64,000 nucleotides of DNA from Acidobacteriota bacterium (GTDB lineage Bacteria; Acidobacteriota; Terriglobia; Bryobacterales; Bryobacteraceae), in contig JAFKEE010000016.1 of assembly GCA_017307505.1 (NCBI GenBank), positions 186,001-250,000 on the forward strand. Direction: 5' to 3'. The notes beneath the pieces are model-generated. The model saw only the letters and a list, made by a program, of their open reading frames with translations, ran no database searches and was not told where the DNA came from. Both the position numbers and the translations under genes were made by a program. Below are positions 1-64,000 of this stretch, in pieces (within the stretch, counting starts at the first letter, position 1; each line of letters begins with the position of its first letter).

Positions 1-1077
1 GAGCAGGGGCTGCCGCAACATGCGGTTCTCCTGGCGGGCGGCGACGGCGGTCATGGAGCCTTGCCACTCCGGAAAGGTCACCGCGATCTCCGTGGCGCCT
101 TCCGGCTTACGGGCCTCAAAGCGGCGGGTACCGGCCCCGGTCCAGCGGAGGGCGGAGTCGAGGGCAACGATGCCCAGGGCTCCATAGTTCTCGGCGCCCT
201 GGTAGTAGACCATGTGGCCGCCCGGCAGAGTGGGCCAGTTGCGCGGACCGACGTCGCGCGGCAGGGGTTCCTCTTCGCCGGGTCCGCCAGGAAACTCGTA
301 TTCCGAACCGTCTTTGCAGCGATCGAAGGGCACGTAGGGGCTGGCCGAGATGGCGGCGAACCGGAAGCCGCGCGAGGCTTTCCAGCGGAACCAGGCATTG
401 CCGGAGGTCCAGGTGATCTCCCAGCTTTCGTTGGCGCGGGTCAGCTTGAGGCGGCCGCGGAGCGGGCCGGTTTCCAAAAGCTCCACGGCGGTGAAGCCGC
501 CTTGCCCGCCGAGGGTAGTCCAGCCGGTGTTCTGGCCGCTCACCCCGGTGACGGGCGCGGGCGAGAAGCGTTCGGCCTCGGGCGTGGTTTCGTGAACGTC
601 GCCTTTCAGCGCCTCGCCTCCTTCCGGCGTGGTCTCGACGAGATTCAGGGACTTCTGCGGACCGGTCCGCAGGGTGTAGGCCTCGACGATGGCTGCTGCC
701 TTGAGGTCGATGACGGCGCGGAAGAAGGCATTGCCGAACTCGACGCGGTTCAGGCCCAGCCGGCGCAGGAGGATCGGATTCACGAACGGGGTGGAGGCTT
801 TCGTGTCGCAGCAGGACACGTTGTAGACCGGCAATTCACCCGGAATTAGCGAAGCGGGAAAGAGCAACTGTCCGGCGCTGACCTGCCAGGGGAGTTCCTT
901 GCCGTCTGGATTGGTAATGGTGAAGCCTGTGGCGTGTCCGCCCAGTTTGGCGAGCGGCACCGCCACTGCTTCGTTGGTCCGGCGGTAGAGCCCGGTGGGC
1001 TCCTCCACCCGCACAGTCCAGACTTGCGCGGCCTGCGAAACACCGGCCAGCAGCAGCAAGAGACTACCGAACCGCAT
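1..1077 (-). CDS. secreted protein of unknown function (3' end outside window)
   Basis: The reading frame begins with ATG at 1077 and stays open to base 1, so at least 359 residues are present and the C-terminus lies outside the window. The first residues (MRFGSLLLLLAGVSQAAQ) form a typical Sec signal peptide ending near Ala-17. The mature part is beta-rich with many Gly, Thr and Trp and a double-Cys (VSCCD) near residue 90. I recognise no family. Its start lies 5 bases after the stop of the upstream secreted propeller-type gene, so the two are almost certainly one transcript and may act together outside the cytoplasm. An open frame on the opposite strand over this gene is a composition shadow. 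Confidence 0.75.
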   Translation of the reverse strand, partial: MRFGSLLLLLAGVSQAAQVWTVRVEEPTGLYRRTNEAVAVPLAKLGGHATGFTITNPDGKELPWQVSAGQLLFPASLIPGELPVYNVSCCDTKASTPFVNPILLRRLGLNRVEFGNAFFRAVIDLKAAAIVEAYTLRTGPQKSLNLVETTPEGGEALKGDVHETTPEAERFSPAPVTGVSGQNTGWTTLGGQGGFTAVELLETGPLRGRLKLTRANESWEITWTSGNAWFRWKASRGFRFAAISASPYVPFDRCKDGSEYEFPGGPGEEEPLPRDVGPRNWPTLPGGHMVYYQGAENYGALGIVALDSALRWTGAGTRRFEARKPEGATEIAVTFPEWQGSMTAVAARQENRMLRQPLL

Positions 1078-1082
1078 GGCGT

Positions 1083-2669
1083 TTACTCCCCGGCGAACAA
1101 CTTCTGATAACGGCCAAACCAGTAAGGCAGCAGGAACGCGGCGCCGTCATCCTCGCCGCGGCCTTCGCCGTTGGAATCGATGACGAAGGGATTCGCATTC
1201 CACTTCATCACGGGGCGCTCGTCCGGCGGCAGCAGGGTCGCGGCCTCCGGCTTCTGGAACCGGTCTTTCGTGCCGCTCATGACGACGTCGGCCCGGTGTG
1301 AGTTCTTCACGGACCAGGTGATGAGGTCGATGGGCTGGCGATACAGCGTGCGCACGGCGCCGTGCAGATCGACAGTCCCCTGGGGGCGGCCCATCAGGTA
1401 GATGAGGGTCCAGAGGGGATTGTCCTCGCGCTGGATGTTGGCCCACCACTGGTCGAGGGCCGGGCGGTAGTACTTGTCGAGCAGGGCCGCGTCCGTCTCA
1501 TAGAGGAACAGGCAATAGAACGGCAGCATCGCCAGCTCCTCGTCGGAGTAGTTGATCTCCTCGTGGAGTTCGCGGTAGCGGGCCGTCTGTTCGGCGTACT
1601 TCAGGTCGATGGCCGCTTTGCGGTATTCGCGCTCATACTTCGCGTCTCCGGTAATGTGGGCCGCGGTTTTGAGGAAGCTGAGCAGTTCCAGGCTGTTGAG
1701 GGCCGAGTCGCCGGGCGCTTCGTCGAAGTATTTGCGGGACCACCGGCCCCAGCGTGTCGGTTTGCCGTCGAGGTCGATGAGATAGTAACCGTTCGCCAGG
1801 ATGTGGTCCATGATGCGGCGGGTGGTGGCCACGATGCGCTTCTTCAGGACAGGGTCTGGCAGGAGGTCGTAGGCGATGGCGTAGGCGTACATGTGGCCGA
1901 CGATCTCGTCCGAACTGGTGTCGCCTTTCCAGTAGTACTTCCCATCGTCCGTCCAGTGCCATTCGCCGTCGGTGGGCATGGGCTCGCCCTTCTCAATATA
2001 GGAGCGTGCCGGGAAACCGCGGGATCCTGCCACCTGCTCCAGGAACAGCATGGCTTCGATGGCCTTCTTCGCGCGCGCCTGGGCTTCCGGCGAACGGGTG
2101 ACCGCGAAGCGGTAGCACTCGGCCGCGGCGTAGATCCCGGTCCACAGGCCATCGTTATCGTCGTCGCGCGTCCGGGTGCTTCTGAGGTCGCCGGGCACCG
2201 TGAGGCGGGAGGGCGAGACCAGGCCGTGGCGGTCGTGGCGCAGGCGGATGCGTTCTTCGAAGAGGGCCGCCTTCTGGAGGAGTGTCATCCGGCGGAGTTC
2301 GATGTGGGCAAGGCCGGCCGGCGTGCGGACCCAGACACCGCCCTGGGGGTCGGCGACGACGCGCTCGATCGTGTCGGAGGGGAGGTAACGCTGGCCGGCA
2401 AAGTACTGATAGCGGTCGCGTGGCCCGGCGGCAGCTTCCCAGCGGATGAGGCCTTGTGCGGTTCCGTACCAGACTGCTCCGTCGGTGGCGGTGGCGAGGT
2501 CGGTCACCCCGTCAATGGGGGCTTTCAAGGCCGGAGTCTTCAAGGCAGCGGGCGCTTCGGCGGCCGCGGCGGGATAGAAGGTCCGCAGCTTCTGGGGAGT
2601 GGGCGTTAGCCTGACGGGCTCGGCGCTCCAGAGCATACCGGCGCTCAAGACAATCAACATGAACCGCAT
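1083..2669 (-). CDS. secreted protein with beta-propeller-like repeats and an alpha-helical domain
   Basis: A 528-residue protein. I chose the ATG at 2669 because a GGGAGG ribosome site lies just upstream and a signal peptide (MRFMLIVLSAGMLWSA) follows directly. Residues about 50-110 contain two repeats of the two-component-regulator propeller type (GAVWYGTAQGLIRW and GGVWVRTPAGLAHI). The remainder, rich in Trp, Tyr and paired acidic/aromatic residues, resembles an alpha/alpha-barrel of glycan-active proteins, but no catalytic signature can be assigned. It is first in a two-gene operon with the secreted protein that follows. A role in polysaccharide binding or degradation is only a guess from the fold resemblance. 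Confidence 0.75.
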   Translation of the reverse strand: MRFMLIVLSAGMLWSAEPVRLTPTPQKLRTFYPAAAAEAPAALKTPALKAPIDGVTDLATATDGAVWYGTAQGLIRWEAAAGPRDRYQYFAGQRYLPSDTIERVVADPQGGVWVRTPAGLAHIELRRMTLLQKAALFEERIRLRHDRHGLVSPSRLTVPGDLRSTRTRDDDNDGLWTGIYAAAECYRFAVTRSPEAQARAKKAIEAMLFLEQVAGSRGFPARSYIEKGEPMPTDGEWHWTDDGKYYWKGDTSSDEIVGHMYAYAIAYDLLPDPVLKKRIVATTRRIMDHILANGYYLIDLDGKPTRWGRWSRKYFDEAPGDSALNSLELLSFLKTAAHITGDAKYEREYRKAAIDLKYAEQTARYRELHEEINYSDEELAMLPFYCLFLYETDAALLDKYYRPALDQWWANIQREDNPLWTLIYLMGRPQGTVDLHGAVRTLYRQPIDLITWSVKNSHRADVVMSGTKDRFQKPEAATLLPPDERPVMKWNANPFVIDSNGEGRGEDDGAAFLLPYWFGRYQKLFAGE

Positions 2670-2841
2670 GCAACCCTCCCGTCGGGGCACGAATCTGGTG
2701 GACAATATTCAGGCTGGAGCGACCGTAAGAGAGACGGACCCAGACCTTCGCACAATCGGATTGTTGGATCCGGAAAGGCGGCTCCGCCCATTGCTACACA
2801 GCTCAATATATCGTAAGCTTGTTGAAAAAGTGAAATAGTGA

Positions 2842-2870
2842 TTCAACTTTTTTGCAGAGTGTTCAATAAT
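2842..2870 (+). promoter_or_regulatory. candidate sigma-70 promoter of the DegT-type aminotransferase gene
   Basis: TTCAAC (2842-2847), a 17-base spacer and AATAAT (2865-2870) lie in a strikingly AT-rich stretch. Transcription would begin near 2877, leaving a 20-base leader that carries AGAAGGAAG in front of the ATG at 2897. The -10 matches 5 of 6 bases and the -35 only 3 of 6. Confidence 0.4.
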
Positions 2871-2896
2871 GCTCTGAGCAGTAGAAGGAAGTTCCC

Positions 2897-4216
2897 ATGA
2901 GCCAACTTGCCATCCTTGGCGGCGAGCCGGTGCGCCGCAGACCCTTTGCGCCATGGCCGCAATATCAGCCCTCAGACCTTGCTCGCATTGTGCGAACGGT
3001 CGAGAGCCGCCATTGGGGTGGCTATCCGCTGCCCACGGCGCTGGCCTCCGGTTTCTGTAAGGACTTTGCGGCTATGCACGGCGCCGAGTATGCGCTGCCG
3101 GTGGCGAACGGCACGGTTTCGCTGTCCATCGCGCTGCAGGCGGCGGGCGTCGGCTTCGGGGATGAGGTCATCGTGCCAGCCTACACCTGGGACGGGACGG
3201 CGACAGCGGTGCTGGCGATGGGCGCTGTGCCGGTTTTTGCCGACATCGATCCGGACACTTATTGCCTGTGCGTGGAATCGGTTCGGCAGGCGATCACCCC
3301 GCGCACCAAGGCGATCATTCCGGTTCACCTGGCCATGCGATTCACCAATATGGAGGATCTCATGACGCTGGCAAGCTTCCACAATCTAAAAGTGATTGAG
3401 GATGCGGCCCACGCGCATGGGGGCGCCTTTCAGGGGCAGGGCGCCGGTTCGATGGGCGATATGGGTTCGTTCAGTCTGCAGGAAAGCAAGTTGATGACCG
3501 CCGGCGAGGGCGGGATGCTCACCACGAACAGCCTGGAGTATTACGAGGCCATGCAGACGGTGGTGAACTGCGGCCGGGCGAGCCTGACGGACCAGTTCGG
3601 GCAGAGGCTGCTGGGGCTGAACTACCGCATGACGGACCTGCAGATCGCGCTGCTGATCGGCCAGTTGGAGACGCTGCCGGCGCTGCGGGCCTTGCGGGCG
3701 GAACGGGCGCAGCTGCTGGGTTCGTTGCTGCAGGGCATGCCGGGCATCCGTGTTTTGCCGGAGCAACCGGGCATCACGTCGCCCACTTACTACTGCTACG
3801 TGCTGCAGTACCGGCCCGAACCGGGACAACCGGCGCCCCATCGCGACCTGTTCGTCGCGGCGCTGGAAAAAGAGGGGATCCCGTGCGACGGCCGTTTCTA
3901 TGAAGCCGTGTACAAGAGCGACCTATTCTATGCGACACCGAAGAACTGCCCGCAACTGGCCCATGAGCGGGACGTTCCGGTCGACTACGCCCAGAACCAC
4001 TGTCCGGTGTCGGAGCGCGCGGCGTACGACGAGTCGATCTGGCTTTTCCAGTTCTGTCTGATCGGAGAGGAAGAGGATGTGCGCGACGTGGCGCGCGCTA
4101 TCGGGAAGGTGGCGTCGAACCTGGAGACCCTGTCCAAGCAGGACCCGGCCCTGGCCGGCGTGAAGGCCATGGGCCGCGCGCAGCGAGCCCGGTTCGAGCG
4201 CCAGAAGAACTACTGA
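2897..4216 (+). CDS. DegT/DnrJ/EryC1/StrS family PLP-dependent aminotransferase
   Basis: A 439-residue cytoplasmic enzyme of the sugar aminotransferase family (fold type I). The pattern VIEDAAHAHGG near residue 167 supplies the Asp that contacts the pyridine nitrogen. Lys-198 in SFSLQESKLMTAGEGG is the expected PLP Schiff-base lysine. Length and motif order fit the family. Members transfer an amino group to keto-sugars for surface glycans or secondary metabolites, or act as cyclitol aminotransferases. The neighbours do not tell which, since no nucleotide-sugar genes adjoin it. AAGGAAG lies 7 bases before the ATG. The gene converges on modA. Confidence 0.9.
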   Translation: MSQLAILGGEPVRRRPFAPWPQYQPSDLARIVRTVESRHWGGYPLPTALASGFCKDFAAMHGAEYALPVANGTVSLSIALQAAGVGFGDEVIVPAYTWDGTATAVLAMGAVPVFADIDPDTYCLCVESVRQAITPRTKAIIPVHLAMRFTNMEDLMTLASFHNLKVIEDAAHAHGGAFQGQGAGSMGDMGSFSLQESKLMTAGEGGMLTTNSLEYYEAMQTVVNCGRASLTDQFGQRLLGLNYRMTDLQIALLIGQLETLPALRALRAERAQLLGSLLQGMPGIRVLPEQPGITSPTYYCYVLQYRPEPGQPAPHRDLFVAALEKEGIPCDGRFYEAVYKSDLFYATPKNCPQLAHERDVPVDYAQNHCPVSERAAYDESIWLFQFCLIGEEEDVRDVARAIGKVASNLETLSKQDPALAGVKAMGRAQRARFERQKNY

Positions 4217-4244
4217 CCGTCTGTAAGTCAGCGTCCTTCAGGCA

Positions 4245-5031
4245 TTACCTGCCATCGCCGGGCGGCTGTAGTCCGAACTTCGCCAGGATCTGCCGGCCTT
4301 CGGGGCTGGACAGAAAGTTCAGGAAGGCTTGAGCAGCCCTGGCATTCTTTGCTCCTTTGACGACACCCCCGGACTGGCGGATGGGGGTGTGGTCCTTATC
4401 AGACAAGAGGATGCCGCCCTGGTCGTGGAGGAGGGTCCACGAGGTCAGGACCGCATCCGCATTGCCGGTACGCCCAAACTCATAAGCCTGACGGACATTC
4501 TCAGACAAGACGATTCTGGACTGAAGAGTTTGCCACAGCCCTGCCTTTTGAAGGACCTCGCGGGCGGCCACGCCGTAGGGCGCATGCTGAGGGTTGGGGA
4601 GTGCGATGTGGCGGACTTCGGGCAGGGTGAGGTCCTTGAGCGTCCTGATGTGGCCCGAGTGGGACCACAGGCCGATGCGTCCGGTGGCGTAGGTACGGAC
4701 TGAGCCGGGCACTAGCAGGTCTGATTTCGCCAAATCGTGGACAAATGCTTCATTTGCAGAGAGATAGAGGTCAAAAGGAGCACCTGCGCGGATCTGACGG
4801 GCCAGGAGTCCGGAAGAACCAAACGACCAGGTAACGCGAGCGGTGGAGTGAGCGGAAAGTGCGGATTCGAGGGGAGTTAAGTCAGCAGCTGCGGCGATGG
4901 TCAGGTTCTGGGCAGCAATTGAACTTGACAGCAACACACTAAACTTACATAATACGAATAGGCGCAGTAAAGGCGAGCGGATGGACGCCAGGCGCGCCGA
5001 GAGATTTAAACCCTGGAAGGACGGGAGCGAC

Positions 5032-5033
<2 letters not shown>
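4245..5033 (-). CDS. modA: molybdate ABC transporter substrate-binding protein ModA (no modBC nearby)
   Basis: The mature protein begins near [11 protein letters not shown], the hallmark N-terminus of ModA. It continues with [10 protein letters not shown] and [11 protein letters not shown], which line the oxyanion site of this periplasmic protein family. The start is uncertain. ATG at 5033 gives 262 residues with an Arg-containing, hydrophobic signal sequence, and its first bases overlap the dnaK ATG on the other strand. A GTG at 4937 would give a very short leader. Longer versions starting up to 5087 would run into dnaK. No modB or modC permease/ATPase gene is adjacent, so partner genes must lie elsewhere or the gene is a relic. 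The stop at 4245 leaves 28 bases to the converging aminotransferase. Confidence 0.85.
4924..4944 (+). promoter_or_regulatory. candidate HspR operator (HAIR-like) over the dnaK -35
   Basis: CTTGACA, 7 bases, ACTAAAC. The known HspR site (HAIR) is CTTGAGT-N7-ACTCAAG. Ten of 14 defined positions agree and the spacer length is exact. The left half contains the -35 hexamer, so bound HspR would block RNA polymerase. hspR is the third gene of the operon, which fits autoregulation. Internal dyad symmetry is weak, so this remains a candidate. Confidence 0.5.
4925..4953 (+). promoter_or_regulatory. sigma-70 promoter of dnaK
   Basis: TTGACA (4925-4930), exactly 17 bases, then CATAAT (4948-4953). This is a near-consensus housekeeping promoter. 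Transcription would start near 4960, giving a leader of about 70 bases before the dnaK ATG. It lies inside the signal-peptide codons of the divergent modA. Confidence 0.7.
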
Positions 5034-6963
<1,930 letters not shown>

Positions 6964-6990
6964 CAGCGCTCAAGTCGGGAAGAATCGGGG

Positions 6991-7014
6991 GCCCCTCCTG
7001 TCTGGAGGGGCTTT
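6991..7014 (+). terminator. hairpin between dnaK and dnaJ (partial terminator/attenuator)
   Basis: GCCCCTCC and GGAGGGGC form a perfect 8-bp GC-rich stem around a 5-base loop, followed by only TTTCG. The short U run suggests partial read-through, which would lower dnaJ-hspR relative to dnaK. It could also be an mRNA-stability element. Confidence 0.5.
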
Positions 7015-7036
7015 CGTGAAATGAGGCGGGTGAGGA

Positions 7037-8206
7037 ATGCCTTCGACGAAAGATTACTATCAAACACTCGGAGTCAAGAGGGACGCATCGGCGGACGACA
7101 TCCGCAAGGCCTACCGGCGTCTCGCCCGCAAATACCATCCGGACCTGAACCCGGGCGACAAGGCGGCGGAAGAGCGGTTCAAGCAGGTTCAGGAGTCCTA
7201 CGACATCCTGTCCGATGCGAAGAAGCGGAAGATGTTCGACCAGTATGGGTTCTACTCGGATAACGGATTTCCGGGCGGTGGTCCGCAGCCGGGCGGGAAT
7301 GCAGGGTTCGGGTTTGGTGGGTTCGATTTCTCCGAAGCGGCCAATGCGGGCGGAGGGTCGGCCGGAGGGCCGGGCGCCGGCGGGTTTGGCGGCGGCAGCT
7401 TCTCGGATCTGTTCAGCCAGTTCTTCGGGAACAAGCGCGGCGAGCAGCAGCATGCTCCGGCGGAGAAGGGTACGGATCTCGAGTATTCGCTGAGTATCGA
7501 TTTCTGGCAGGCGATCAAGGGCACCCAGGTCCGGCTGAACATCACCAGGCTGGACCAGTGCGGCGCGTGCCACGGGACGGGCCAGGGTGGTGGGGCGTCG
7601 GTGACGTGCCCGCAGTGCCAGGGTACCGGCAACGTAAACCAGATGGCCGGGGCGATGCGGTTTTCGCTGACCTGCCCGCAGTGCCAGGGTACGGGCCGAT
7701 TGCGGAATGCCTGCCCCGTGTGTCACGGCGAGGGGCGATCGCAGAAGATTGAGGCGGTGGAAGTAAGGATTCCGCCCGGTGCGGCCACGGGCTCGCGGTT
7801 GCGGGTGGGTGGAAAGGGCAATTCGGGCACGATGGGTGCGCCCGCAGGCGACCTATATATAACGGTACGGGTTGAGCCGCATCCGGTCTTCAGCCGAGAA
7901 GGCGACGATGTCTCGATTGTGCTGCCGGTGACGGTATCGGAAGCGGGCCTGGGCGCGAAGATCGAGGTGCCCACCGTGGATGGGCGAGCCCTGCTCAAGA
8001 TCCCGCAAGGCACCCAGAACGGACAGAAATTCCGTTTGCGCGAGAAGGGTGTTTACAATGCAAGGAAGAACTCGCGCGGTGATCAGATTGTGGAGATTTC
8101 CATCCAGGCGCCGGACATTCGGGACGAACGGACGCGCGAGTTGTTGAAGGAGCTTTCCAGGCTGGACCCGCGGGACCCGCGGTCGGACCTGTGGTCGAAG
8201 GTGTGA
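7037..8206 (+). CDS. dnaJ: chaperone protein DnaJ (Hsp40, type I)
   Basis: A 389-residue co-chaperone that stimulates the DnaK ATPase and delivers substrates. Residues 5-70 are a J domain with the essential HPD at 34-36. A long Gly/Phe-rich stretch follows (about 75-130). Next come four zinc-binding repeats: [24 protein letters not shown] and CPVCHGEG. The C-terminal beta-sandwich substrate domain begins at [14 protein letters not shown]. All type I parts are present. The gene is 73 bases after dnaK, separated by a hairpin, and is followed 4 bases later by hspR. Confidence 0.98.
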
Positions 8207-8210
8207 GACA

Positions 8211-8621
8211 GTGCCGAAGCAACGATCCAAAGCCGCTTACATGATCTCTGCCGTCGCCGACAAGTACGGCGTGCATCCCCAGACTCTGCGGATGTATGAA
8301 AGGGAAGGTCTGCTGAAACCGTCGCGTTCCGATGGGAACACACGGCTCTACACGGACGAAGACCTGGTGCGGCTGGAAGTGATTCTGGAGCTGACCCGGG
8401 AACTGGGTGTAAACCTGGCGGGTGTCGAGATCATTCTGAACATGCGCGAGAAAATGTCTGCGATGCAGACACAGATCGAGCAGTTCGTGGCCTCTCTGAA
8501 CGTGGAGCTGACGCGGAATCTGCGGCCGGTGGAGCCCGAACAGAAGAACATGCTGATGCGGATTGTGCGAGTGGAGCCTGCCCCACCCGCACCCGCGAAG
8601 AAACGAACCCGTGGCGCTTAG
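8211..8621 (+). CDS. hspR: MerR-family heat-shock repressor HspR
   Basis: A 136-residue DNA-binding protein. The N-terminal winged helix-turn-helix reads YMISAVADKYGVHPQTLRMYEREGL and GNTRLYTDEDLVRLE. It is followed by ELTRELGVNLAGVEIIL, the combination typical of HspR rather than of other MerR proteins. HspR, often with DnaK as co-repressor, represses chaperone operons at HAIR sites. I chose GTG at 8211, 4 bases after dnaJ, since AAGGTG precedes it. An ATG ten codons later would cut into the helix-turn-helix. The C-terminal tail is Lys/Pro/Ala-rich. Its stop overlaps that of the converging lipoprotein gene. Confidence 0.92.
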   Translation: MPKQRSKAAYMISAVADKYGVHPQTLRMYEREGLLKPSRSDGNTRLYTDEDLVRLEVILELTRELGVNLAGVEIILNMREKMSAMQTQIEQFVASLNVELTRNLRPVEPEQKNMLMRIVRVEPAPPAPAKKRTRGA

Positions 8622-9259
8622 CGCAGTTTCTTGACGAACTCGCCGGTGCCGGCGTCGATCAGGACCGAAAACAGGCTCTGCGAGACGGAGGCGCCGAAGA
8701 CCACGCGCCAGTAGGGTTTGGGATTCGTGCCGGTCCAGTCGAGGATGTACTGGACGGGGATGTCTTTGTTGTCGGCCAGAGCCTTCGTCATGGCCTTATC
8801 CTTGGCAATCTCTTTCAAAGCGGTTTCGAGCGCGGCGGTCGTGTCCACGTGCACATCCTGGATCGGGATAGGGTGGACGAGGGGGCTGGGGGTATAGGGC
8901 GCTTCCGATCCGGCGCGGGGTCCTTTGATCACACCACCATCTGAATCGGCTACGGCGAAGGAGTAGTCGCGTTTGATCTTCTTGGACGGGGATACAAAGG
9001 TAGCGCGCCAGACGCCATACTTGCCGGGCTGAGCTTTGGCCTCAGGGATGTCGCCGTTTTCCAGCTTGAGGATCATGGCATCGGGGGCCCAGGGGCGGGC
9101 GATCTGGAACATCTGGAAGAGACCGGACTGGCCGGAAACCGGCTCGATGGGCTTCTTGGCGACCTCGGCCTTCTTGGCCGGCGGGGCGGATTCCGAACAG
9201 CCCGTGAGGGCCAGGGCCAGGAGCCCGAGGGTTGAAATGGAGAAAAAGGTGCGATTCAT
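8618..9259 (-). CDS. lipoprotein of unknown function
   Basis: A 213-residue protein. The ATG at 9259 starts a lipoprotein signal (MNRTFFSISTLGLLALALTGC) with the lipobox LALTGC, so it should be lipid-anchored after export. A Lys/Ala/Pro linker follows. The mature part has one likely domain containing YGVWRATFVSPSKKIKRDYSF and a PepSY-like C-terminal half (YWRVVFGASVSQSLFSVLIDAGTG). No enzyme motif is visible. It stands alone, convergent with hspR, and shares 4 bases with the hspR stop. Confidence 0.75.
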   Translation of the reverse strand: MNRTFFSISTLGLLALALTGCSESAPPAKKAEVAKKPIEPVSGQSGLFQMFQIARPWAPDAMILKLENGDIPEAKAQPGKYGVWRATFVSPSKKIKRDYSFAVADSDGGVIKGPRAGSEAPYTPSPLVHPIPIQDVHVDTTAALETALKEIAKDKAMTKALADNKDIPVQYILDWTGTNPKPYWRVVFGASVSQSLFSVLIDAGTGEFVKKLR

Positions 9260-9464
9260 ATAATTGCGGAGTCCCTTAATCATCATAGTTCAGTAAAGAC
9301 CAGGGGTGCGACGTCCCGGTCCGGCGGGGAGAACCGGGGCGGAGAGAAGGAGAGAATCGCCGAAGGGGAGGCGAAGAAGGGGAAACAAATCGGGGAGCGC
9401 TATCGAAGGGTTCCTGTGCCATAATACCTACACTTAGAACTCAGTTACACCAGCGGAGGGTGCC

Positions 9465-10754
9465 ATGAGTCATTTTCAACTGCTTCCGGCCGGGTGGACC
9501 AAGGCCGCAATGGTGGGTGTCCTGGCAACCTGCGGAACGTTTGGCGCGTTCGCGCAAAAGACCGGCGGTGCCGGCTCTTCCGGTGGATCCACGGGCGGTA
9601 CAACCACCACTCCCACAACTCCGACCAGACCGAGTCCGCCAACCGGCACTCCAAGCCCGACCAGCCCGACGCCGTCGATTATGGATTACCAGCGTCCGAT
9701 TTACCTGTCCGGACGGGTGATGATGGACGATGGGACCGCGCCGCCGGAGCCCGTGGTGATGATGCTGGTCTGCAACGGACAGCCGCGGCCGCAGGGCTAT
9801 TCCGATTTGAAGGGGCGGTTCAGCGTATCGCTGGGCCAGAACCAATCGATGTTCGCGGATGCGAGCCTGGGCAACCCGAACGATGCATTCGGCACCGGCA
9901 CCAGCCAAAGGAGCAATGCGCCCGGCGGTGTGAGGAACGGGATGTCCGAGCGCGAACTGATGGGCTGCGAGTTCAAGGCGGACCTGCCGGGCTTCCGGAG
10001 CGATGTCGTGCAGTTGAGCGGTCGCCGCATCCTGGACAGTCCGGAATTGGGCACTCTGGTGCTGCACCGGTTGGCGAACGTTCAAGGTTTCGTCTTCAGC
10101 GCGACCACCGGCATGGCTCCGAAGGATGCAAAGAAAGCCTACGAAAAGGGGCTGGATCTGGCAAAGAAGAAGAAGTACCCGGAAGCCGAAGCCCAACTGC
10201 AGAAGGCGGTGGAGGTCTATCCGAAGTACGCGGCGGCCTGGTTTGAGCTGGGCAACAGCCTGATGGCGCAGAAGAAGAATGAGGACGCGCAGAAGGCCTA
10301 TGAAGAGTCGGTGAAGTCGGACAGCAAGTTCGTCAAGCCGCATCTTCAATTGATGCAGCTGTCGCTTTCGAGCCGGAACTGGCAGCTGATCTCCGATCGC
10401 AGCGATACGGTGCTGAAGTTGGATCCCTATTCCTACTCGCAGGCATGGTTCATCAATGCCGCCGCCAAGTACAACCTGAAGAAGATGGATGAGGCGGAGA
10501 AGAGCGCCCGGGAAGCGGTGAAGCTGGATCCGGACCACCACAACCCGAGGTCGGCCCAGTTGCTGGGGACCATCCTGGCAGACAAGGGCGACTATCCTGG
10601 CGCGCTGGAGCAAATGAAAGGATATTTAAGCTTTGCTCCGAACGCCCCGGATGTTGAGACTGTGCGGAAGCAGGTGGCGGAGTTGGAGCGGGTGGCCGGT
10701 GTGAAGGCTACGGCGCAGGGCGCCGCGACGACACCTGCACAGAACAAACAATAA
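9465..10754 (+). CDS. secreted TPR-repeat protein with N-terminal beta-sandwich-like domain
   Basis: A 429-residue protein. GGAGG lies 6 bases before the ATG. Residues 1-30 are a signal peptide ending AFAQ. Residues 31-72 are a low-complexity Gly/Ser/Thr/Pro linker. Residues about 75-195 resemble a carboxypeptidase-regulatory/Cna-B-like sandwich (YLSGRVMMDDGTAPPEPV, GYSDLKGRFSVSLG). Residues about 205-415 hold several tetratricopeptide repeats, for example LDLAKKKKYPEAEAQLQKAVEVYPKYA cut across two helices. Such proteins are common in Acidobacteriota and are thought to be periplasmic scaffolds. No partner gene adjoins. A strong terminator follows. Confidence 0.85.
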   Translation: MSHFQLLPAGWTKAAMVGVLATCGTFGAFAQKTGGAGSSGGSTGGTTTTPTTPTRPSPPTGTPSPTSPTPSIMDYQRPIYLSGRVMMDDGTAPPEPVVMMLVCNGQPRPQGYSDLKGRFSVSLGQNQSMFADASLGNPNDAFGTGTSQRSNAPGGVRNGMSERELMGCEFKADLPGFRSDVVQLSGRRILDSPELGTLVLHRLANVQGFVFSATTGMAPKDAKKAYEKGLDLAKKKKYPEAEAQLQKAVEVYPKYAAAWFELGNSLMAQKKNEDAQKAYEESVKSDSKFVKPHLQLMQLSLSSRNWQLISDRSDTVLKLDPYSYSQAWFINAAAKYNLKKMDEAEKSAREAVKLDPDHHNPRSAQLLGTILADKGDYPGALEQMKGYLSFAPNAPDVETVRKQVAELERVAGVKATAQGAATTPAQNKQ

Positions 10755-10778
10755 ACAACCGGTTTAGGCTGGTAACGA

Positions 10779-10815
10779 AGAGCGTCCGAGCCGTGAGGCA
10801 GGGCGCTCTTTTTGT
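10779..10815 (+). terminator. rho-independent terminator of the TPR gene
   Basis: AGAGCG (10779-10784) pairs with CGCTCT (10804-10809), with extra pairing inside (TCC with GGG), followed by a run of T. Confidence 0.75.
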
Positions 10816-10837
10816 TTCCAGGGTGAGGGATCCTGTT

Positions 10838-11092
10838 TCAGGACTTGGAGATACGGCGGGCACGCCAGAAGGCGTGGAGGCCGAAGCCGAGCATCACCAC
10901 AAAGAAGAAGACCCCCAGGACGAACTTGATCATGTGCGCGAAGCCGAGGTCGATCTCGTTGTAGCCGCGCCAGAGGGCACGGATCATCAACACGGCGATG
11001 GCGATGAAGAGGAAGCCCAGGACCTCATTCCAAAGGGAGTGGAGCGGTTTGACGATGCCGGGCAGGAAGGCCTGGATGAACTTTTTGAGCAT
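10838..11092 (-). CDS. small membrane protein of unknown function
   Basis: An 84-residue protein beginning MLKKFIQAFLPGIV. Two hydrophobic segments (about 24-42, EVLGFLFIAIAVLMI; and about 54-74, MIKFVLGVFFFVVMLGFGL) should span the membrane, with a short basic tail (FWRARRISKS). The start at 11092 is chosen because upstream codons are Pro/Ser/His-rich and do not look like protein, though no clear ribosome site is seen. No family recognised and no operon partner. Confidence 0.6.
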   Translation of the reverse strand: MLKKFIQAFLPGIVKPLHSLWNEVLGFLFIAIAVLMIRALWRGYNEIDLGFAHMIKFVLGVFFFVVMLGFGLHAFWRARRISKS

Positions 11093-11268
11093 TACTAAAG
11101 ATGGGTGGGACGGGTCCCTACACATAGTATCAGGCGGGTGAAGGGCTCACCTCCAGCCGGGATGATTCAAGGAGAGGCGGGAAACTGCCGATAAAGGGAG
11201 TGGAAGCGGTTCGGAGCCGTGCATGCATCCGGATGGTATTCTGAAAGTGGCCGCACACGAGGCTTACC

Positions 11269-11607
11269 TTGGACGATCGACTGAAAGAACTGATGCAGGA
11301 ACTCGGCAATGCGATCAACGAGTCACTCTCGGACTCTGATCGGATCGCCGCGGCTATTGGCGAAATCAAGCGAGCGGGGTACGACGTGTTCCTGGTGCTG
11401 GAAGCAACCATCGGGTTTAACAAGCGCGATGAAGCCGACGGCGAGGATGATGATGGTGCGGTACTGGAAACACGGCTGGAGACCGACTTCGAGGAAGAGT
11501 ACACGAGTACGGGCAAGAATGAGCAGACAGCCCGGCTGAAGTGGACGTCGCAGGACCAGAAGTTTCTGCGGGCCTTGAAGATCGCCGTGGACGAAGACGG
11601 CCGCTAA
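11269..11607 (+). CDS. small acidic hypothetical protein
   Basis: A 112-residue cytoplasmic protein. TTG is used as start, with GAGG 6 bases upstream and no in-frame ATG nearby. The N-terminal half is helical (DDRLKELMQELGNAINESL, IAAAIGEIKRAGYDVFLVLEATIGF). The middle is strongly acidic (EADGEDDDGAVLE) and the C-terminus carries WTSQDQKFLRALKIAVDEDG. No motif points to a function. The gene is monocistronic, converging on the glycosyltransferase. Confidence 0.65.
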   Translation: MDDRLKELMQELGNAINESLSDSDRIAAAIGEIKRAGYDVFLVLEATIGFNKRDEADGEDDDGAVLETRLETDFEEEYTSTGKNEQTARLKWTSQDQKFLRALKIAVDEDGR

Positions 11608-11624
11608 CCGGCTCGCTGAGTGTT

Positions 11625-12659
11625 TTACCCGCCTAACTCCTGATAGACCTTCCAGGTAAGGTCGACAGCCCGCTGCCATGAGAACTCCGCGGCGCGCACC
11701 TTGCCGCGCTGCACCAGCCTGTTCCGGAGATCCTCATCCTGGATCAGCCGGCGCAGGGCTTCGCCGATGGCCTCCTCGCTGGTGGGATCCACCAGCAGCG
11801 CCGCATCTCCGCAGGCTTCGGGTAATGCTGAGCGATTGGAGGAGACGGTGGGCAGGCCGTGGGCCATGGCTTCGAGGACGGGAATACCGAAGCCTTCATC
11901 CAGCGAGGGAAACGCGAAGATGGAAGCTGAGGCATAGAGGGCGGCCAATTGTTGGCTGTCCACCCAGCCAGTAACGGAGATGCGGTCGCGCGCAGGACTG
12001 GCGGCGATGCGTTCGTGGACAGTGGCGGCCGCATAACCATCCGAACCAGCCAGCACCAGGCGCCATGGTGGCGGCGCACACTGTTCAAAGGCCGCAACGA
12101 GACGGACGAGGTTCTTGCGGAGCTGGACCGCACCCACATGGAGGATCATGGGTTCGCGTTGGACATTGCCGGTAGGTGGCGGCAGGTGCGTGCCATGCGG
12201 GATGACACGCAGGCGGCTTTCGGCGACACCGAGCAGATCGCGGACCTGGTTCGCTGTGAAGCGGGAGACGCAGATGATGAGATCCGCACGTTGGGCGGCG
12301 TCACGGGCCTGGCCGGCGAAGCGGGCTCGAAAGCCGGGCGTGGAGTACTCGGAAGTCAGAACGAAGAGGTCGTGAAACGTACAGATGGCGGGGCCACGCA
12401 AACGAGCCGGAAGCCTTTGATTCAAGCCATGGAAGAGACCGGAACGGAACAGCGAAATGCTGTCGAAGAGGGGAACGGCCGTCACGTTCGGAGGCCTGAC
12501 ATCGCGGCGGCCGCGTAGATAGCGGTGGGGCCGGTAGCACCACCGGAACAACTGATGGGGATGGCTCGCCGCGAGACCGAAGAGGATCTCCCGGCTGTAG
12601 ACGCCGACACCGGACAGGTTCTGTCCCAGGCTGTAGGTGGCGTCGAGAGCGATGTTCAA
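11625..12659 (-). CDS. GT4-family glycosyltransferase
   Basis: A 344-residue GT-B fold enzyme that transfers a sugar from a nucleotide-sugar donor. The N-terminal domain begins MNIALDATYSLGQNLSGVGVYS. The linker GVAESRLRVIPHGTHLPPP and the C-terminal Rossmann-like domain carry the GT4 donor motif PSLDEGFGIPVLEAMAHGLP (E-x7-E) and LPEACGDAALLVDP. No signal peptide is present, so it acts in the cytoplasm or at the inner membrane face. Its ATG overlaps the stop of the sigma-54 activator (ATGA), so translation is coupled. Acceptor and sugar are unknown. Exopolysaccharide or glycan decoration is the likely product. Confidence 0.88.
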   Translation of the reverse strand: MNIALDATYSLGQNLSGVGVYSREILFGLAASHPHQLFRWCYRPHRYLRGRRDVRPPNVTAVPLFDSISLFRSGLFHGLNQRLPARLRGPAICTFHDLFVLTSEYSTPGFRARFAGQARDAAQRADLIICVSRFTANQVRDLLGVAESRLRVIPHGTHLPPPTGNVQREPMILHVGAVQLRKNLVRLVAAFEQCAPPPWRLVLAGSDGYAAATVHERIAASPARDRISVTGWVDSQQLAALYASASIFAFPSLDEGFGIPVLEAMAHGLPTVSSNRSALPEACGDAALLVDPTSEEAIGEALRRLIQDEDLRNRLVQRGKVRAAEFSWQRAVDLTWKVYQELGG

Positions 12660-13714
12660 TCCTGGATCCCGTATTCCTTGAGCTTGCGGTAGAGAGTCGT
12701 CCTGCCGATGCCGAGCAGATGCGCGGCCATGACACGATCGCCCTTAGTGTACTGCAGGGCTCCGATGATGGCGCGCTTTTCCATCTCGGCCAGCGGCAGC
12801 ACCGGCATGACGAAGGTCGACTCTGGCGATGCGGTGGGGCTGGGAGAGACCTGGCTGGGCAGGAACGACAGATTGCCGATGGGCTCTCCGGAGGCAAAGC
12901 GCCGCTTCTGCGCGAAATTCAAGAGGTTGGACGGGGCATCGCCGCCGTGCAGAAGCGGACCGCTGTTGACGGCCACCATGTGCTGGATGCAGTTTTCCAG
13001 TTCGCGCACGTTGCCGGGCCAGTCATAGGACATCATGAGTTCAAGCAACTCGCCGCTGAGGCGATGGCCGTTGCCATAGTTCTCGAGGAAGTGGGCGATG
13101 AGAGAGGGCAGATCGTCCTTGCGCTCGCGAAGCGGCGCCAGGCGCAAGGTGACTACGTTGAGGCGGTAGTAGAGATCCTGGCGGAAAGTGCCTTTGTGTA
13201 CTTCTTCTGCCAGATCGCGGTTGGTTGCGGCGACGACGCGAAAGCTGGACTTGCGGACCTGCAACGAGCCGACGGGACGGAACTCCTTCTCCTGGAGGAC
13301 GCGCAGCAGTTTGGACTGGAGGTCGAGCGGCAGCTCGCCGATTTCATCGAAGAAGGCTGTGCCGCCGTCGGCCTGCTCGATGAGGCCGATCTTCTGGGTG
13401 TGGGCACCGGTGAACGCGCCTTTGGCGTGGCCGAAGAGTTCGCTCTCCATCAACGGGCCGACCATGGCGGAGCAGTCGATGGTGACGAAGGGACCGCTGG
13501 GCGAATTGCGATGGATGGTGCGGGCGACCAGTTCCTTGCCCGTGCCGGTTTCCCCCAGTAACAGTACAGGCCAGTGGCCTTTACCCAGCTTGGCCGCAAG
13601 CCGCAGGACCTGGCGCAACCGCGCGGACTGACCTACTAACTCATAACTCTTCTGTGAGGAATCTACTGTCATCCAGTCTGGTGTCCCAAGGTTCTGTTCG
13701 AGCTGAGCTGGCAT
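12656..13714 (-). CDS. sigma-54-dependent transcriptional activator without receiver domain
   Basis: A 352-residue enhancer-binding protein. After a short N-terminal tail the AAA+ domain has Walker A GETGTGKE (54-61), the sigma-54 contact loop GAFTGA (99-104), Walker B FFDEIGEL (121-128) and a sensor with VAATNRDL. A Ser/Pro linker leads to a C-terminal Fis-type helix-turn-helix (MAAHLLGIGRTTLYRKLKEYG). There is no phosphorylatable receiver or ligand domain, so activity is probably set by another protein or by its abundance. GAGG precedes the ATG. It is translationally coupled to a GT4 glycosyltransferase. rpoN, its polymerase partner, lies 20 kb away in this window. Confidence 0.93.
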   Translation of the reverse strand: MPAQLEQNLGTPDWMTVDSSQKSYELVGQSARLRQVLRLAAKLGKGHWPVLLLGETGTGKELVARTIHRNSPSGPFVTIDCSAMVGPLMESELFGHAKGAFTGAHTQKIGLIEQADGGTAFFDEIGELPLDLQSKLLRVLQEKEFRPVGSLQVRKSSFRVVAATNRDLAEEVHKGTFRQDLYYRLNVVTLRLAPLRERKDDLPSLIAHFLENYGNGHRLSGELLELMMSYDWPGNVRELENCIQHMVAVNSGPLLHGGDAPSNLLNFAQKRRFASGEPIGNLSFLPSQVSPSPTASPESTFVMPVLPLAEMEKRAIIGALQYTKGDRVMAAHLLGIGRTTLYRKLKEYGIQD

Positions 13715-13816
13715 ACGACCTCATAGAGGTAGTGTCCGCACAGCGGGAAATCTCTTCGCTAGATTCAAGGGCACCTATTATTCTACGCGGGCCGGAGCGC
13801 GGCGAGACGAGTTTCT

Positions 13817-14476
13817 CTACTGGCGGGCGCGCATCTCGATGCGGACGACGTAGCTTGCGCCAACATCCCTGGTAAGGTCATCGGCGATGGCCTGAGCTTC
13901 GTCCTGCGTCGAGGTGCGGCCTACACGAAGGAGATAGCTGCCGGGGTTGGTGGGCCGTTCGACAAGGTCGACGGATTGGTATTTCTTCATGAGGGCCTTC
14001 CGCTGCTTGTCGCCCTCCTTCTCGGTAAAGAACCGTTCGACCTGAACTGTGTAGGAGGCGCTTGTGGCAGGGGTGCCCGCATAGGAGAGGAGCTCGACGC
14101 GCACCCGGGCGGTGCCTGGACCGATCATGTTGATGCTGCGCGCGGCCGCGCGGGAGATGTCCACGATGCGGCCCGCGGCGAAGGGGCCGCGATCGTTGAT
14201 GCGGATCTCCACCTTCTTATTGTTGGTGAGGTTGGTGACACGCACGATGGAGCCGAAAGGGAGAGTGCGATGCGCGCCGGTCATCTGCTCCATGTCATAG
14301 ATCTCGCCGCTGGAGGTGGGGCGACCGTGATAAGGGTTGCCGTACCAGCTCGCGATGCCTGTCTCCGACCAGCCAGGAGAGGGCGCGGCAGGCGTGCGTG
14401 CCGTGTGTTTGTGCTTCGAACAACCCGCCAGCGCGAGGAGTGCGCAGGAGCACAGGAGAGCAGCTTCGCGGCGCAT
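13817..14476 (-). CDS. rlpA: RlpA-like lipoprotein (double-psi beta-barrel plus SPOR domain)
   Basis: A 219-residue lipoprotein with lipobox LALAGC (Cys-19), expected in the outer membrane. Residues about 38-130 form the RlpA double-psi barrel: ETGIASWYGNPYHGRPTSSG, TLPFGSIVRVTNL, and INDRGPFAAGRIVDIS. RlpA proteins in some bacteria are lytic transglycosylases acting on peptide-free glycan at the septum. The C-terminal part (about 140-218, SYTVQVERFF through YVVRIEMR) is a SPOR-type peptidoglycan-binding domain. The ATG at 14476 was chosen because the lipoprotein signal starts there. Longer frames run through the promoter region of the neighbouring peptide gene. Confidence 0.88.
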   Translation of the reverse strand: MRREAALLCSCALLALAGCSKHKHTARTPAAPSPGWSETGIASWYGNPYHGRPTSSGEIYDMEQMTGAHRTLPFGSIVRVTNLTNNKKVEIRINDRGPFAAGRIVDISRAAARSINMIGPGTARVRVELLSYAGTPATSASYTVQVERFFTEKEGDKQRKALMKKYQSVDLVERPTNPGSYLLRVGRTSTQDEAQAIADDLTRDVGASYVVRIEMRARQ

Positions 14477-14611
14477 GACAACAATGATGCTAACGGCGCG
14501 CGGATGGTTTCCACAAGCATGTGGACGCGAACGTTTGCGAGAGCGAATGTTTGAATCGTAGAGGCATGATGATGGAGTTGCACGCGAAGGGCCGTAAGGA
14601 CACTTTTTTCC

Positions 14612-14641
14612 TTGACTTTGGGAAGAGACCAAGTTTATAAA
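14612..14641 (+). promoter_or_regulatory. promoter of the 24-residue Lys-rich peptide gene
   Basis: TTGACT (14612-14617), 18 bases, TATAAA (14636-14641). Each hexamer matches 5 of 6 consensus bases. Transcription would start near 14648, just before the palindrome. Confidence 0.6.
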
Positions 14642-14651
14642 GAGATCACAA

Positions 14652-14671
14652 TGCGATCGCATGCGATCGCA
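14652..14671. repeat. 20-bp perfect palindrome (two tandem ATGCGATCGC units)
   Basis: Two tandem copies of ATGCGATCGC together create a perfect 20-bp palindrome centred between 14661 and 14662, containing GCGATCGC twice. It lies at about +4 to +23 of the predicted transcript. It could be an operator, an RNA hairpin in the leader, or a nuclease/methylase-type site. I cannot choose between these. Confidence 0.85.
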
Positions 14672-14698
14672 AAATCTGATGTCACGGAGAATCGATCA

Positions 14699-14773
14699 AT
14701 GAAGAACGCAACCAAGAAAGCGGCGAAGAAGGCCGTAAAGAAAGCCGCCAAGAAGGCCGCGAAGAAGAAGTAA
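14699..14773 (+). CDS. 24-residue Lys/Ala-rich histone-H1-like peptide
   Basis: A very short gene with every expression signal in place. GGAGA lies 7 bases before the ATG, the product is MKN-ATKKAAKKAVKKAAKKAAKKK, and TAA ends it at 14773. The KKAA/KKAV repeat resembles the tails of bacterial histone H1-like proteins and would bind nucleic acid or acidic surfaces as a helix with many positive charges. A promoter (14612-14641), a leader palindrome and a tetraloop terminator (14816-14848) frame it as one transcript of about 200 bases. It may be a nucleoid peptide or a charged membrane-active peptide. Alternatively the RNA itself may be the product. The function is not known. Confidence 0.6.
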   Translation: MKNATKKAAKKAVKKAAKKAAKKK

Positions 14774-14796
14774 GAACGCAGCGTTCCAACGAACGC
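14774..14796 (+). repeat. three alternating GAACGC/GCGTTC units after the peptide stop
   Basis: GAACGC (14774-14779), GCGTTC (14781-14786) and GAACGC (14791-14796). The middle copy can pair with either flank, giving two mutually exclusive small hairpins directly after the TAA and before the terminator. Confidence 0.6.
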
Positions 14797-14815
14797 GGCA
14801 ACAGGAATCAACGAA

Positions 14816-14848
14816 ACGGCCCCGGGCAACCGGGGCCGTAGGTGTTTT
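14816..14848 (+). terminator. terminator of the Lys-rich peptide gene, GCAA tetraloop
   Basis: ACGGCCCCGG and CCGGGGCCGT make a perfect 10-bp stem closed by a GCAA (GNRA) tetraloop, followed by AGGTGTTTT. A very stable hairpin although the U run is interrupted. Confidence 0.75.
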
Positions 14849-14869
14849 AGGGCTCGCCAGGCTTCCTTC

Positions 14870-15871
14870 CTACTCTCTCCGCCTCTCCATCACAAGACAC
14901 CGAAACGTCTCGCCGAGCCCGAATAACAGGCTTTTGAGCTGCATTCGCAACTGTAGAGACGATGCCTCATCCGAGGCTTCGAGCGCAGCGGCAAACTGGT
15001 CGTGCTCACCAGCGGACATGAGCAGTTGAGTGAGAGAACAGAGGGGTGCGGTGACCAGTCCCAGCGACTGCGCACAGTGCTCCAAATGGGTGAAGGGCAC
15101 ATGCGCGGTGATGTCCTGTTCGCCTGGATTGAGCAACACATCGTCGAGGGCCTGGTGACGCCGATAGGCCATGAGCGTTCCACGCGGGAAGCGGATGATC
15201 TCTCGTTCGGTGTAGCCGTAGTCGATGGCCAGAACGAAGCCGCGCGTGAGTGGCTGCGTCATGCGTTCGAGCAAGGATTGCAGGTGGACGGGAAGTTCGA
15301 GCCAGACCTCTTCTTCCTCCCGGAGCTCCGCTACCCGCGCGGACAGTTTCGTGGCATACGGCAGCCACGGACCTGTGAGTGGCTCTCCTTCGATCCACAC
15401 AAACCTGCCGTTGTGGTGATCCACGCGCATCATGCGCGCCTCGCCGCGGCGCACGCGGACGGCATCCACGGGCAAGGCATCGAAGAGCTCGTTGCAGAAG
15501 ACGACGCCTTCAAACTCAGCAGGTGGTGTGCCTCCATCGACATCGACGGCGCAGTATTGAAAGGCTTGCAAGTGCTCTGCCATCTCGCCACGGCCCGCGC
15601 CCCATTCCACGACATGGAACTCATCGCCGGCGCCGAGCTGGCGGCGCCACTGCGCGCATTGCGCGGCGATCAGGCGGCCGAAGACTGGTTGGAGTTGGGT
15701 GGCTGTGTAGAAGTCGCCATGCACGCCGAAGGGGTCTGCCCCCTGTTCACGGCGCGCGCGGCGATAGTAGCCATGCTCGGGATCATAGAGGGCCACGTCC
15801 ATGAAGCGGGAGAAGAGAATGGGACCTTGAGCGCTGATCCCGGCCGCGAGCAGTTGACCGGCCTGGGTCAT
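14870..15871 (-). CDS. MidA/NDUFAF7-family SAM-dependent methyltransferase
   Basis: A 333-residue class I methyltransferase of the DUF185 family. The start ATG (MTQAGQLLAAGISAQG) has GGGAG 8 bases upstream. Typical family segments are FMDVALYDPEHGYY at the N-terminus, DFYTATQLQPVFGRLIA, the SAM loop VVEWGAGRGEMAEHL and CNELFDALPVDAVRV. The mitochondrial homologue methylates an arginine of a complex I subunit. The bacterial substrate is not established. It overlaps the preceding small gene by ATGA, so the two are coupled. Confidence 0.88.
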   Translation of the reverse strand: MTQAGQLLAAGISAQGPILFSRFMDVALYDPEHGYYRRARREQGADPFGVHGDFYTATQLQPVFGRLIAAQCAQWRRQLGAGDEFHVVEWGAGRGEMAEHLQAFQYCAVDVDGGTPPAEFEGVVFCNELFDALPVDAVRVRRGEARMMRVDHHNGRFVWIEGEPLTGPWLPYATKLSARVAELREEEEVWLELPVHLQSLLERMTQPLTRGFVLAIDYGYTEREIIRFPRGTLMAYRRHQALDDVLLNPGEQDITAHVPFTHLEHCAQSLGLVTAPLCSLTQLLMSAGEHDQFAAALEASDEASSLQLRMQLKSLLFGLGETFRCLVMERRRE

Positions 15872-16146
15872 GCGCCGGTCTCCCTCTCCTGCGGGTTGGT
15901 GACAAACATCTCGCACAGGTAGTCGTGGAGGCAGTCGTAGAGGTACTTCTGAAAGGTCCAGGGGAACTGCGCGTGCTCGATATCGCGGGGATGGATGGGC
16001 GCGCGGTAGACGTGCGCACCGGGGACTTCGGTCTTGAGCCGGATGACGAGTTCGACGCCTCCTGCCGAGTCCGGTTCCGCTTCAAAGAGGAGAAGCAGAT
16101 GCTGATAGCGTGCGAGCTCTTGGCGAACACGTTCGATGGGAGTCAC
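15868..16146 (-). CDS. small hypothetical protein coupled to the MidA methyltransferase
   Basis: About 92 residues if the GTG at 16146 is used. GGAGG lies only 2 bases before it, unusually close, so the start is tentative. Upstream codons overlap the divergent gene at 16189 and do not read as protein. The sequence has TPIERVRQELARYQHLLLLFEAE and ends with a compact helical stretch rich in Tyr, Leu and Cys (FQKYLYDCLHDYLCEMF). No family recognised. The last four bases overlap the methyltransferase ATG, so the pair is one transcript. Confidence 0.6.
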   Translation of the reverse strand: MTPIERVRQELARYQHLLLLFEAEPDSAGGVELVIRLKTEVPGAHVYRAPIHPRDIEHAQFPWTFQKYLYDCLHDYLCEMFVTNPQERETGA

Positions 16147-16188
16147 TGCCTCCGATTGTGACTCAAAATGGGGCAGTAGACTGAGAGT

Positions 16189-16791
16189 ATGGCGTTGCCG
16201 CAACAGGTCCGCGTGAAGCTCTCCAGTGAGGCGGCGGAGTATGTCGCGCTGACTCCGGTAGTGGTGCAGGAGCTGCCTTTCACTGAACTGATGCAGCATG
16301 TGGCCACAGCGGCCGGCGCCGACCCCGCGCGTGTCAGGGAGATTCTGAAACGCGGCACGCTCGTCAGCGGAGCGTCGAGGTTCCGCTGGGAGGGCTGGGT
16401 GTGCGAAGAAGCGGATGCCGAGGCCGCGGTGGCCCTACTGCCGAAGCCGGATCCTGGCAGGCGCCTGGATCCCGCCTGCTGTCTCAAAGCGACTCTGGCC
16501 AGCGCAACATCCCGCATTGATATCCCGCGAGAAGCGGCGTTGCCCCGGCGATTTCTGCGAAGGCGCAGCTTCTGGCAGAGCCTGCTGGCGGCTTCGAGTG
16601 ATACGCGCTATCTGACCTACTCGTATCGCGACCGGGCCGACCACTATCGCGTGGAGCTTTCCGCTGAGGCTTGCGAGCAATTGAGGAAAGACACGGCCCT
16701 GCTGAAGTTCGACGGGCTGAAGCAGCAGATCAGGATGCGGGAGTTTGACCACATCCACTGGGTGGTGGCGCGAGACCCCGTGGAACGCTAA
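16189..16791 (+). CDS. conserved-looking hypothetical protein
   Basis: A 200-residue soluble protein with no signal peptide. Three parts are visible: an N-terminal region ([23 protein letters not shown]) followed by a helical segment with [24 protein letters not shown] that resembles a small nucleic-acid-binding fold, a basic middle ([16 protein letters not shown]), and a C-terminal region repeating the opening pattern ([28 protein letters not shown]). The internal similarity suggests a duplicated module. It is divergent from the small gene at 15868 and convergent with der, sharing its stop region. Confidence 0.65.
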
Positions 16792-18119
16792 GCGCGAGCG
16801 TCCTTCGGACCGCGGCGCGCTTTGATCTTGAGCACGATGGGGGTGCCGTCGAAGCCGAACTTCTTGCGGATGCGGTTGATGACCTGGCGTTCCGTGGAGA
16901 AGTGCAGGGGCTCGCCGCGGTCCATGAACAGCACAAAGGTGGGCGGACGCACGGAGGGCTGGGTCATGAAGTAGATGCGGCGGTCGCGCTCCAGCTTGAG
17001 CATGTCGACGAAACGGTTGAGTTCGCCGGTAGTGACACGCTTGTCGAAGTTCTCGTAGACGGTGGCGATGTGGCGGAACAGGCTGCGAATGCCCTTCTTC
17101 TCCTTGGCGGAGAGAAAGACGATGGGGGCATAGTCAAGAAACTTGAACTGGTCCCGGACGCTTTGTTCGAATTCCTTGCGCTTGCTCTCCTCGAGCAGGT
17201 CCCACTTGTTGACGCAGATGACGAGGGCGCGGCCTTCCTCGTGGGCATACCCCCCGATGGTGGCGTCGCTGCCGACGGGGCCTTCCGTCGCATCGATGAC
17301 CAGCAGGGCGATGTGCGCCATGCGGATGTTGCGGCGGGCCATGACGACACTGAGCTTCTCGGCCATGAGGTGCGTCTTGCCCTTGCGGCGAATGCCGGCA
17401 GTATCTACGAAGACATACTCCCGGCCGTCGATGATGACATGCTCATCCACGGAGTCGCGGGTGGTGCCGGCAATGGGCGAAACGATGGCGCGCTCGCCGC
17501 CGACCATGGCATTGAGCAGGGTGGACTTGCCGACATTGGGACGTCCGATGATGGAGACACGGATGGGGCGGAGCTTGCCTGCCTGCTCTTCCGGATCGGA
17601 AGGGGCCACCTGGGCGAAGTCCCGGGTTACGTGGTCGAGCAACTCTTCGAGGCCCAGCCGGTGCTCAGCCGAAACGGAGAGGACGTCTTTGAAACCGAGC
17701 TCGTAGAAAGCAGTGGTCAGCGACTCGCGCTTGGCTACGTCGATCTTATTGACGGCCAGGGTCACGGGTTTGCCGAGGCGGCGGAGGATCTGGGCGAGAT
17801 CGCGATCGGCCGAGGTGATCTCGGTGCGGCCGTCGATGAGGAAGATGATCTGGTCGGCCACGTCGAGGGCGACGCGAGCCTGCTTGAGAATCTGGGCGGG
17901 AATCCACTCGGCGTCTTCCGGCACGATGCCGCCTGTGTCGATGAGTTGGAACGGGCGGTTGAAGTGAACGGCGTCGCCGATAATGCGGTCGCGCGTGATG
18001 CCGGGCTCATCGCCCGTGATCGACTTGCGTTGACCGAGAATCGCGTTGAAGAGAGTGGATTTACCCACGTTGGGACGACCCACGATAACGACCGTGGGGA
18101 GCCCAGTGGCTTGCGGCAT
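16788..18119 (-). CDS. der: ribosome biogenesis GTPase Der (EngA)
   Basis: A 443-residue essential double GTPase that helps assemble the 50S subunit. Two complete G domains are seen. The first starts [16 protein letters not shown] (about residue 10), with DTGG and NKID. The second starts [15 protein letters not shown] (about 182), with DTAG and NKWD. A C-terminal KH-like domain ends [11 protein letters not shown]. The ATG at 18119 (MPQATGLPT) is preferred over a longer frame because the G1 motif then lies where it does in other Der proteins and GGTGAGAG precedes it. Its stop overlaps that of the converging gene. Confidence 0.98.
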
Positions 18120-18311
18120 GACTCTCACCAGTCTAGCATCCGGCCCAAATCTGTCCCGAAGGAGAGGAGAAAACGGACCTACCGAAGCGGCAAGCAATTG
18201 ATTTTAATGGACATCATGCGGGCGGCAAGATCAGCACCACACCTGTCGTGCGATTCCGAGCACGAAGCAGGGGATACATGGGACAATAGAAGTTCCCCTT
18301 CCGATTTCCCA

Positions 18312-20105
18312 ATGAAAGTTTCGAACCCAAATCTTCGCAATATCGCCATCATTGCGCACGTCGACCATGGCAAGACGACGCTGGTGGACTCCATGTTCAA
18401 GCAGAGCGGCATCTATCGCAGCAACGAGCAGGTGCAGGAACGCGCGATGGACTCCAACGAGCTGGAGCGCGAACGCGGCATTACCATTCTTTCGAAGACC
18501 ACCGGCGTCCGGTATCACGGCATCAAGATCAACATCGTAGATACTCCGGGCCACTCGGACTTCGGCGGCGAGGTGGAGCGTGCGCTGAAGCTGGTGGACG
18601 GCGTGATGCTGCTGGTGGATGCCAGCGAAGGTCCGCTGCCGCAGACGCGCTACGTATTGTCGAAGGCGCTGGAACAGGGCCTCACCCCAATTGTTGTCAT
18701 CAACAAGATCGACCGTCCGGACGCGCGCATTCAGGAAGTACTGAACGAAGTCTTCGATCTCTTCATCGATCTGGATGCGGCGGAAGAGCAGTTGGAGTTC
18801 CCGATCGTGTACACCATCGCGCGCGACGGCATTGCCAAGAACTCCCCGGAGGACGACTCGCAGACGCTGGAGCCTCTGTTTGAAGCGATTGTGAAGCACA
18901 TCCCGCCGCCGGAAGGGGATCCGGACGGGATCCTGCAGTTCCAGGTCGCCAATCTGGACTATTCGGATTATCTGGGCCGCATTGCGATCGGCCGCATCTT
19001 CCAGGGCACGCTGCGGTTGGGGGATGAAGTTAGCGTCTGCCGCCTGGATGGACAGGTTCACAAGACGAAGATCACCAAGTTGTACTCGTTCGAAGGCCTG
19101 AAGCGCGTGGACGAAACGGTGGGCACACCCGGGGACGTGCTGGCGATTGCGGGTGTGGAGGGCATCACCATCGGCGAGACGGTGAGTCATCCGGATACGC
19201 CCAAGGCGATGCCGAAGATCCGCATCGACGAGCCGACCATCGGCATGGTGTTCACCATCAACACCTCTCCCTTTGCCGGCCGGGAAGGCCAGTGGGTCAC
19301 GTCCCGGAACCTCCGCGACCGGCTGGAGAAAGAGTTGCTGACGAACGTCTCCCTGAAAGTGGAAGGCGGCCCGGACGCGTTCCAGGTGATGGGCCGCGGC
19401 GAGCTGCAACTGGCCATCCTCATCGAAATGATGCGCCGGGAAGGCTTTGAGCTCATGGTGGGCAAGCCCCAGATTCTGACCAAAGAAATCGATGGCAAGC
19501 TGAGCGAGCCGCTGGAACTGCTGGTGGTGGACGTGCCGGAGCAGTATGTCGGGGTGGTGATCGAGAAGATGGGCATGCGCAAGGGCAAGATGTCCAAGAT
19601 GGTCAACCACGGCTCGGGCCGTGTGCGCCTCGAGTTCCAGGTACCCTCGCGGGGCCTGATCGGCCTGCGCAGCGAGATGCTGACCGACACCAAGGGCACG
19701 GCGATCATGAACTCCTTGTTCCAGGGCTATGTGGAGTGGCAGGGCGACATTCCGATGCGTCCGACTGGCGCGCTGGTGGCCGACCGCGCGGGCACCTCGA
19801 CCGGGTATGCGATCTTCAACCTGCAGGAGCGCGGCGAGATGTTCATCGCGCCCGGCACCGAAGTCTACGAGGGCATGCTGGTGGGCGAGAATTCGCGCAC
19901 AGACGACCTGGTGGTGAACATCGTCAAGGAGAAGAAACTGACGAACATGCGGTCGTCCAGCGCGGATGAAGCCATCCGTCTGGTGCCGCCGCGGCTGCTG
20001 AACCTGGAGCAGGCGATCGAGTTCATCAACGAAGACGAGTGGGTGGAAGTGACGCCGAAGTCGATTCGCCTGCGGAAGAAAATCCTGAAGGCGAACCAGC
20101 GATAA
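18312..20105 (+). CDS. typA: ribosome-associated translational GTPase TypA/BipA
   Basis: A 597-residue EF-G-like GTPase involved in ribosome assembly and stress growth. The start is the ATG before [25 protein letters not shown]. The frame is open far upstream, but that part is antisense to der. GTPase motifs are AHVDHGKTT (G1), RGITI (G2), [14 protein letters not shown] (G3) and NKIDR (G4). Domains II, III and V and the BipA-specific C-terminal domain ([27 protein letters not shown] across two strands) are intact. No strong Shine-Dalgarno is visible. A terminator follows. Confidence 0.98.
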
Positions 20106-20126
20106 GCGGTTGCGCATGAGGTAGTA

Positions 20127-20166
20127 AACGGCGGACGGGATCCACCCGGGCCGCCGTTTTGTTTTG
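20127..20166 (+). terminator. terminator of typA
   Basis: AACGGCGG pairs with CCGCCGTT over an internal loop that itself contains CGGG/CCCG pairing, followed by TTTGTTTT. Confidence 0.8.
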
Positions 20167-20220
20167 GCTGGTAACTAGAGGCTTCCTCCCAGTCGTCTAG
20201 TCACATAGACTGGTCGCACG

Positions 20221-21405
20221 ATGAATCGCAGAAGCTTTGTTCTTTCGGCGGGTACGGCCGCGGCCTCGAGCGCGGCAATAGGCGCGAACGACCGCGTGCG
20301 CGCCGGCATCATCGGCAGCGGCGGGCGGGGCCGGCTGCTCACTGCAGAGTTCAAGGAAGTGGGCGCCGAGATGGCGGCGGTCTGCGACGTCTACGAGCCG
20401 AATCTCGAAGCGGGCCTGAAGGCGGCGAATACGGGTGCGAAAGCCCATAGCGACTACCGCCGGATGCTCGAGGACAAGTCCCTGGACGCCGTGATCGTGG
20501 CGACTCCGGACCACTGGCACGCGCGGATGGTGATCGATGCGGTCCACGCGGGCAAGGACGTCTATGTCGAGAAACCGCTCTGCCACAAGATCGAAGAAGG
20601 CTTCGAGATGGCGGAGGCCGTACGGCGCACGAAGCGCGTGGTGCAGGTGGGCATGCAGCGGCGCAGCTCGCCCCTGTTTATAGAGGCGAGAACCGTGGCG
20701 AACTCCGGGGTGCTGGGCGATGTGCGCCTGGTCACCTCGTGGTGGCTCAACCGCCAGGACGGCCTGAGCAATGCGACGCTACAGGGTGCGCTGGATTGGA
20801 AACAGTGGCTGGGCACGGCTCCGCCGCGCGAGATGAGCGCGCAGCGCTTCTTCAACTGGTATTACTACTGGGATTACTCCGGCGGCCTGCTGATCGGCCA
20901 GGCGGCGCATGTCGTGGATGCCATTCAATGGTTCATGAACTCGAAGCATCCAGCGGCGGTGACGTGTTCCGGAGGGCGTGTGAACCTGCCGGGCGCTGAG
21001 ATCCCGGAGACGGCCAGCATCATCATCGAGTACCCTGAGAATTACATGGCCACCTTCACGCTAGGGTACAAGGCCATGCGATACTCCACGTCGCTGGATC
21101 AGATGAAGCAGTTCCATGGCTCCAAGGCGAGACTGGATGTTGGCCGTGAAGGCTTCCGGTTGTTCCCGGAACAGACAGGATTAGAGTTGAAGGCGGCGAA
21201 GGAAAATATCCAACCGGGTTCCTTCGTGCCGGCCACCCGCCAGCATATCCGCAATTTCCTGGAGTGCACAAAGAGCCGACAGGACCCGAATGCGCCCGTG
21301 GAAGCCGGACTGGCGACCGCGATCGTACTGTGCATGACCCTGGACTCCCTGCGGAGCAGCCGCCGATTAAAGTGGAACGCCGAAACCCGGCGCGTGGAAA
21401 CCTAG
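20221..21405 (+). CDS. Gfo/Idh/MocA-family oxidoreductase, Tat-exported (first of pair)
   Basis: A 394-residue NAD(P)-dependent sugar-type dehydrogenase homologue. The N-terminus MNRRSFVLSAGTAAASSAA is a twin-arginine (Tat) signal, expected for export with a bound dinucleotide. The Rossmann loop reads RAGIIGSGGRGR. The family motif EKPL (YVEKPLCHK, near residue 117) holds the conserved Lys, and a His/Asp-containing segment (AAHVVDAIQWF) lies near residue 230. Large sets of such secreted members occur in Acidobacteriota and Planctomycetota, substrate unknown. It is 18 bases upstream of a second homologue, so they form an operon. Confidence 0.88.
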   Translation: MNRRSFVLSAGTAAASSAAIGANDRVRAGIIGSGGRGRLLTAEFKEVGAEMAAVCDVYEPNLEAGLKAANTGAKAHSDYRRMLEDKSLDAVIVATPDHWHARMVIDAVHAGKDVYVEKPLCHKIEEGFEMAEAVRRTKRVVQVGMQRRSSPLFIEARTVANSGVLGDVRLVTSWWLNRQDGLSNATLQGALDWKQWLGTAPPREMSAQRFFNWYYYWDYSGGLLIGQAAHVVDAIQWFMNSKHPAAVTCSGGRVNLPGAEIPETASIIIEYPENYMATFTLGYKAMRYSTSLDQMKQFHGSKARLDVGREGFRLFPEQTGLELKAAKENIQPGSFVPATRQHIRNFLECTKSRQDPNAPVEAGLATAIVLCMTLDSLRSSRRLKWNAETRRVET

Positions 21406-21423
21406 AGTGAGAGGACTTGTGAA

Positions 21424-22791
21424 ATGCCCGAGGATCGTTTGAATTCGCGCCGTGCGTTTCTGGCTACCGCGGCAGCAGCCGCGTCGGCCATGACGGCGCG
21501 TGCTGAAAAGACCATTAAGCCTGGAGTTACCGCAAAGAGCGCCTCGCGCACGCTGGGCGCGAACGACCGCATCCGCGTCGGCATGATCGGTGTCGGCATC
21601 ATGGGCACGGGCCATCTGCGGGCCTTCGCTCGGCAGGCCGAAGCCGATAAGGACATCGAGATCGCGGCGATCTCGGATGTTTACAAGCGTCACCGGGAGC
21701 GCGCGCAGGCGATCTCGAAGATCGACGCCAAGAACATCGTGGTGGATTACCGCGACGTGCTGAAGCGCGACGATGTCGATTGCGTACTGATTGCCACGCC
21801 CGACCACTGGCACGCGCAGATGGCGATCGACGCCTTTGCCGCCGGCAAGGATGTATATCTGCAGAAGCCGATCACCCTGACGGTGGACGAGTCGGCGCAG
21901 GTGATCGCGGCGGCAGCCAAGTACAAGCGCGTACTGCAGGTGGGCAGCCAGTTCCTATCCGATGCCCGCTGGCACAAGGTGAAGGAACTGATCGGCGAAG
22001 GCGCCATCGGCGAAGTGCTGTGGGGTCAGACGACCTACAGCCGCAACTCGATCGTGGGCGAGTGGAACTACTACGTCGACGAAGAGGCCACGCCGGAGAA
22101 TATTGATTGGACCCGCTGGCTGGGCACCGCGAAAAAGCGGCCGTTCAGCGCGGAGCGGTTCTTCCGCTGGCGCAAGTATTGGGAGTATTCGAACGGCATC
22201 GCGTCGGACCTGTTCTATCACCGCGTCGGCCCCATGCTGTTCGCGATGGGCGCACAGTTCCCCACCCGGGTGTCGGGCGCAGGCGGCATCTATGTGCAGA
22301 AGGATCGCGAAGTGCCGGATACGCTCGGGATCATGGCCGAGTACGGCAAGTTCATGATCGTGGTGGCGGGCTCAATGGCGAACATGGCCGCCAACAAATA
22401 CTTGCCGGAGGTCATCTATGGCCACTCCGGGACAATCCTGGTGGAGAACGACAAGGTCACCGTCACTCCGGAGCGCATTGCCAAGGCGCTGAACCGGCCC
22501 ACCGAAGTGAAGACCTTCGACTTCCCGACCGCGATCCGCGACATGGCCCGGCGGCATAGCGACAACTTCTTCTCGTGCATGCGGACACGCCAGACCCCGG
22601 TGCTTGGACCGGAACTGGCGCACCAGATCATGGTGTCCGTCATGCTGGGCTGTGAAAGCTGGCGAACCGGCGAGATGAAGCTGTTCGATCCCAGCACCCA
22701 GAAGAGGGGTAAGAAGGCAGCGCCGCGTGAAGGCTACGAAGGCGACGGCAAAAACAGTCCCAACGGCCCCAGAAAAGAACCGTCTGTTTAG
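21424..22791 (+). CDS. Gfo/Idh/MocA-family oxidoreductase, Tat-exported (second of pair)
   Basis: A 455-residue homologue of the preceding gene. The signal RLNSRRAFLATAAAAASAM is a good Tat match (SRRAFL). A spacer of about 25 residues precedes the Rossmann fold (RVGMIGVGIMGTG). The conserved lysine motif appears here as LQKPITLT, with Gln in place of the usual Glu before the Lys. The C-terminal tail is basic (KKRGKKAAPREGYEGDGK). Two paralogues in tandem with different lengths suggest successive steps or a heteromeric enzyme on a sugar or cyclitol. A strong terminator follows. Confidence 0.87.
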   Translation: MPEDRLNSRRAFLATAAAAASAMTARAEKTIKPGVTAKSASRTLGANDRIRVGMIGVGIMGTGHLRAFARQAEADKDIEIAAISDVYKRHRERAQAISKIDAKNIVVDYRDVLKRDDVDCVLIATPDHWHAQMAIDAFAAGKDVYLQKPITLTVDESAQVIAAAAKYKRVLQVGSQFLSDARWHKVKELIGEGAIGEVLWGQTTYSRNSIVGEWNYYVDEEATPENIDWTRWLGTAKKRPFSAERFFRWRKYWEYSNGIASDLFYHRVGPMLFAMGAQFPTRVSGAGGIYVQKDREVPDTLGIMAEYGKFMIVVAGSMANMAANKYLPEVIYGHSGTILVENDKVTVTPERIAKALNRPTEVKTFDFPTAIRDMARRHSDNFFSCMRTRQTPVLGPELAHQIMVSVMLGCESWRTGEMKLFDPSTQKRGKKAAPREGYEGDGKNSPNGPRKEPSV

Positions 22792-22808
22792 ATCGCAAAT
22801 ACAAAACG

Positions 22809-22840
22809 GGCGGCAGCTCTCCGGAGCTGCCGCCTTTTCT
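22809..22840 (+). terminator. terminator after the oxidoreductase pair
   Basis: GGCGGCAGCTC and GAGCTGCCGCC form a perfect 11-bp stem around a TCCG loop, followed by TTTTCTT. Confidence 0.9.
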
Positions 22841-22866
22841 TCGCAGGAAACCCGTCCGGGGCAGGA

Positions 22867-23472
22867 TTATGCCGCTTGCGGGAGGGCCATCCGCTCTTCG
22901 AGGAAGCTCTTCATGGCCTGGCGGCCGCGATAGAGGTGCACCTTGATGGTGTTGACCGGAATCTTGAGACGGCCGGCGATCTCTTCGACGCTGAGGTCTT
23001 CGCTGAGTCGCAGCTTCATGGCCTTGCGGTAGGCCGGCTTTACGGCGCGCAGGCTCATCTGAATGAGATTCGAGGTTTCGTTGCGCAGATAGCGCTCTTC
23101 CGGATTCTCGGTGGCGTCCGGCAGTTCGATACGCAACGGCTCGCCGTTATTGTCGGGGACTTCTTCAGCCGCCCGGAAGTCGTGTTTACGGCGGCGCAGC
23201 AGAGTCAGAGACTCGTTGAGGGTGATGCGCGTGAGCCAGGTGGAGAACGACGATTCGCCGCGGAAGCGGTCCAGTTTGGTGAACGCGGCGACGAAGGCCT
23301 GCTGGGTGGCGTCCTCAGCGTCTTCGGGATTGCGGACAATCCGTAAGGCCGTACGCAGCATGCGCGGCCAATACTCTTTCGCCAGGTCGTCGAACGCCTG
23401 GCGGTCGCCGTTCTGTGCGCGGAGGATCAGTTCCTGCTCTCCGGTCAGCCTGGGGGTTTGCGTTGTGGTCAT
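22867..23472 (-). CDS. ECF-type RNA polymerase sigma factor
   Basis: A 201-residue group 4 sigma factor. AGGAGG lies 8 bases before the ATG (MTTTQTPRL). Region 2 reads FDDLAKEYWPRMLRTALRIVRNPEDAEDATQQAF across its helices with the core-binding DAEDATQQ. Region 4 has LSEDLSVEEIAGRLKIPVNTIKVHLYRGR for -35 recognition. No anti-sigma gene follows, and the divergent neighbour is a TPR protein, so how it is held inactive is not evident. It may be regulated by transcription or by an unlinked factor. Confidence 0.93.
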   Translation of the reverse strand: MTTTQTPRLTGEQELILRAQNGDRQAFDDLAKEYWPRMLRTALRIVRNPEDAEDATQQAFVAAFTKLDRFRGESSFSTWLTRITLNESLTLLRRRKHDFRAAEEVPDNNGEPLRIELPDATENPEERYLRNETSNLIQMSLRAVKPAYRKAMKLRLSEDLSVEEIAGRLKIPVNTIKVHLYRGRQAMKSFLEERMALPQAA

Positions 23473-23598
23473 TTCTGATTCCTCCTGTGCATGTCCAGAA
23501 TGCACGATAACGGGGTGGCGGCCAGAGTGAGAAATGGTGATCTCACGGTGAGAAGTCTCGCGTTACAATCGGTGAATCCGGTGGGGGAAGCCCAAGGA

Positions 23599-24945
23599 AT
23601 GCAGAGGGATAGCGTCGAAGCAGCGCTCGCCAGGATCGAGACCTCGAGACCGTTCCGGCAATCGGAGCGGATGCGGCGGTTTCTGCGTTTCGTGGTCGAG
23701 CGCACTCTCGATGGGGATGGCGAAGACCTGAAAGAGTATACGGTTGGCATGGCGGTGTTCGACCGGCCCTCCGACTTCGACCCTCGCCTCGACTCCATTG
23801 TTCGTGTCGAGGCCCGCCGACTGCGCCGGAAGCTCAATGAGTATTACGAGACGGAAGGCAAAAGCGATTTCGTGCGGATCAATTTGCAGGAAGGAACCTA
23901 CGCACCCACCTTCAGTACGAGCATGGTGGCCGCCCTGCCAGCCCCGCCGAAGCCGGATCCCCAGGCTCCGCACATCATTACCGGAGATGCCTACCAGTTG
24001 CTGCTGGAGGGCCGCCACTTCGCCAACCGCATGACGCCGGTACATTTGCGCCGCAGCATTGAGTGTTTCCAGCGAGCCATCCACCTGGATCCCCAGTTTG
24101 CGGCAGCCTACGCGGCGGTGGGAGGATCCATTCTCCAGCTCGCGCTCTTCGGCAATATTTCGCCCTCTGTCGTGATGACCGACGCCGGCCTGATGATCTA
24201 CCGGGCGCTGACTCTCAACCCCGACCTGGCCGCGGGCCACCTGTGGCGAGGGTTCCTCAACGCCGCCCTGCAGTGGAACTGGGCTGAGGCCGAGATCGAT
24301 TATGAACGAGCCCTGGAACTGAATCCCAGCCTAGTGCAGGCCCGCCTCTTCTATGCCGCGACTGTGATGAATCCACAGGGCCGTTTCCTGGAGGCTCGAG
24401 CCCACCTGGGCGCAGCGGCGCTGCTGGATCCGGCCTCCGTGATGCTGAGCGCGGCGACAGGCATGACCGAGTACTTCTCGGGCAACTACGAAGCGGCATT
24501 GGAACATTACCAGCGAGCGATTGAGTTGAACTCGTCGTTCTATGGCGCGCACCGGCTGATGGCTTATGCGCTGCTTTCGCTGGGCCGGGGGGATGAGGCG
24601 CTCCGGTCCCTGGAACTGGCTGAGCCGCTGGCGGCTGGCGATCCGCGGCTGCTCGCAACGCAGGGCTATGTCCATGGCCGATTGGGTCATGTCGAAAAGG
24701 CGACACAGATTCTGGAGTCGCTGGCGGCGCTTTCGGCGGAGTCCTATGTATCCGCCTACGACCGGGCGCTGATCCATCTTGGGCTCGGCCGGCATGACGA
24801 CGCCTGCCGGCTGCTGGTGGAGGCTACGGCCGAGCACGAACCGTGGCTGATCATGCTGCGCGTCGATCCCATCTTCCAGCCACTGCGCAGGCTGGCTCAG
24901 TATCAGGATCTGGTGAGCAGGATCCTTCCTCCGGAGACCAAATGA
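23599..24945 (+). CDS. TPR protein with acidobacterial-type N-terminal helical domain
   Basis: A 448-residue cytoplasmic protein. I chose the ATG before QRDSVEAALARIE because GGGGGAAG lies about 9 bases upstream and the conserved domain starts there. Residues 1-90 (SRPFRQSERMRRFLRFVVE, SIVRVEARRLRRKLNEYY) match an N-terminal module seen before TPR or TolB-type repeats in many acidobacterial signalling proteins. It is Arg-rich and might bind nucleic acid. Residues about 130-440 hold tetratricopeptide repeats. The stop overlaps the ATG of the secreted esterase (ATGA), so the products are made together. The ECF sigma gene is divergent, 126 bases away. Confidence 0.82.
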   Translation: MQRDSVEAALARIETSRPFRQSERMRRFLRFVVERTLDGDGEDLKEYTVGMAVFDRPSDFDPRLDSIVRVEARRLRRKLNEYYETEGKSDFVRINLQEGTYAPTFSTSMVAALPAPPKPDPQAPHIITGDAYQLLLEGRHFANRMTPVHLRRSIECFQRAIHLDPQFAAAYAAVGGSILQLALFGNISPSVVMTDAGLMIYRALTLNPDLAAGHLWRGFLNAALQWNWAEAEIDYERALELNPSLVQARLFYAATVMNPQGRFLEARAHLGAAALLDPASVMLSAATGMTEYFSGNYEAALEHYQRAIELNSSFYGAHRLMAYALLSLGRGDEALRSLELAEPLAAGDPRLLATQGYVHGRLGHVEKATQILESLAALSAESYVSAYDRALIHLGLGRHDDACRLLVEATAEHEPWLIMLRVDPIFQPLRRLAQYQDLVSRILPPETK

Positions 24946-26780
24946 AGACCGCCTGGCTTGGGCTCGTCCTTGCCGCCACGGCCGCGGCGCAGGACTCCGC
25001 GTCCGCACCGCCTCCCGTGGAGGAGATGGTGGCGGGCATGACGCGCTATCTGCAGCGATTGACCGCCGAGGCGCCGGCGAGCCGCAAGCCCACGCCCGAG
25101 AAGCTGCGGCGCATAATCGGCGCCGTGGACCAGCGGATTCCGTTTCAGGAGCCAGAGCTGAAGCTGCGGGGCGAGACGGCCAGCTACCGGGTGTTTTCGG
25201 CGCGCTGGCCCGTCCTGGATGGCGTGACGGCGGAAGGGCTTTACTACCAGCCGAAGAAGGCCGCGCGGCTGCGTGTGGTGGTGCTCTCAGAGAATGTCAC
25301 GCGGGCCCGCGAACTGGCCGCGGCCGGGTGCGAAGTGCTGGCGCCGGTGCTCATCGACACGAAATCGACCTTCAGCGGGAATCCCGTGCTGGGCCTGCAG
25401 ACAGAGCAGCCGCATCGCGAGTGGATTTACCGCATGGCTTTTCCCGTGGGCCGGCATATCTACGGCTACGAAGTGGAGAAAGCGCTGGCCGCGATGGATT
25501 GGTTCGCCGCGAAGCAGCCGGTGGTTCCGATCGCTCTCTATGGTGACGGAGAAGGCGCGGCGGAGGCGGTGTTCGCGGCGGTGCTGGACGAAAGAATCCG
25601 GCAGGTGGAAGCACGAGGCTTCTCCCTGGAGTCGCCGCCGCTGTGGCAGCAGCCGCTCTACCGGAATGTGTTCGGACTGCTGCGCGATTTCGGCGACGCG
25701 GAGTTCGCCGCCATGTTAGGCGCTCGCGCCGGCCAACTGCCCGCGGCCGCAGCCTTGCCCGACAACGTGGAGCCGGAAGTCCACATGCGGCAGCAGGTGC
25801 GGGAACTCGTCGAGTACACCCAGCGGCTGGTGGCCGCTTCGGAGAACGTCCGCGCGGAGCTCTGGAAGAATGCGGGGCCCAAGAAGGTGGCGGAGCAGTT
25901 CCTGGACGAGGTGATTGGCCGCCTGCCTGGCCCGGCCAGCTCTCCCAATGTCCGGCGTGTGTTTCACCGGGATGGCGGGCGATGGGTGTCCTATTCGATT
26001 CAGTTCGATGTGCGCCCGGATGTATTCGGCTCCGGCTATCTGCTGCTGCCGAAGGACCTCAAACCCGGAGAGAAGCGTCCGCTGGTGGTTGTGCAACATG
26101 GCTTGAACGGCCTGGCGGACGTCTACTTCGGCCAGCAGGAGGGACGCGGGCTGGAGATCTACCGCAACCTGGGCGCCCAACTCGCGGACCTTGGCTTCAT
26201 CGTCTACTCGGCGCAGAATCCGACCGTCGGCGAGTTCCGGCATCTGACGAGGCTGGCGAATCCGCTGGGGCTGTCCCTATATTCGCTGATCCGGGCGCAG
26301 TATCAGACGCTGACGGACTGGCTGGTGACCCTGCCCGAAGTGGATGCAACTCGGCTGGGGTTCTATGGGCTGAGCTATGGCGGAAAAACGGCGTTGCGCG
26401 TTCCGGTCTTCGATGAACGATACCGCGTGGTGGTGTGCGGCGGGGATTTCAACGAGTGGATTCGCAAGCTCACGACGGTGGATGAACGCTACAGCTACAT
26501 GTTCACCAAGGAATACGAAATCCTCGAGTGGAACATGGCCCATGTGGCGAGCCATGCCGAACTGGCGATGATGTTGGCACCCAGGGCCTTTCTGGTGGAA
26601 CGCGGCCATCGCGACGGCGTGGGCAAAGACGAGTGGGTGGCGTATGAGTACGCCAAGGTGCGCCGTTTCTACGAAGAGGCCGGACTGGGGGAACAAACGC
26701 GGATTGCCTTCTTCAACGGACCGCACCGGGTGGACGGCCCTGCTGCGATTGAATTCCTGCGGAAGATGCTCGGGTGGTGA
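24942..26780 (+). CDS. secreted alpha/beta-hydrolase (acetyl-xylan-esterase/dienelactone-hydrolase-like)
   Basis: A 612-residue protein with a signal peptide (MKTAWLGLVLAATAAAQ). The C-terminal half is an alpha/beta hydrolase: VVVQHGLNGLADVYFG forms the oxyanion side, GFYGLSYGGKTALR contains the nucleophile Ser (about residue 478), and FFNGPHRVDG carries a likely catalytic His (about 595). The N-terminal half has hydrolase-like strands without a nucleophile elbow, perhaps a second degenerate domain. Its ATG overlaps the stop of the TPR gene. The substrate is probably an ester on plant or microbial polysaccharide, inferred only from the fold. Confidence 0.82.
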   Translation: MKTAWLGLVLAATAAAQDSASAPPPVEEMVAGMTRYLQRLTAEAPASRKPTPEKLRRIIGAVDQRIPFQEPELKLRGETASYRVFSARWPVLDGVTAEGLYYQPKKAARLRVVVLSENVTRARELAAAGCEVLAPVLIDTKSTFSGNPVLGLQTEQPHREWIYRMAFPVGRHIYGYEVEKALAAMDWFAAKQPVVPIALYGDGEGAAEAVFAAVLDERIRQVEARGFSLESPPLWQQPLYRNVFGLLRDFGDAEFAAMLGARAGQLPAAAALPDNVEPEVHMRQQVRELVEYTQRLVAASENVRAELWKNAGPKKVAEQFLDEVIGRLPGPASSPNVRRVFHRDGGRWVSYSIQFDVRPDVFGSGYLLLPKDLKPGEKRPLVVVQHGLNGLADVYFGQQEGRGLEIYRNLGAQLADLGFIVYSAQNPTVGEFRHLTRLANPLGLSLYSLIRAQYQTLTDWLVTLPEVDATRLGFYGLSYGGKTALRVPVFDERYRVVVCGGDFNEWIRKLTTVDERYSYMFTKEYEILEWNMAHVASHAELAMMLAPRAFLVERGHRDGVGKDEWVAYEYAKVRRFYEEAGLGEQTRIAFFNGPHRVDGPAAIEFLRKMLGW

Positions 26781-26814
26781 GCGCGCGGTAGAATCGCGTC
26801 GAAAGGCCTTTGCA

Positions 26815-27234
26815 ATGAACACAGTGGTTCGGCGTCATGCGACGGCTTGGGTCGCGTTGACGGTGGTGCTGGCCGTGCACGTGGTGGATGAGGCCGTGCA
26901 CGACTTTCTCGGCTTCTACAATCCTTTCGTGATGATGCTGCGCGACGTGCTGCTCATCCAGTGGCTGCCCACCTTCGAGTTTGGCGAGTGGCTGGCCGGC
27001 CTAATTGCGGCAGTTGTGCTCCTGCTGATTGCCTCACGCGCGGCCTACCGCGGGGCGCGCTGGATCCAGTGGGCCTCGTTTCCCTACGGGCTTATCCTGC
27101 TGCTGAACGGCTGCGCCCATATCACCGGTTCGCTGCTCTGGCAGAGGATGCTGCCTGGCGTGCTTTCGGCTCCGCTGCTGGTGCTGGCCAGCGTCTGGCT
27201 GATGATCAGGGCTGGCGCAGCGTTACGATCGTAG
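26815..27234 (+). CDS. four-helix membrane protein, HXXEE-like
   Basis: A 139-residue membrane protein with four hydrophobic segments. The first carries LTVVLAVHVVDEAVHDF, close to the HxxEE signature of a small family of membrane proteins of unknown role (here the second acidic residue of the motif is replaced by Ala). The remainder reads LAGLIAAVVLLLIASRAAYRG, FPYGLILLLNGCAHITGSLLW and SAPLLVLASVWLMI. The ATG at 26815 lies 34 bases after the esterase stop, so it may be the third gene of that transcript. Its 3' end overlaps the converging smr gene by 29 bases. Confidence 0.7.
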   Translation: MNTVVRRHATAWVALTVVLAVHVVDEAVHDFLGFYNPFVMMLRDVLLIQWLPTFEFGEWLAGLIAAVVLLLIASRAAYRGARWIQWASFPYGLILLLNGCAHITGSLLWQRMLPGVLSAPLLVLASVWLMIRAGAALRS

Positions 27235-27499
27235 CGCCCCAGCCGCCGGCGCCTTCGGGCGCGTCGCGGAACTCCTGGACGTAGGGCGTTCGCTCCAGGG
27301 TCTTGCGCACCATTTCGCGCTGCACGCCGATGCCGCGACCGTGAATGATGCGCAACACCGTGAATCCGCGGGCGTGAGCCTCCTCGAGATAGGCCTCGAC
27401 GGCGGCCTTCACATCCCTGGGCGCGAAGGGATGCAGGTCGAAGACATCCGTGATGGGGACGTCGACGATGTCGTCGCCGGGATCATTTTCGGAACTCAT
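27206..27499 (-). CDS. stand-alone Smr (MutS2 C-terminal-like) domain protein
   Basis: A 97-residue protein that is nearly all Smr domain. The family motifs are seen as FDLHPFAPRDV (normally LDLHG or DLHxxxx) and RIIHGRGIGVQREMVRKTL (HGxGxG). Smr domains nick or bind structured nucleic acids and, in recent work on relatives, cleave mRNA on collided ribosomes. Here no MutS part is attached. It is the last gene of nadA-moaA-GT39-smr, overlapping the upstream glycosyltransferase gene by 17 bases. Confidence 0.85.
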   Translation of the reverse strand: MSSENDPGDDIVDVPITDVFDLHPFAPRDVKAAVEAYLEEAHARGFTVLRIIHGRGIGVQREMVRKTLERTPYVQEFRDAPEGAGGWGATIVTLRQP

Positions 27500-29096
27500 G
27501 GATCTCGAAGATGGGCACGCCGTGGCGGTCGCTGATCACCTTGTACAGCTCGTCGCGGTAGCCTCGTTCGGCCGCGAAATCGAGCAGTTTCTTACGGACA
27601 CCAACGAACACCTCGTGGCCTTCGGTGTGAGTGACGAAAACGGTGGAGGGATCGGCCATATAGCGCTCCAGATGCTGGACGTTGAGCGGAGCGGGTAGGT
27701 CGATGACAATCGCGTCGCTGGTGCGATGGAACCCGATTTTTCCGTTGCCGTAGTACTCCACTTGCTGGGTGATGCCCCAATCCGTACCGAAGAACAGCTT
27801 GCCGGGCCGGCTGCCTATCTCGGCGACCAGCGGGCGGATCGCATCCGTCCAAACGACAGTAGGTCCGCAGGCGATGAAGTGGGCCAGGTAGGTGTTCAGG
27901 ACGGTCAGGTTGGAGACGACGCAGAGCAGCACGACGGCGGCGGCGATCCGGAAACCGCGGCGCGGCCAGCGGCGGCAGATCTCACCCACCATGAGGCCCG
28001 CCAGGATTTGCGGGATGGGCAGCAGCAGGACAGTATGGTGCGCGGAGCCCCCGGCGCTCTTCGTGACCAGCATCAGGATGTAGGTGAAGAGGCCACCCAG
28101 CACAAACAGAAGAGCGGCTTTACGATTTGGGCCGCCCCAGCAAAGGATGGGTGCGATGAGCAGCGCCAGGACGAGCAGGATGTGCTGCAGGCTGCTGCGC
28201 GGGTTGCCGAGCTTGCCGTTGAGGAAGAGCGGGACCTTCTCCCAGGATTTGAGGTTGAGGACCGGACCTTCCGGATCTTCGCGGACAATGTAGCCCATCA
28301 GGCCGCTGCCGTCCAGCGTGCGGTCGAGCATGACGAGCTTGTCGAGAGGGTGCTGCTCGTCCATCTCGGTGTTGGCGGTGATGGTGCGCAGTTTGTGGAT
28401 CTTGTTGTAGTACAGAAACGGTGCGGCTCCCAGAAGGAAGCCCAGGAGGACGGCCGCGAGGTGCCGCCGGTTTTTCGCCAGGGCCAGCAACCGGCGGGGG
28501 AACACCACCAGCAAAGCTACAGAGAATCCGCCCAGCAGCCAGATGAAGAGCGCCTTGTCCCAGAGCGCGAGGCCGGCACAGAGAGAGCCGGCAAACAACC
28601 AGCGCTGCCGCTGTTCGCCGCTGAAGCGCACAAAGCAGTAGATGGCTCCGGTGAAGAGGATGTGCTGCAGCGCCACGGGCCCCCAATCGAAAACATCGGT
28701 GAGCAGGAATAGCGCGTCCGTGGCGAGCAGAAGAGCCAGCAGGAAGGCGGTCTTCCAGCCGCTGAGCCGCTTCAGGATGAGATAGAGCAGGAAAACAGAG
28801 GCCCCGCCCATCAGGAGCACGGGGATGCGCAGCGTGGCATTACCGGCCCCGAAGAAGTGCAGGATGGGGGCGTAGATGGCGGCCTTGAGGGTGCCGATGT
28901 ATGTCATGAGCATAATGGGCACCTTCACGGCGCCGAACTTCATGGCGTACTCGACATACTGCGGGCTGTGGATCGACATGACGAAGAGCGTCTCGTCGTA
29001 CTGCGCGCCCGGATAGGGAAGGAAGACCAGGCCCAGGGCCAGGAACAGCCCGCAGGCGATGAGCCCGGCCAGATAAGGCAAAGATCTTTGAAACAT
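27483..29096 (-). CDS. GT39/ArnT-like integral membrane glycosyltransferase
   Basis: A 537-residue protein with about 10-12 membrane segments. The first periplasmic loop has PGAQYDETLFV, where Asp-Glu is the usual catalytic/metal acidic pair of GT39/GT83 enzymes that use polyprenyl-phosphate sugars. The family loop DVFDWGPVALQH follows. The C-terminal periplasmic region (from about 420) is soluble. It would transfer a sugar from a lipid carrier to a protein or lipid outside the membrane. The ATG at 29096 (MFQRSLPYLAG) lies 2 bases after the moaA stop. Confidence 0.82.
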   Translation of the reverse strand: MFQRSLPYLAGLIACGLFLALGLVFLPYPGAQYDETLFVMSIHSPQYVEYAMKFGAVKVPIMLMTYIGTLKAAIYAPILHFFGAGNATLRIPVLLMGGASVFLLYLILKRLSGWKTAFLLALLLATDALFLLTDVFDWGPVALQHILFTGAIYCFVRFSGEQRQRWLFAGSLCAGLALWDKALFIWLLGGFSVALLVVFPRRLLALAKNRRHLAAVLLGFLLGAAPFLYYNKIHKLRTITANTEMDEQHPLDKLVMLDRTLDGSGLMGYIVREDPEGPVLNLKSWEKVPLFLNGKLGNPRSSLQHILLVLALLIAPILCWGGPNRKAALLFVLGGLFTYILMLVTKSAGGSAHHTVLLLPIPQILAGLMVGEICRRWPRRGFRIAAAVVLLCVVSNLTVLNTYLAHFIACGPTVVWTDAIRPLVAEIGSRPGKLFFGTDWGITQQVEYYGNGKIGFHRTSDAIVIDLPAPLNVQHLERYMADPSTVFVTHTEGHEVFVGVRKKLLDFAAERGYRDELYKVISDRHGVPIFEIHEFRK

Positions 29097-29098
29097 TA

Positions 29099-30103
29099 CT
29101 ACCCGCCGATGGAATACATGGGCCGAGGCGGAGCGACGAACTTCGCGGTGTTGATCTCGTGGCCCTGCCACTTCGCCCACACCACGTCACGGATCACCTG
29201 CCGGATGGCATCGTCCCCGGCACCCTCACGCAACAGGCCCTTCACGTCAGTCTCTTCAATCGCAAACAGGCAGTATCGCAGCTTTCCATCCGAAGTGATG
29301 CGGAGGCGGTTGCAGTTGAGGCAGAACGGCCGGCTGACCGAGGCGATGAAGCCGATGACGCCGCCGCCATCCTTCCAGCGATACTCCAGCGCCGGGGCAC
29401 GGGGGTCGGGATCGGGCATGACTTCCAGGGGTCCGATACCGGCTTCCAGCAGTCCGATCATCTCGTCGGTGAGCAGCACCTTGCGGTGGTCCCACAAACC
29501 CTGGGCGTCCAGGGGCATGAATTCGATGTAGCGGATCTCGATGCCGCGTTCGCGTCCGAAGCGGGCCAGCGGCACGATGTCGGCCTCGACCAGGTTTTTG
29601 ACGGCGACGGCGTTGATCTTGATGGGCCCGAAGCCTAACTGCTGGGCGCGATCGATGCCGGCCAGGACGCGCGGCAGGTCGTCGCGGCGCGTGATCTGGT
29701 GGAAGCGCTCGCGGTCGAGTGTGTCGAGGTGAACGTTCAGACGCCGGAGTCCGGCAGCGTAGAGCGCCTCGGCCTGTTCGGCAAGCAGGACGCCGTTGGT
29801 GGTAAGTGCGATGTCCTTGACGCCTTCGATAGCGGTGAGTTTCTTAACAAGAACCGGCAGATCCTTGCGGACCAGCGGCTCGCCACCTGTAATGCGGATC
29901 TTGTTGACGCCCAGGGAGACGGCGACGCGGGCGAAGTGCTCGATTTCCTCGAACGTGAGGATCTCTGAGCGCTGCAGGAACTGGACGCCCTCTTCGGGCA
30001 TGCAATAAAAGCACCGGATGTTGCAGCGGTCGGTGACGCTGATGCGCAGGTTGTCGTGGACGCGCCCGAACGTATCGATGAGAGGTGTGGACGCGGGCAT
30101 CAT
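29099..30103 (-). CDS. moaA: GTP 3',8-cyclase MoaA (molybdenum cofactor step 1)
   Basis: A 334-residue radical-SAM enzyme that converts GTP to the 3',8-cyclo intermediate of molybdopterin. The SAM cluster is CNIRCFYC (Cys-27, 31, 34). The second cluster lies in FCLNCNRLRITSDGKLRYCLF. The C-terminus ends in the essential Gly-Gly (MYSIGG). GGEPL is the usual SAM-binding loop. GGGA lies before the ATG. It follows nadA by 15 bases and precedes GT39 by 2. None of the other moa genes is here. A lone modA lies 24 kb away, so molybdenum use is likely in this organism. Confidence 0.96.
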   Translation of the reverse strand: MMPASTPLIDTFGRVHDNLRISVTDRCNIRCFYCMPEEGVQFLQRSEILTFEEIEHFARVAVSLGVNKIRITGGEPLVRKDLPVLVKKLTAIEGVKDIALTTNGVLLAEQAEALYAAGLRRLNVHLDTLDRERFHQITRRDDLPRVLAGIDRAQQLGFGPIKINAVAVKNLVEADIVPLARFGRERGIEIRYIEFMPLDAQGLWDHRKVLLTDEMIGLLEAGIGPLEVMPDPDPRAPALEYRWKDGGGVIGFIASVSRPFCLNCNRLRITSDGKLRYCLFAIEETDVKGLLREGAGDDAIRQVIRDVVWAKWQGHEINTAKFVAPPRPMYSIGG

Positions 30104-30118
30104 CGGGATCCCTTTCGC

Positions 30119-31048
30119 TTAGCGCAGGGCGAGCATGCGTTCTACGGGGCGCCGCGCGCGTTCCATCAGGTCGGCGGTGAGTTCCACGCGCGGGGTGAGG
30201 TCGCGCAGGCAGTCACGCAACTTCTCCAGGGTATTGCGCTTCATGTAGGGGCATTCGCTGCAGTTGCACTGCTCGTTGGCCACGAAGTGGAAGGTCTTTT
30301 CCGGCGCCAGGCGTTCCAGGGAATGGCGGACGCCGCTCTCCGTCATGATGATGAACTCGTCATGTGGGTGCTTCACGCACCAGTCAATGATGGCGGAGGT
30401 GGAGCCGATAAAGTCGGCCAGGCGCAGGACATCGGCCGGGCATTCGGGGTGGGCGGCGACCAGTGCGGTGGGGTGTTCCGCCTTGGCGGAAGTGACGCGC
30501 CGGGCAGGGAAGGTGGCGTGAACAATGCAGGCGCCCTGCCAGATCTTCATGTTCTCTCGGCCGGTCTGCTGCTTTACGTAGTTGCCCAGATTGATATCGG
30601 GCAGGAAGAGAATGGGTTGGCTGGCCGGAATCGAGTTGACCACCTGGACCGCGTTGCGCGAGGTGCAGAGGATGTCGCTTTCCGCCTTCACCTCGACAGA
30701 GGTGTTGATGTAGCTGACAATGGCGTGGTCCGGATGGCGGTGTTTCCAGGCCTTGAGTTGATCGGCCGGGCAGGAGTCCACCAGGCTACAGCCGGCTTCC
30801 CGGTCGGGCACCACAACAATCCGGTCCGGGTTGAGCACCTTGGCGGTTTCGGCCATGAACCAGACGCCGCAAAAGACGATCACGTCGCCCTCGAACTGCT
30901 CAGCTTTCCGGGCAAGTTCCAGGCTGTCGCCAATCGAGTCGGCCAGTTCCTGGATCTCCGATTCCTGGTAGTGATGCGCGAGCAGGATCGCCTTGCGATC
31001 GCGCTTCAGGTCCAGAATCTCTTCCGCAATAGTGTTGGTTGCCAGCAT
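30119..31048 (-). CDS. nadA: quinolinate synthase NadA
   Basis: A 309-residue [4Fe-4S] enzyme that condenses iminoaspartate with dihydroxyacetone phosphate to quinolinate for NAD synthesis. The three expected cluster cysteines are found in EAGCSLVDSC (Cys-87), AAHPECPADV, and QCNCSECPYM. Other family segments are LAHHYQESEIQELAD and VFCGVWFMAETAKVLNP. It is the first gene of the operon with moaA, a GT39 enzyme and smr. nadB and nadC are not present in this window. Confidence 0.96.
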   Translation of the reverse strand: MLATNTIAEEILDLKRDRKAILLAHHYQESEIQELADSIGDSLELARKAEQFEGDVIVFCGVWFMAETAKVLNPDRIVVVPDREAGCSLVDSCPADQLKAWKHRHPDHAIVSYINTSVEVKAESDILCTSRNAVQVVNSIPASQPILFLPDINLGNYVKQQTGRENMKIWQGACIVHATFPARRVTSAKAEHPTALVAAHPECPADVLRLADFIGSTSAIIDWCVKHPHDEFIIMTESGVRHSLERLAPEKTFHFVANEQCNCSECPYMKRNTLEKLRDCLRDLTPRVELTADLMERARRPVERMLALR

Positions 31049-31246
31049 GGGCGTGATCTGCCCCTATTGTATCAACCGATTCCCACATGGGCAGGGTGTC
31101 TGGCCCGGACAGCCCCAAAGTACCATAGGACGCCCATGTCCTATTTTCGGGACAATCTGTCCACGCCGCCCGTGTCTGGATCTAACCCCAGAAGAGTACT
31201 ATATATATAAATCAATAGCTTACAGCCATCAATCGATAGGCATACT

Positions 31247-31263
31247 TGGCCCGGAACGTGCCC
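31247..31263 (+). promoter_or_regulatory. possible sigma-54 (-24/-12) site at the cpaE-like gene
   Basis: TTGGCCCGGAACGTGCC agrees with YTGGCACGRNNNTTGCW at 11 of 14 defined positions and keeps the GG-N10-GC spacing. Transcription would begin near 31273, only a couple of bases before the ATG, so the message would be leaderless. That weakens the case. An AT-rich stretch at 31200-31215 may hold the real promoter. Confidence 0.3.
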
Positions 31264-31274
31264 TGTTTCCGGAC

Positions 31275-32456
31275 ATGAGTACCGGACCATTGCGTGTCGT
31301 GCTGATTGCTCCACATCCGGTGATGGCCGCGGAACTCCGCGCCCGGTTTCTTGAGGAGGTGGGATTCGAGGTCGTTACCGTCCTTGAATCCTATCCGGGC
31401 GTGGAACGGCTGAGGTTAACTCTCTCTCATTTCCAGCCCGACTGCATCTACATGCAATGCGATGATCTGCCCTCCAGTCTGGATCTGCTCCAAACCTTGA
31501 GGGAAGAGGAGTTCGGTGCGCCGGTTGTGGCCTGTGCGATGCGGCATCAGGCGAATCCGGTGATCGATCTTCTGCATGGCGGCGCTTTCGACTATCTGCA
31601 CCTTCCCTTCGACCAGTTTTCCTTCCGGGAGGTGGCGCAGCGAGTGGAGACCCGGTGTCCCCGGAACTTAGAGAACTTTCTCCTGAATGGCGCCCGGGTT
31701 GTCGGCTTTACCAGTAGTAAGCCCGGCTCAGGCGCCACAACCCTTGCCACGCAGACCGCCTTCGCTTTGCGGCGTCTGAGCGGCAAGCGTGTCCTGTCTA
31801 TCGACCTCAACCTGCTCTCCGGCACTTCCTCGGGCTGGGCGGAAGCCATGGTTCAACCGTTTGACGTGGTGGATGCGGTGGCGGCGCTGCCTGCGGGCAC
31901 ACATTGCTTCAGCGAGCTCATCCGGTTCAACGGCGTGAGCATGCTGCCTGCCCCGGCCATCCCGGAAACCGACTCGGTGCCGGCCACCGAGATTCGCGCC
32001 CTGCTCGAACTCGCGCGGCAATGTTTCGACTGGATCGTGGTCGACCTGCCCTGCGCCGCGGCTCCCGAGACGCTGGCCGTCGCAACGCTGCTGGACGATA
32101 TCGTCGTCGTCACCACCCCGGAACTGGCCAGTCTGAATACGCTCCAGCGAAATACGCAGTTGCTCTACGCCGCCGGTGTTGAACCGGCCTCCCTCCATGT
32201 CGCCCTCAACCGGACTTCCAGGCGGGATCCGCTGCAACCGGAGGCCATCTCGGCAGCCTTGAAACTGCAACTTTCGTGGGTGCTTCCCAATGACTTCTTC
32301 AGTTTGCAAGCCGCCGGCCAGCTAGGCCTGACCGGAGAGAGCGCCCTCGCACTGGCGGTGCGGAAGATGGCCACGGATTTCTGCGGAACGCCAAGGCCCG
32401 CCACTGTCGATGCCGGCGAACTGGTTGGCGAAGAGAGACTTGCGCTGGCAAGCTGA
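31275..32456 (+). CDS. CpaE-like pilus-assembly ATPase (MinD/ParA superfamily)
   Basis: A 393-residue protein. Residues 1-125 form a receiver-like fold (LRVVLIAPHPVMAAELRARF, DYLHLPFDQFSF) without a clear phosphorylation Asp, typical for CpaE. Residues about 140-360 are the MinD/ParA ATPase part: GFTSSKPGSGATTLATQ is the deviant P-loop in which the usual second Lys is replaced, and LSIDLNLLSG and WIVVDLPCA follow. CpaE localises type IVc/Tad pilus machinery. No other tad/cpa gene is adjacent, so the partners must be elsewhere. The start ATG has no clear ribosome-binding site. Confidence 0.82.
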   Translation: MSTGPLRVVLIAPHPVMAAELRARFLEEVGFEVVTVLESYPGVERLRLTLSHFQPDCIYMQCDDLPSSLDLLQTLREEEFGAPVVACAMRHQANPVIDLLHGGAFDYLHLPFDQFSFREVAQRVETRCPRNLENFLLNGARVVGFTSSKPGSGATTLATQTAFALRRLSGKRVLSIDLNLLSGTSSGWAEAMVQPFDVVDAVAALPAGTHCFSELIRFNGVSMLPAPAIPETDSVPATEIRALLELARQCFDWIVVDLPCAAAPETLAVATLLDDIVVVTTPELASLNTLQRNTQLLYAAGVEPASLHVALNRTSRRDPLQPEAISAALKLQLSWVLPNDFFSLQAAGQLGLTGESALALAVRKMATDFCGTPRPATVDAGELVGEERLALAS

Positions 32457-32459
32457 CGG

Positions 32460-33338
32460 CTAGTGCTTCTCGATGTCGCGGTGCGCCACTTTGGTGGCAT
32501 ACCCGGCCTTGCCCAGCCTCTTATTGATCTCCTCCGCCATCATGACGGAACGGTGCTGTCCGCCCGTACACCCGATCGAGATCGTCAGGTAGCTCTTGCC
32601 CTCGGCCGTGTAGTGAGGCATCAGGTAGAGCAGCAGGCTGGAGATGCGCTCCATGAACTCTACAGTCTGGGGAAAGCTGCGGATGTAGCGCGCGACGCCG
32701 GAGTTCTTGCCTGTCAGGTGTTTGAATTCCGGGATGTAGTTGGGATTGGGCAGAAACCGCACGTCGAAGACAAGATCACTCTCCGGCGGGACGCCGTGGC
32801 GGAAACCGAAGCTCATGACGTAGATGCGGAGCTTTGCTTCTTCTGAGGCGCCGAAATTCTCAATGATGCGTTTCCTGAGCTGATGAACATTCAGCTCAGA
32901 GGTATTGATGACGTGGTCAGCCAGCGCACGGATGGGCTCAAGCGTGCGGCGTTCCGCCCTGACGTTGCGCAGGACGCTGCGGTCGCCGCCCAGCGGGTGG
33001 GGGCGGCGGGTTTCGCTGTAGCGCCGGACCAGCGAGTCGTCGTCGGCGTCGAGAAAGATCAGGCGCGTCGAGATGCTGCGCCGGATCTTGGCGAAGACGT
33101 CCGGAAACTGCTGCAACTGCTCGCGTTCCCGGATGTCGACCACCAGCGCGGCGCGCCGGATGTTGGGTGAATCGCGCGTCAGTTCCGCAAACTTAGGAAT
33201 AAGGCCGAGGGGGAGATTATCAACGGAATAGTAGCCGTGATCCTCCAGCGTTTTGAGCACAGTTCCCTTGCCCGAGCCGCTGAGACCAGTGATAATCACC
33301 AGTTCGGGCTGTTGATCCCGCTTCGGTTGCTCTCCCAC
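32460..33338 (-). CDS. rapZ: RNase adapter protein RapZ
   Basis: A 292-residue P-loop protein (YvcJ family). Walker A is ITGLSGSGKGTVLKTLED and a Walker-B-like segment is LIFLDADDDSLVRRYSETRRPHPL. The C-terminal domain has MSFGFRHGVPPESDLVFDVRFLPNP cut over its strands and ISIGCTGGQHRSV, which bind a small-RNA or metabolite in studied members. In enterobacteria it controls decay of the GlmZ/GlmY RNAs and so glucosamine-6-phosphate synthesis. Elsewhere the role is less clear. It ends the lptCA-lptB-rpoN-hpf-rapZ group, an order close to that in Enterobacteria but without ptsN. Confidence 0.95.
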   Translation of the reverse strand: MGEQPKRDQQPELVIITGLSGSGKGTVLKTLEDHGYYSVDNLPLGLIPKFAELTRDSPNIRRAALVVDIREREQLQQFPDVFAKIRRSISTRLIFLDADDDSLVRRYSETRRPHPLGGDRSVLRNVRAERRTLEPIRALADHVINTSELNVHQLRKRIIENFGASEEAKLRIYVMSFGFRHGVPPESDLVFDVRFLPNPNYIPEFKHLTGKNSGVARYIRSFPQTVEFMERISSLLLYLMPHYTAEGKSYLTISIGCTGGQHRSVMMAEEINKRLGKAGYATKVAHRDIEKH

Positions 33339-33369
33339 TCGTCCTTACTTAACCCCTTGTTTCTATGCC

Positions 33370-33948
33370 CTAGGCCTCGACCAGATCCACCTTCCCGTCG
33401 CGGCGGCGTATGAGGACGCTCACCTTGTCGGTCTCGGAATCGCGATAGACCATATAGTCGCGATCCTCTTCCATGGCGATCATCGCCTCGTCCACGGTCA
33501 TCGGCTTTCCGCTGGCTTTGCCGTTCGCCTTCACCACTTTGGATGGCTTGGACTTCACGGGCTTGGCCTTGACTGCCTTGGCAGGCGGCTTGGCGGCCGA
33601 GGCGACAACCAGCGGTTCAGCGATCTCGGCTGGGGTCCGCTTGGTGCCATCGCGCTTGGTATCGCGCCACTTTTCGCGATTCTTCAGAGCTTGTTTTTCG
33701 ACCTTCTCGACAGCCTCCATGGTGGCTGCGAACTGGTCGGTCGCCGCTCCGGCGCCGACCAGCGTATGGTCATAGAAGTTGACACGTACCTCCGCGTGCT
33801 GCAAGTGGCGTTGGACGCTCAAGATGACTTGAGCTTCCTTTTCTCCACGGCGCTCCAACAGCTTGGAGAGCCGTGAAAACGCCACGGCGAGCTTACGCTC
33901 CTGCGACGGATTCAGCTTGTCCTGCTTGCCAGTAAAGGTGATTTTCAT
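33370..33948 (-). CDS. hpf: long-form ribosome hibernation promoting factor
   Basis: A 192-residue protein. Residues 1-100 are the HPF/RaiA domain (MKITFTGKQDKLNPSQERKL, AEVRVNFYDHTLVGAGAATD) that sits in the decoding centre of idle ribosomes. A Lys/Ala/Pro linker (about 105-150) leads to the long-form C-terminal domain (MTVDEAMIAMEEDRDYMVYRDSET) that joins two 30S subunits into 100S dimers. It lies between rpoN and rapZ, the position hpf holds in many Gram-negative bacteria. Confidence 0.94.
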   Translation of the reverse strand: MKITFTGKQDKLNPSQERKLAVAFSRLSKLLERRGEKEAQVILSVQRHLQHAEVRVNFYDHTLVGAGAATDQFAATMEAVEKVEKQALKNREKWRDTKRDGTKRTPAEIAEPLVVASAAKPPAKAVKAKPVKSKPSKVVKANGKASGKPMTVDEAMIAMEEDRDYMVYRDSETDKVSVLIRRRDGKVDLVEA

Positions 33949-34003
33949 GGCCGTGCCTTTCTCCTTCGCCCATTCATCGATCGCGGGAGGAAGAAACTGT
34001 AGC

Positions 34004-35581
34004 TTAGTTCCGGACCCGGCGATGGTGGGTGGAGGGAATCTTCATGTCCTCGCGGTACTTGGCCACCGTGCGGCGCGTGACCTGAATGCCCTGTGCCTGC
34101 AGCTTGGCGGCAATCTGGTCGTCGGTGAGAGGTTTTGCGGAGTCTTCTTCCTCAATCATTTTCTTCACCATGCGCTTTAGGGTTTGTAGCGGAATGCCGC
34201 CGCCCGAGGGCCCCTGCACGGCCTCTGAAAAGAAGAATCTCAATTCAAAGACACCCTGCGGGGTGTGGGCATATTTGCCGGCAACCGCCCGGCTGACCGT
34301 CGAGGGATGGACGCCGATCTCTTCAGCGACGTCCTTGATCATCATGGGCCGCAGCTCGTCGATCCCGTCTTCCAGGAACTCCGTCTGGCGGCGTACGATG
34401 CTCTGGCAGACCTTCAGAATGGTCTGCTTGCGTTGTTCGATGTTGCGGATCAGCTGCAGAGCCGACTGGAAGCGCTCCTTGATGTAGTTGCGCGTGTCCT
34501 TGTCGGGCTCCTGCTCCCGGTCGAGCAGCCGGCGATAGCCGCCATTCAACCGCAGCTGGGGCAGATCCTCGTCGCTGATCTGGATGACGTAGTCGTCACC
34601 ATCCTTGAAAATGTAGACATCCGGCTCGACCTGGCGGGCACCGGGACCGGAATAGCGGATGCCCGGCTTGGGATCGAGGTGGCGGATGACCTCGAGGGCG
34701 ATCTGGATATGCTCCAGGGGCCGGCCCAACAGACGGGCGAGTTCCTTAACGCTCTTTGACTCGACCAGTTTCAGGTGGTCCTTGACGATCTGCCAGGCGA
34801 CACCGTCTTTTCCGTTGCGGCTTTCCAGCTGAAGCAGCAGGCATTCCTGCAGGGAACGGGCGGCGATGCCGGCCGGTTCCAGGCACTGAACCTCCTCGAG
34901 GGCTGCCTCGAGATTGTCCATCGTGTAGCCTTCGGTCTCGGCGATTTCGTCCAGCGAGATGCAAAGGTAACCCGTGTCGTCAAGATTTCCGATGATGGCA
35001 TCGGCCGCGTCCCTGACCTCCGGATCCATGATGAGCAGGGCCAGTTGCTGGCGGAGATGCTCGGTCAGGGTGACCGGCGAGGAAAGAAACGTCTCGAACG
35101 AGGGCTTGTCTGAGTCCTCGGAAGCGGGCGAGCGGAAGCCCGGATCCATCCACTCGTCGAAATAGTTGCCGAAGTCGATCTGCTCAAACGGATCGACCGC
35201 CTGGGCGGCATCGGTGGAGACCTGCGTGTCGTAGTCCGCCGCGGCCTGGGCGGCAGGCTCGGTGGTTTCCGGGGCATCGAAGCCGTCGGAGTCGCCCTCG
35301 TAGGTGGCGGCAGCGGCGTCCTTCGTCACCTGGAGGACCGCCGCGTCGGACGGCGCCGGGTCGCGTTCCAGTTCCAGCAGGGACTGTACTTCGGCAGGGG
35401 TCAGGTCTTCCCCGATCTCCCCGGTGTCTTCCAACACGGGGTTCTCGGCGATTTCCTGGGCGATCATTTCACGCAGCTCCAGCCGATTCAACTGGAGTAC
35501 CGTCACCATCTGGACAAGCCCAGGAGTGAGGATCTGTTTCTGCTTGACCGCGAGCTGAAGTCTCGGAGAGAGCAGGCTCAT
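34004..35581 (-). CDS. rpoN: RNA polymerase sigma-54 factor RpoN
   Basis: A 525-residue sigma factor. Region I at the N-terminus is Gln/Leu-rich (LQLAVKQKQILTPGLVQMVTVLQLNRLEL). An unusually long acidic region II runs from about 60 to 150. The core-binding region III contains the usual DDTGYLCISLDEIAE. A helix-turn-helix IGVHPSTVSRAVAGKY and the RpoN box TRRTVAKYRE near the end recognise the -12/-24 elements. All parts are intact. Its gene lies in the lpt cluster. A sigma-54 activator is encoded at about 13 kb. Confidence 0.97.
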   Translation of the reverse strand: MSLLSPRLQLAVKQKQILTPGLVQMVTVLQLNRLELREMIAQEIAENPVLEDTGEIGEDLTPAEVQSLLELERDPAPSDAAVLQVTKDAAAATYEGDSDGFDAPETTEPAAQAAADYDTQVSTDAAQAVDPFEQIDFGNYFDEWMDPGFRSPASEDSDKPSFETFLSSPVTLTEHLRQQLALLIMDPEVRDAADAIIGNLDDTGYLCISLDEIAETEGYTMDNLEAALEEVQCLEPAGIAARSLQECLLLQLESRNGKDGVAWQIVKDHLKLVESKSVKELARLLGRPLEHIQIALEVIRHLDPKPGIRYSGPGARQVEPDVYIFKDGDDYVIQISDEDLPQLRLNGGYRRLLDREQEPDKDTRNYIKERFQSALQLIRNIEQRKQTILKVCQSIVRRQTEFLEDGIDELRPMMIKDVAEEIGVHPSTVSRAVAGKYAHTPQGVFELRFFFSEAVQGPSGGGIPLQTLKRMVKKMIEEEDSAKPLTDDQIAAKLQAQGIQVTRRTVAKYREDMKIPSTHHRRVRN

Positions 35582-35644
35582 CTGAACCTCATCATAGCGC
35601 AGAGGCCCGGTAAGTCCAGCCTTTTCGCCCGGCCTGCCCGAAGG

Positions 35645-36400
35645 CTAAGAGCCGAGCTCGAAGCCCTCTCCAAGGTAGATCCGGCGGACATCGGGATCCA
35701 TGGCGAGGGCTGAGGGGGTGCCGGCACGGAAGATGCGGCCGTTGTTGATGATGTAGGCGCGGTCCGTGACAGCCAGCGTTTCCCGTACGTTATGGTCAGT
35801 TATCAGGATGCCGATGCCGTTCTTCTTTAGGTCTGAGATGATGCGCTGGAGTTCCAGGACCTGAATGGGGTCGATGCCGGAGAACGGTTCATCCAGCAGC
35901 AGGAATTGAGGATTGATCGCCAGCGAACGGGCGATTTCCACGCGGCGCCGCTCGCCGCCGGAGAGCATGTAGCCCTTGTTCTTCCGGACGTGTTCCAGAC
36001 CCATCTGCTCCAGCAGAAGTTCAAGCCGCTCGCGGCGCTCCCGGCCGGAGATGGGCAGTGTCTCGAGGATGGCGAGCAGGTTCTCCTCGACGGACAGCTT
36101 ACGGAACACCGAGGGTTCCTGCGGCAGGTAGCTGATGCCGACCCGCGCCCGCTCATACATGGCCAGGGGCGTAATCTCCTGATTTTCCAGATAGATGCGG
36201 CCGGAATCGGGGCTGACCAAACCGACAATCATGTAGAACGATGTCGTCTTGCCTGCGCCATTGGGGCCCAGCAGGCCCACTACTTCGCCCATTTCCACAG
36301 AGACCGAAACGCTATCCACGACCCGGCGGCCACGATAGGTTTTCGAGATCTCTTCCGTGCGAAGCGTGCGGCGCAGGTCGCCGTTTCCGTTGTTGCCCAC
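35645..36400 (-). CDS. lptB: lipopolysaccharide export ABC transporter ATPase LptB
   Basis: A 251-residue ATPase that drives extraction of LPS from the inner membrane with LptFG (not in this window). Motifs are Walker [16 protein letters not shown], the Q-loop, signature [16 protein letters not shown], Walker [14 protein letters not shown] and the switch His in [12 protein letters not shown]. Length and sequence fit LptB rather than a general ABC ATPase. It lies between the LptC-LptA fusion and rpoN, with short gaps. Confidence 0.95.
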
Positions 36401-36470
36401 TACCTGTATTATCCACGAAGGTCCGGCAAAAGACTCTGCCGGCGGGTGATTTGCTGCAGCGGAGAGGCTG

Positions 36471-38780
36471 TTACTTCTTCTTTTCGCTGCGATTGATACG
36501 GCTGACCGATTGCCCGGCTCCGGTGTTGTCGACGGTCAACTTATCCTGCCGGGAGTACCAGATGATCTCGTTGCCGCGCGTGGTGCCCTTCTTGGAGTCA
36601 ACCACGACCGGCGCTCCGCCATTCAGGATGATCTTGTCCTCATCCAGGTAATACTCGGCGTGCTCGCCGTTGCCGGTGCGGCTGCGGCCCGGGCTGCGCT
36701 GGACCAGTTCTACTTTGCCATCCGCAAACATGTGGTCGAGCTTGGTCTCGTCGCCTCCGTCCTTACCGGGCTCCACTTCGAACCAGGCGCGCAACTGGCT
36801 GGATTTCACGTTCAGGTCCGGACGGTCCAGAGTGACGCCGCCAGTGTAGGTGGCGAGCTTGGTCTTGTCGGAGTAGACCATCGCCGGCGCCTTCACAACC
36901 GTGAAGACGTTGGCCTTTCTCTTCTTCGCCACGGCCGCATCAGCCTCACTGCGCTGATCGGGTAACTCGCTGATGACATTGCCGTTGGCTTCCAGTGTCT
37001 TGGCCGTCTTGTCGATGTAGATGTCCTTGGCCTGCAGGCGGCTGCTGGCCTGCCACATGACGGCATTGCCGGAGTAGTGGATCTTCTGATTCTTCTCCTG
37101 CGTGGTCATTTTGGCGGCGCGGGCCTGCAGCGGTTCCTTGGAGGAGAGCATCCCCTCGCTGGTGTCCTTCCTGTCGGGCAGGCGTGTGGAGGAGACGTTG
37201 CCGGTGGCGGTCATGTCGCCCGACTTCTGGTCGAGCAGGATCTCGTCCGCCGAGGTGGAGCCGGTCTCATCCCACATGCGGCCACGACCCAGCAGGGTGA
37301 TGAGTTCCTTCTGCGAGTCCATCGTCGCTTTGTCCGCAGTGGCCCGGCGGGTACCCTCTTCGTACTCGAAGTTGTTCCATTGCTCGAGCCTGGACATTTG
37401 ACCGGTCTTGGGATCGAAATCGGCCTGCAGATCCTGGCTGCGCGTCAGCGTGATGACCGGTTTCTTGTCTTTGTCGTTCGGTTTCGGATCGGACTCGGTG
37501 CGCGTGCTGACCTTCACAGAACGGAACTTCTCGATGGTGTTGTCGGGCCCGTAGTCGATCCAGATGCGCTCGCCATTCATGATGCGGTGGCGGTCGCCCT
37601 TCTTGGCGGCCAGGAATTCCACCTGGCCGGGGGCGAGGGTCACCACCTTCTCAATCTCCTTGCCACCCGGACGCATATTGAGCTCGATGGCTTCACTGGA
37701 GAGAATGCGCCCGCCTTGCGGCGGTCCCCCCGGCTTCTGGGCGGCCACGGATTCGACGCGGGACTGGCCGCGCGCCAGGACATGCCGCAGGGTGCTGCCG
37801 TCGTCAGCGGACTTGTTGCCCTCGCCCGGTACGTCGAAGTCCATGTCAAAGCGCTTGGCAGTGACAGTGGTCACGCCGGCCGGACTCGTGGAGACGAGCT
37901 TCGCATTCTCTGAGGCGTCGAGCTTCTGGATCTCCGCCTTGGGAGTGAAGTACATGTTCAGAAAGTCGGCCTGGTACTCCACGACGCGAGTCGGCATGAC
38001 GTCGCGGCCGACCGCGAACTTGGCTTCGACGTGGTCGAGCAGCCCCTTTTTCAGAATGACTACCGTATCCTTGGCGTCCAGGGTGAAGCCGGCGCGCTGG
38101 AGCTTGGCAAAGGGGGCAAGGAAAATGGTGGTGGACACCTCGTTGTAGGTGAGGTTGCCGGATTCGAGGTGCATGGGCGGCTTCTTTTCATCCTTGCCGC
38201 GCCAATCCAGTTTCACGTCGGACTTCATGAGCAGGACGCGGTTGGAGGGATCGTAGGTCGCGCCGACACAAGCCCCATTCCCCTGGTCGAACTCGAACGT
38301 GGCGGCGCGTTCGGTGTTGACCTTGGAGGATTTCACATCAAGGGTCACACCCGAGGTCCTGATTTTGAGCAGGCGGCCGGAGGGCGCGCCATCGACCCCG
38401 ATATTGGTGGTGATCTCAACATCGCCTTCGGAGTACATGATGCCGCCCTGCTGATCGAGGGACGCACGCTTGCTCTTGACGAGATCGTACTTGGCGCCAG
38501 TCTTATCGTGGATCTCCATCTCGAGATCTTCAAAGAGGATCGCGGGCGGCTCCTTGATCTGCTGCATGTGTTTGGAGCGGATCTTGAGACGGGTTTTGTC
38601 GCCGGAGGTTTTCTCCCATTCCCAGGTAGGGGAATCGAAAGCGGTATTGGCGGGGAGTGGAGCGGAGGTATGAGGGCGGTTGTGGCGGATCACCTTGCGG
38701 CGGGCGACAAAAACGAAGGAGACGACGCCGATGATGGAGACGATGGCGAGCAGGATCAGCCAGCGGGCTCGCCGGAGCAT
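36471..38780 (-). CDS. LptC-LptA fusion (LPS transport bridge)
   Basis: A 769-residue protein starting with one membrane anchor ([20 protein letters not shown], about 6-25). The next 150 residues look like LptC ([52 protein letters not shown]). The remainder, about 250-760, consists of OstA/LptA-type beta-jellyroll repeats ([50 protein letters not shown]). In Proteobacteria these are two proteins of about 190 residues each. Here one anchored chain may form most of the periplasmic bridge. A basic tail ([10 protein letters not shown]) ends it. Confidence 0.85.
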
Positions 38781-38956
38781 GCCTTCAGGATAGCATTGCG
38801 GGACCGTTCAAATCGGGCGAGAGGCGAAGATTCAGATATTAGCGTACAACGCTCAGATTTTCTTCCAGTCAGATCACGTTATGGCCTCGATCAGCGATTC
38901 CACTCGCGCGTGATGCAATTTTATTTCATTTGTTTTCATATATTTATACAAATCTA

Positions 38957-38983
38957 TTGTCACTCTTCGATCGATTGTGCTAA
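38957..38983 (+). promoter_or_regulatory. CIRCE operator upstream of groESL
   Basis: TTGTCACTC, 9 bases, TTGTGCTAA. The HrcA site CIRCE is TTAGCACTC-N9-GAGTGCTAA. Fourteen of 18 positions agree, with the exact 9-base spacer. It lies 85-110 bases before groES, where HrcA would block the promoter. hrcA itself is not in the window. Confidence 0.78.
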
Positions 38984-39067
38984 TAATAGTCTCGGTGATC
39001 GATCCACCTCGGATCGGCAATTCCAATACTCCCCATTGAGTCGAAACCAACGGAGGTTTTGAGAGCT

Positions 39068-39373
39068 ATGCAAATCCGTCCCCTCTATGACCGGCTGGTC
39101 GTGCGCCGGATCGAGAATCAGGAAACGGTGCTGAACGGGATCATCATCCCGGATTCGGCCAAGGAAAAGCCTCAGGAAGCGGAAGTCGTGGCGGCTGGCC
39201 GCGGCAAGCGTCTGGAAGACGGCACTGTAGTCCCGCTGGACGTGAAGGTCGGCGACCGGATCCTCTTTGGCAAGTACTCCGGCAGCGACATCAAGATTGA
39301 TGGCCAGGAATATCTGATCCTGCGCGAAGACGAAGTGCTGGGCGTTCTCGACCCGGTCGCGGTGACTGCGTAA
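39068..39373 (+). CDS. groES: co-chaperonin GroES
   Basis: A 101-residue protein that caps the GroEL ring. The start is the ATG before [11 protein letters not shown], the usual GroES N-terminus. GGAGG lies 11 bases upstream, slightly far, and a TTG three codons earlier would be too close to it. The mobile loop [20 protein letters not shown] is intact. groEL follows 54 bases later. A CIRCE element lies upstream, so HrcA control is expected. Confidence 0.98.
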
Positions 39374-39424
39374 GCGGTTCGCAAGTCTAGCTGAGTTTAC
39401 AGGGCAGACCTACAAGGAGATTAA

Positions 39425-41056
<1,632 letters not shown>

Positions 41057-41083
41057 GAAGTAGCCTGCTCTTCACTGAGCAAG

Positions 41084-41125
41084 AAAAGCCCGCAGCTCCT
41101 CATGGAAGCTGCGGGCTTTTTGTTT
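41084..41125 (+). terminator. terminator of groESL
   Basis: AAAAGCCCGCAGCT and AGCTGCGGGCTTTT form a perfect 14-bp stem around a 9-base loop, followed by TTGTTTT. Confidence 0.93.
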
Positions 41126-41304
41126 TCATTGAGATAGACGGTGTGGTAGAACGCAACGGTGGCTGCGGGTGGGGTGTGGTGAAGCTGCACAGTACGAAAG
41201 GGTGTTAATAGTTTTATATCGCCGTTTCGGACCTTATTATGATAAACTTCCCTACGGCTGATACTTTCCTTTTCCTGGAACGTTTAGCGGAAGGGAAGCT
41301 TAGT

Positions 41305-43242
41305 ATGCTTTCAAACTCTCGCAAGAAGATCATCTTTTCCCTGGGCAGCGTAGTCCTCGTCGCCGCCGCCCTTTCTGCGGATCGCCCTCAAGCGCTCCGC
41401 CCCACCGACAAGGCCTTCTACGCCGATCAGGCGATGGTGAACTTCGTCCGGCCTGGTTTCAATGTAACCATCACCAAGGCGGAGCTGGCCGCCGATGGCA
41501 CGCTCAAGGCTTGGGTCAAATTGACCGACTCCAAGGGAGCTGGTCTCGACCGCGCGGGCCTGGTTACGCCGGGCACGGTCAGCGTCAGCTTCCTGTCCGG
41601 CTACATTCCTGCCGATCAGTCGCAGTATGTCTCCTACATCACGCGGACGCGCACAGGAGCCGCCGGCACCTTCACCCAGGCCACGGGTGAGAGCACCGGC
41701 ACCTGGACGGCCATTGCGGATGGCGAGTACACCTATACCTTTGCGAACAAGGTTCCGGCCTCGGCGGACCGCACCCTCACCCACACCGTGGGCGCCTATG
41801 GGTCGCGCAATCTGGACGAGTTCGAGATGGGCCGGTTCTACTCCGATGCCACCTACAACTTTGTTCCGGCTGGCGGGGCGGTAACCAAAGTTCGCGACGT
41901 CATCCGGACGGCAAGCTGCAATCGTTGCCACGATCCCCTGGGGCTGCATGGCGGCTCCCGGCGTAGCGTGGAAGTCTGCAACATGTGCCACACCCCGCAG
42001 ACGACGGATTCGGCTACGGGCAATCCGGTGGACATGAAGGTATTCATCCACAAGATCCACTATGCGGAGAATCTGCCCAGCGTGAAGGCGGGCACTCCCT
42101 ACAAAGTGGCCAGCCAGGACTACTCCGATGTCGCCTTCCCGGCACCAGCAATGGCCTGTAAGGTCTGCCATGAGCCGAAGTCCGTCACGGGCGCGACCCA
42201 GGCCGACAACTGGTCGCTGAAGCCGTCGCGCGCGGCCTGCGGATCCTGCCACGACAACGTGAACTTCGCCACAGGCGAGAACCACGTCGGGCTGCCGCAG
42301 TTCAGCGACAACCAGTGCGCCACCTGCCACATCCAGAAGGGCGAGATCGACTTCGACGCGTCCATCACCGGCGCACACATGATCCCGGTGGAGTCCTCGC
42401 TGATCGCGGGCGTGGTGTTCTCCATCGACTCGGCCGCCGACGTCAAACCCGGCAGCCATCCCACCGTCACTTTCAGCCTCAAGGATAAGCAGGGCGCTCC
42501 CGTCGACATCAAGACGCTGTCCAGCCTGCGGTTGTACATGGGCGGACCGACGTCCGATGTGACCGGCTATGTCCGGGAAGACGTGCTCAAAGCAGTTGGA
42601 CCCGGCAACGGCGTCTATAACTGGACCTTCGCAGGGATCATTCCGGCGACGGCGAAGGGCACCTGGCAGTTCGGTATCGAAGGCTATCGGACCACGACTG
42701 TTCTGGCGGGCACGCAGAAACAGCGCTCGATCCGCGACTATGGCATGAACAAGCTCTTCTATGCATCACTCGACGGCTCGGCCGCCACGCCGCGCCGCAC
42801 GGTGGCCACCAGCGCCACCTGCAACCGTTGCCACTACTCGCTGGAGTTCCATGGCGGGAACCGCAACGAACTGCAGATGTGCACGTTCTGCCACAACTCG
42901 ACGCTCACGGTAGGCACGACCAACGAGAGCTTCAACCTCACGAACATGATCCACACGTTCCATGCCGAGAAGGTCCGCTATCCCGGCAACATTCGCGACT
43001 GCAACCAGTGCCACGTGGGCAACTCCCAGTTCCCGGCGTTGGACGAAGGTCTGCAGCCAGTGAAGAACGGTCTGGGCGCAGTGAATCCCGCGCCACCTAC
43101 GGCCAACGCGTGCAACTCGTGCCACAACACGACTGCCGCCTGGTCTCACACGCAGGCCAACACGACGGTTCTTGGCGAGAGCTGCTCAGTGTGCCACGGC
43201 GCCACCGCTGACTTCTCCGTCAGCAAAGTGCACGCGCAGTAA
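41305..43242 (+). CDS. OmcA/MtrC-family decaheme c-type cytochrome
   Basis: A 645-residue exported multiheme cytochrome. GGGAAG precedes the ATG, and the signal peptide is SRKKIIFSLGSVVLVAAALSA. Ten CxxCH heme sites are present: CNRCH, CNMCH, CKVCH, CGSCH, CATCH, CNRCH, CTFCH, CNQCH, CNSCH and CSVCH. They fall in two groups of five separated by a beta-domain (about 380-495), which is the split domain layout of OmcA/MtrC. Relatives reduce extracellular metals or pass electrons across the outer membrane. No lipobox is seen, and no MtrAB-like conduit genes adjoin. A terminator follows, so it is monocistronic. Confidence 0.93.
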   Translation: MLSNSRKKIIFSLGSVVLVAAALSADRPQALRPTDKAFYADQAMVNFVRPGFNVTITKAELAADGTLKAWVKLTDSKGAGLDRAGLVTPGTVSVSFLSGYIPADQSQYVSYITRTRTGAAGTFTQATGESTGTWTAIADGEYTYTFANKVPASADRTLTHTVGAYGSRNLDEFEMGRFYSDATYNFVPAGGAVTKVRDVIRTASCNRCHDPLGLHGGSRRSVEVCNMCHTPQTTDSATGNPVDMKVFIHKIHYAENLPSVKAGTPYKVASQDYSDVAFPAPAMACKVCHEPKSVTGATQADNWSLKPSRAACGSCHDNVNFATGENHVGLPQFSDNQCATCHIQKGEIDFDASITGAHMIPVESSLIAGVVFSIDSAADVKPGSHPTVTFSLKDKQGAPVDIKTLSSLRLYMGGPTSDVTGYVREDVLKAVGPGNGVYNWTFAGIIPATAKGTWQFGIEGYRTTTVLAGTQKQRSIRDYGMNKLFYASLDGSAATPRRTVATSATCNRCHYSLEFHGGNRNELQMCTFCHNSTLTVGTTNESFNLTNMIHTFHAEKVRYPGNIRDCNQCHVGNSQFPALDEGLQPVKNGLGAVNPAPPTANACNSCHNTTAAWSHTQANTTVLGESCSVCHGATADFSVSKVHAQ

Positions 43243-43268
43243 TCCGAGCCGCAAGCACTGTTCATCCA

Positions 43269-43306
43269 GGCCCGCTCTTCCCACCATGGGGAGGGCGGGC
43301 CTTTTC
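43269..43306 (+). terminator. terminator of the decaheme cytochrome gene
   Basis: GGCCCGC and GCGGGCC pair, with an inner CTTCCC/GGGGAG extension and an ACCA loop, followed by TTTTCG. Confidence 0.85.
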
Positions 43307-43349
43307 GTGCGCAGTGGACGGGCGGTAAAACATTTCGTGCATTTTTTGT

Positions 43350-43497
43350 TTGCGTCAAAGACGTGGAATGCGTAGAATGAGGATGTTGGGTAGTACTTTA
43401 CCGCTCTTTTCCGTTTATTCTCCTAGATAGGGGCCCACTCCGCCTCATCTTCTTCTAGCCGCCGGCCACTGCGCCAAACAGTGGCCGGCTTTTTTCT
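43350..43497 (+). ncRNA. candidate small RNA with own promoter and terminator
   Basis: TTGCGT (43350-43355), 17 bases and TAGAAT (43373-43378) form a promoter-like pair. A strong intrinsic terminator sits at 43461-43495. The predicted transcript of about 110 bases (43385-43495) has no open frame worth noting. Its middle is pyrimidine-rich (TTCTCCT, CTCCGCCTC) and could pair with ribosome-binding sites. The terminator carries its T run only on this strand, so it does not serve the converging deacetylase gene. No known RNA family recognised. Confidence 0.45.
43461..43497 (+). terminator. intrinsic terminator of the candidate small RNA
   Basis: GCCGGCCACTG and CAGTGGCCGGC form a perfect 11-bp stem with loop CGCCAAA, then six T. 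Confidence 0.85.
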
Positions 43498-43507
43498 TTC
43501 CCGCTCT

Positions 43508-44479
43508 CTACTCCACTCCCAGCAGCTCTTCCACGTGGGCCGTGACGCCCGCTGCCAGTCCGGCCAGACTGTAGCCACCCTCCAGCAGGCTGACTACCCG
43601 GCCTTGCGCGGATTCGGCTGCAACCTCGAGGACAATCGTGGTGAGTTCGCGAAAGTCTTCGTCCCTGAGCAGGAAGCGGCCCAATGGGTCGCCCTTGCGG
43701 GAATCGAAGCCAGCCGAGAGAATCACAATGTCGGGCTTGTACGCGGCCATGGCGGGCACCAGTTTGCGCCGGAACGCCCCGACGATCTCCGCATGGCCCG
43801 CGCCGGCATGAAAAGGGCAATTCATAGTGGTCCCCTTGCCGGAACCGCCGCCTACTTCATCTGAGGCGCCCGTACCCGGATACCAGGGAGACTGATGGGT
43901 ACTGAAGAAGAAGACGCTGGGGTCTTCATAGAAGATGTCCTGCGTGCCGTTGCCGTGGTGCACGTCCCAGTCAACGATCAGGACCCGATCGACGCCGTGA
44001 ACTTTGCGTGCGTGGCGGGCCGCGAGGGCCACGTTGTTAAAGATACAGAAGCCCATGCCACGCGAGGCGGTGGCATGGTGGCCCGGAGGCCGCACCGCCG
44101 CAAAGGCATTGGACACATGCCCCAGCATCACCGCATCCACCGCGGCAAAGGCCGCGCCGACGGCCAGCATAGCCACGTCGAGAGACCTTTCACACAAACC
44201 CGTATCCCCGGTGCTTAAGGCCGGTGAGCGGCGTGCGATGTCGTGCCTCACGGTGGAGAGATAGGCGCGAGTATGGCAGAGCAGCAGATCCTCTTCGTCC
44301 ACCGTGCGGCCCGGCAGGTGCTTCAGGCGACTGGCCAGTTTTCCCTGGTGCAGGACATTCTTCAGAGCGCGGTAACGATCGGGCGATTCAGGATGGGCGG
44401 GTCCGGGGTCGTGCAACAGGAACGCGGAGTCAAATACGAGCCCCGTGGTGCGGGATTCGCCCTGTCTCTGAAGAGGCAT
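43508..44479 (-). CDS. class II histone-deacetylase-family protein (acetylpolyamine/acetate-type amidohydrolase)
   Basis: A 323-residue zinc amidohydrolase. Active-site motifs are RPPGHHATASRGMGFCIFNN (paired His) and IVDWDVHHGNGTQDIF (metal ligands Asp and His), with the third metal Asp in LSAGFDSRKGDPLG. Bacterial members act on acetylpolyamines, acetoin-linked proteins or acetylated lysine. The substrate cannot be read from the sequence. ATG at 44479 (MPLQRQGE) is chosen because GGGAG lies 9 bases upstream. ATG at 44488 is an alternative. It is a single gene. Confidence 0.9.
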   Translation of the reverse strand: MPLQRQGESRTTGLVFDSAFLLHDPGPAHPESPDRYRALKNVLHQGKLASRLKHLPGRTVDEEDLLLCHTRAYLSTVRHDIARRSPALSTGDTGLCERSLDVAMLAVGAAFAAVDAVMLGHVSNAFAAVRPPGHHATASRGMGFCIFNNVALAARHARKVHGVDRVLIVDWDVHHGNGTQDIFYEDPSVFFFSTHQSPWYPGTGASDEVGGGSGKGTTMNCPFHAGAGHAEIVGAFRRKLVPAMAAYKPDIVILSAGFDSRKGDPLGRFLLRDEDFRELTTIVLEVAAESAQGRVVSLLEGGYSLAGLAAGVTAHVEELLGVE

Positions 44480-44709
44480 AACCCTCATTCTCCCAGAACG
44501 CCGAGTTGCCCAAAGGAACAAGCGATGATTCAATTACGGATGCAGAAGTCCGAATAATTCTTACTCAACGCCGGGAACAACGCGCCAGCGCCGTTCGTAT
44601 GAAAGACAGGAAGGCAGATTCGGCAGTGAGCGCAGTACTTGAACCGGAAGTGCAGGCAGCCCTTGACAGGACTGGCGCCAAACCCCACAAACGGCATTCA
44701 GGCCGAACC

Positions 44710-45981
44710 ATGCATCCGGGAGAGTTTCTGGCGGATCTCGCCGCCCAGACTTTCGCCAACCTGCGGCGGAACAAACTGCGCAGCTTCCTCACTTTGTTCG
44801 GCATCGCGTGGGGTATTGCGTCTCTGGTCCTGATGTCCGCCCTGGGCGACGGCTTCCGCCAGGGCCAGCGCAAGAACATGGCGCAAATCGGCGACAACAT
44901 CGTGTTCGTGTACGGCGGAGTGACGGAGGAGCAGGCCGGCGGACAGCGCGCCGGGCGCCGCATTTCCCTGTATGAGCGCGATCTGGATATCCTTCGGCAG
45001 AATTGCCCCTCGGTGCAGGTGCTTTCCGCGGAGCACAAGACCTACCAGGTGCCGGCACGAACCTCCACAAATGCCGGCAGGTTCCTCTCACTGGGTGTGA
45101 ATCCCGACTACCTGAAGCTGCGCAATCTGCCGGTGGAGATCGGCCGGGCGGTGAGCCAGGCTGACGTCAACGAGGGCCGGCGGGTAGCGGTATTGGGTTC
45201 GAGCGTCCGGAAGCAATTGTTCGAGAAGAACAAGGCTCCTCTGGGTGAGAGGTTCTACCTGAACAACTACCCCTACGAAGTGATCGGGGTGATGAGCGAG
45301 AAGGATCAGAACAGCTCGTACGACGGCTGGGACAACGATAAGATTCTCATCCCCACGAGTGCCCTGCTGCGAGACATGCCGCCGAGCCGCAGGGTGTATG
45401 CCGAAGGCCGCGTGGACGGGTTTCTCTACCGTCCCGTGGATGTGGCTCGCTGGGAGGAGGCACAGGCCCAGGTGCGCGGCACACTGGGCCGGCTGTATAA
45501 GTTCGAACCCACGGATAAGGGTGCCCTGCGGATCTTCGACTCCATAGAGAGCGCGCAGATGTTCGACTCTATCTTCAACGCCGGGGAGATCTTCCTGGCT
45601 GTTGTCTCCCTGGTCACTCTGTCACTGGGCGGAGTCGGCGTGATGAACACGATGATGATGGCTGTGTCCGAGCGGACGAACGAGATTGGCCTCAAGAAGG
45701 CCCTGGGCGCGACCAGCCGGCGCATCCTGCTGGATTTCTTCCTGGAAGGACTGTTTCTGGCCATCCTGAGCGGAGCCGGGGGCCTGCTGCTGGTATGGGC
45801 ACTGTCGAGCCTGGTGAATTCGCTACCCCTGCCGACGATGTTCTCGGGACTGCCGATTCACTGGCGTGTGTTGGCGTTTGCCACGCTCGCGCTGGGCCTG
45901 GTCGCGGTGGGCTCTTCCCTGCCGCCCGCACGGCGCGCCGCTGCCATGACTCCGGTGGAAGCGCTCCGCCACGAAAGGTAA
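44710..45981 (+). CDS. MacB/FtsX-type ABC transporter permease (first of pair)
   Basis: About 423 residues if translation starts at the ATG before HPGEFLADLAAQTFANL. The N-terminal segment (LRRNKLRSFLTLFGIAWGIASLVLM) is the first membrane helix of MacB-like permeases. A large periplasmic core domain follows (to about 290), then three helices (FNAGEIFLAVVSLVTLSLGGVGVMNTMM, LDFFLEGLFLAILSGAGGLLL, and the last one) and RRAAAMTPVEALRHE. The frame is open to 44506 (possible ATG at 44599). The start is not certain. No ATPase or membrane-fusion gene accompanies the pair. Confidence 0.85.
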   Translation: MHPGEFLADLAAQTFANLRRNKLRSFLTLFGIAWGIASLVLMSALGDGFRQGQRKNMAQIGDNIVFVYGGVTEEQAGGQRAGRRISLYERDLDILRQNCPSVQVLSAEHKTYQVPARTSTNAGRFLSLGVNPDYLKLRNLPVEIGRAVSQADVNEGRRVAVLGSSVRKQLFEKNKAPLGERFYLNNYPYEVIGVMSEKDQNSSYDGWDNDKILIPTSALLRDMPPSRRVYAEGRVDGFLYRPVDVARWEEAQAQVRGTLGRLYKFEPTDKGALRIFDSIESAQMFDSIFNAGEIFLAVVSLVTLSLGGVGVMNTMMMAVSERTNEIGLKKALGATSRRILLDFFLEGLFLAILSGAGGLLLVWALSSLVNSLPLPTMFSGLPIHWRVLAFATLALGLVAVGSSLPPARRAAAMTPVEALRHER

Positions 45982-45984
45982 GCC

Positions 45985-47244
45985 ATGACCTGGCGATTCA
46001 TCTTCACAGAAGCCTGGGCCGCTTTGCGCTTTCACCGCCAGCGGTCGATGTTCACGACTCTGAGCCTGGCCTGGGGTGTCACGTGTTTCGTAATTCTCAT
46101 CAGCTACGGCAAGGGCTTTGAACAGGCACTGGTCAAGGCCTTCCAGGCGGTGGGGCAGGATCTGGTGCTGACCATGGGCGGCCAGACCAGCGAGCAGGCG
46201 GGCGGCATGCGGACTGGACGGCGGGTGCGGCTGGAACTGGCCGATGCGGCGCTGGTGAAAGAGGCGGTCCCCCTGGTGGAGAATCTGTCGCCTGAAATCA
46301 TGCGCAATGGCGTGAAGGCGCAGTACCGGGGGCGGGAGAAAGAGGTGTCGATTCGCGCCGTGTGGCCGGAGTATGACATCGTCCGCAACATAAAGATCAC
46401 TGACGGGCGCTGGTTGAACGAAGACGACCGGCAGCATCAGTATCGAGTCGCCATTCTGGGCGCCAAGGTCGCTACGGAGCTGTTCGGCGGAGCCCCGGCG
46501 GTGAACGAGGACATCATCCTCAATGGCATCCACTTCACGGTGATCGGGGTGATGGACAACAAGCTGCAGATTGCAAATTACAACCGCAGCGACAATCAGT
46601 GCATCTTCATTCCCTACGACAGCTTCAACGTGTTCGGAGATACAAAGTATCCGTGGTTCCTGGTCTGGAAGCCGGCTACTCCGGATTCGCGGGAACGGGC
46701 CATCAAGATGGTGCGCGCGAAGCTGGCGGAGATCCACCGGTTCTCGCCGACCGATGAGAAAGCGGTGGAGATTCTGGCGTTCTCCAAGTTCATGTCCATC
46801 GTGACAGGCATGTCGCTGGCGGTGCAGTTGCTATTGGGTTTTGTAGGGGCATTGACGCTGGCGATTGGCGGCGTGGGACTGGCGAACATCATGCTGGCTT
46901 CGGTGATCGACCGGACGAGGGAGATCGGCATGATCAAGGCACTGGGCGGACTGCGCTCGATGGTGCTGAAGCAGTTCCTGGTGGAGGCATGCCTGATTGT
47001 GGCGGCGGGCGGCGCGTTGGGGATCAGCCTGGGCATCCTGGCCACGAAGGTGATCGGCTCCATGCCCTTCCTGGGGCCTGCGTTCAAAGACACAACCGGG
47101 GCGGGCGATATCTATCTGAATATCAGTACCGCATCGATTCTCATCTCAACGGGCGTGCTGCTGGTTGTGGGCCTGATCGCCGGACTGGTGCCGGCGATCA
47201 AGGCCTCAAAACTCGATCCGATCGAAGCGCTGCACTATGAGTAG
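45985..47244 (+). CDS. MacB/FtsX-type ABC transporter permease (second of pair)
   Basis: A 419-residue paralogue of the preceding permease, 3 bases downstream. The first helix is HRQRSMFTTLSLAWGVTCFVILISY. The core domain holds the shared phrases GQTSEQAGGMRTGRRVRLE and NGIHFTVIGVMDNKLQ. The last three helices include GALTLAIGGVGLANIMLASVIDRTREIG, and the end reads KASKLDPIEALHYE. Paired permeases of this sort probably form a heterodimer needing an ATPase encoded elsewhere. Membrane mechanotransmission or export of small molecules is typical of the family, and the substrate is unknown. Confidence 0.88.
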   Translation: MTWRFIFTEAWAALRFHRQRSMFTTLSLAWGVTCFVILISYGKGFEQALVKAFQAVGQDLVLTMGGQTSEQAGGMRTGRRVRLELADAALVKEAVPLVENLSPEIMRNGVKAQYRGREKEVSIRAVWPEYDIVRNIKITDGRWLNEDDRQHQYRVAILGAKVATELFGGAPAVNEDIILNGIHFTVIGVMDNKLQIANYNRSDNQCIFIPYDSFNVFGDTKYPWFLVWKPATPDSRERAIKMVRAKLAEIHRFSPTDEKAVEILAFSKFMSIVTGMSLAVQLLLGFVGALTLAIGGVGLANIMLASVIDRTREIGMIKALGGLRSMVLKQFLVEACLIVAAGGALGISLGILATKVIGSMPFLGPAFKDTTGAGDIYLNISTASILISTGVLLVVGLIAGLVPAIKASKLDPIEALHYE

Positions 47245-47247
47245 CAG

Positions 47248-47694
47248 CTAGTTGGGCAGTTTGGCGCTCTGGTGGGCGACGAGCTGCCAGTTGGCGCCGC
47301 GCTTCTGGAAGATGTGCAGGAAGGAGAGATGGGCAGGATTCTCCTTGCCGGCTGAGACGGTCAATACCTGCGCGCGGCAGATGGTGATGGCCGTGTCCTT
47401 CGACAGTACCTGTACTTTGAGCTGGTCGTGATCGACCTTCACATACTTGGCCTCGCCCGTCTTCAACTTACCGATGTAAGTGGCCTTGGTGTCCACGGCG
47501 CCGGTGGAGTGGGTATAGGTGAGGTCGTCACCCAGGGTCTTTTCGAGCAGGGCGTAGTCGTTGGTGGTGACACCTTTGGCCCAGGCGCGTTCCGCCGCCT
47601 CTACGGCCTTGGCCGCATCATCGGCGCAGAAGGCGGGCACCGCCAGCAGGACTAGGGAAATCAGGATAGTTTTCAGCATGTCGCCGATCATCAT
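47248..47694 (-). CDS. secreted DUF4440/SnoaL-like (NTF2-fold) protein
   Basis: About 148 residues starting at MMIGDMLKTILISLVLLAVPAFCA, a signal peptide. The mature part has AVEAAERAWAKGVTTNDYALLEKTLGDDLTYTHSTG in sections, typical of the NTF2-like DUF4440 fold, and ends with LSFLHIFQKRGANWQLVAHQSAKLP. The family has a small cavity and varied roles, and no catalytic residue can be assigned. It lies 26 bases after the M28 peptidase stop and is probably cotranscribed. ATG at 47679 is an alternative start. Confidence 0.8.
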   Translation of the reverse strand: MMIGDMLKTILISLVLLAVPAFCADDAAKAVEAAERAWAKGVTTNDYALLEKTLGDDLTYTHSTGAVDTKATYIGKLKTGEAKYVKVDHDQLKVQVLSKDTAITICRAQVLTVSAGKENPAHLSFLHIFQKRGANWQLVAHQSAKLPN

Positions 47695-47720
47695 ATCCGA
47701 TTTCCAGAGCTTCGCCCGGG

Positions 47721-49103
47721 TTAGTCGGTGAGCTTTTCGGGCATTTCGGCCAGGACATAACCGACCACGGCAAGGGCGGCGATGTTCTGCCGGAAGTCCT
47801 GGGGGTCGATCTTGTCGAGAGTGTCGGCATCGGTGTGGTGCCACTCGAAGTAGCGCTGGCCGCTGGAGCGATGGGCGATACCTGGGACGCCGTCGCGCAT
47901 GATCGGACCGATGTCGGCTCCCCCGCCACCGCGGCTGATGCTGTCGGCGCCCACGGACTTGAGCAAGGCCCCGATCTGCTGCATGCGTTCCATGGCGCGC
48001 CCCATCACCTCTTCACTGGCGCCTTGAATGGACAGTCCGAAGCCAGCGGGCTTCTCGGCCCCGCCGTCCATTTCGATGGCCGCCACATGATTCTTCGCGG
48101 TGGCGCCGGCCCATTCGCGGTATGCCTGGCCGCCGCGGGTCCCGTTCTCCTCGTTGGTCCACAGGCAGATCCGCAGAGTCCGGCGTGGTTTGAGGCCCAA
48201 CTGATGGGCCAGCATAATAGCCTGCCAGCAGGCGACACAGCCACTGCCGTCGTCCTGCGCGCCCTGGCCGACGTCCCAGGAGTCGATGTGGCCGCCCATC
48301 ACCACGATTTCCTCCGGTTTTTCGCGGCCGGGGATCTCGCCAATCACGTTGGCAGAGTCGGCGTCGGGCAAGGTCTTTGCTTCCATCTTGAGCCGGACCC
48401 GGATCTTAACGCCCTGTTGGTACAGGCGATGCATGCGGAGCGCGTCCTCAACGGTCACGGCTGCGGTGGGGATCTTCTCGATGCCCTCGGCGTAGATCAT
48501 CTGGCCGGTGTGGGGGGAACGCAGACTGACCGGGGTGACGCTGCGTACGAGGGCGGCCACGGCCCCGAGCTTGGCGGCGCGGGAGGCTCCGGCAGCACGG
48601 TAGGCCACAGACCGCCCATAGCCTTGCCAGGCTTCGTTATAGAGGACGATCCTGCCCCGGACTTTCTCCACCCCAAGTTGTTCCAGCTCTTCAAAAGTGG
48701 AGACCACGACGACCTCGGCGGTGATTCCTTCCGGTGGGGTGGCGACGCTGCCGCCCAGGCCGAGCATGAAGATCTTCGACTCCAGCGGCTCAATCATCCA
48801 GGCACTCTCTTCGCCGCGAACCCAGTGGGGGACTTTCACGAGCGGTGTCTTCACGTTCTGAAGGCCTTCCCGCTTCATCTCGGCGGCGCTCCACTCAATG
48901 GCGCGATTGAGCGACGGGGAGCCGGCCAGACGGTTGCCGATGCGGTCACAGAGGTACATCATTTTCTTCCAGCCACCGTCGTCGGCCTGGGCAGCCGCAA
49001 TGAGGCGGGCGGCCGCAGCGGCGTACATCTCGGTAAGATTGGGCCGCCCTTGCGCAAATGCAGCTATCGCCGGAGTGAGGGAAAGAAAGGTTCTTCTGTG
49101 CAT
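47721..49103 (-). CDS. secreted M28-family zinc aminopeptidase/carboxypeptidase
   Basis: A 460-residue peptidase. The start MHRRTFLSLTPAIAAFAQ is a signal peptide with two Arg (Tat-like or Sec). A protease-associated insert lies at about 110-250. The M28 metal centre is clear: VMGGHIDSWD (His, Asp), GAQDDGSG (bridging Asp), TNEENGTRGG (catalytic Glu-Glu), EMDGG (Asp) and WHHTDADT (His). The enzyme should remove residues from peptides outside the cytoplasm, perhaps for nutrition. The DUF4440 gene follows, and no clear ribosome site precedes the ATG. Confidence 0.92.
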   Translation of the reverse strand: MHRRTFLSLTPAIAAFAQGRPNLTEMYAAAAARLIAAAQADDGGWKKMMYLCDRIGNRLAGSPSLNRAIEWSAAEMKREGLQNVKTPLVKVPHWVRGEESAWMIEPLESKIFMLGLGGSVATPPEGITAEVVVVSTFEELEQLGVEKVRGRIVLYNEAWQGYGRSVAYRAAGASRAAKLGAVAALVRSVTPVSLRSPHTGQMIYAEGIEKIPTAAVTVEDALRMHRLYQQGVKIRVRLKMEAKTLPDADSANVIGEIPGREKPEEIVVMGGHIDSWDVGQGAQDDGSGCVACWQAIMLAHQLGLKPRRTLRICLWTNEENGTRGGQAYREWAGATAKNHVAAIEMDGGAEKPAGFGLSIQGASEEVMGRAMERMQQIGALLKSVGADSISRGGGGADIGPIMRDGVPGIAHRSSGQRYFEWHHTDADTLDKIDPQDFRQNIAALAVVGYVLAEMPEKLTD

Positions 49104-49172
49104 GGGGGGAAAACACGCATTGTCGCACAACCTGTGCACCCGTCCCGGCTCTCAGGCATCCTAAGAAGAGCG

Positions 49173-50219
49173 ATGCCCCAATACGACGCCATCCTCGTAC
49201 TCAGCTTCGGCGGCCCGGAGAAGCCGGAAGACGTCATGCCGTTCCTGGAGAATGTGCTGCGCGGGCGGAATGTGCCGCGGCCGCGCATGCTGCAGGTGGC
49301 CGAGCACTACTACCACTTCGGCGGGCGGAGCCCCATCAACGACCAGTGCCGGGCGCTGATTGCGGCACTGCAGGCGGAACTCGAGGTCCATGGACCGAAA
49401 CTGCCCATCTACTGGGGCAATCGAAACTGGCATCCGATGCTGGAAGATACGATGCGCCAGATGGCAGAGGACGGCATCCAGCGGGCCATTGTCTTCATTA
49501 CGTCCGCATACAGTTCGTACTCGGCGTGCCGGCAGTACATGGAAGACATAGAACGGGCGCGGCAGGCGGTGGGTGAGAAGGCCCCGGTCTGCGACAAGCT
49601 GCGCCACTTCCACAATCATCCGGGGTTTATCGGCCCGAACGCGCAGAACCTGCGGGCGGCACTGGAAGAGCTGCCGGGCGCCCAGGTGCTGTTCACCGCC
49701 CACTCGATCCCGATGGAGATGGCGCGGACATCCAAGTATGTTGCTCAGTTGGAGGAGGCCGCCCGCCTGATCGCCGGGCAGGCTGGGGAGCCCGAGTACA
49801 AGCTGGTCTACCAGAGCCGCAGCGGTGCTCCGCACCAGCCCTGGCTGGAACCCGACATTCTGGACGCGCTGAAGGACGTAAAGGCGGCAGGAGCGGAGAG
49901 CGTGATCATTGCACCGATCGGTTTTATCTCCGACCACATGGAAGTTCTTTACGACCTGGATTACGAAGCCAGAATGAAGGCCGACGAACTGGGGCTGAAG
50001 ATGGTTCGGGCGGCAACGGTGGGGACGCATCCGCACTTCATCGGGATGATCCGGGAACTGATCGCAGAGCGGGCGGCTGGGCGGTTGGAAGCCGACCCTT
50101 GCCGGCAGGATTGCTGTCCGGCACCGATTCGGAGCTCGGGTTTTACCGCGATTACGGCTACGCCATACTCCGGCGAACCGACTCCGGCAGAGTCCGGTAA
50201 ACGGCCTCCGCGCGGCTGA
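49173..50219 (+). CDS. hemH: ferrochelatase (protoporphyrin or coproporphyrin) HemH/CpfC
   Basis: A 348-residue chelatase that inserts iron into a porphyrin. The start MPQYDAILVLSFGGPEKPEDV matches the family opening. The active-site His is in LFTAHSIPMEM, and the conserved Glu/His-containing region is VIIAPIGFISDHMEVLYDLD. Length is normal, but the last 45 residues are Cys/Pro-rich (DPCRQDCCPAP) and unlike typical members, overlapping the converging SulP gene by 62 bases. hemQ lies 4 kb away, which favours coproporphyrin as the substrate. Confidence 0.94.
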   Translation: MPQYDAILVLSFGGPEKPEDVMPFLENVLRGRNVPRPRMLQVAEHYYHFGGRSPINDQCRALIAALQAELEVHGPKLPIYWGNRNWHPMLEDTMRQMAEDGIQRAIVFITSAYSSYSACRQYMEDIERARQAVGEKAPVCDKLRHFHNHPGFIGPNAQNLRAALEELPGAQVLFTAHSIPMEMARTSKYVAQLEEAARLIAGQAGEPEYKLVYQSRSGAPHQPWLEPDILDALKDVKAAGAESVIIAPIGFISDHMEVLYDLDYEARMKADELGLKMVRAATVGTHPHFIGMIRELIAERAAGRLEADPCRQDCCPAPIRSSGFTAITATPYSGEPTPAESGKRPPRG

Positions 50220-51837
50220 GTGCGGACTCGACGTTCTCGCATATATTCTCCTGCCCGACGTGGCGCTCAAATTCGGCGCGCTTGATCATACGCTGGGGCT
50301 GCCAGGGAGCGCCGCAGAGGATCAGAACGCGGCCGCTGTCGTGCAGCTTATCGGCCAGTAACTCCAATGCCTGCAGCCCAGTAGCGTCGATAGCGGTCAT
50401 GTTGCGCAGGCGCAGGATGACCACCGGCGGAAGATCCTCAATGGGGGAGGTGACTTCATCCAGTTTGTCGGTGCTGCCGAACAGGAACGGACCGTGGATG
50501 CGGAAGATCACCGCATAGGGCGGGATGTCTTTGTCCTGGAGGATGTGCTGCCAGCCCTGCTTCAGGTAGTCGGCTGTGACTTTCGACACTGTGGTGGTGA
50601 GAGCGACGCGACTGATGAAGACCAGGGCCGCGAGGATCATGCCAAACTCGACGGCGACGGTCAGGTCGGCGAAAACGGTAAGAAGAAACGTCACTGCCCA
50701 GACCGAAACGTCGCGTTTGCCCAGTTTCAGGATCTCGGGGATCTCGCCCCATTCACCCATGTTGTAAGCGACGATGAACAGGATCGCAGCCAAGGCGGCC
50801 AGCGGGATGTTTTTGGCCAGCGGTGCGGCCACCAGCAGGACCAGCAGCAGCGTGAGGGCATGAATCATGCCGGCCACGGGGGTTTTCGCGCCGCTGCGGA
50901 TATTCGTGGCGGTACGGGCGATGGCGCCGGTGGCGGGCAGCCCTCCAAAGAGCGGTGAGACGATATTGGCCACACCTTGTGCGAACAGTTCTGTGTTCGG
51001 GTTGTGCTTGTCCTTCGTCATGCGATCGGCCACGACCGCGGACAGAAGGCTCTCAATGGAACCCAGCATAGCGACGGTGATGGCCGGGCTGAGAAGCTGA
51101 CGAACGTACTTCCAGTGGAACTCGGGGATCTGAAACGTGGGCAGGCCGCTGGGGATTCCTCCAAAACGGGTACCAATCGTCTCCACATTCAGGTTCAGCA
51201 GCGAGACGGCGATAGTGGCTCCGAATAGAGCGACGATGGTGCCTGGAACTCGCGGCACAAACTTGACGAAGAAGATAATCACGCACAGCGAGATCACGCC
51301 AATGGCGGTTTCCTGGGTGGAGAAGGTGCCGGCATGACTCGCCAGCGCCTCGATCTTCTCGATGAACTCGCCGGGGACTTTGTCCAGTTTCAGTCCGAAG
51401 AAGTCCTTGATCTGGGTGCTGGCGATGAGCAGCGCGATGCCGTTCGTAAAACCGACGACGATGGGACGGGGGATGAACTTTACCGCTGTGCCCATCCCGG
51501 TGACACCGAGAATGACCAGCAGCACTCCGGCCATCATTGTGCACATGAACAGGCCATCCACGCCGTACTTGCCGACGATTCCGGCCACCACGACCACGAA
51601 GGCGCCGGTAGGACCGCCAATTTGAGCGTTGGAACCGCCTAGGAAAGAGATGAGGAATCCGGTGACGACCGCGCAGTATATTCCTGCCTGCGGCGACAGA
51701 CCCGAAGCGATGGAGAACGCCATGGCCAGCGGTAAGGCAACCAGTCCGACCGTCACACCCGCAATCAAGTCGGATGCGAACTTCCTAGCGTTGTAATCCT
51801 TCAGGCATTGAAAAGATCGAGGGAACCACGGAGGCAC
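50158..51837 (-). CDS. SulP-family anion transporter with STAS domain
   Basis: A 559-residue transporter with about 12-14 membrane segments (SLC26/SulP). The first reads ASDLIAGVTVGLVALPLAMAFSIASGL with the family sequence LPLAMAF, then QAGIYCAVVTGFLISFLGGSN. NTELFAQGVANIVSPLFGGLPATGAIARTATN is the usual SulP loop, given here in parts. Residues about 440-550 are the cytoplasmic STAS domain (VVILRLRNMTAIDATGLQALE). Substrates of the family are sulfate, bicarbonate or dicarboxylates, and none can be chosen here. The gene is monocistronic. Confidence 0.93.
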   Translation of the reverse strand: MPPWFPRSFQCLKDYNARKFASDLIAGVTVGLVALPLAMAFSIASGLSPQAGIYCAVVTGFLISFLGGSNAQIGGPTGAFVVVVAGIVGKYGVDGLFMCTMMAGVLLVILGVTGMGTAVKFIPRPIVVGFTNGIALLIASTQIKDFFGLKLDKVPGEFIEKIEALASHAGTFSTQETAIGVISLCVIIFFVKFVPRVPGTIVALFGATIAVSLLNLNVETIGTRFGGIPSGLPTFQIPEFHWKYVRQLLSPAITVAMLGSIESLLSAVVADRMTKDKHNPNTELFAQGVANIVSPLFGGLPATGAIARTATNIRSGAKTPVAGMIHALTLLLVLLVAAPLAKNIPLAALAAILFIVAYNMGEWGEIPEILKLGKRDVSVWAVTFLLTVFADLTVAVEFGMILAALVFISRVALTTTVSKVTADYLKQGWQHILQDKDIPPYAVIFRIHGPFLFGSTDKLDEVTSPIEDLPPVVILRLRNMTAIDATGLQALELLADKLHDSGRVLILCGAPWQPQRMIKRAEFERHVGQENICENVESALSRAEAVYRTLPESVRRSMA

Positions 51838-51883
51838 ACTACCATTGTAGCAATCTGCATCTTCTTCACTGATTTATACAATT

Positions 51884-52453
51884 TCAGCCACCGAGGCGGC
51901 GTGCCCGCAGGATCTTCACGGGAGGCTTCAGGGTTTGCCCGTCAGCGGGGGCCTGCTGGATTCTGCGCACCACCTCCATGCCGGACGTAACGCGGCCGAA
52001 GGCGGCAAAGCCCTGCCCGTCAGGGTTGCGCATGCCGCCGTAGTCCAGAGCCGGCTGGTCCCCAATGCAGAAGAAGAAGTCGGAAATGGCGGTGTCGGGA
52101 CGATCTCGGGCCATTGAGATGGTGCCGTCGAGGTGCTTCAATCCCGACTTGTTCGTCCGCTCCAGGGGAATGGGTTGCGGTTCCGGGCCTCGCGCATCGA
52201 GACGCGTTCCGCCCTGGATCACCTCGATACGGATCTTGTTGCGTGGCTGGTTGTCCGGACGGACGGTGCGGTGGAAGGCCCCGCCATCATAGGCACCGGC
52301 GTCCACATACTTGAGGAAGTTCGCACTGGTAATTGGGGCGTTCTTCAAGTCCAGCTGGACTTCGATGGAACCAAGTTCAGTCTCCAGCACAACCCGCGCG
52401 GTCTGAGCCGGCAGGGCTGCGGCGAATAAGGCCAGAAACAAAAGGGTCCGCAC
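51884..52453 (-). CDS. exported cyclophilin-type peptidyl-prolyl isomerase
   Basis: A 189-residue isomerase with an N-terminal signal (RTLLFLALFAAALPAQTA). I infer a GTG start at 52453 because the signal begins there and longer frames enter the divergent gene. The fold is seen in VVLETELGSIEVQLDLKNAPITSANFLKYVDAG, AFHRTVRPDNQP and HLDGTISMARDRPDTAISDFFFCIGD. The active-site FFFCI replaces the common FFI. It would assist folding of exported proteins. A cytoplasmic homologue is divergent, 60 bases away. Confidence 0.85.
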   Translation of the reverse strand: MRTLLFLALFAAALPAQTARVVLETELGSIEVQLDLKNAPITSANFLKYVDAGAYDGGAFHRTVRPDNQPRNKIRIEVIQGGTRLDARGPEPQPIPLERTNKSGLKHLDGTISMARDRPDTAISDFFFCIGDQPALDYGGMRNPDGQGFAAFGRVTSGMEVVRRIQQAPADGQTLKPPVKILRARRLGG

Positions 52454-52513
52454 GCCGCTATTGTAGACCCGCCGCCAGCCGGATCCGCGCGAGTGCGACA
52501 ATGAAGTCGTCCC

Positions 52514-53047
52514 ATGCAAGACACATTCAACGTAAAATTCGAAACCACCAAGGGTGACTTTGTCATCCAGGTGAACAAGGAATGGGCTCCCCTTGGCGTG
52601 GAGCGGTTCCACTCACTCGTCACCTCCGGCTACTTCGACGGGGCCAAGTTCTTCCGCGTCCTGCCCGGCTTTGTGGTCCAGTTCGGTCTTGCCGCCGACC
52701 CGCAGGCAGCCAAGTCGATTCCGACCGCCAGCATCAAGGACGATCCGGTGAAGGCTTCCAACACGAAGGGCACCATTACGTTCGCCACCGCCGGGCCGAA
52801 TACCCGCACAACGCAGGTTTTCATCAACCTGGGCGACAATCCGCGCCTGGACGGCATGGGCTTTGCTCCATTCGGACAGGTCACGGAAGGCATGGACATC
52901 GTGGAGCAGCTCTACTCCGGCTATGGAGAAGGCGCGCCGCACGGCAATGGTCCCGATCAGGGCCGGGTCCGGATGTACGGCAACGAGTATCTTGACGCCA
53001 ACTTCCCGAAGCTCGACGGCATCAAGAAGGCGACCGTCAGCGAATAG
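52514..53047 (+). CDS. cytoplasmic cyclophilin-type peptidyl-prolyl isomerase
   Basis: A 177-residue PpiB-type isomerase without a signal peptide. Typical segments: VKFETTKGDFVIQVNKEWAPLGVERF, FFRVLPGFVVQFGL, KGTITFATAGPNTRTTQVFINLGDN and GFAPFGQVTEGMDIVEQLYSGYGE. The catalytic Arg sits in FFRVLPGF. The divergent position to an exported paralogue suggests duplication and separate targeting. A long inverted repeat follows the stop. Confidence 0.92.
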   Translation: MQDTFNVKFETTKGDFVIQVNKEWAPLGVERFHSLVTSGYFDGAKFFRVLPGFVVQFGLAADPQAAKSIPTASIKDDPVKASNTKGTITFATAGPNTRTTQVFINLGDNPRLDGMGFAPFGQVTEGMDIVEQLYSGYGEGAPHGNGPDQGRVRMYGNEYLDANFPKLDGIKKATVSE

Positions 53048-53056
53048 CGACTACCC

Positions 53057-53099
53057 AGGGGACGAACCGCGAGGCTCCAGGGCGATGCGGTTCTCCCCT
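53057..53099 (+). repeat. long inverted repeat between convergent genes (possible transcription barrier)
   Basis: AGGGGACGAACCGC and GCGGTTCTCCCCT can pair over about 12 bp with one bulge and a 16-base loop, with no U run on either side. It lies between the cyclophilin and hemQ. Confidence 0.45.
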
Positions 53100-53194
53100 G
53101 ACGAGAAGTCCTACCCAAAAGCCCGATCAGCGCGTTCCAGCCGGCATCCGTTGCCTGACTGTCCCTCCATGCGCTTCGGCGCGGCAGCGGAGAA

Positions 53195-54031
53195 TTACTC
53201 TACGGCGTTTCGAATCTCGCCCTTCATGAAGCAGGAGAACTTCTCGGAGGGCACGCGCAGGCCGATGCAGAACTCACCGAAGAGTGCATACACGGCGCTG
53301 ACTTCGTCGAAGCGCATCTCGTAGATCAACTGTTTGAAGGGCACGGGTGAGTCGGCGAACAGATCGACGGCCCATTCCCAGTTGTCGAGGCCGATGGAGC
53401 CGGAGATCACCTGTTTCACCACGCCGCCGTACTTGCGGCCGATCATGCCGTGCTCGTGCATCATCTTCTGGCGGTCGGCGAACGGGACCTGGTACCAGTT
53501 CTTATCCTCGCCGCGCTTGCGGTCCATCGGGTAGAAGCAGAGGTAGCGGGATTCGGGGATCTCAGGGGCCAGGCGGCCGGCCATGGCCTTCCGCTGGCGG
53601 TCGAGCACCTCGGCAGTTGCAGTCTCCCACTCCGCGCTGCCCGGCTCGATGCCGCGTTCGCTCAGATCGTCGTGGATCTTGCGGGTAGATTCGTAGAGGC
53701 CCAGTTCCACAATGCTGAGGTAGGAGTTCGAGACGTCCAGAAATTCACTGAGCCGCAGATGCTGCACTTGCGACTGCGCTTCCAGCAGCCCGATGAAGTC
53801 CTTGCGGTAGTGGAGCAGCATCAGATCACCCTTGTGCCCCAGCAAAGCGTAGGCAGCTGACTGCTCGCCACCTTCGGCGCCTTCCTGCAGGGTCAGCCAC
53901 TCACACCACTCGTGCACGATGGCCGTCCGCGACTGCCCATCCAGGGCGCGCCACTCGTCCCACCGTACGTGGAAAGTCTGGTGCAGGACGGAAGCGCCAT
54001 CCAACGTGAAGGGGACGATGGGATTACTCAT
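53195..54031 (-). CDS. hemQ: coproheme decarboxylase HemQ (chlorite-dismutase family)
   Basis: A 278-residue protein. It oxidatively decarboxylates coproheme to heme b with hydrogen peroxide, the last step of the coproporphyrin pathway. The C-terminal ferredoxin-like half has RYLCFYPMDRKRGEDKNWY, MMHEHGMIGRKYGGVVKQVISGSIGL (containing the heme-proximal region) and EWAVDLFADSPVPFKQLIYEMRFDEVSA in sections, all typical of HemQ rather than of true chlorite dismutases, which carry an Arg on the distal side. hemH is 4 kb away. Confidence 0.93.
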   Translation of the reverse strand: MSNPIVPFTLDGASVLHQTFHVRWDEWRALDGQSRTAIVHEWCEWLTLQEGAEGGEQSAAYALLGHKGDLMLLHYRKDFIGLLEAQSQVQHLRLSEFLDVSNSYLSIVELGLYESTRKIHDDLSERGIEPGSAEWETATAEVLDRQRKAMAGRLAPEIPESRYLCFYPMDRKRGEDKNWYQVPFADRQKMMHEHGMIGRKYGGVVKQVISGSIGLDNWEWAVDLFADSPVPFKQLIYEMRFDEVSAVYALFGEFCIGLRVPSEKFSCFMKGEIRNAVE

Positions 54032-54074
54032 TGCTCTACCAGCTTACAGTGAGCGGGAAATCGAGCCAAGGTGG

Positions 54075-54368
54075 CTACTCCACCAAGGCAGCGGCGATGC
54101 GGCGCTCCAACTCGTCCTGCGGGAGAGCGGTACTCACGAAAAGCTCCTGCCGTGCGCCCGCCGAAAGCGCGATGGCTTTCCAGCCGTTCTGAGTCGGGAC
54201 GGTGACGCGGATCTTCACGGCGCCGCGCGCATCGCGCACCGGCTTGATTACGCCGGGAATGATGCTGCGGATGTCGTCATGCGCCAGCAAACGCTCCAGC
54301 ACGGGCCGCAGGCCGTCGATAATGCTGTGCTCGATCTTGAGCTTGTTCTGGCTGGTTCTCAGGCGCAT
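54075..54368 (-). CDS. small hypothetical protein after TamB
   Basis: A 97-residue soluble protein that starts MRLRTSQNKLKIEHSIIDGLRPVLERLL. It ends with SAGARQELFVSTALPQDELERRIAAALVE. Its alpha/beta pattern and VIKPVRDARGAVKIRVTVPTQNG hint at a small nucleic-acid- or ligand-binding fold, but I recognise no family. Its ATG is 5 bases after the tamB stop, so it is the last gene of the outer-membrane operon. Confidence 0.7.
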   Translation of the reverse strand: MRLRTSQNKLKIEHSIIDGLRPVLERLLAHDDIRSIIPGVIKPVRDARGAVKIRVTVPTQNGWKAIALSAGARQELFVSTALPQDELERRIAAALVE

Positions 54369-54373
54369 CTGAC

Positions 54374-57300
54374 TTACTTAAACCTCTTGCGGTAGAGGAA
54401 GTCCATGGCAAAGGTGCCATTTTCGTCCTTCACTGCCACGACCGACCACTGCTTGTTCAAATCCCACTCCACACGCACAATCTGCTGCTGCGAACGGCTG
54501 AGGTTCGTGATGTAGGTGAGCGTGATGTCGCGGGAAATCGACTGTTCCACCGAAAGCCGCGCCTGTGGAAGATTCTCCACCCCGGTGAAGTTCGGATCGA
54601 TACGGATGCGGCTGGAGCCGAAGAAACGCTCCACGCGGCTCGAGACGCCGGCACTCAAAGCGCCGCCCAGCAGGGAGTTGGGCGTATTCTCCATCACGTT
54701 CTGGTTCCGGATGCTCTGCGAAGCGGTGACGGAACTGGAGGTGGATTCTGGCTGGCGCCCGACGGTGAGCAAGGCCACGATCTCAGATGACTGCAGTGGC
54801 GGCTCAGAGCGGTAAGTGAAGTTCAGGCGGCTCAACGGGCCGTTCACATTGATGTAGACCGTGATGCCGCGGACCCTTGTTTCCAGGTCGAGGTCGATCT
54901 GAGGCTGCACGACTGCGGTGTTGTAGAACAGGATCTCCCCACGGGAGACCGTGTAGCGATTGCCGAAGAATTGGATGCCACCCTGGCTCGATTTCACGCT
55001 GCCAAGAAGGATGGGCTTGGCCGGGCTGCCGCGCAGGCGGAGGTCCGCCTCGGTTTGCAGGTCCTGGGTGTAGCTGCTCTGGAATACAGCGTCAGGAGTC
55101 GTCCGGATGCGGACGTCAAACTGAAGATTGCGCAGGAATTCGTGCTGGGACGCAGCCGACGGAATCGGGTTGCCGGAGCCGCCCACCATGCTCGCCAGGT
55201 CGCTGCCGCTGCTGAAGCCCGACCGCTGGATCGTAATGGACCCCGCCAGCAGGCTGCGGAAGGTGGAGCCGGTGAGCGTCAGCGCGGCGTCCAGGGTCGT
55301 GCTGACTCCCTCCGGGTAGCGGACGCGAACGTTGGAGGCGGTGGCCTGCAGACGGTAAGTGAGCTCCTGCCCGGCTACACCGAGGAAACCGCTAACTGAG
55401 AATTTCCCCCCGCCGGTCTGCCCGGTGAGCTGCTCGATGTTGGCCCGGTTCTTTTCGAAGTAGACGGTGCCGGTGGCGTTCTCGATGCCATTCGGCAGGT
55501 CCTTCAGGAAGAAGGAAGCTTTCTGAATGGACATGCGGCCGCTCAACTGAGGGTCTGCGGCGGTTCCGCGCACGGACGCATCAATCTCGGCGACGCCAGT
55601 GGAAACCAGGTCGGGCCGGAAGCTGCCGAGGATCGCCAGGTTCGCCGAGCCTTTCACATTGAGGTTCCATGGGTTCTTGGCCGGGAACAGATAGGAACCG
55701 GAAAGCGCGAGACTCGTGTCCAGAGCGGTAACCTTTGCCGACTTGAAGCGGGCCGAATTCCCGTCCACTTCGATCACCAGCGGACCATCGTTGCGCAAAG
55801 TCAGCTCGTTGGTATCGACTTGAGTCTCCAGCGATTGAGTGTCCCGCGGACGCACCTGCAGAGTTTTGACTGTAATGACGGCCGAGCCCTTGCGAGGATC
55901 CGCCAGCGGCGCCTGCCAGGCAACGGATCCCTCAACAAAACCGCGCGCGGGCCACGGCTCATCCTTGGACGGATCGGCAGAACTCGAGATCAGGTCCTTG
56001 ATCAACCGGAATGGCAGGCGCGGCGATTTCAATGTGCCCTTCGCGGCGTAGTCGCCTGAAAGCTGGATCGTGGCATCGCCTTCGAGCTTGCTGCCTGGCA
56101 GATTGAGACTGGCCGTGACTGTCAGTTGTCCGCTGGAAGTCGACCCGTTAACCAGTAGTTCGCCGAGCTGGCGGCCGCCGATGTGGAGTCCGCGGACGGC
56201 CAGAGCACCGTCGAGAGCCCGCAGGAGAGGCGTGCCGTTCTCGATGCTCACGCGGGTTCGCAGCTCCGCGCGAACCTCCCCATCGAGGCCGGGCCGGTAT
56301 GCCATCACGCGCTCTGACTCGTGCAATTGCAACCCACTGGACTGCATCGTCAGATTGAGCTCACCGGCCTTGAAATCGCCGCTGGGATGCTGGTACTGGC
56401 CGGCCACGGTCAGGTGCATCAGGTCGAGGTCCGCCGCGCCCTGCAGTGCGCCGCCAGGCTTCAACTGCAGATTGCCTGCGATGTGCTCGAACTTCTCGTT
56501 CTCCCATTCCAATCCTGTCAAAGTGAAGTTCAGCGACCCCACGGGTTGACCCAGCGTGCCGCCAAGAGTAACCGCACCAGCCAAACCACCCTGGGGCTGG
56601 GCCGCGATCTTGGCCACTTGCAGCAGATCAGACAGTTTGGCGTTCTTCAGATCCAACGCGCCGTCGATCATGCTGTCGGAACCGGCTGCCCAGTTCTTCA
56701 AACCCAATGCCAGATGCCCATTCGTGACCGCCTCGTTGCGCCCCACCTCGATCCCATTCAGCTCCAGGCGGCTGCGGGTGAGCTGAAAGTCGGCGGCCAT
56801 GCGGTGGAATAAAACAGACTCGTAAACCGCATTCGTCAACGAGACGCGGCCCTTCATCTGCGGATCCTTCAGCGGACCGCTTACCACGGCATTCACACGC
56901 GCTTCGCCGTCCTGCAGGCTCAAGGGCAGGCGATAGCCGTCTTCTCTCATCAACATGCCGATCACAGGGTCCAAATCATGCAAACGGGATGCGAACAGTC
57001 CCACCTCGAGACGCTCACCCAGCGTGCCCTGGAAGTTCACCCGAGCCGACTCCGTTTCAAGGTGGGATGCGCCCAAGTCCAGCTTTCCGCTGTCCTGAGT
57101 CCATGCCGCTTCGATGCGGCCCGACACCGGCAGATCGCCCTCCTTCGGTTCCACGTCCAGGGCCGCCTTGGCGAACACATGGGCTACGCCATTGCCAGCG
57201 ATTTCGCCCGACACCTCAACGGGTCCATGCAGGCTGCCATTCCAGGCGTAGGGCTGGTCCAGCACCGCAGCCTGTACCAAGTCCAGGGCCAGCTCGGTCA

Positions 57301-58351
57301 GATTCCCCAGAAGCCGGAAGCGTTTCCATTCGCTCAATTCACCGGAGCCGTTCCAGGCCCCGTAGGGGCTTGTGACACCCAACCCGGTGAGCGTAAGCCG
57401 GGACGGGGTCAAGACAAATTTCGACGCCGCCCTCATGTTCCTGAGGCGCACGCCTTTGGCCGTGTAGCCTGCCTGCTCCACCCGGACGCTGCCTTCGACA
57501 ACGGGGGTGTGGTCCGGGCCGAAGCGAGCGGTGCCTTCCGCCACGGTGAAGCCTTCCTGAACTGGGTTTTTCGGCACGTCGCGCATCAACACCGAAGCCT
57601 TGAACTTCATGTCGCCGGAGAGCTTCTTGAAGTCGTTGAGCGGGCCGGAAACTTCGACCCATGAATCGCCCAGACTCAGGCGCGCCCGCTCGACCTCCAG
57701 CCGGTTGGCCTCCAATAGGGCCGTCGCCTCCAGCTTGGGAGACAGTCCCTGCGGCAGGCGCAATGTGCGGGCGGAGACGGCCGCTTTATAACGCGGCCTG
57801 ACCAGATCGTAGGTCAGTGTGGCGTCCAGGCCTTCTGCCACGGCCGAGAACGGGATGGCCTTGGAATCGAACTCGAGCAGGCCGTCGCGAACGTTGAGCT
57901 TGCCAATCCGCAAGGCGATGAGATCTTCCACAACGTTGCCGCCCGTCTTCTTCAGTTTGGGTTCGGGCAGGTTCGTTGTGCCGTCCTCCGCCACATAGAT
58001 ATGGATCTGCGGCTTTTCCACGGTGAGTTCGTCCAGGCGGACGTCACGGCCCAACCAGGAGAGCACTGTCAGGCCCAATTGGACGCGGTCGGCATGGAAC
58101 AGGGGGGCCAGTCCCTGTGCTTCCTTGCCGTGCAGTGTGAACTGGTTTGCGCGCGCTGTCAGAGTGCTCCACTCGAAATCGAAGCCGTTGAGGGTCGCTT
58201 TGCCGCCCGAGGCGCGCTCCACCTGTTCCACGATGGCGGAGCGGATCTTCTCGCGGAGCCAGTCACTGCGCAGGACGAAAACAACAGCCGCTGAAACCGC
58301 CAGTAGCAGGACCGCGAGGGAGGCCAGAATCCATTTCCAACGGCGCCTCAT
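54374..58351 (-). CDS. tamB: TamB-like translocation/assembly protein (DUF490)
   Basis: A 1325-residue protein anchored by one N-terminal helix (KWILASLAVLLLAVSAAVVFVL) with the rest in the periplasm. The N-terminal part is AsmA-like and the long middle has repeated beta-strands of the bridge-forming groove. The C-terminal 300 residues (for example QPQIDLDLETRVRGITVYINVNGP, FTYRSEPPLQSSEIVALLTVGR) are the DUF490 domain, ending TLTYITNLSRSQQQIVRVEWDLNKQW and FLYRKRFK. Members carry phospholipids, or help insert outer-membrane proteins with TamA/BamA. Its ATG overlaps the SurA-like gene stop (ATGA). Confidence 0.94.
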   Translation of the reverse strand: MRRRWKWILASLAVLLLAVSAAVVFVLRSDWLREKIRSAIVEQVERASGGKATLNGFDFEWSTLTARANQFTLHGKEAQGLAPLFHADRVQLGLTVLSWLGRDVRLDELTVEKPQIHIYVAEDGTTNLPEPKLKKTGGNVVEDLIALRIGKLNVRDGLLEFDSKAIPFSAVAEGLDATLTYDLVRPRYKAAVSARTLRLPQGLSPKLEATALLEANRLEVERARLSLGDSWVEVSGPLNDFKKLSGDMKFKASVLMRDVPKNPVQEGFTVAEGTARFGPDHTPVVEGSVRVEQAGYTAKGVRLRNMRAASKFVLTPSRLTLTGLGVTSPYGAWNGSGELSEWKRFRLLGNLTELALDLVQAAVLDQPYAWNGSLHGPVEVSGEIAGNGVAHVFAKAALDVEPKEGDLPVSGRIEAAWTQDSGKLDLGASHLETESARVNFQGTLGERLEVGLFASRLHDLDPVIGMLMREDGYRLPLSLQDGEARVNAVVSGPLKDPQMKGRVSLTNAVYESVLFHRMAADFQLTRSRLELNGIEVGRNEAVTNGHLALGLKNWAAGSDSMIDGALDLKNAKLSDLLQVAKIAAQPQGGLAGAVTLGGTLGQPVGSLNFTLTGLEWENEKFEHIAGNLQLKPGGALQGAADLDLMHLTVAGQYQHPSGDFKAGELNLTMQSSGLQLHESERVMAYRPGLDGEVRAELRTRVSIENGTPLLRALDGALAVRGLHIGGRQLGELLVNGSTSSGQLTVTASLNLPGSKLEGDATIQLSGDYAAKGTLKSPRLPFRLIKDLISSSADPSKDEPWPARGFVEGSVAWQAPLADPRKGSAVITVKTLQVRPRDTQSLETQVDTNELTLRNDGPLVIEVDGNSARFKSAKVTALDTSLALSGSYLFPAKNPWNLNVKGSANLAILGSFRPDLVSTGVAEIDASVRGTAADPQLSGRMSIQKASFFLKDLPNGIENATGTVYFEKNRANIEQLTGQTGGGKFSVSGFLGVAGQELTYRLQATASNVRVRYPEGVSTTLDAALTLTGSTFRSLLAGSITIQRSGFSSGSDLASMVGGSGNPIPSAASQHEFLRNLQFDVRIRTTPDAVFQSSYTQDLQTEADLRLRGSPAKPILLGSVKSSQGGIQFFGNRYTVSRGEILFYNTAVVQPQIDLDLETRVRGITVYINVNGPLSRLNFTYRSEPPLQSSEIVALLTVGRQPESTSSSVTASQSIRNQNVMENTPNSLLGGALSAGVSSRVERFFGSSRIRIDPNFTGVENLPQARLSVEQSISRDITLTYITNLSRSQQQIVRVEWDLNKQWSVVAVKDENGTFAMDFLYRKRFK

Positions 58352-59016
58352 GGCTTAACCTCCGCGCCCAGAACAGGCTCGAAGTAGCGGACCTTGACCG
58401 TCGCCCGCATCTGCGCCAGCCATTGATCCACCGCCTGATTCGTCTTGCGGAGCATGAGCACCTGCGACACCTGCTCCCGCACATCATCCAGCGGCGGCGT
58501 TGGCGCGTCCGGAGCCCTGCGGCGGAACTGGGGAACAAACTCGTCGGTGTAGTACTTCCTGATCTCGTCATCTGTGATCTGGACGCCGGGCGAGAAACGG
58601 AAGTCGATGAAGCGGGTCACACTGATGCGCCAGAGCACCTCTTCCGTGAAGTCGTCCTCGCTGAAACCGTAGCGGGCCAGCAGGGCCTCAAACTGCTCGC
58701 GGGTCACATTGCGCTGCTTAATGAAATCCTGGATCCGCGCCTCGGCCTCGGCGCGGGTGGGTGCGGCGTACCGGCTGAGCTCGATTTCACGATGGATCAG
58801 CGCCTGGTCAATGAGCCTGTCCGCAGCCTTGCGGCGTGCCTCGATTGTGTCTTCCAGCGGGCTGTTGTCGACCAGGGCAAGGATTCGCAGGTGCCGGCGG
58901 ATGGCGCTGAGAGTCACAACCTGCTGCCCGGCAGAGGCCGCCACGCGATCGAGCACGACCCTTTGGGCCTGCAGGCTGCCGGCCAGAACCAGGATGGATA
59001 GCGCTCGTCTCAGCAT
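58348..59016 (-). CDS. SurA N-terminal-like periplasmic chaperone
   Basis: A 222-residue protein with a signal peptide (MLRRALSILVLAGSLQAQ). The rest is helical: RKAADRLIDQALIHREIELSRY, RIQDFIKQRNVTREQFEALLARYGFSEDDFTEEVLWR in parts, and DEIRKYYTDEFVPQFRR. This matches the SurA N-domain, and no parvulin isomerase domain is present. It probably accompanies nascent outer-membrane proteins to the Omp85 protein encoded just upstream, 3 bases away. It is translationally coupled to tamB. Confidence 0.85.
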   Translation of the reverse strand: MLRRALSILVLAGSLQAQRVVLDRVAASAGQQVVTLSAIRRHLRILALVDNSPLEDTIEARRKAADRLIDQALIHREIELSRYAAPTRAEAEARIQDFIKQRNVTREQFEALLARYGFSEDDFTEEVLWRISVTRFIDFRFSPGVQITDDEIRKYYTDEFVPQFRRRAPDAPTPPLDDVREQVSQVLMLRKTNQAVDQWLAQMRATVKVRYFEPVLGAEVKP

Positions 59017-59019
59017 GCG

Positions 59020-61953
59020 TTAGAAGGCCTGTCCAATCGAGAAATGCCACTGGAAGCGGCTGACGCGCTGGGGCACATTGTATTGCCCTGTGCCGTTGAT
59101 CAGGTCGTCCCGGCTGCCGGCGAATCCCACGAACCGCGGAGTATTGGGGGCGTAGGCCAAATCCAGGCGGAGCGGACCTACCGGCGTTTTGATGCGGAAG
59201 CCCAGGCCCATGGCCTGAACCGTATAGTCGAAGTCCTGCTGATTCCTCTGGCGGTAACGGAAGGAAATGTTGTCCAGGGAGGAAAACACGTTACCCATGT
59301 CATGGAAGAGAACGCCGCTGAGGTTCGTCCCGACCAGAGGGAAGCGCAGCTCGTGCTGGAAGAAAAGGAAGGCTGCGCCGCCGATGGGGTAACCGGTGAT
59401 CAGATCGCGCGGGCCGGCCTGGTTGTCGGGAAAGCCACGGTGGGTGGAGGCACCGCCGGCGTAGAAATTCTCCGGCAGGGGTACGGGTTCGTTGTCGAGA
59501 TTGTGCAGCCATCCGAAGGATGTGGTTCTCGCAAACACGACCTCGCGGCGCAAGGGGTGGTAGGTCGAGTTCTTCGCCACCAGCCGGAAGTAATTGGTGC
59601 TCGTGCCCGAAAAGGGCACGGCGTAGCCCGCATCCAGCGTGTTGTAGAATCCGCGGCGCGCATCCAACGGGTCGTCGCGGTGGTCCTGAATAAACGAAGC
59701 CGATGCCGCGATTGTCTTCACCGGCTGCGAGTAGATGGGAATGAGAGTCGGATCGATTCTCAACGAGTTCCTGTCAATGAAGACGAACCGGGCCGTGGCG
59801 CGGTATTGCAGTGTGATGCCGCGGCTGACTTTCTGGCCCAGCTGCACGGAACTCTCGGAACGGTTCGAGGTGTAGGTGCGGACATCGCGCGAGCGGTCCA
59901 CCAGGGAGCTGAACGTCAGGTTGAAGTTCTCGTTCCCCAAGAACTGCGGGGCCAGATAGCTGGCCAGCAGGCGCTGCTGGATGCTCGACACACGGATGGT
60001 AGCGCTGGCCGTGTGAGCCAGGCCGAAGATATTGGACCGCGTCAGGCCGATCTGGCCGCGCGGTGAAAAGCCGGAAGCCCCGGCCGGCGCATCGAAGCTG
60101 CTGCCTCCTCCGATGCGGCCAAACTCCGCGCCGAAACCGAGATTCAGCGAGTACTTCTTCGCCTCTTCCACCTGCAGCAGGACGTATTTGTCGCGCTCGC
60201 GGCCATCCGGATTCTGCACGGCTACGTCGACCTTGGCGAAGATGCCCAGGTCGTACAACCGGCGCTGGGTTTCGACAATGCTGCCCTGCGAGAGAGGCTG
60301 GCCTGGCGTTACGGCAAGCCGGTGGTTCACCAGGTCAGGACGCGTCGCCTTCAGCCCGCTCACCAGAATGTCCCGCACAAAGTTACGCCGGCCTTCCGTA
60401 ACCGCGTATTTCAGTTTGATCCGGTTTGGCTCATCCGCCACAACGACCGAGGCATCGAAGGTGGCGTCGGGATAGCCGTTGTTGAAGTACCAGTTGAGGA
60501 CATTGTCGCGGTCCGCGGCGACGCTTGCGACGGAGTAAGGCTGGCCGGGTGTCGAAGCCAACAAGCCGCGGATGACGTCCAGCAGTTGCAGGTCGACCCC
60601 GGTGAGCTCCAGGTCGATGACGAACCACTGGCTGCCTTCCTTGATCTCCAGGTCGACGCCAAGATCCGTGTCTTTCCCCTTGTAGCCGCGCTCCACCGTA
60701 GCTTTCACCTCGGCGTCACGGAAACCGTTGGATCGGTAAAGGTCCAGGATCGACGCCTCGTCCTGCTCCATCAGGCTTTGGCTGAACTGCCCCCTGCGAT
60801 AGCGGGGAAAACGAGCCGGAATCATCTGGAGCCGTTCGCGAATCGTCTGCTGATCGAAGTACTTGTTGCCACCGACAGAAAGATGCACAAGACGGTAGCG
60901 CCGGCCTTTTTGGATTCGGAACTGAATGGTTTGTGCGCCGTTGGGCGTGGGATCGGCCAGCGAGTAACTCACCTTGGCGTCGTAGAAGCCTTGTGCCTCG
61001 AAATAACGCTCCAGGTTCATCTGGCCTTCCAGAAGCAACTCGCGGTCCACGGTCCGTTCCTGGTAGATGGGCAGCAGCCGCCGCAACTGTCCCTTGGAGA
61101 CCTTGGCGCCCTCCGTCTTCACGAACACGCTCGGGCCGGCATGGATGAGGAAGTGCGGGGTGACGGTAACGGACTTGGGGTCGTAGTCTACCGAGGCGAT
61201 GCGGATGGTGGCTTCGAGATGCTCCGTTTTGAGGTACGCATCTCTCATCCTCTCCACCGCGCGCTGGACCCGGCGGCTATCCATGTCTTTCCATCCGCGC
61301 AATCCGTACCAGCGTTGGAAATTTGTCAGCCGGATGAGCCGCTTCTCGCTCAGTGCCGGTTCCCCTTCGAAGATCGGCTTCGACAGTTTGGCGCGAGGAC
61401 CAGGGTCTATATAGAAGTGGATATCCGTCTCTTCGGTCTCCGGCCGGGAATTCGTCTCGTGCCGGATGGTGGCTACGTAGAACCCGTTGCTTCGAAGTAC
61501 CTCCTGCAGGCTGTTCTCCGCACCAGGCAGCAGGCTATCGTCGTATGGGTCGCCGAGCCCGAGTTTCGTGGCGTTCGTCAACTGGGCCGGGTTGGGCGGT
61601 TCCGGTACGCCTTCGACGGTGACACGGCTGACAAACGAGGCCGCGGTTGTCACAAAGATAACCTCGACCCCACCGCCCTTCGCCTCGCCTTCGGCCACAA
61701 TGTCGGTGTAACGTCCGCTGGTCCAGAGTTTTTCGATCGCTTTGCTGAGCGGAACTTCAGCCAGCGTGTCGCCGGTTCGCAGCCCGATTAGCAATGCAAG
61801 TTGTTCTTTGGAAAGGGGTTGCTTCTCCGGTTCGAAGCGGATCGACTCAATCGTCTTGCCGTAAAAAGTCGACAGGTTCTCGTTGCCCCAAGTCGGAGCC
61901 GCACCCGCCAACAGACACGTCAGCAATGCCGTCCAAAGCCCAGGCTGATTCAC
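59020..61953 (-). CDS. Omp85-family outer-membrane assembly protein (BamA/TamA type)
   Basis: A 977-residue outer-membrane protein. A signal peptide (ALLTCLLAGAAPTWG) is followed by several POTRA domains (about 30-560; for example IESIRFEPEKQPLSKEQLALLIGLRTGDTL and TPGQPYSVASVAADRDNVLNWYFNNGYPDA in parts). The C-terminal barrel (about 590-977) includes GPLRLDLAYAPNT and ends in Phe (SIGQAF), as outer-membrane proteins do. The domain order fits BamA or TamA. It heads the run omp85-surA-like-tamB-small protein. Confidence 0.93.
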   Translation of the reverse strand: MNQPGLWTALLTCLLAGAAPTWGNENLSTFYGKTIESIRFEPEKQPLSKEQLALLIGLRTGDTLAEVPLSKAIEKLWTSGRYTDIVAEGEAKGGGVEVIFVTTAASFVSRVTVEGVPEPPNPAQLTNATKLGLGDPYDDSLLPGAENSLQEVLRSNGFYVATIRHETNSRPETEETDIHFYIDPGPRAKLSKPIFEGEPALSEKRLIRLTNFQRWYGLRGWKDMDSRRVQRAVERMRDAYLKTEHLEATIRIASVDYDPKSVTVTPHFLIHAGPSVFVKTEGAKVSKGQLRRLLPIYQERTVDRELLLEGQMNLERYFEAQGFYDAKVSYSLADPTPNGAQTIQFRIQKGRRYRLVHLSVGGNKYFDQQTIRERLQMIPARFPRYRRGQFSQSLMEQDEASILDLYRSNGFRDAEVKATVERGYKGKDTDLGVDLEIKEGSQWFVIDLELTGVDLQLLDVIRGLLASTPGQPYSVASVAADRDNVLNWYFNNGYPDATFDASVVVADEPNRIKLKYAVTEGRRNFVRDILVSGLKATRPDLVNHRLAVTPGQPLSQGSIVETQRRLYDLGIFAKVDVAVQNPDGRERDKYVLLQVEEAKKYSLNLGFGAEFGRIGGGSSFDAPAGASGFSPRGQIGLTRSNIFGLAHTASATIRVSSIQQRLLASYLAPQFLGNENFNLTFSSLVDRSRDVRTYTSNRSESSVQLGQKVSRGITLQYRATARFVFIDRNSLRIDPTLIPIYSQPVKTIAASASFIQDHRDDPLDARRGFYNTLDAGYAVPFSGTSTNYFRLVAKNSTYHPLRREVVFARTTSFGWLHNLDNEPVPLPENFYAGGASTHRGFPDNQAGPRDLITGYPIGGAAFLFFQHELRFPLVGTNLSGVLFHDMGNVFSSLDNISFRYRQRNQQDFDYTVQAMGLGFRIKTPVGPLRLDLAYAPNTPRFVGFAGSRDDLINGTGQYNVPQRVSRFQWHFSIGQAF

Positions 61954-61995
61954 ACATTGTCATCTTAACAGCCTCGGTTGCTACGATTTTGAGTG

Positions 61996-63015
61996 ATGAC
62001 TGATTCCGAGCGCGACCGCTACAGCCGTCAGATCCTGCTTCCCGGCATTGGCGCCCCTGGGCAGCAACTCCTGCTCGACGCCTGCGTGGCAGTAGTGGGT
62101 TGTGGTGCCCTGGGTGCATTCCACGCCGGAGCACTCGCCCGGGCGGGCGTCGGCCGTATCCTGCTGGTCGACCGCGACTTCGTGGAGCTCAGCAACCTGC
62201 AGCGCCAGTGGCTCTACGAGGAATCGGATGTCCGCGAGGCCTTGCCGAAGGCGGTGGCTGCTGCCCGCGCGATCGGCCGGATCAACTCCGGAGTCCGGGC
62301 CGAACCCCTGGTGGATGACCTGACCGCCGGTAATATCGATGACCTGCTCCAACCCGCCTCGCTGATCCTCGACGGCACGGACAACTTTGAAACCCGGTAT
62401 CTGCTCAATGATTATGCGGTCGACCGCGCCATCCCGTGGATCTATGGTGGCGCAGTGGGCACTTACGGCCTGGCCATGCCGATTCTGCCGGGCCGGGCAG
62501 CCTGTTTCGAGTGCGTCTATCCCGAACCGCCGGCCGGCGCGCAGCCGACCTGCGATACCGCCGGGGTATTGAATACCATCACCAGCCTGGTGGCCTCCTG
62601 GCAGGTTTCGCTGGCGCTGCGGTTGCTCTGCGGGCAGAACGTGGAGCCGCGCATCTCCACCTTCGACGCCTGGACGGGGAACGTGCGACAGGTCTCGATG
62701 CCGGAGGCTGATCCGGACTGTCCGGCATGCGGGGGCAATCGCACCTGCCGCCACCTGCACGGAGAGGATCGTGTACCCATCAGCCTCTGCGGCCGCAATG
62801 CGGTACAGATTCACGACCGCCGCCGACCTCTCGATCTGGACATGCTGGCCGCCAGCCTTTCACCGCTGGGAGAGGTACGGTCTAACGGCTTTGCCCTCCG
62901 ATTTGTGGTGCAACCTTACGAGATGACGATCTTCCCGGATGGGCGGGCCATCATCAAAGGCACCCAGGATCCCGGCCTGGCACGCAGCCTGTACTCCCGC
63001 TATATCGGCAACTGA
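61996..63015 (+). CDS. ThiF/MoeB/HesA-family adenylyltransferase
   Basis: A 339-residue E1-like enzyme that adenylates the C-terminus of a sulfur-carrier protein. The ATP loop is AVVGCGALGAFHAGAL, with ILLVDRDFVELSNLQRQWLY and SLILDGTDNFETRYLLND. The cysteine before AGVL (PTCDTAGVLN) is at the usual active position. The Zn site is CFECVYP plus CPACGG. A short C-terminal domain (from about 255) replaces the rhodanese of MoeZ-type proteins. GTG at 61993 precedes the ATG by one codon. The target carrier is not in this window. Confidence 0.9.
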   Translation: MTDSERDRYSRQILLPGIGAPGQQLLLDACVAVVGCGALGAFHAGALARAGVGRILLVDRDFVELSNLQRQWLYEESDVREALPKAVAAARAIGRINSGVRAEPLVDDLTAGNIDDLLQPASLILDGTDNFETRYLLNDYAVDRAIPWIYGGAVGTYGLAMPILPGRAACFECVYPEPPAGAQPTCDTAGVLNTITSLVASWQVSLALRLLCGQNVEPRISTFDAWTGNVRQVSMPEADPDCPACGGNRTCRHLHGEDRVPISLCGRNAVQIHDRRRPLDLDMLAASLSPLGEVRSNGFALRFVVQPYEMTIFPDGRAIIKGTQDPGLARSLYSRYIGN

Positions 63016-63053
63016 TTTGCTGTCAGCCGGCTACGCGGTAAGATAGGAACTGC

Positions 63054-63130
63054 GGGCGGTTAGCTCAGCTGGTTAGAGCGCCTGCCTTACAAGCAGGAAG
63101 TCGGGGGTTCAAGTCCCTCACCGCCCACCA
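63054..63130 (+). tRNA. tRNA-Val (anticodon TAC)
   Basis: A complete cloverleaf of 77 bases with the CCA encoded. The acceptor stem GGGCGGT/ACCGCCC, D arm (AGCTCAGCTGGTTAGAGC), anticodon arm CCTGC-CTTACAA-GCAGG with TAC in the loop, variable loop AAGTC and T arm GGGGGTTCAAGTCCCTC fit. It lies between the ThiF-like gene and ridA and is not part of a larger tRNA cluster in the window. Confidence 0.97.
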
Positions 63131-63237
63131 TCTCCTTCGTTGATTCCACGGCGCTTATCAGCCGCCAACTCCACTCAGATACTTCAGGGATCGGCTCGCG
63201 ACAGCCCATGCCAGCAGGCGTGAACTTGGAGTTCCGC

Positions 63238-63741
63238 TCAGTCGGAGACCTCCAGAATCACTTCCAGTTCCACCGGTACCCCCAGCGGCAGGCTTGTCAC
63301 CCCAATCACGAGCCGCGCCGATATCCTCTCCTTTCCGAAGATCTCCTGGAAAAGATCCGAGGCGCCGTCAGCGATCCGGGGCTGTTCCACCGGATCTCCG
63401 GCGGCTGCGATGTAAACGCCAATCCGGACCACGCGGGTGATCCTGTCCAGCGATCCCAGGTGCTGGCGCGCCACGGCCAGTGCGTTGAGGGCCGTCGCGC
63501 GCGCCGCATCGTAGCCCTGTGTAGCACTCAACTCCATCCCGACGCGGCCCTGGAACCTGGGCTCGTGCCCGTCGATGGGGAGCATTCCGCTCAGGAACAA
63601 CAGATTGGCGGTTCGAACCGCAGGCAGGTAGGCGCCCAACGGCGTTGGTACGCGCGGCAGCTCAATGCCTTTCATGGCAAGCCGGGCCTCAGCGCTTTCC
63701 ACCAGTGGCCGGTTGTTGTTGTGGTCGATCACTTCTTCCAT
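63238..63741 (-). CDS. RidA-family reactive-intermediate deaminase
   Basis: A 167-residue YjgF/YER057c/UK114-type protein. Conserved phrases are PLGAYLPAVRTANLLFLSGMLPIDG, DAARATALNALAVARQHLGSLDRI and ISARLVIGVTSLPLGVPVELEVI, each broken across strands. An Arg before LVIGV is the usual substrate-binding residue, so it may hydrolyse 2-aminoacrylate or other enamines. The N-terminal 30 residues are longer than in RidA itself. It is alone on the minus strand. Confidence 0.88.
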   Translation of the reverse strand: MEEVIDHNNNRPLVESAEARLAMKGIELPRVPTPLGAYLPAVRTANLLFLSGMLPIDGHEPRFQGRVGMELSATQGYDAARATALNALAVARQHLGSLDRITRVVRIGVYIAAAGDPVEQPRIADGASDLFQEIFGKERISARLVIGVTSLPLGVPVELEVILEVSD

Positions 63742-63809
63742 ACTTCCCCCCGGTGGATTCTCCTGGAGCCACTTCCGGACCGGCCCAACGGCTCTCCTGC
63801 TCTGGTGGG

Positions 63810-64000
63810 CTAAACCAGTCTGATGGTGACGTCAACATTGCCCCGGATGGCTTTGGAATAGGGACAAGTCTGATCGGCGGAGTCTACCAGCGCCTGGGCG
63901 AGTTGACGTTCCAAGCCCGGCAGATTTACGCTGAGCCGGGCGCGCAGGGAGTAGGCGCCGCCACTCAGACAGAGATCCACCTCACTGTCGATCGTCATGT
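63810..64000 (-). CDS. OsmC/Ohr-family peroxiredoxin (5' end outside window)
   Basis: The C-terminal 62 or more residues of an organic-hydroperoxide-resistance/OsmC protein. The resolving Cys lies in QTCPYSKAIRGNVDVTIRLV, which is the family C-terminus. The beginning lies beyond the right edge. The protein would reduce organic hydroperoxides with a lipoyl or thiol donor. Confidence 0.85.
   Translation of the reverse strand, partial: MTIDSEVDLCLSGGAYSLRARLSVNLPGLERQLAQALVDSADQTCPYSKAIRGNVDVTIRLV

Follow-up and report, generated by a model that had tools for sequence, protein, structure and literature searches.

Protamines and the ribosomal bTHX are short, free-standing, strongly basic peptides, and SgrS/SgrT is a dual-function small RNA with a small ORF. 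A strongly basic, low-complexity Lys/Ala/Pro composition is found in the histone H1-like Hc2 (PF07382, NF038052) and in the family NF038053. A further dual-function small RNA, VcdRP of Vibrio cholerae, is a short structured transcript carrying a small ORF.

The unit described here, located in an Acidobacteriota genome, resembles both kinds of system. Its peptides have the composition of Hc2 and NF038053, and its expanded orthologs resemble free H1-like tails, whereas the peptides are as a rule only 11-32 residues long. They are built of Lys and Ala, not of Arg as in protamines, and their length changes freely, unlike that of bTHX, a peptide with a fixed ribosomal site. Like VcdRP, the unit would be a short structured RNA with a small ORF, and in both the RNA and the peptide seem to be separable; in contrast to the dual-function small RNAs, its peptide is a polycation and lineages are seen in which the ORF has been lost and the RNA kept. 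The promoter and terminator signals typical of such RNAs are present and conserved, the small ORF appears to be under coding selection, and the RNA appears to be conserved without the ORF in two genera (g94 and g96). Two known kinds are combined in a new way, and the unit falls under no family of Pfam, NCBIfam or Rfam.

Within the window (the whole stretch of 64,000 nucleotides analysed), a single unit was read from the sequence, consisting successively of a promoter, a 5' hairpin, a Shine-Dalgarno box, a 24-codon ORF, a second hairpin and a terminator (Table 1). The sequence-only reading had proposed a stand-alone unit of this kind, with a tetraloop terminator; its elements can be read directly, its coordinates are right, and the unit recurs in relatives. 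Half of the residues of the peptide are lysines (12 of 24). The terminator was detected by a terminator scanner, and the fold of 14645-14848 is more stable than chance (z = -4.17; 0 of 200 shuffles as stable). A sigma-70 consensus scan of 13700-15700 reported no promoter; the scanner requires a T at position 6, which TATAAA does not have, and the promoter call therefore rests on conservation in relatives. The unit is flanked by a divergent rlpA-type gene and a convergent Methyltransf_28 (MidA-type) gene, and its DNA is present in a single copy in its own genome. An in-frame upstream ATG at 14651 (14651-14773, +) would lengthen the peptide to 40 aa; its use is unlikely, because it lies inside the 5' hairpin, an element of variable length among species. 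Elsewhere in the neighbourhood, 12656-13714 (-) encodes a sigma-54 activator with AAA+ and Fis-type HTH domains and no receiver domain among its Pfam matches.

Table 1. Elements of the unit, in window coordinates
Feature	Position	Strand	Details	Basis
Whole unit	14611-14848	+	promoter to terminator	sequence
Promoter	14611-14641	+	CTTGACT -35, TATAAA -10; T-rich tract just upstream	
-35 box	14612-14617	+	TTGACT	direct reading of sequence
-10 box	14636-14641	+	TATAAA; 18-nt spacer from -35	
5' UTR hairpin	14652-14671	+		covariation among relatives
Shine-Dalgarno box	14685-14691	+	CGGAGAA, 7 bases 5' of ATG	GGAGAA invariant in 30/30
Putative ORF	14699-14773	+	ATG at 14699, 24 aa + stop: MKNATKKAAKKAVKKAAKKAAKKK	comparative evidence
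Stop codon	14771-14773	+	TAA	sequence
Hairpin 3' of stop codon	14781-14796	+		sequence; moderately supported
Intrinsic terminator	14816-14848	+	10-pair stem (14816-14839), 4-base loop, T-rich tail to 14848	terminator scan, fold

Searches of Pfam and NCBIfam gave no family match for the window peptide, PF07382, NF038052 and NF038053 included. The best-scoring relatives reached 19.2 bits against PF07382 (L264, 32 aa; curated cut-off 40) and 33.1 bits against NF038053 (L320, 114 aa, without the conserved -35; curated cut-off 80). In Rfam the unit has no match at gathering score, the sole match within the window being a tRNA gene at 63054-63127 (+). At E values up to 0.5, eleven homologous loci gave four Rfam matches, each with a score well short of gathering; two of these overlie the unit's 3' portion in L230. 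The lack of matches in the protein and RNA libraries searched is attributed to a product shorter and simpler than their entries. A literature search, whose coverage largely leaves out subscription journals and so does not imply absence in print, returned no description recognisable as the unit; passages of PMC7074687 mention neither sRNA nor histone.

In the window's own family (f1), the first searches left 31 loci, the window's own counting twice, and in all of them a K/A-rich ORF stands behind a common leader. The ORF is 20-25 aa long, with the exception of L014 (79 aa), and all 30 aligned units, the window's among them, share CTTGAC, TATA, GGAGAA and ATG without variation. From these 30 leaders (window and 29 relatives) a covariance model, R1, was built, which takes in 24 nt of the ORF. 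R1 matches 137 of 150 genomes of the family (105 of the 109 that are of high quality) and 73 of 76 genera; for the source genomes of the 30 leaders the match is by construction. An earlier figure from the first DNA search (43 of 61 genomes) is unused, because many of the lower matches were only K/A repeats of other proteins. A further 80 loci (60 of the family, 20 of family f8) yielded the ORF in 76, i.e. 75 by script and L403 by eye; they were taken mostly one per genus, with a few chosen for weak scores or from genera known to lack the ORF, and thus give no unbiased rate. The ORF is absent in L387, L388, L406 and L407, the last two being genomes already read as L252 and L259.

In 136 of the 137 matching genomes R1 finds one place, and G127 has a weak second match without a -35; a mobile or multi-copy element is disfavoured by this distribution. 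The unit is also carried by records titled Acidimicrobiia, Arcobacter sp. and Nevskia soli (L066, L142, L143). These were equated with G063:C11, G076:C86 and G115:C352, which are placed in the window's family, and the record titles look mislabelled.

The short peptide proposed by the sequence-only reading is supported as real by comparative evidence. The reading frame is conserved across genera, and the loss of the frame between conserved flanks that would have counted against the proposal was looked for and is not the pattern found. For 34 nearest-neighbour pairs of equal length, whose ORFs had been picked by composition ahead of the test, dN/dS is about 0.32 in the K/A frame, and 3.4 and 8.3 in the other two frames of the identical pairs. 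Differences at codon positions 1, 2 and 3 number 49, 36 and 171; 138 are synonymous and 118 nonsynonymous, with 27% expected to be synonymous. These comparisons indicate that the Lys/Ala frame is under purifying, frame-specific coding selection. Plain DNA repetition does not explain the frame, because Lys and Ala codons are mixed.

The 105 pooled ORFs span 12-97 aa; 95 are at most 32 aa long, and ten are longer (44-97 aa) with unchanged composition. They contain 47.6% K, 34.5% A and 6.9% P, and no acidic residue. Val (27), Tyr (9), Met (3 beyond Met1), Phe (2), Leu (1) and Ile (1) are present in these small numbers, and Trp and Cys do not occur; a membrane-active or type I toxin peptide is disfavoured by this composition. 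Since composition stays constant over such a range of lengths, it is composition, not length, that is kept. Composition and charge, rather than a fixed sequence or length, seem to be what is maintained in the peptide, as expected of an H1-like tail or a protamine-like counter-ion. In L014, L368, L370, L378, L379, L380 and L384 the orthologs have grown to 56-97 aa by KKAA/KKAAP-type repeats behind an unchanged leader, and the range from mini-peptide to H1-like tail is spanned at one kind of locus. Of the three functions that the sequence-only reading had guessed at, the membrane-active peptide is the one that loses ground here. The nucleoid peptide is favoured by the composition and the longer orthologs, DNA binding remaining putative, and the dual RNA gains support from the conserved ORF-less orthologs described below; that interpretation as a whole is partly supported.

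Structure is also evident at the RNA level. In the 5' hairpin 95.6% of cells are paired, 22 cells have changed on both sides and the covariation score is 0.412, each of these values being equalled in 0 of 500 shuffles; five of the eight pairs have changed on both sides, a number that 15 of 500 shuffles also attain. In slid controls, 21-49% of cells are paired. The alignment thus indicates that the 5' hairpin covaries. Within the family the median z is -2.5 for the 5' UTR (86 units), -1.48 for the first 42 bases after the stop codon (87 units), -3.06 for bases 30-95 after it (87 units) and -0.15 for a downstream control (86 units). The 5' UTR of f8 is similar (median z -2.54, 16 units), and bases 30-95 after the stop codon show no structure there (median z -0.02, 17 units), perhaps because this slice cuts the shorter 3' UTR of f8.

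Beyond the family, R1 matches 13 of 396 genomes of a phylum sample, three from the window's family and ten from f8. The ten f8 units encode peptides of 13-24 aa starting MATKK or MAAKK and possess a similar promoter, hairpin and Shine-Dalgarno box. Model R2, built from these ten units, matches 174 of 399 genomes of the class at E <= 0.01. Forty loci, chosen across families and partly for weak scores, were then read: 33 have a K/A-rich ORF, six lack it and the remaining locus is a weak second match. ORF-bearing units were read in eight further families of the class (f2, f4, f6, f8, f93, f95, f98 and f100), the f6 peptides being 11, 11, 12 and 22 aa long and including the shortest found. In the sister family f3, of the same order, R1 gave no match; the 95 matching genomes among the 120 belong to f1, with one from f2. 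R3, run with looser filters on 12 f3 genomes, matched four at E <= 1 and gave nothing convincing; the best match (L319), the one that was read, has no K/A peptide. Phylum-wide, R3 matches 91 of 396 genomes at E <= 0.01. Outside the class a K/A-rich ORF is present in five of the 12 loci read (L310, 29 aa; L311, 26; L312, 14; L318, 39, counted from ATG; L314, 92) and in none of the other seven. On these matches, nine or more families of a single bacterial class appear to share the unit, which may also occur in other classes of the phylum.

The ORF is not always retained. Every unit read in the f8 genera g94 (8 units) and g96 (9 units) lacks a K/A-rich ORF behind its SD-like box. The transcript-sized stretch has a mean pairwise identity of 0.79 in g94 and 0.63 in g96, against 0.36 and 0.36, and 0.35 and 0.32, in the respective flanks. 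In g94 the segment between TGGGAG and AGGCAAA, both included, hardly varies, and five hairpin or terminator pairs have changed on both sides; in g96 CAGGGAGA is invariant. A gene starting MTRRRWIAD lies within about 300 bases of the unit start in all four g94 and g96 units checked. It is also found 3' of four of 17 ORF-bearing f8 units (g354, g95, g353 and g100), and not beside the other 13 or beside the ORF-less L248. Since this gene accompanies both ORF-less and ORF-bearing units, the locus is shared for those genera. In L224 it encodes a Methyltrans_RNA domain, and we take it to be rsmE-type.

Some ORF-less units hold short frames, one of which recurs at a fixed position in several g94 species; their start codon and length vary between species, and most run through the terminator. 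In a peptide-profile search of 23 genomes for the peptide at other places, an insensitive search that recovered only two of four ORF-bearing controls at the locus, the matches in ORF-less genomes fall in frames of 73-1044 aa. Elsewhere the start codon has been lost in two g91 genomes (L248, L263), and in g54, which belongs to the window's own family, three units are disrupted, each differently (L241, L387, L388), two others being intact (L247, L377). The ORF loss in g54 and in the two g91 genomes may be plain decay. In L387 (bases about 300-480) the frame from ATG enters the terminator hairpin without an earlier stop, as if it were a nonstop message.

Taken together, it is fairly probable that the unit is a dual-function RNA gene, yielding a minimal Lys/Ala polycation and an RNA with a role of its own. 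As a single-copy monocistronic gene it would have two outputs from one transcript of about 200 nt. In most of the units read, the transcript would be translated into the polycation, which would most likely be an unfolded nucleic-acid counter-ion, comparable to a detached histone-H1 tail or a protamine; its composition is what points to nucleic-acid binding. The RNA itself, with the 5' hairpin, the GGGAG box, a single-stranded stretch with AAGGCAA and the terminator, would act independently of the peptide, on whatever target it may have. Such a role is suggested because the RNA stays conserved in genera that have lost the ORF, and two genera at least are thus likely to have a second function at the level of the RNA. 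The argument covers these two genera of one family; in other lineages the signals in the RNA may serve nothing but the mRNA. The wider proposal, put forward more tentatively, is of an undescribed dual-function RNA gene, of an age that would explain its presence in at least nine families of the class and perhaps in other classes, with a minimal H1-tail-like polycation down to 11 aa and an RNA able to outlive it; the polycation may bind its own RNA and act together with it.

The main rival is a mini-gene for an H1-tail-like polycation alone, whose hairpins merely stabilise and end the mRNA. Strong coding selection, the ORF in 33 of 40 loci across families and in 76 of 80 further loci, and the unchanged composition of the longer orthologs all suit such a gene; the ORF-less units would then be a later, lineage-specific conversion to a non-coding RNA. 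Because 17 units from two genera retain a conserved RNA but no ORF, four of them at the shared locus, we regard this as possible, though clearly less probable, and favour dual function over it. A structured small RNA whose ORF just loads ribosomes or keeps the RNA unstructured, the peptide having no role, would account for an ORF that is dispensable in some lineages and reduced to 11 aa in f6. Purifying selection on the amino acids, the absence of acidic residues from 105 peptides and growth to 97 aa at constant composition speak against it, and it is improbable.

A leader or attenuator peptide, through which lysine supply would control the downstream gene, was suggested by a short Lys-rich ORF with a hairpin terminator close behind. 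The next gene in the window is convergent, neighbours differ between families (ten loci) and an rsmE-type gene follows in only eight of 22 f8 loci checked; this highly improbable reading was rejected, given how varied the neighbours are and that the unit has a terminator of its own. ORF-less units retain a GGGAG or GGAGA box, which could serve as the CsrA site of a sponge RNA. This reading is just as hard to credit and was rejected for f8 and f4, where the CsrA family was found in 0 of 11 genomes, against 4 of 4 genomes tested from the window's family.

The unit is a single-copy gene in most genomes sampled of a soil-bacterial family, yet it is unmatched in the libraries. If translated, it would offer, at one kind of locus, a natural series of minimal polycations that range from 11 to 97 residues and lend themselves to testing the function of H1-like tails in bacteria. 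In the ORF-less genera the RNA is naturally parted from the peptide, which makes the dual-function hypothesis directly testable.

Two further K/A/P proteins, L320 (G015, 114 aa) and L321 (G128, 76 aa), are encoded behind a similar GGGAGAATC box without the conserved -35, and are possibly replaced or rewired orthologs.
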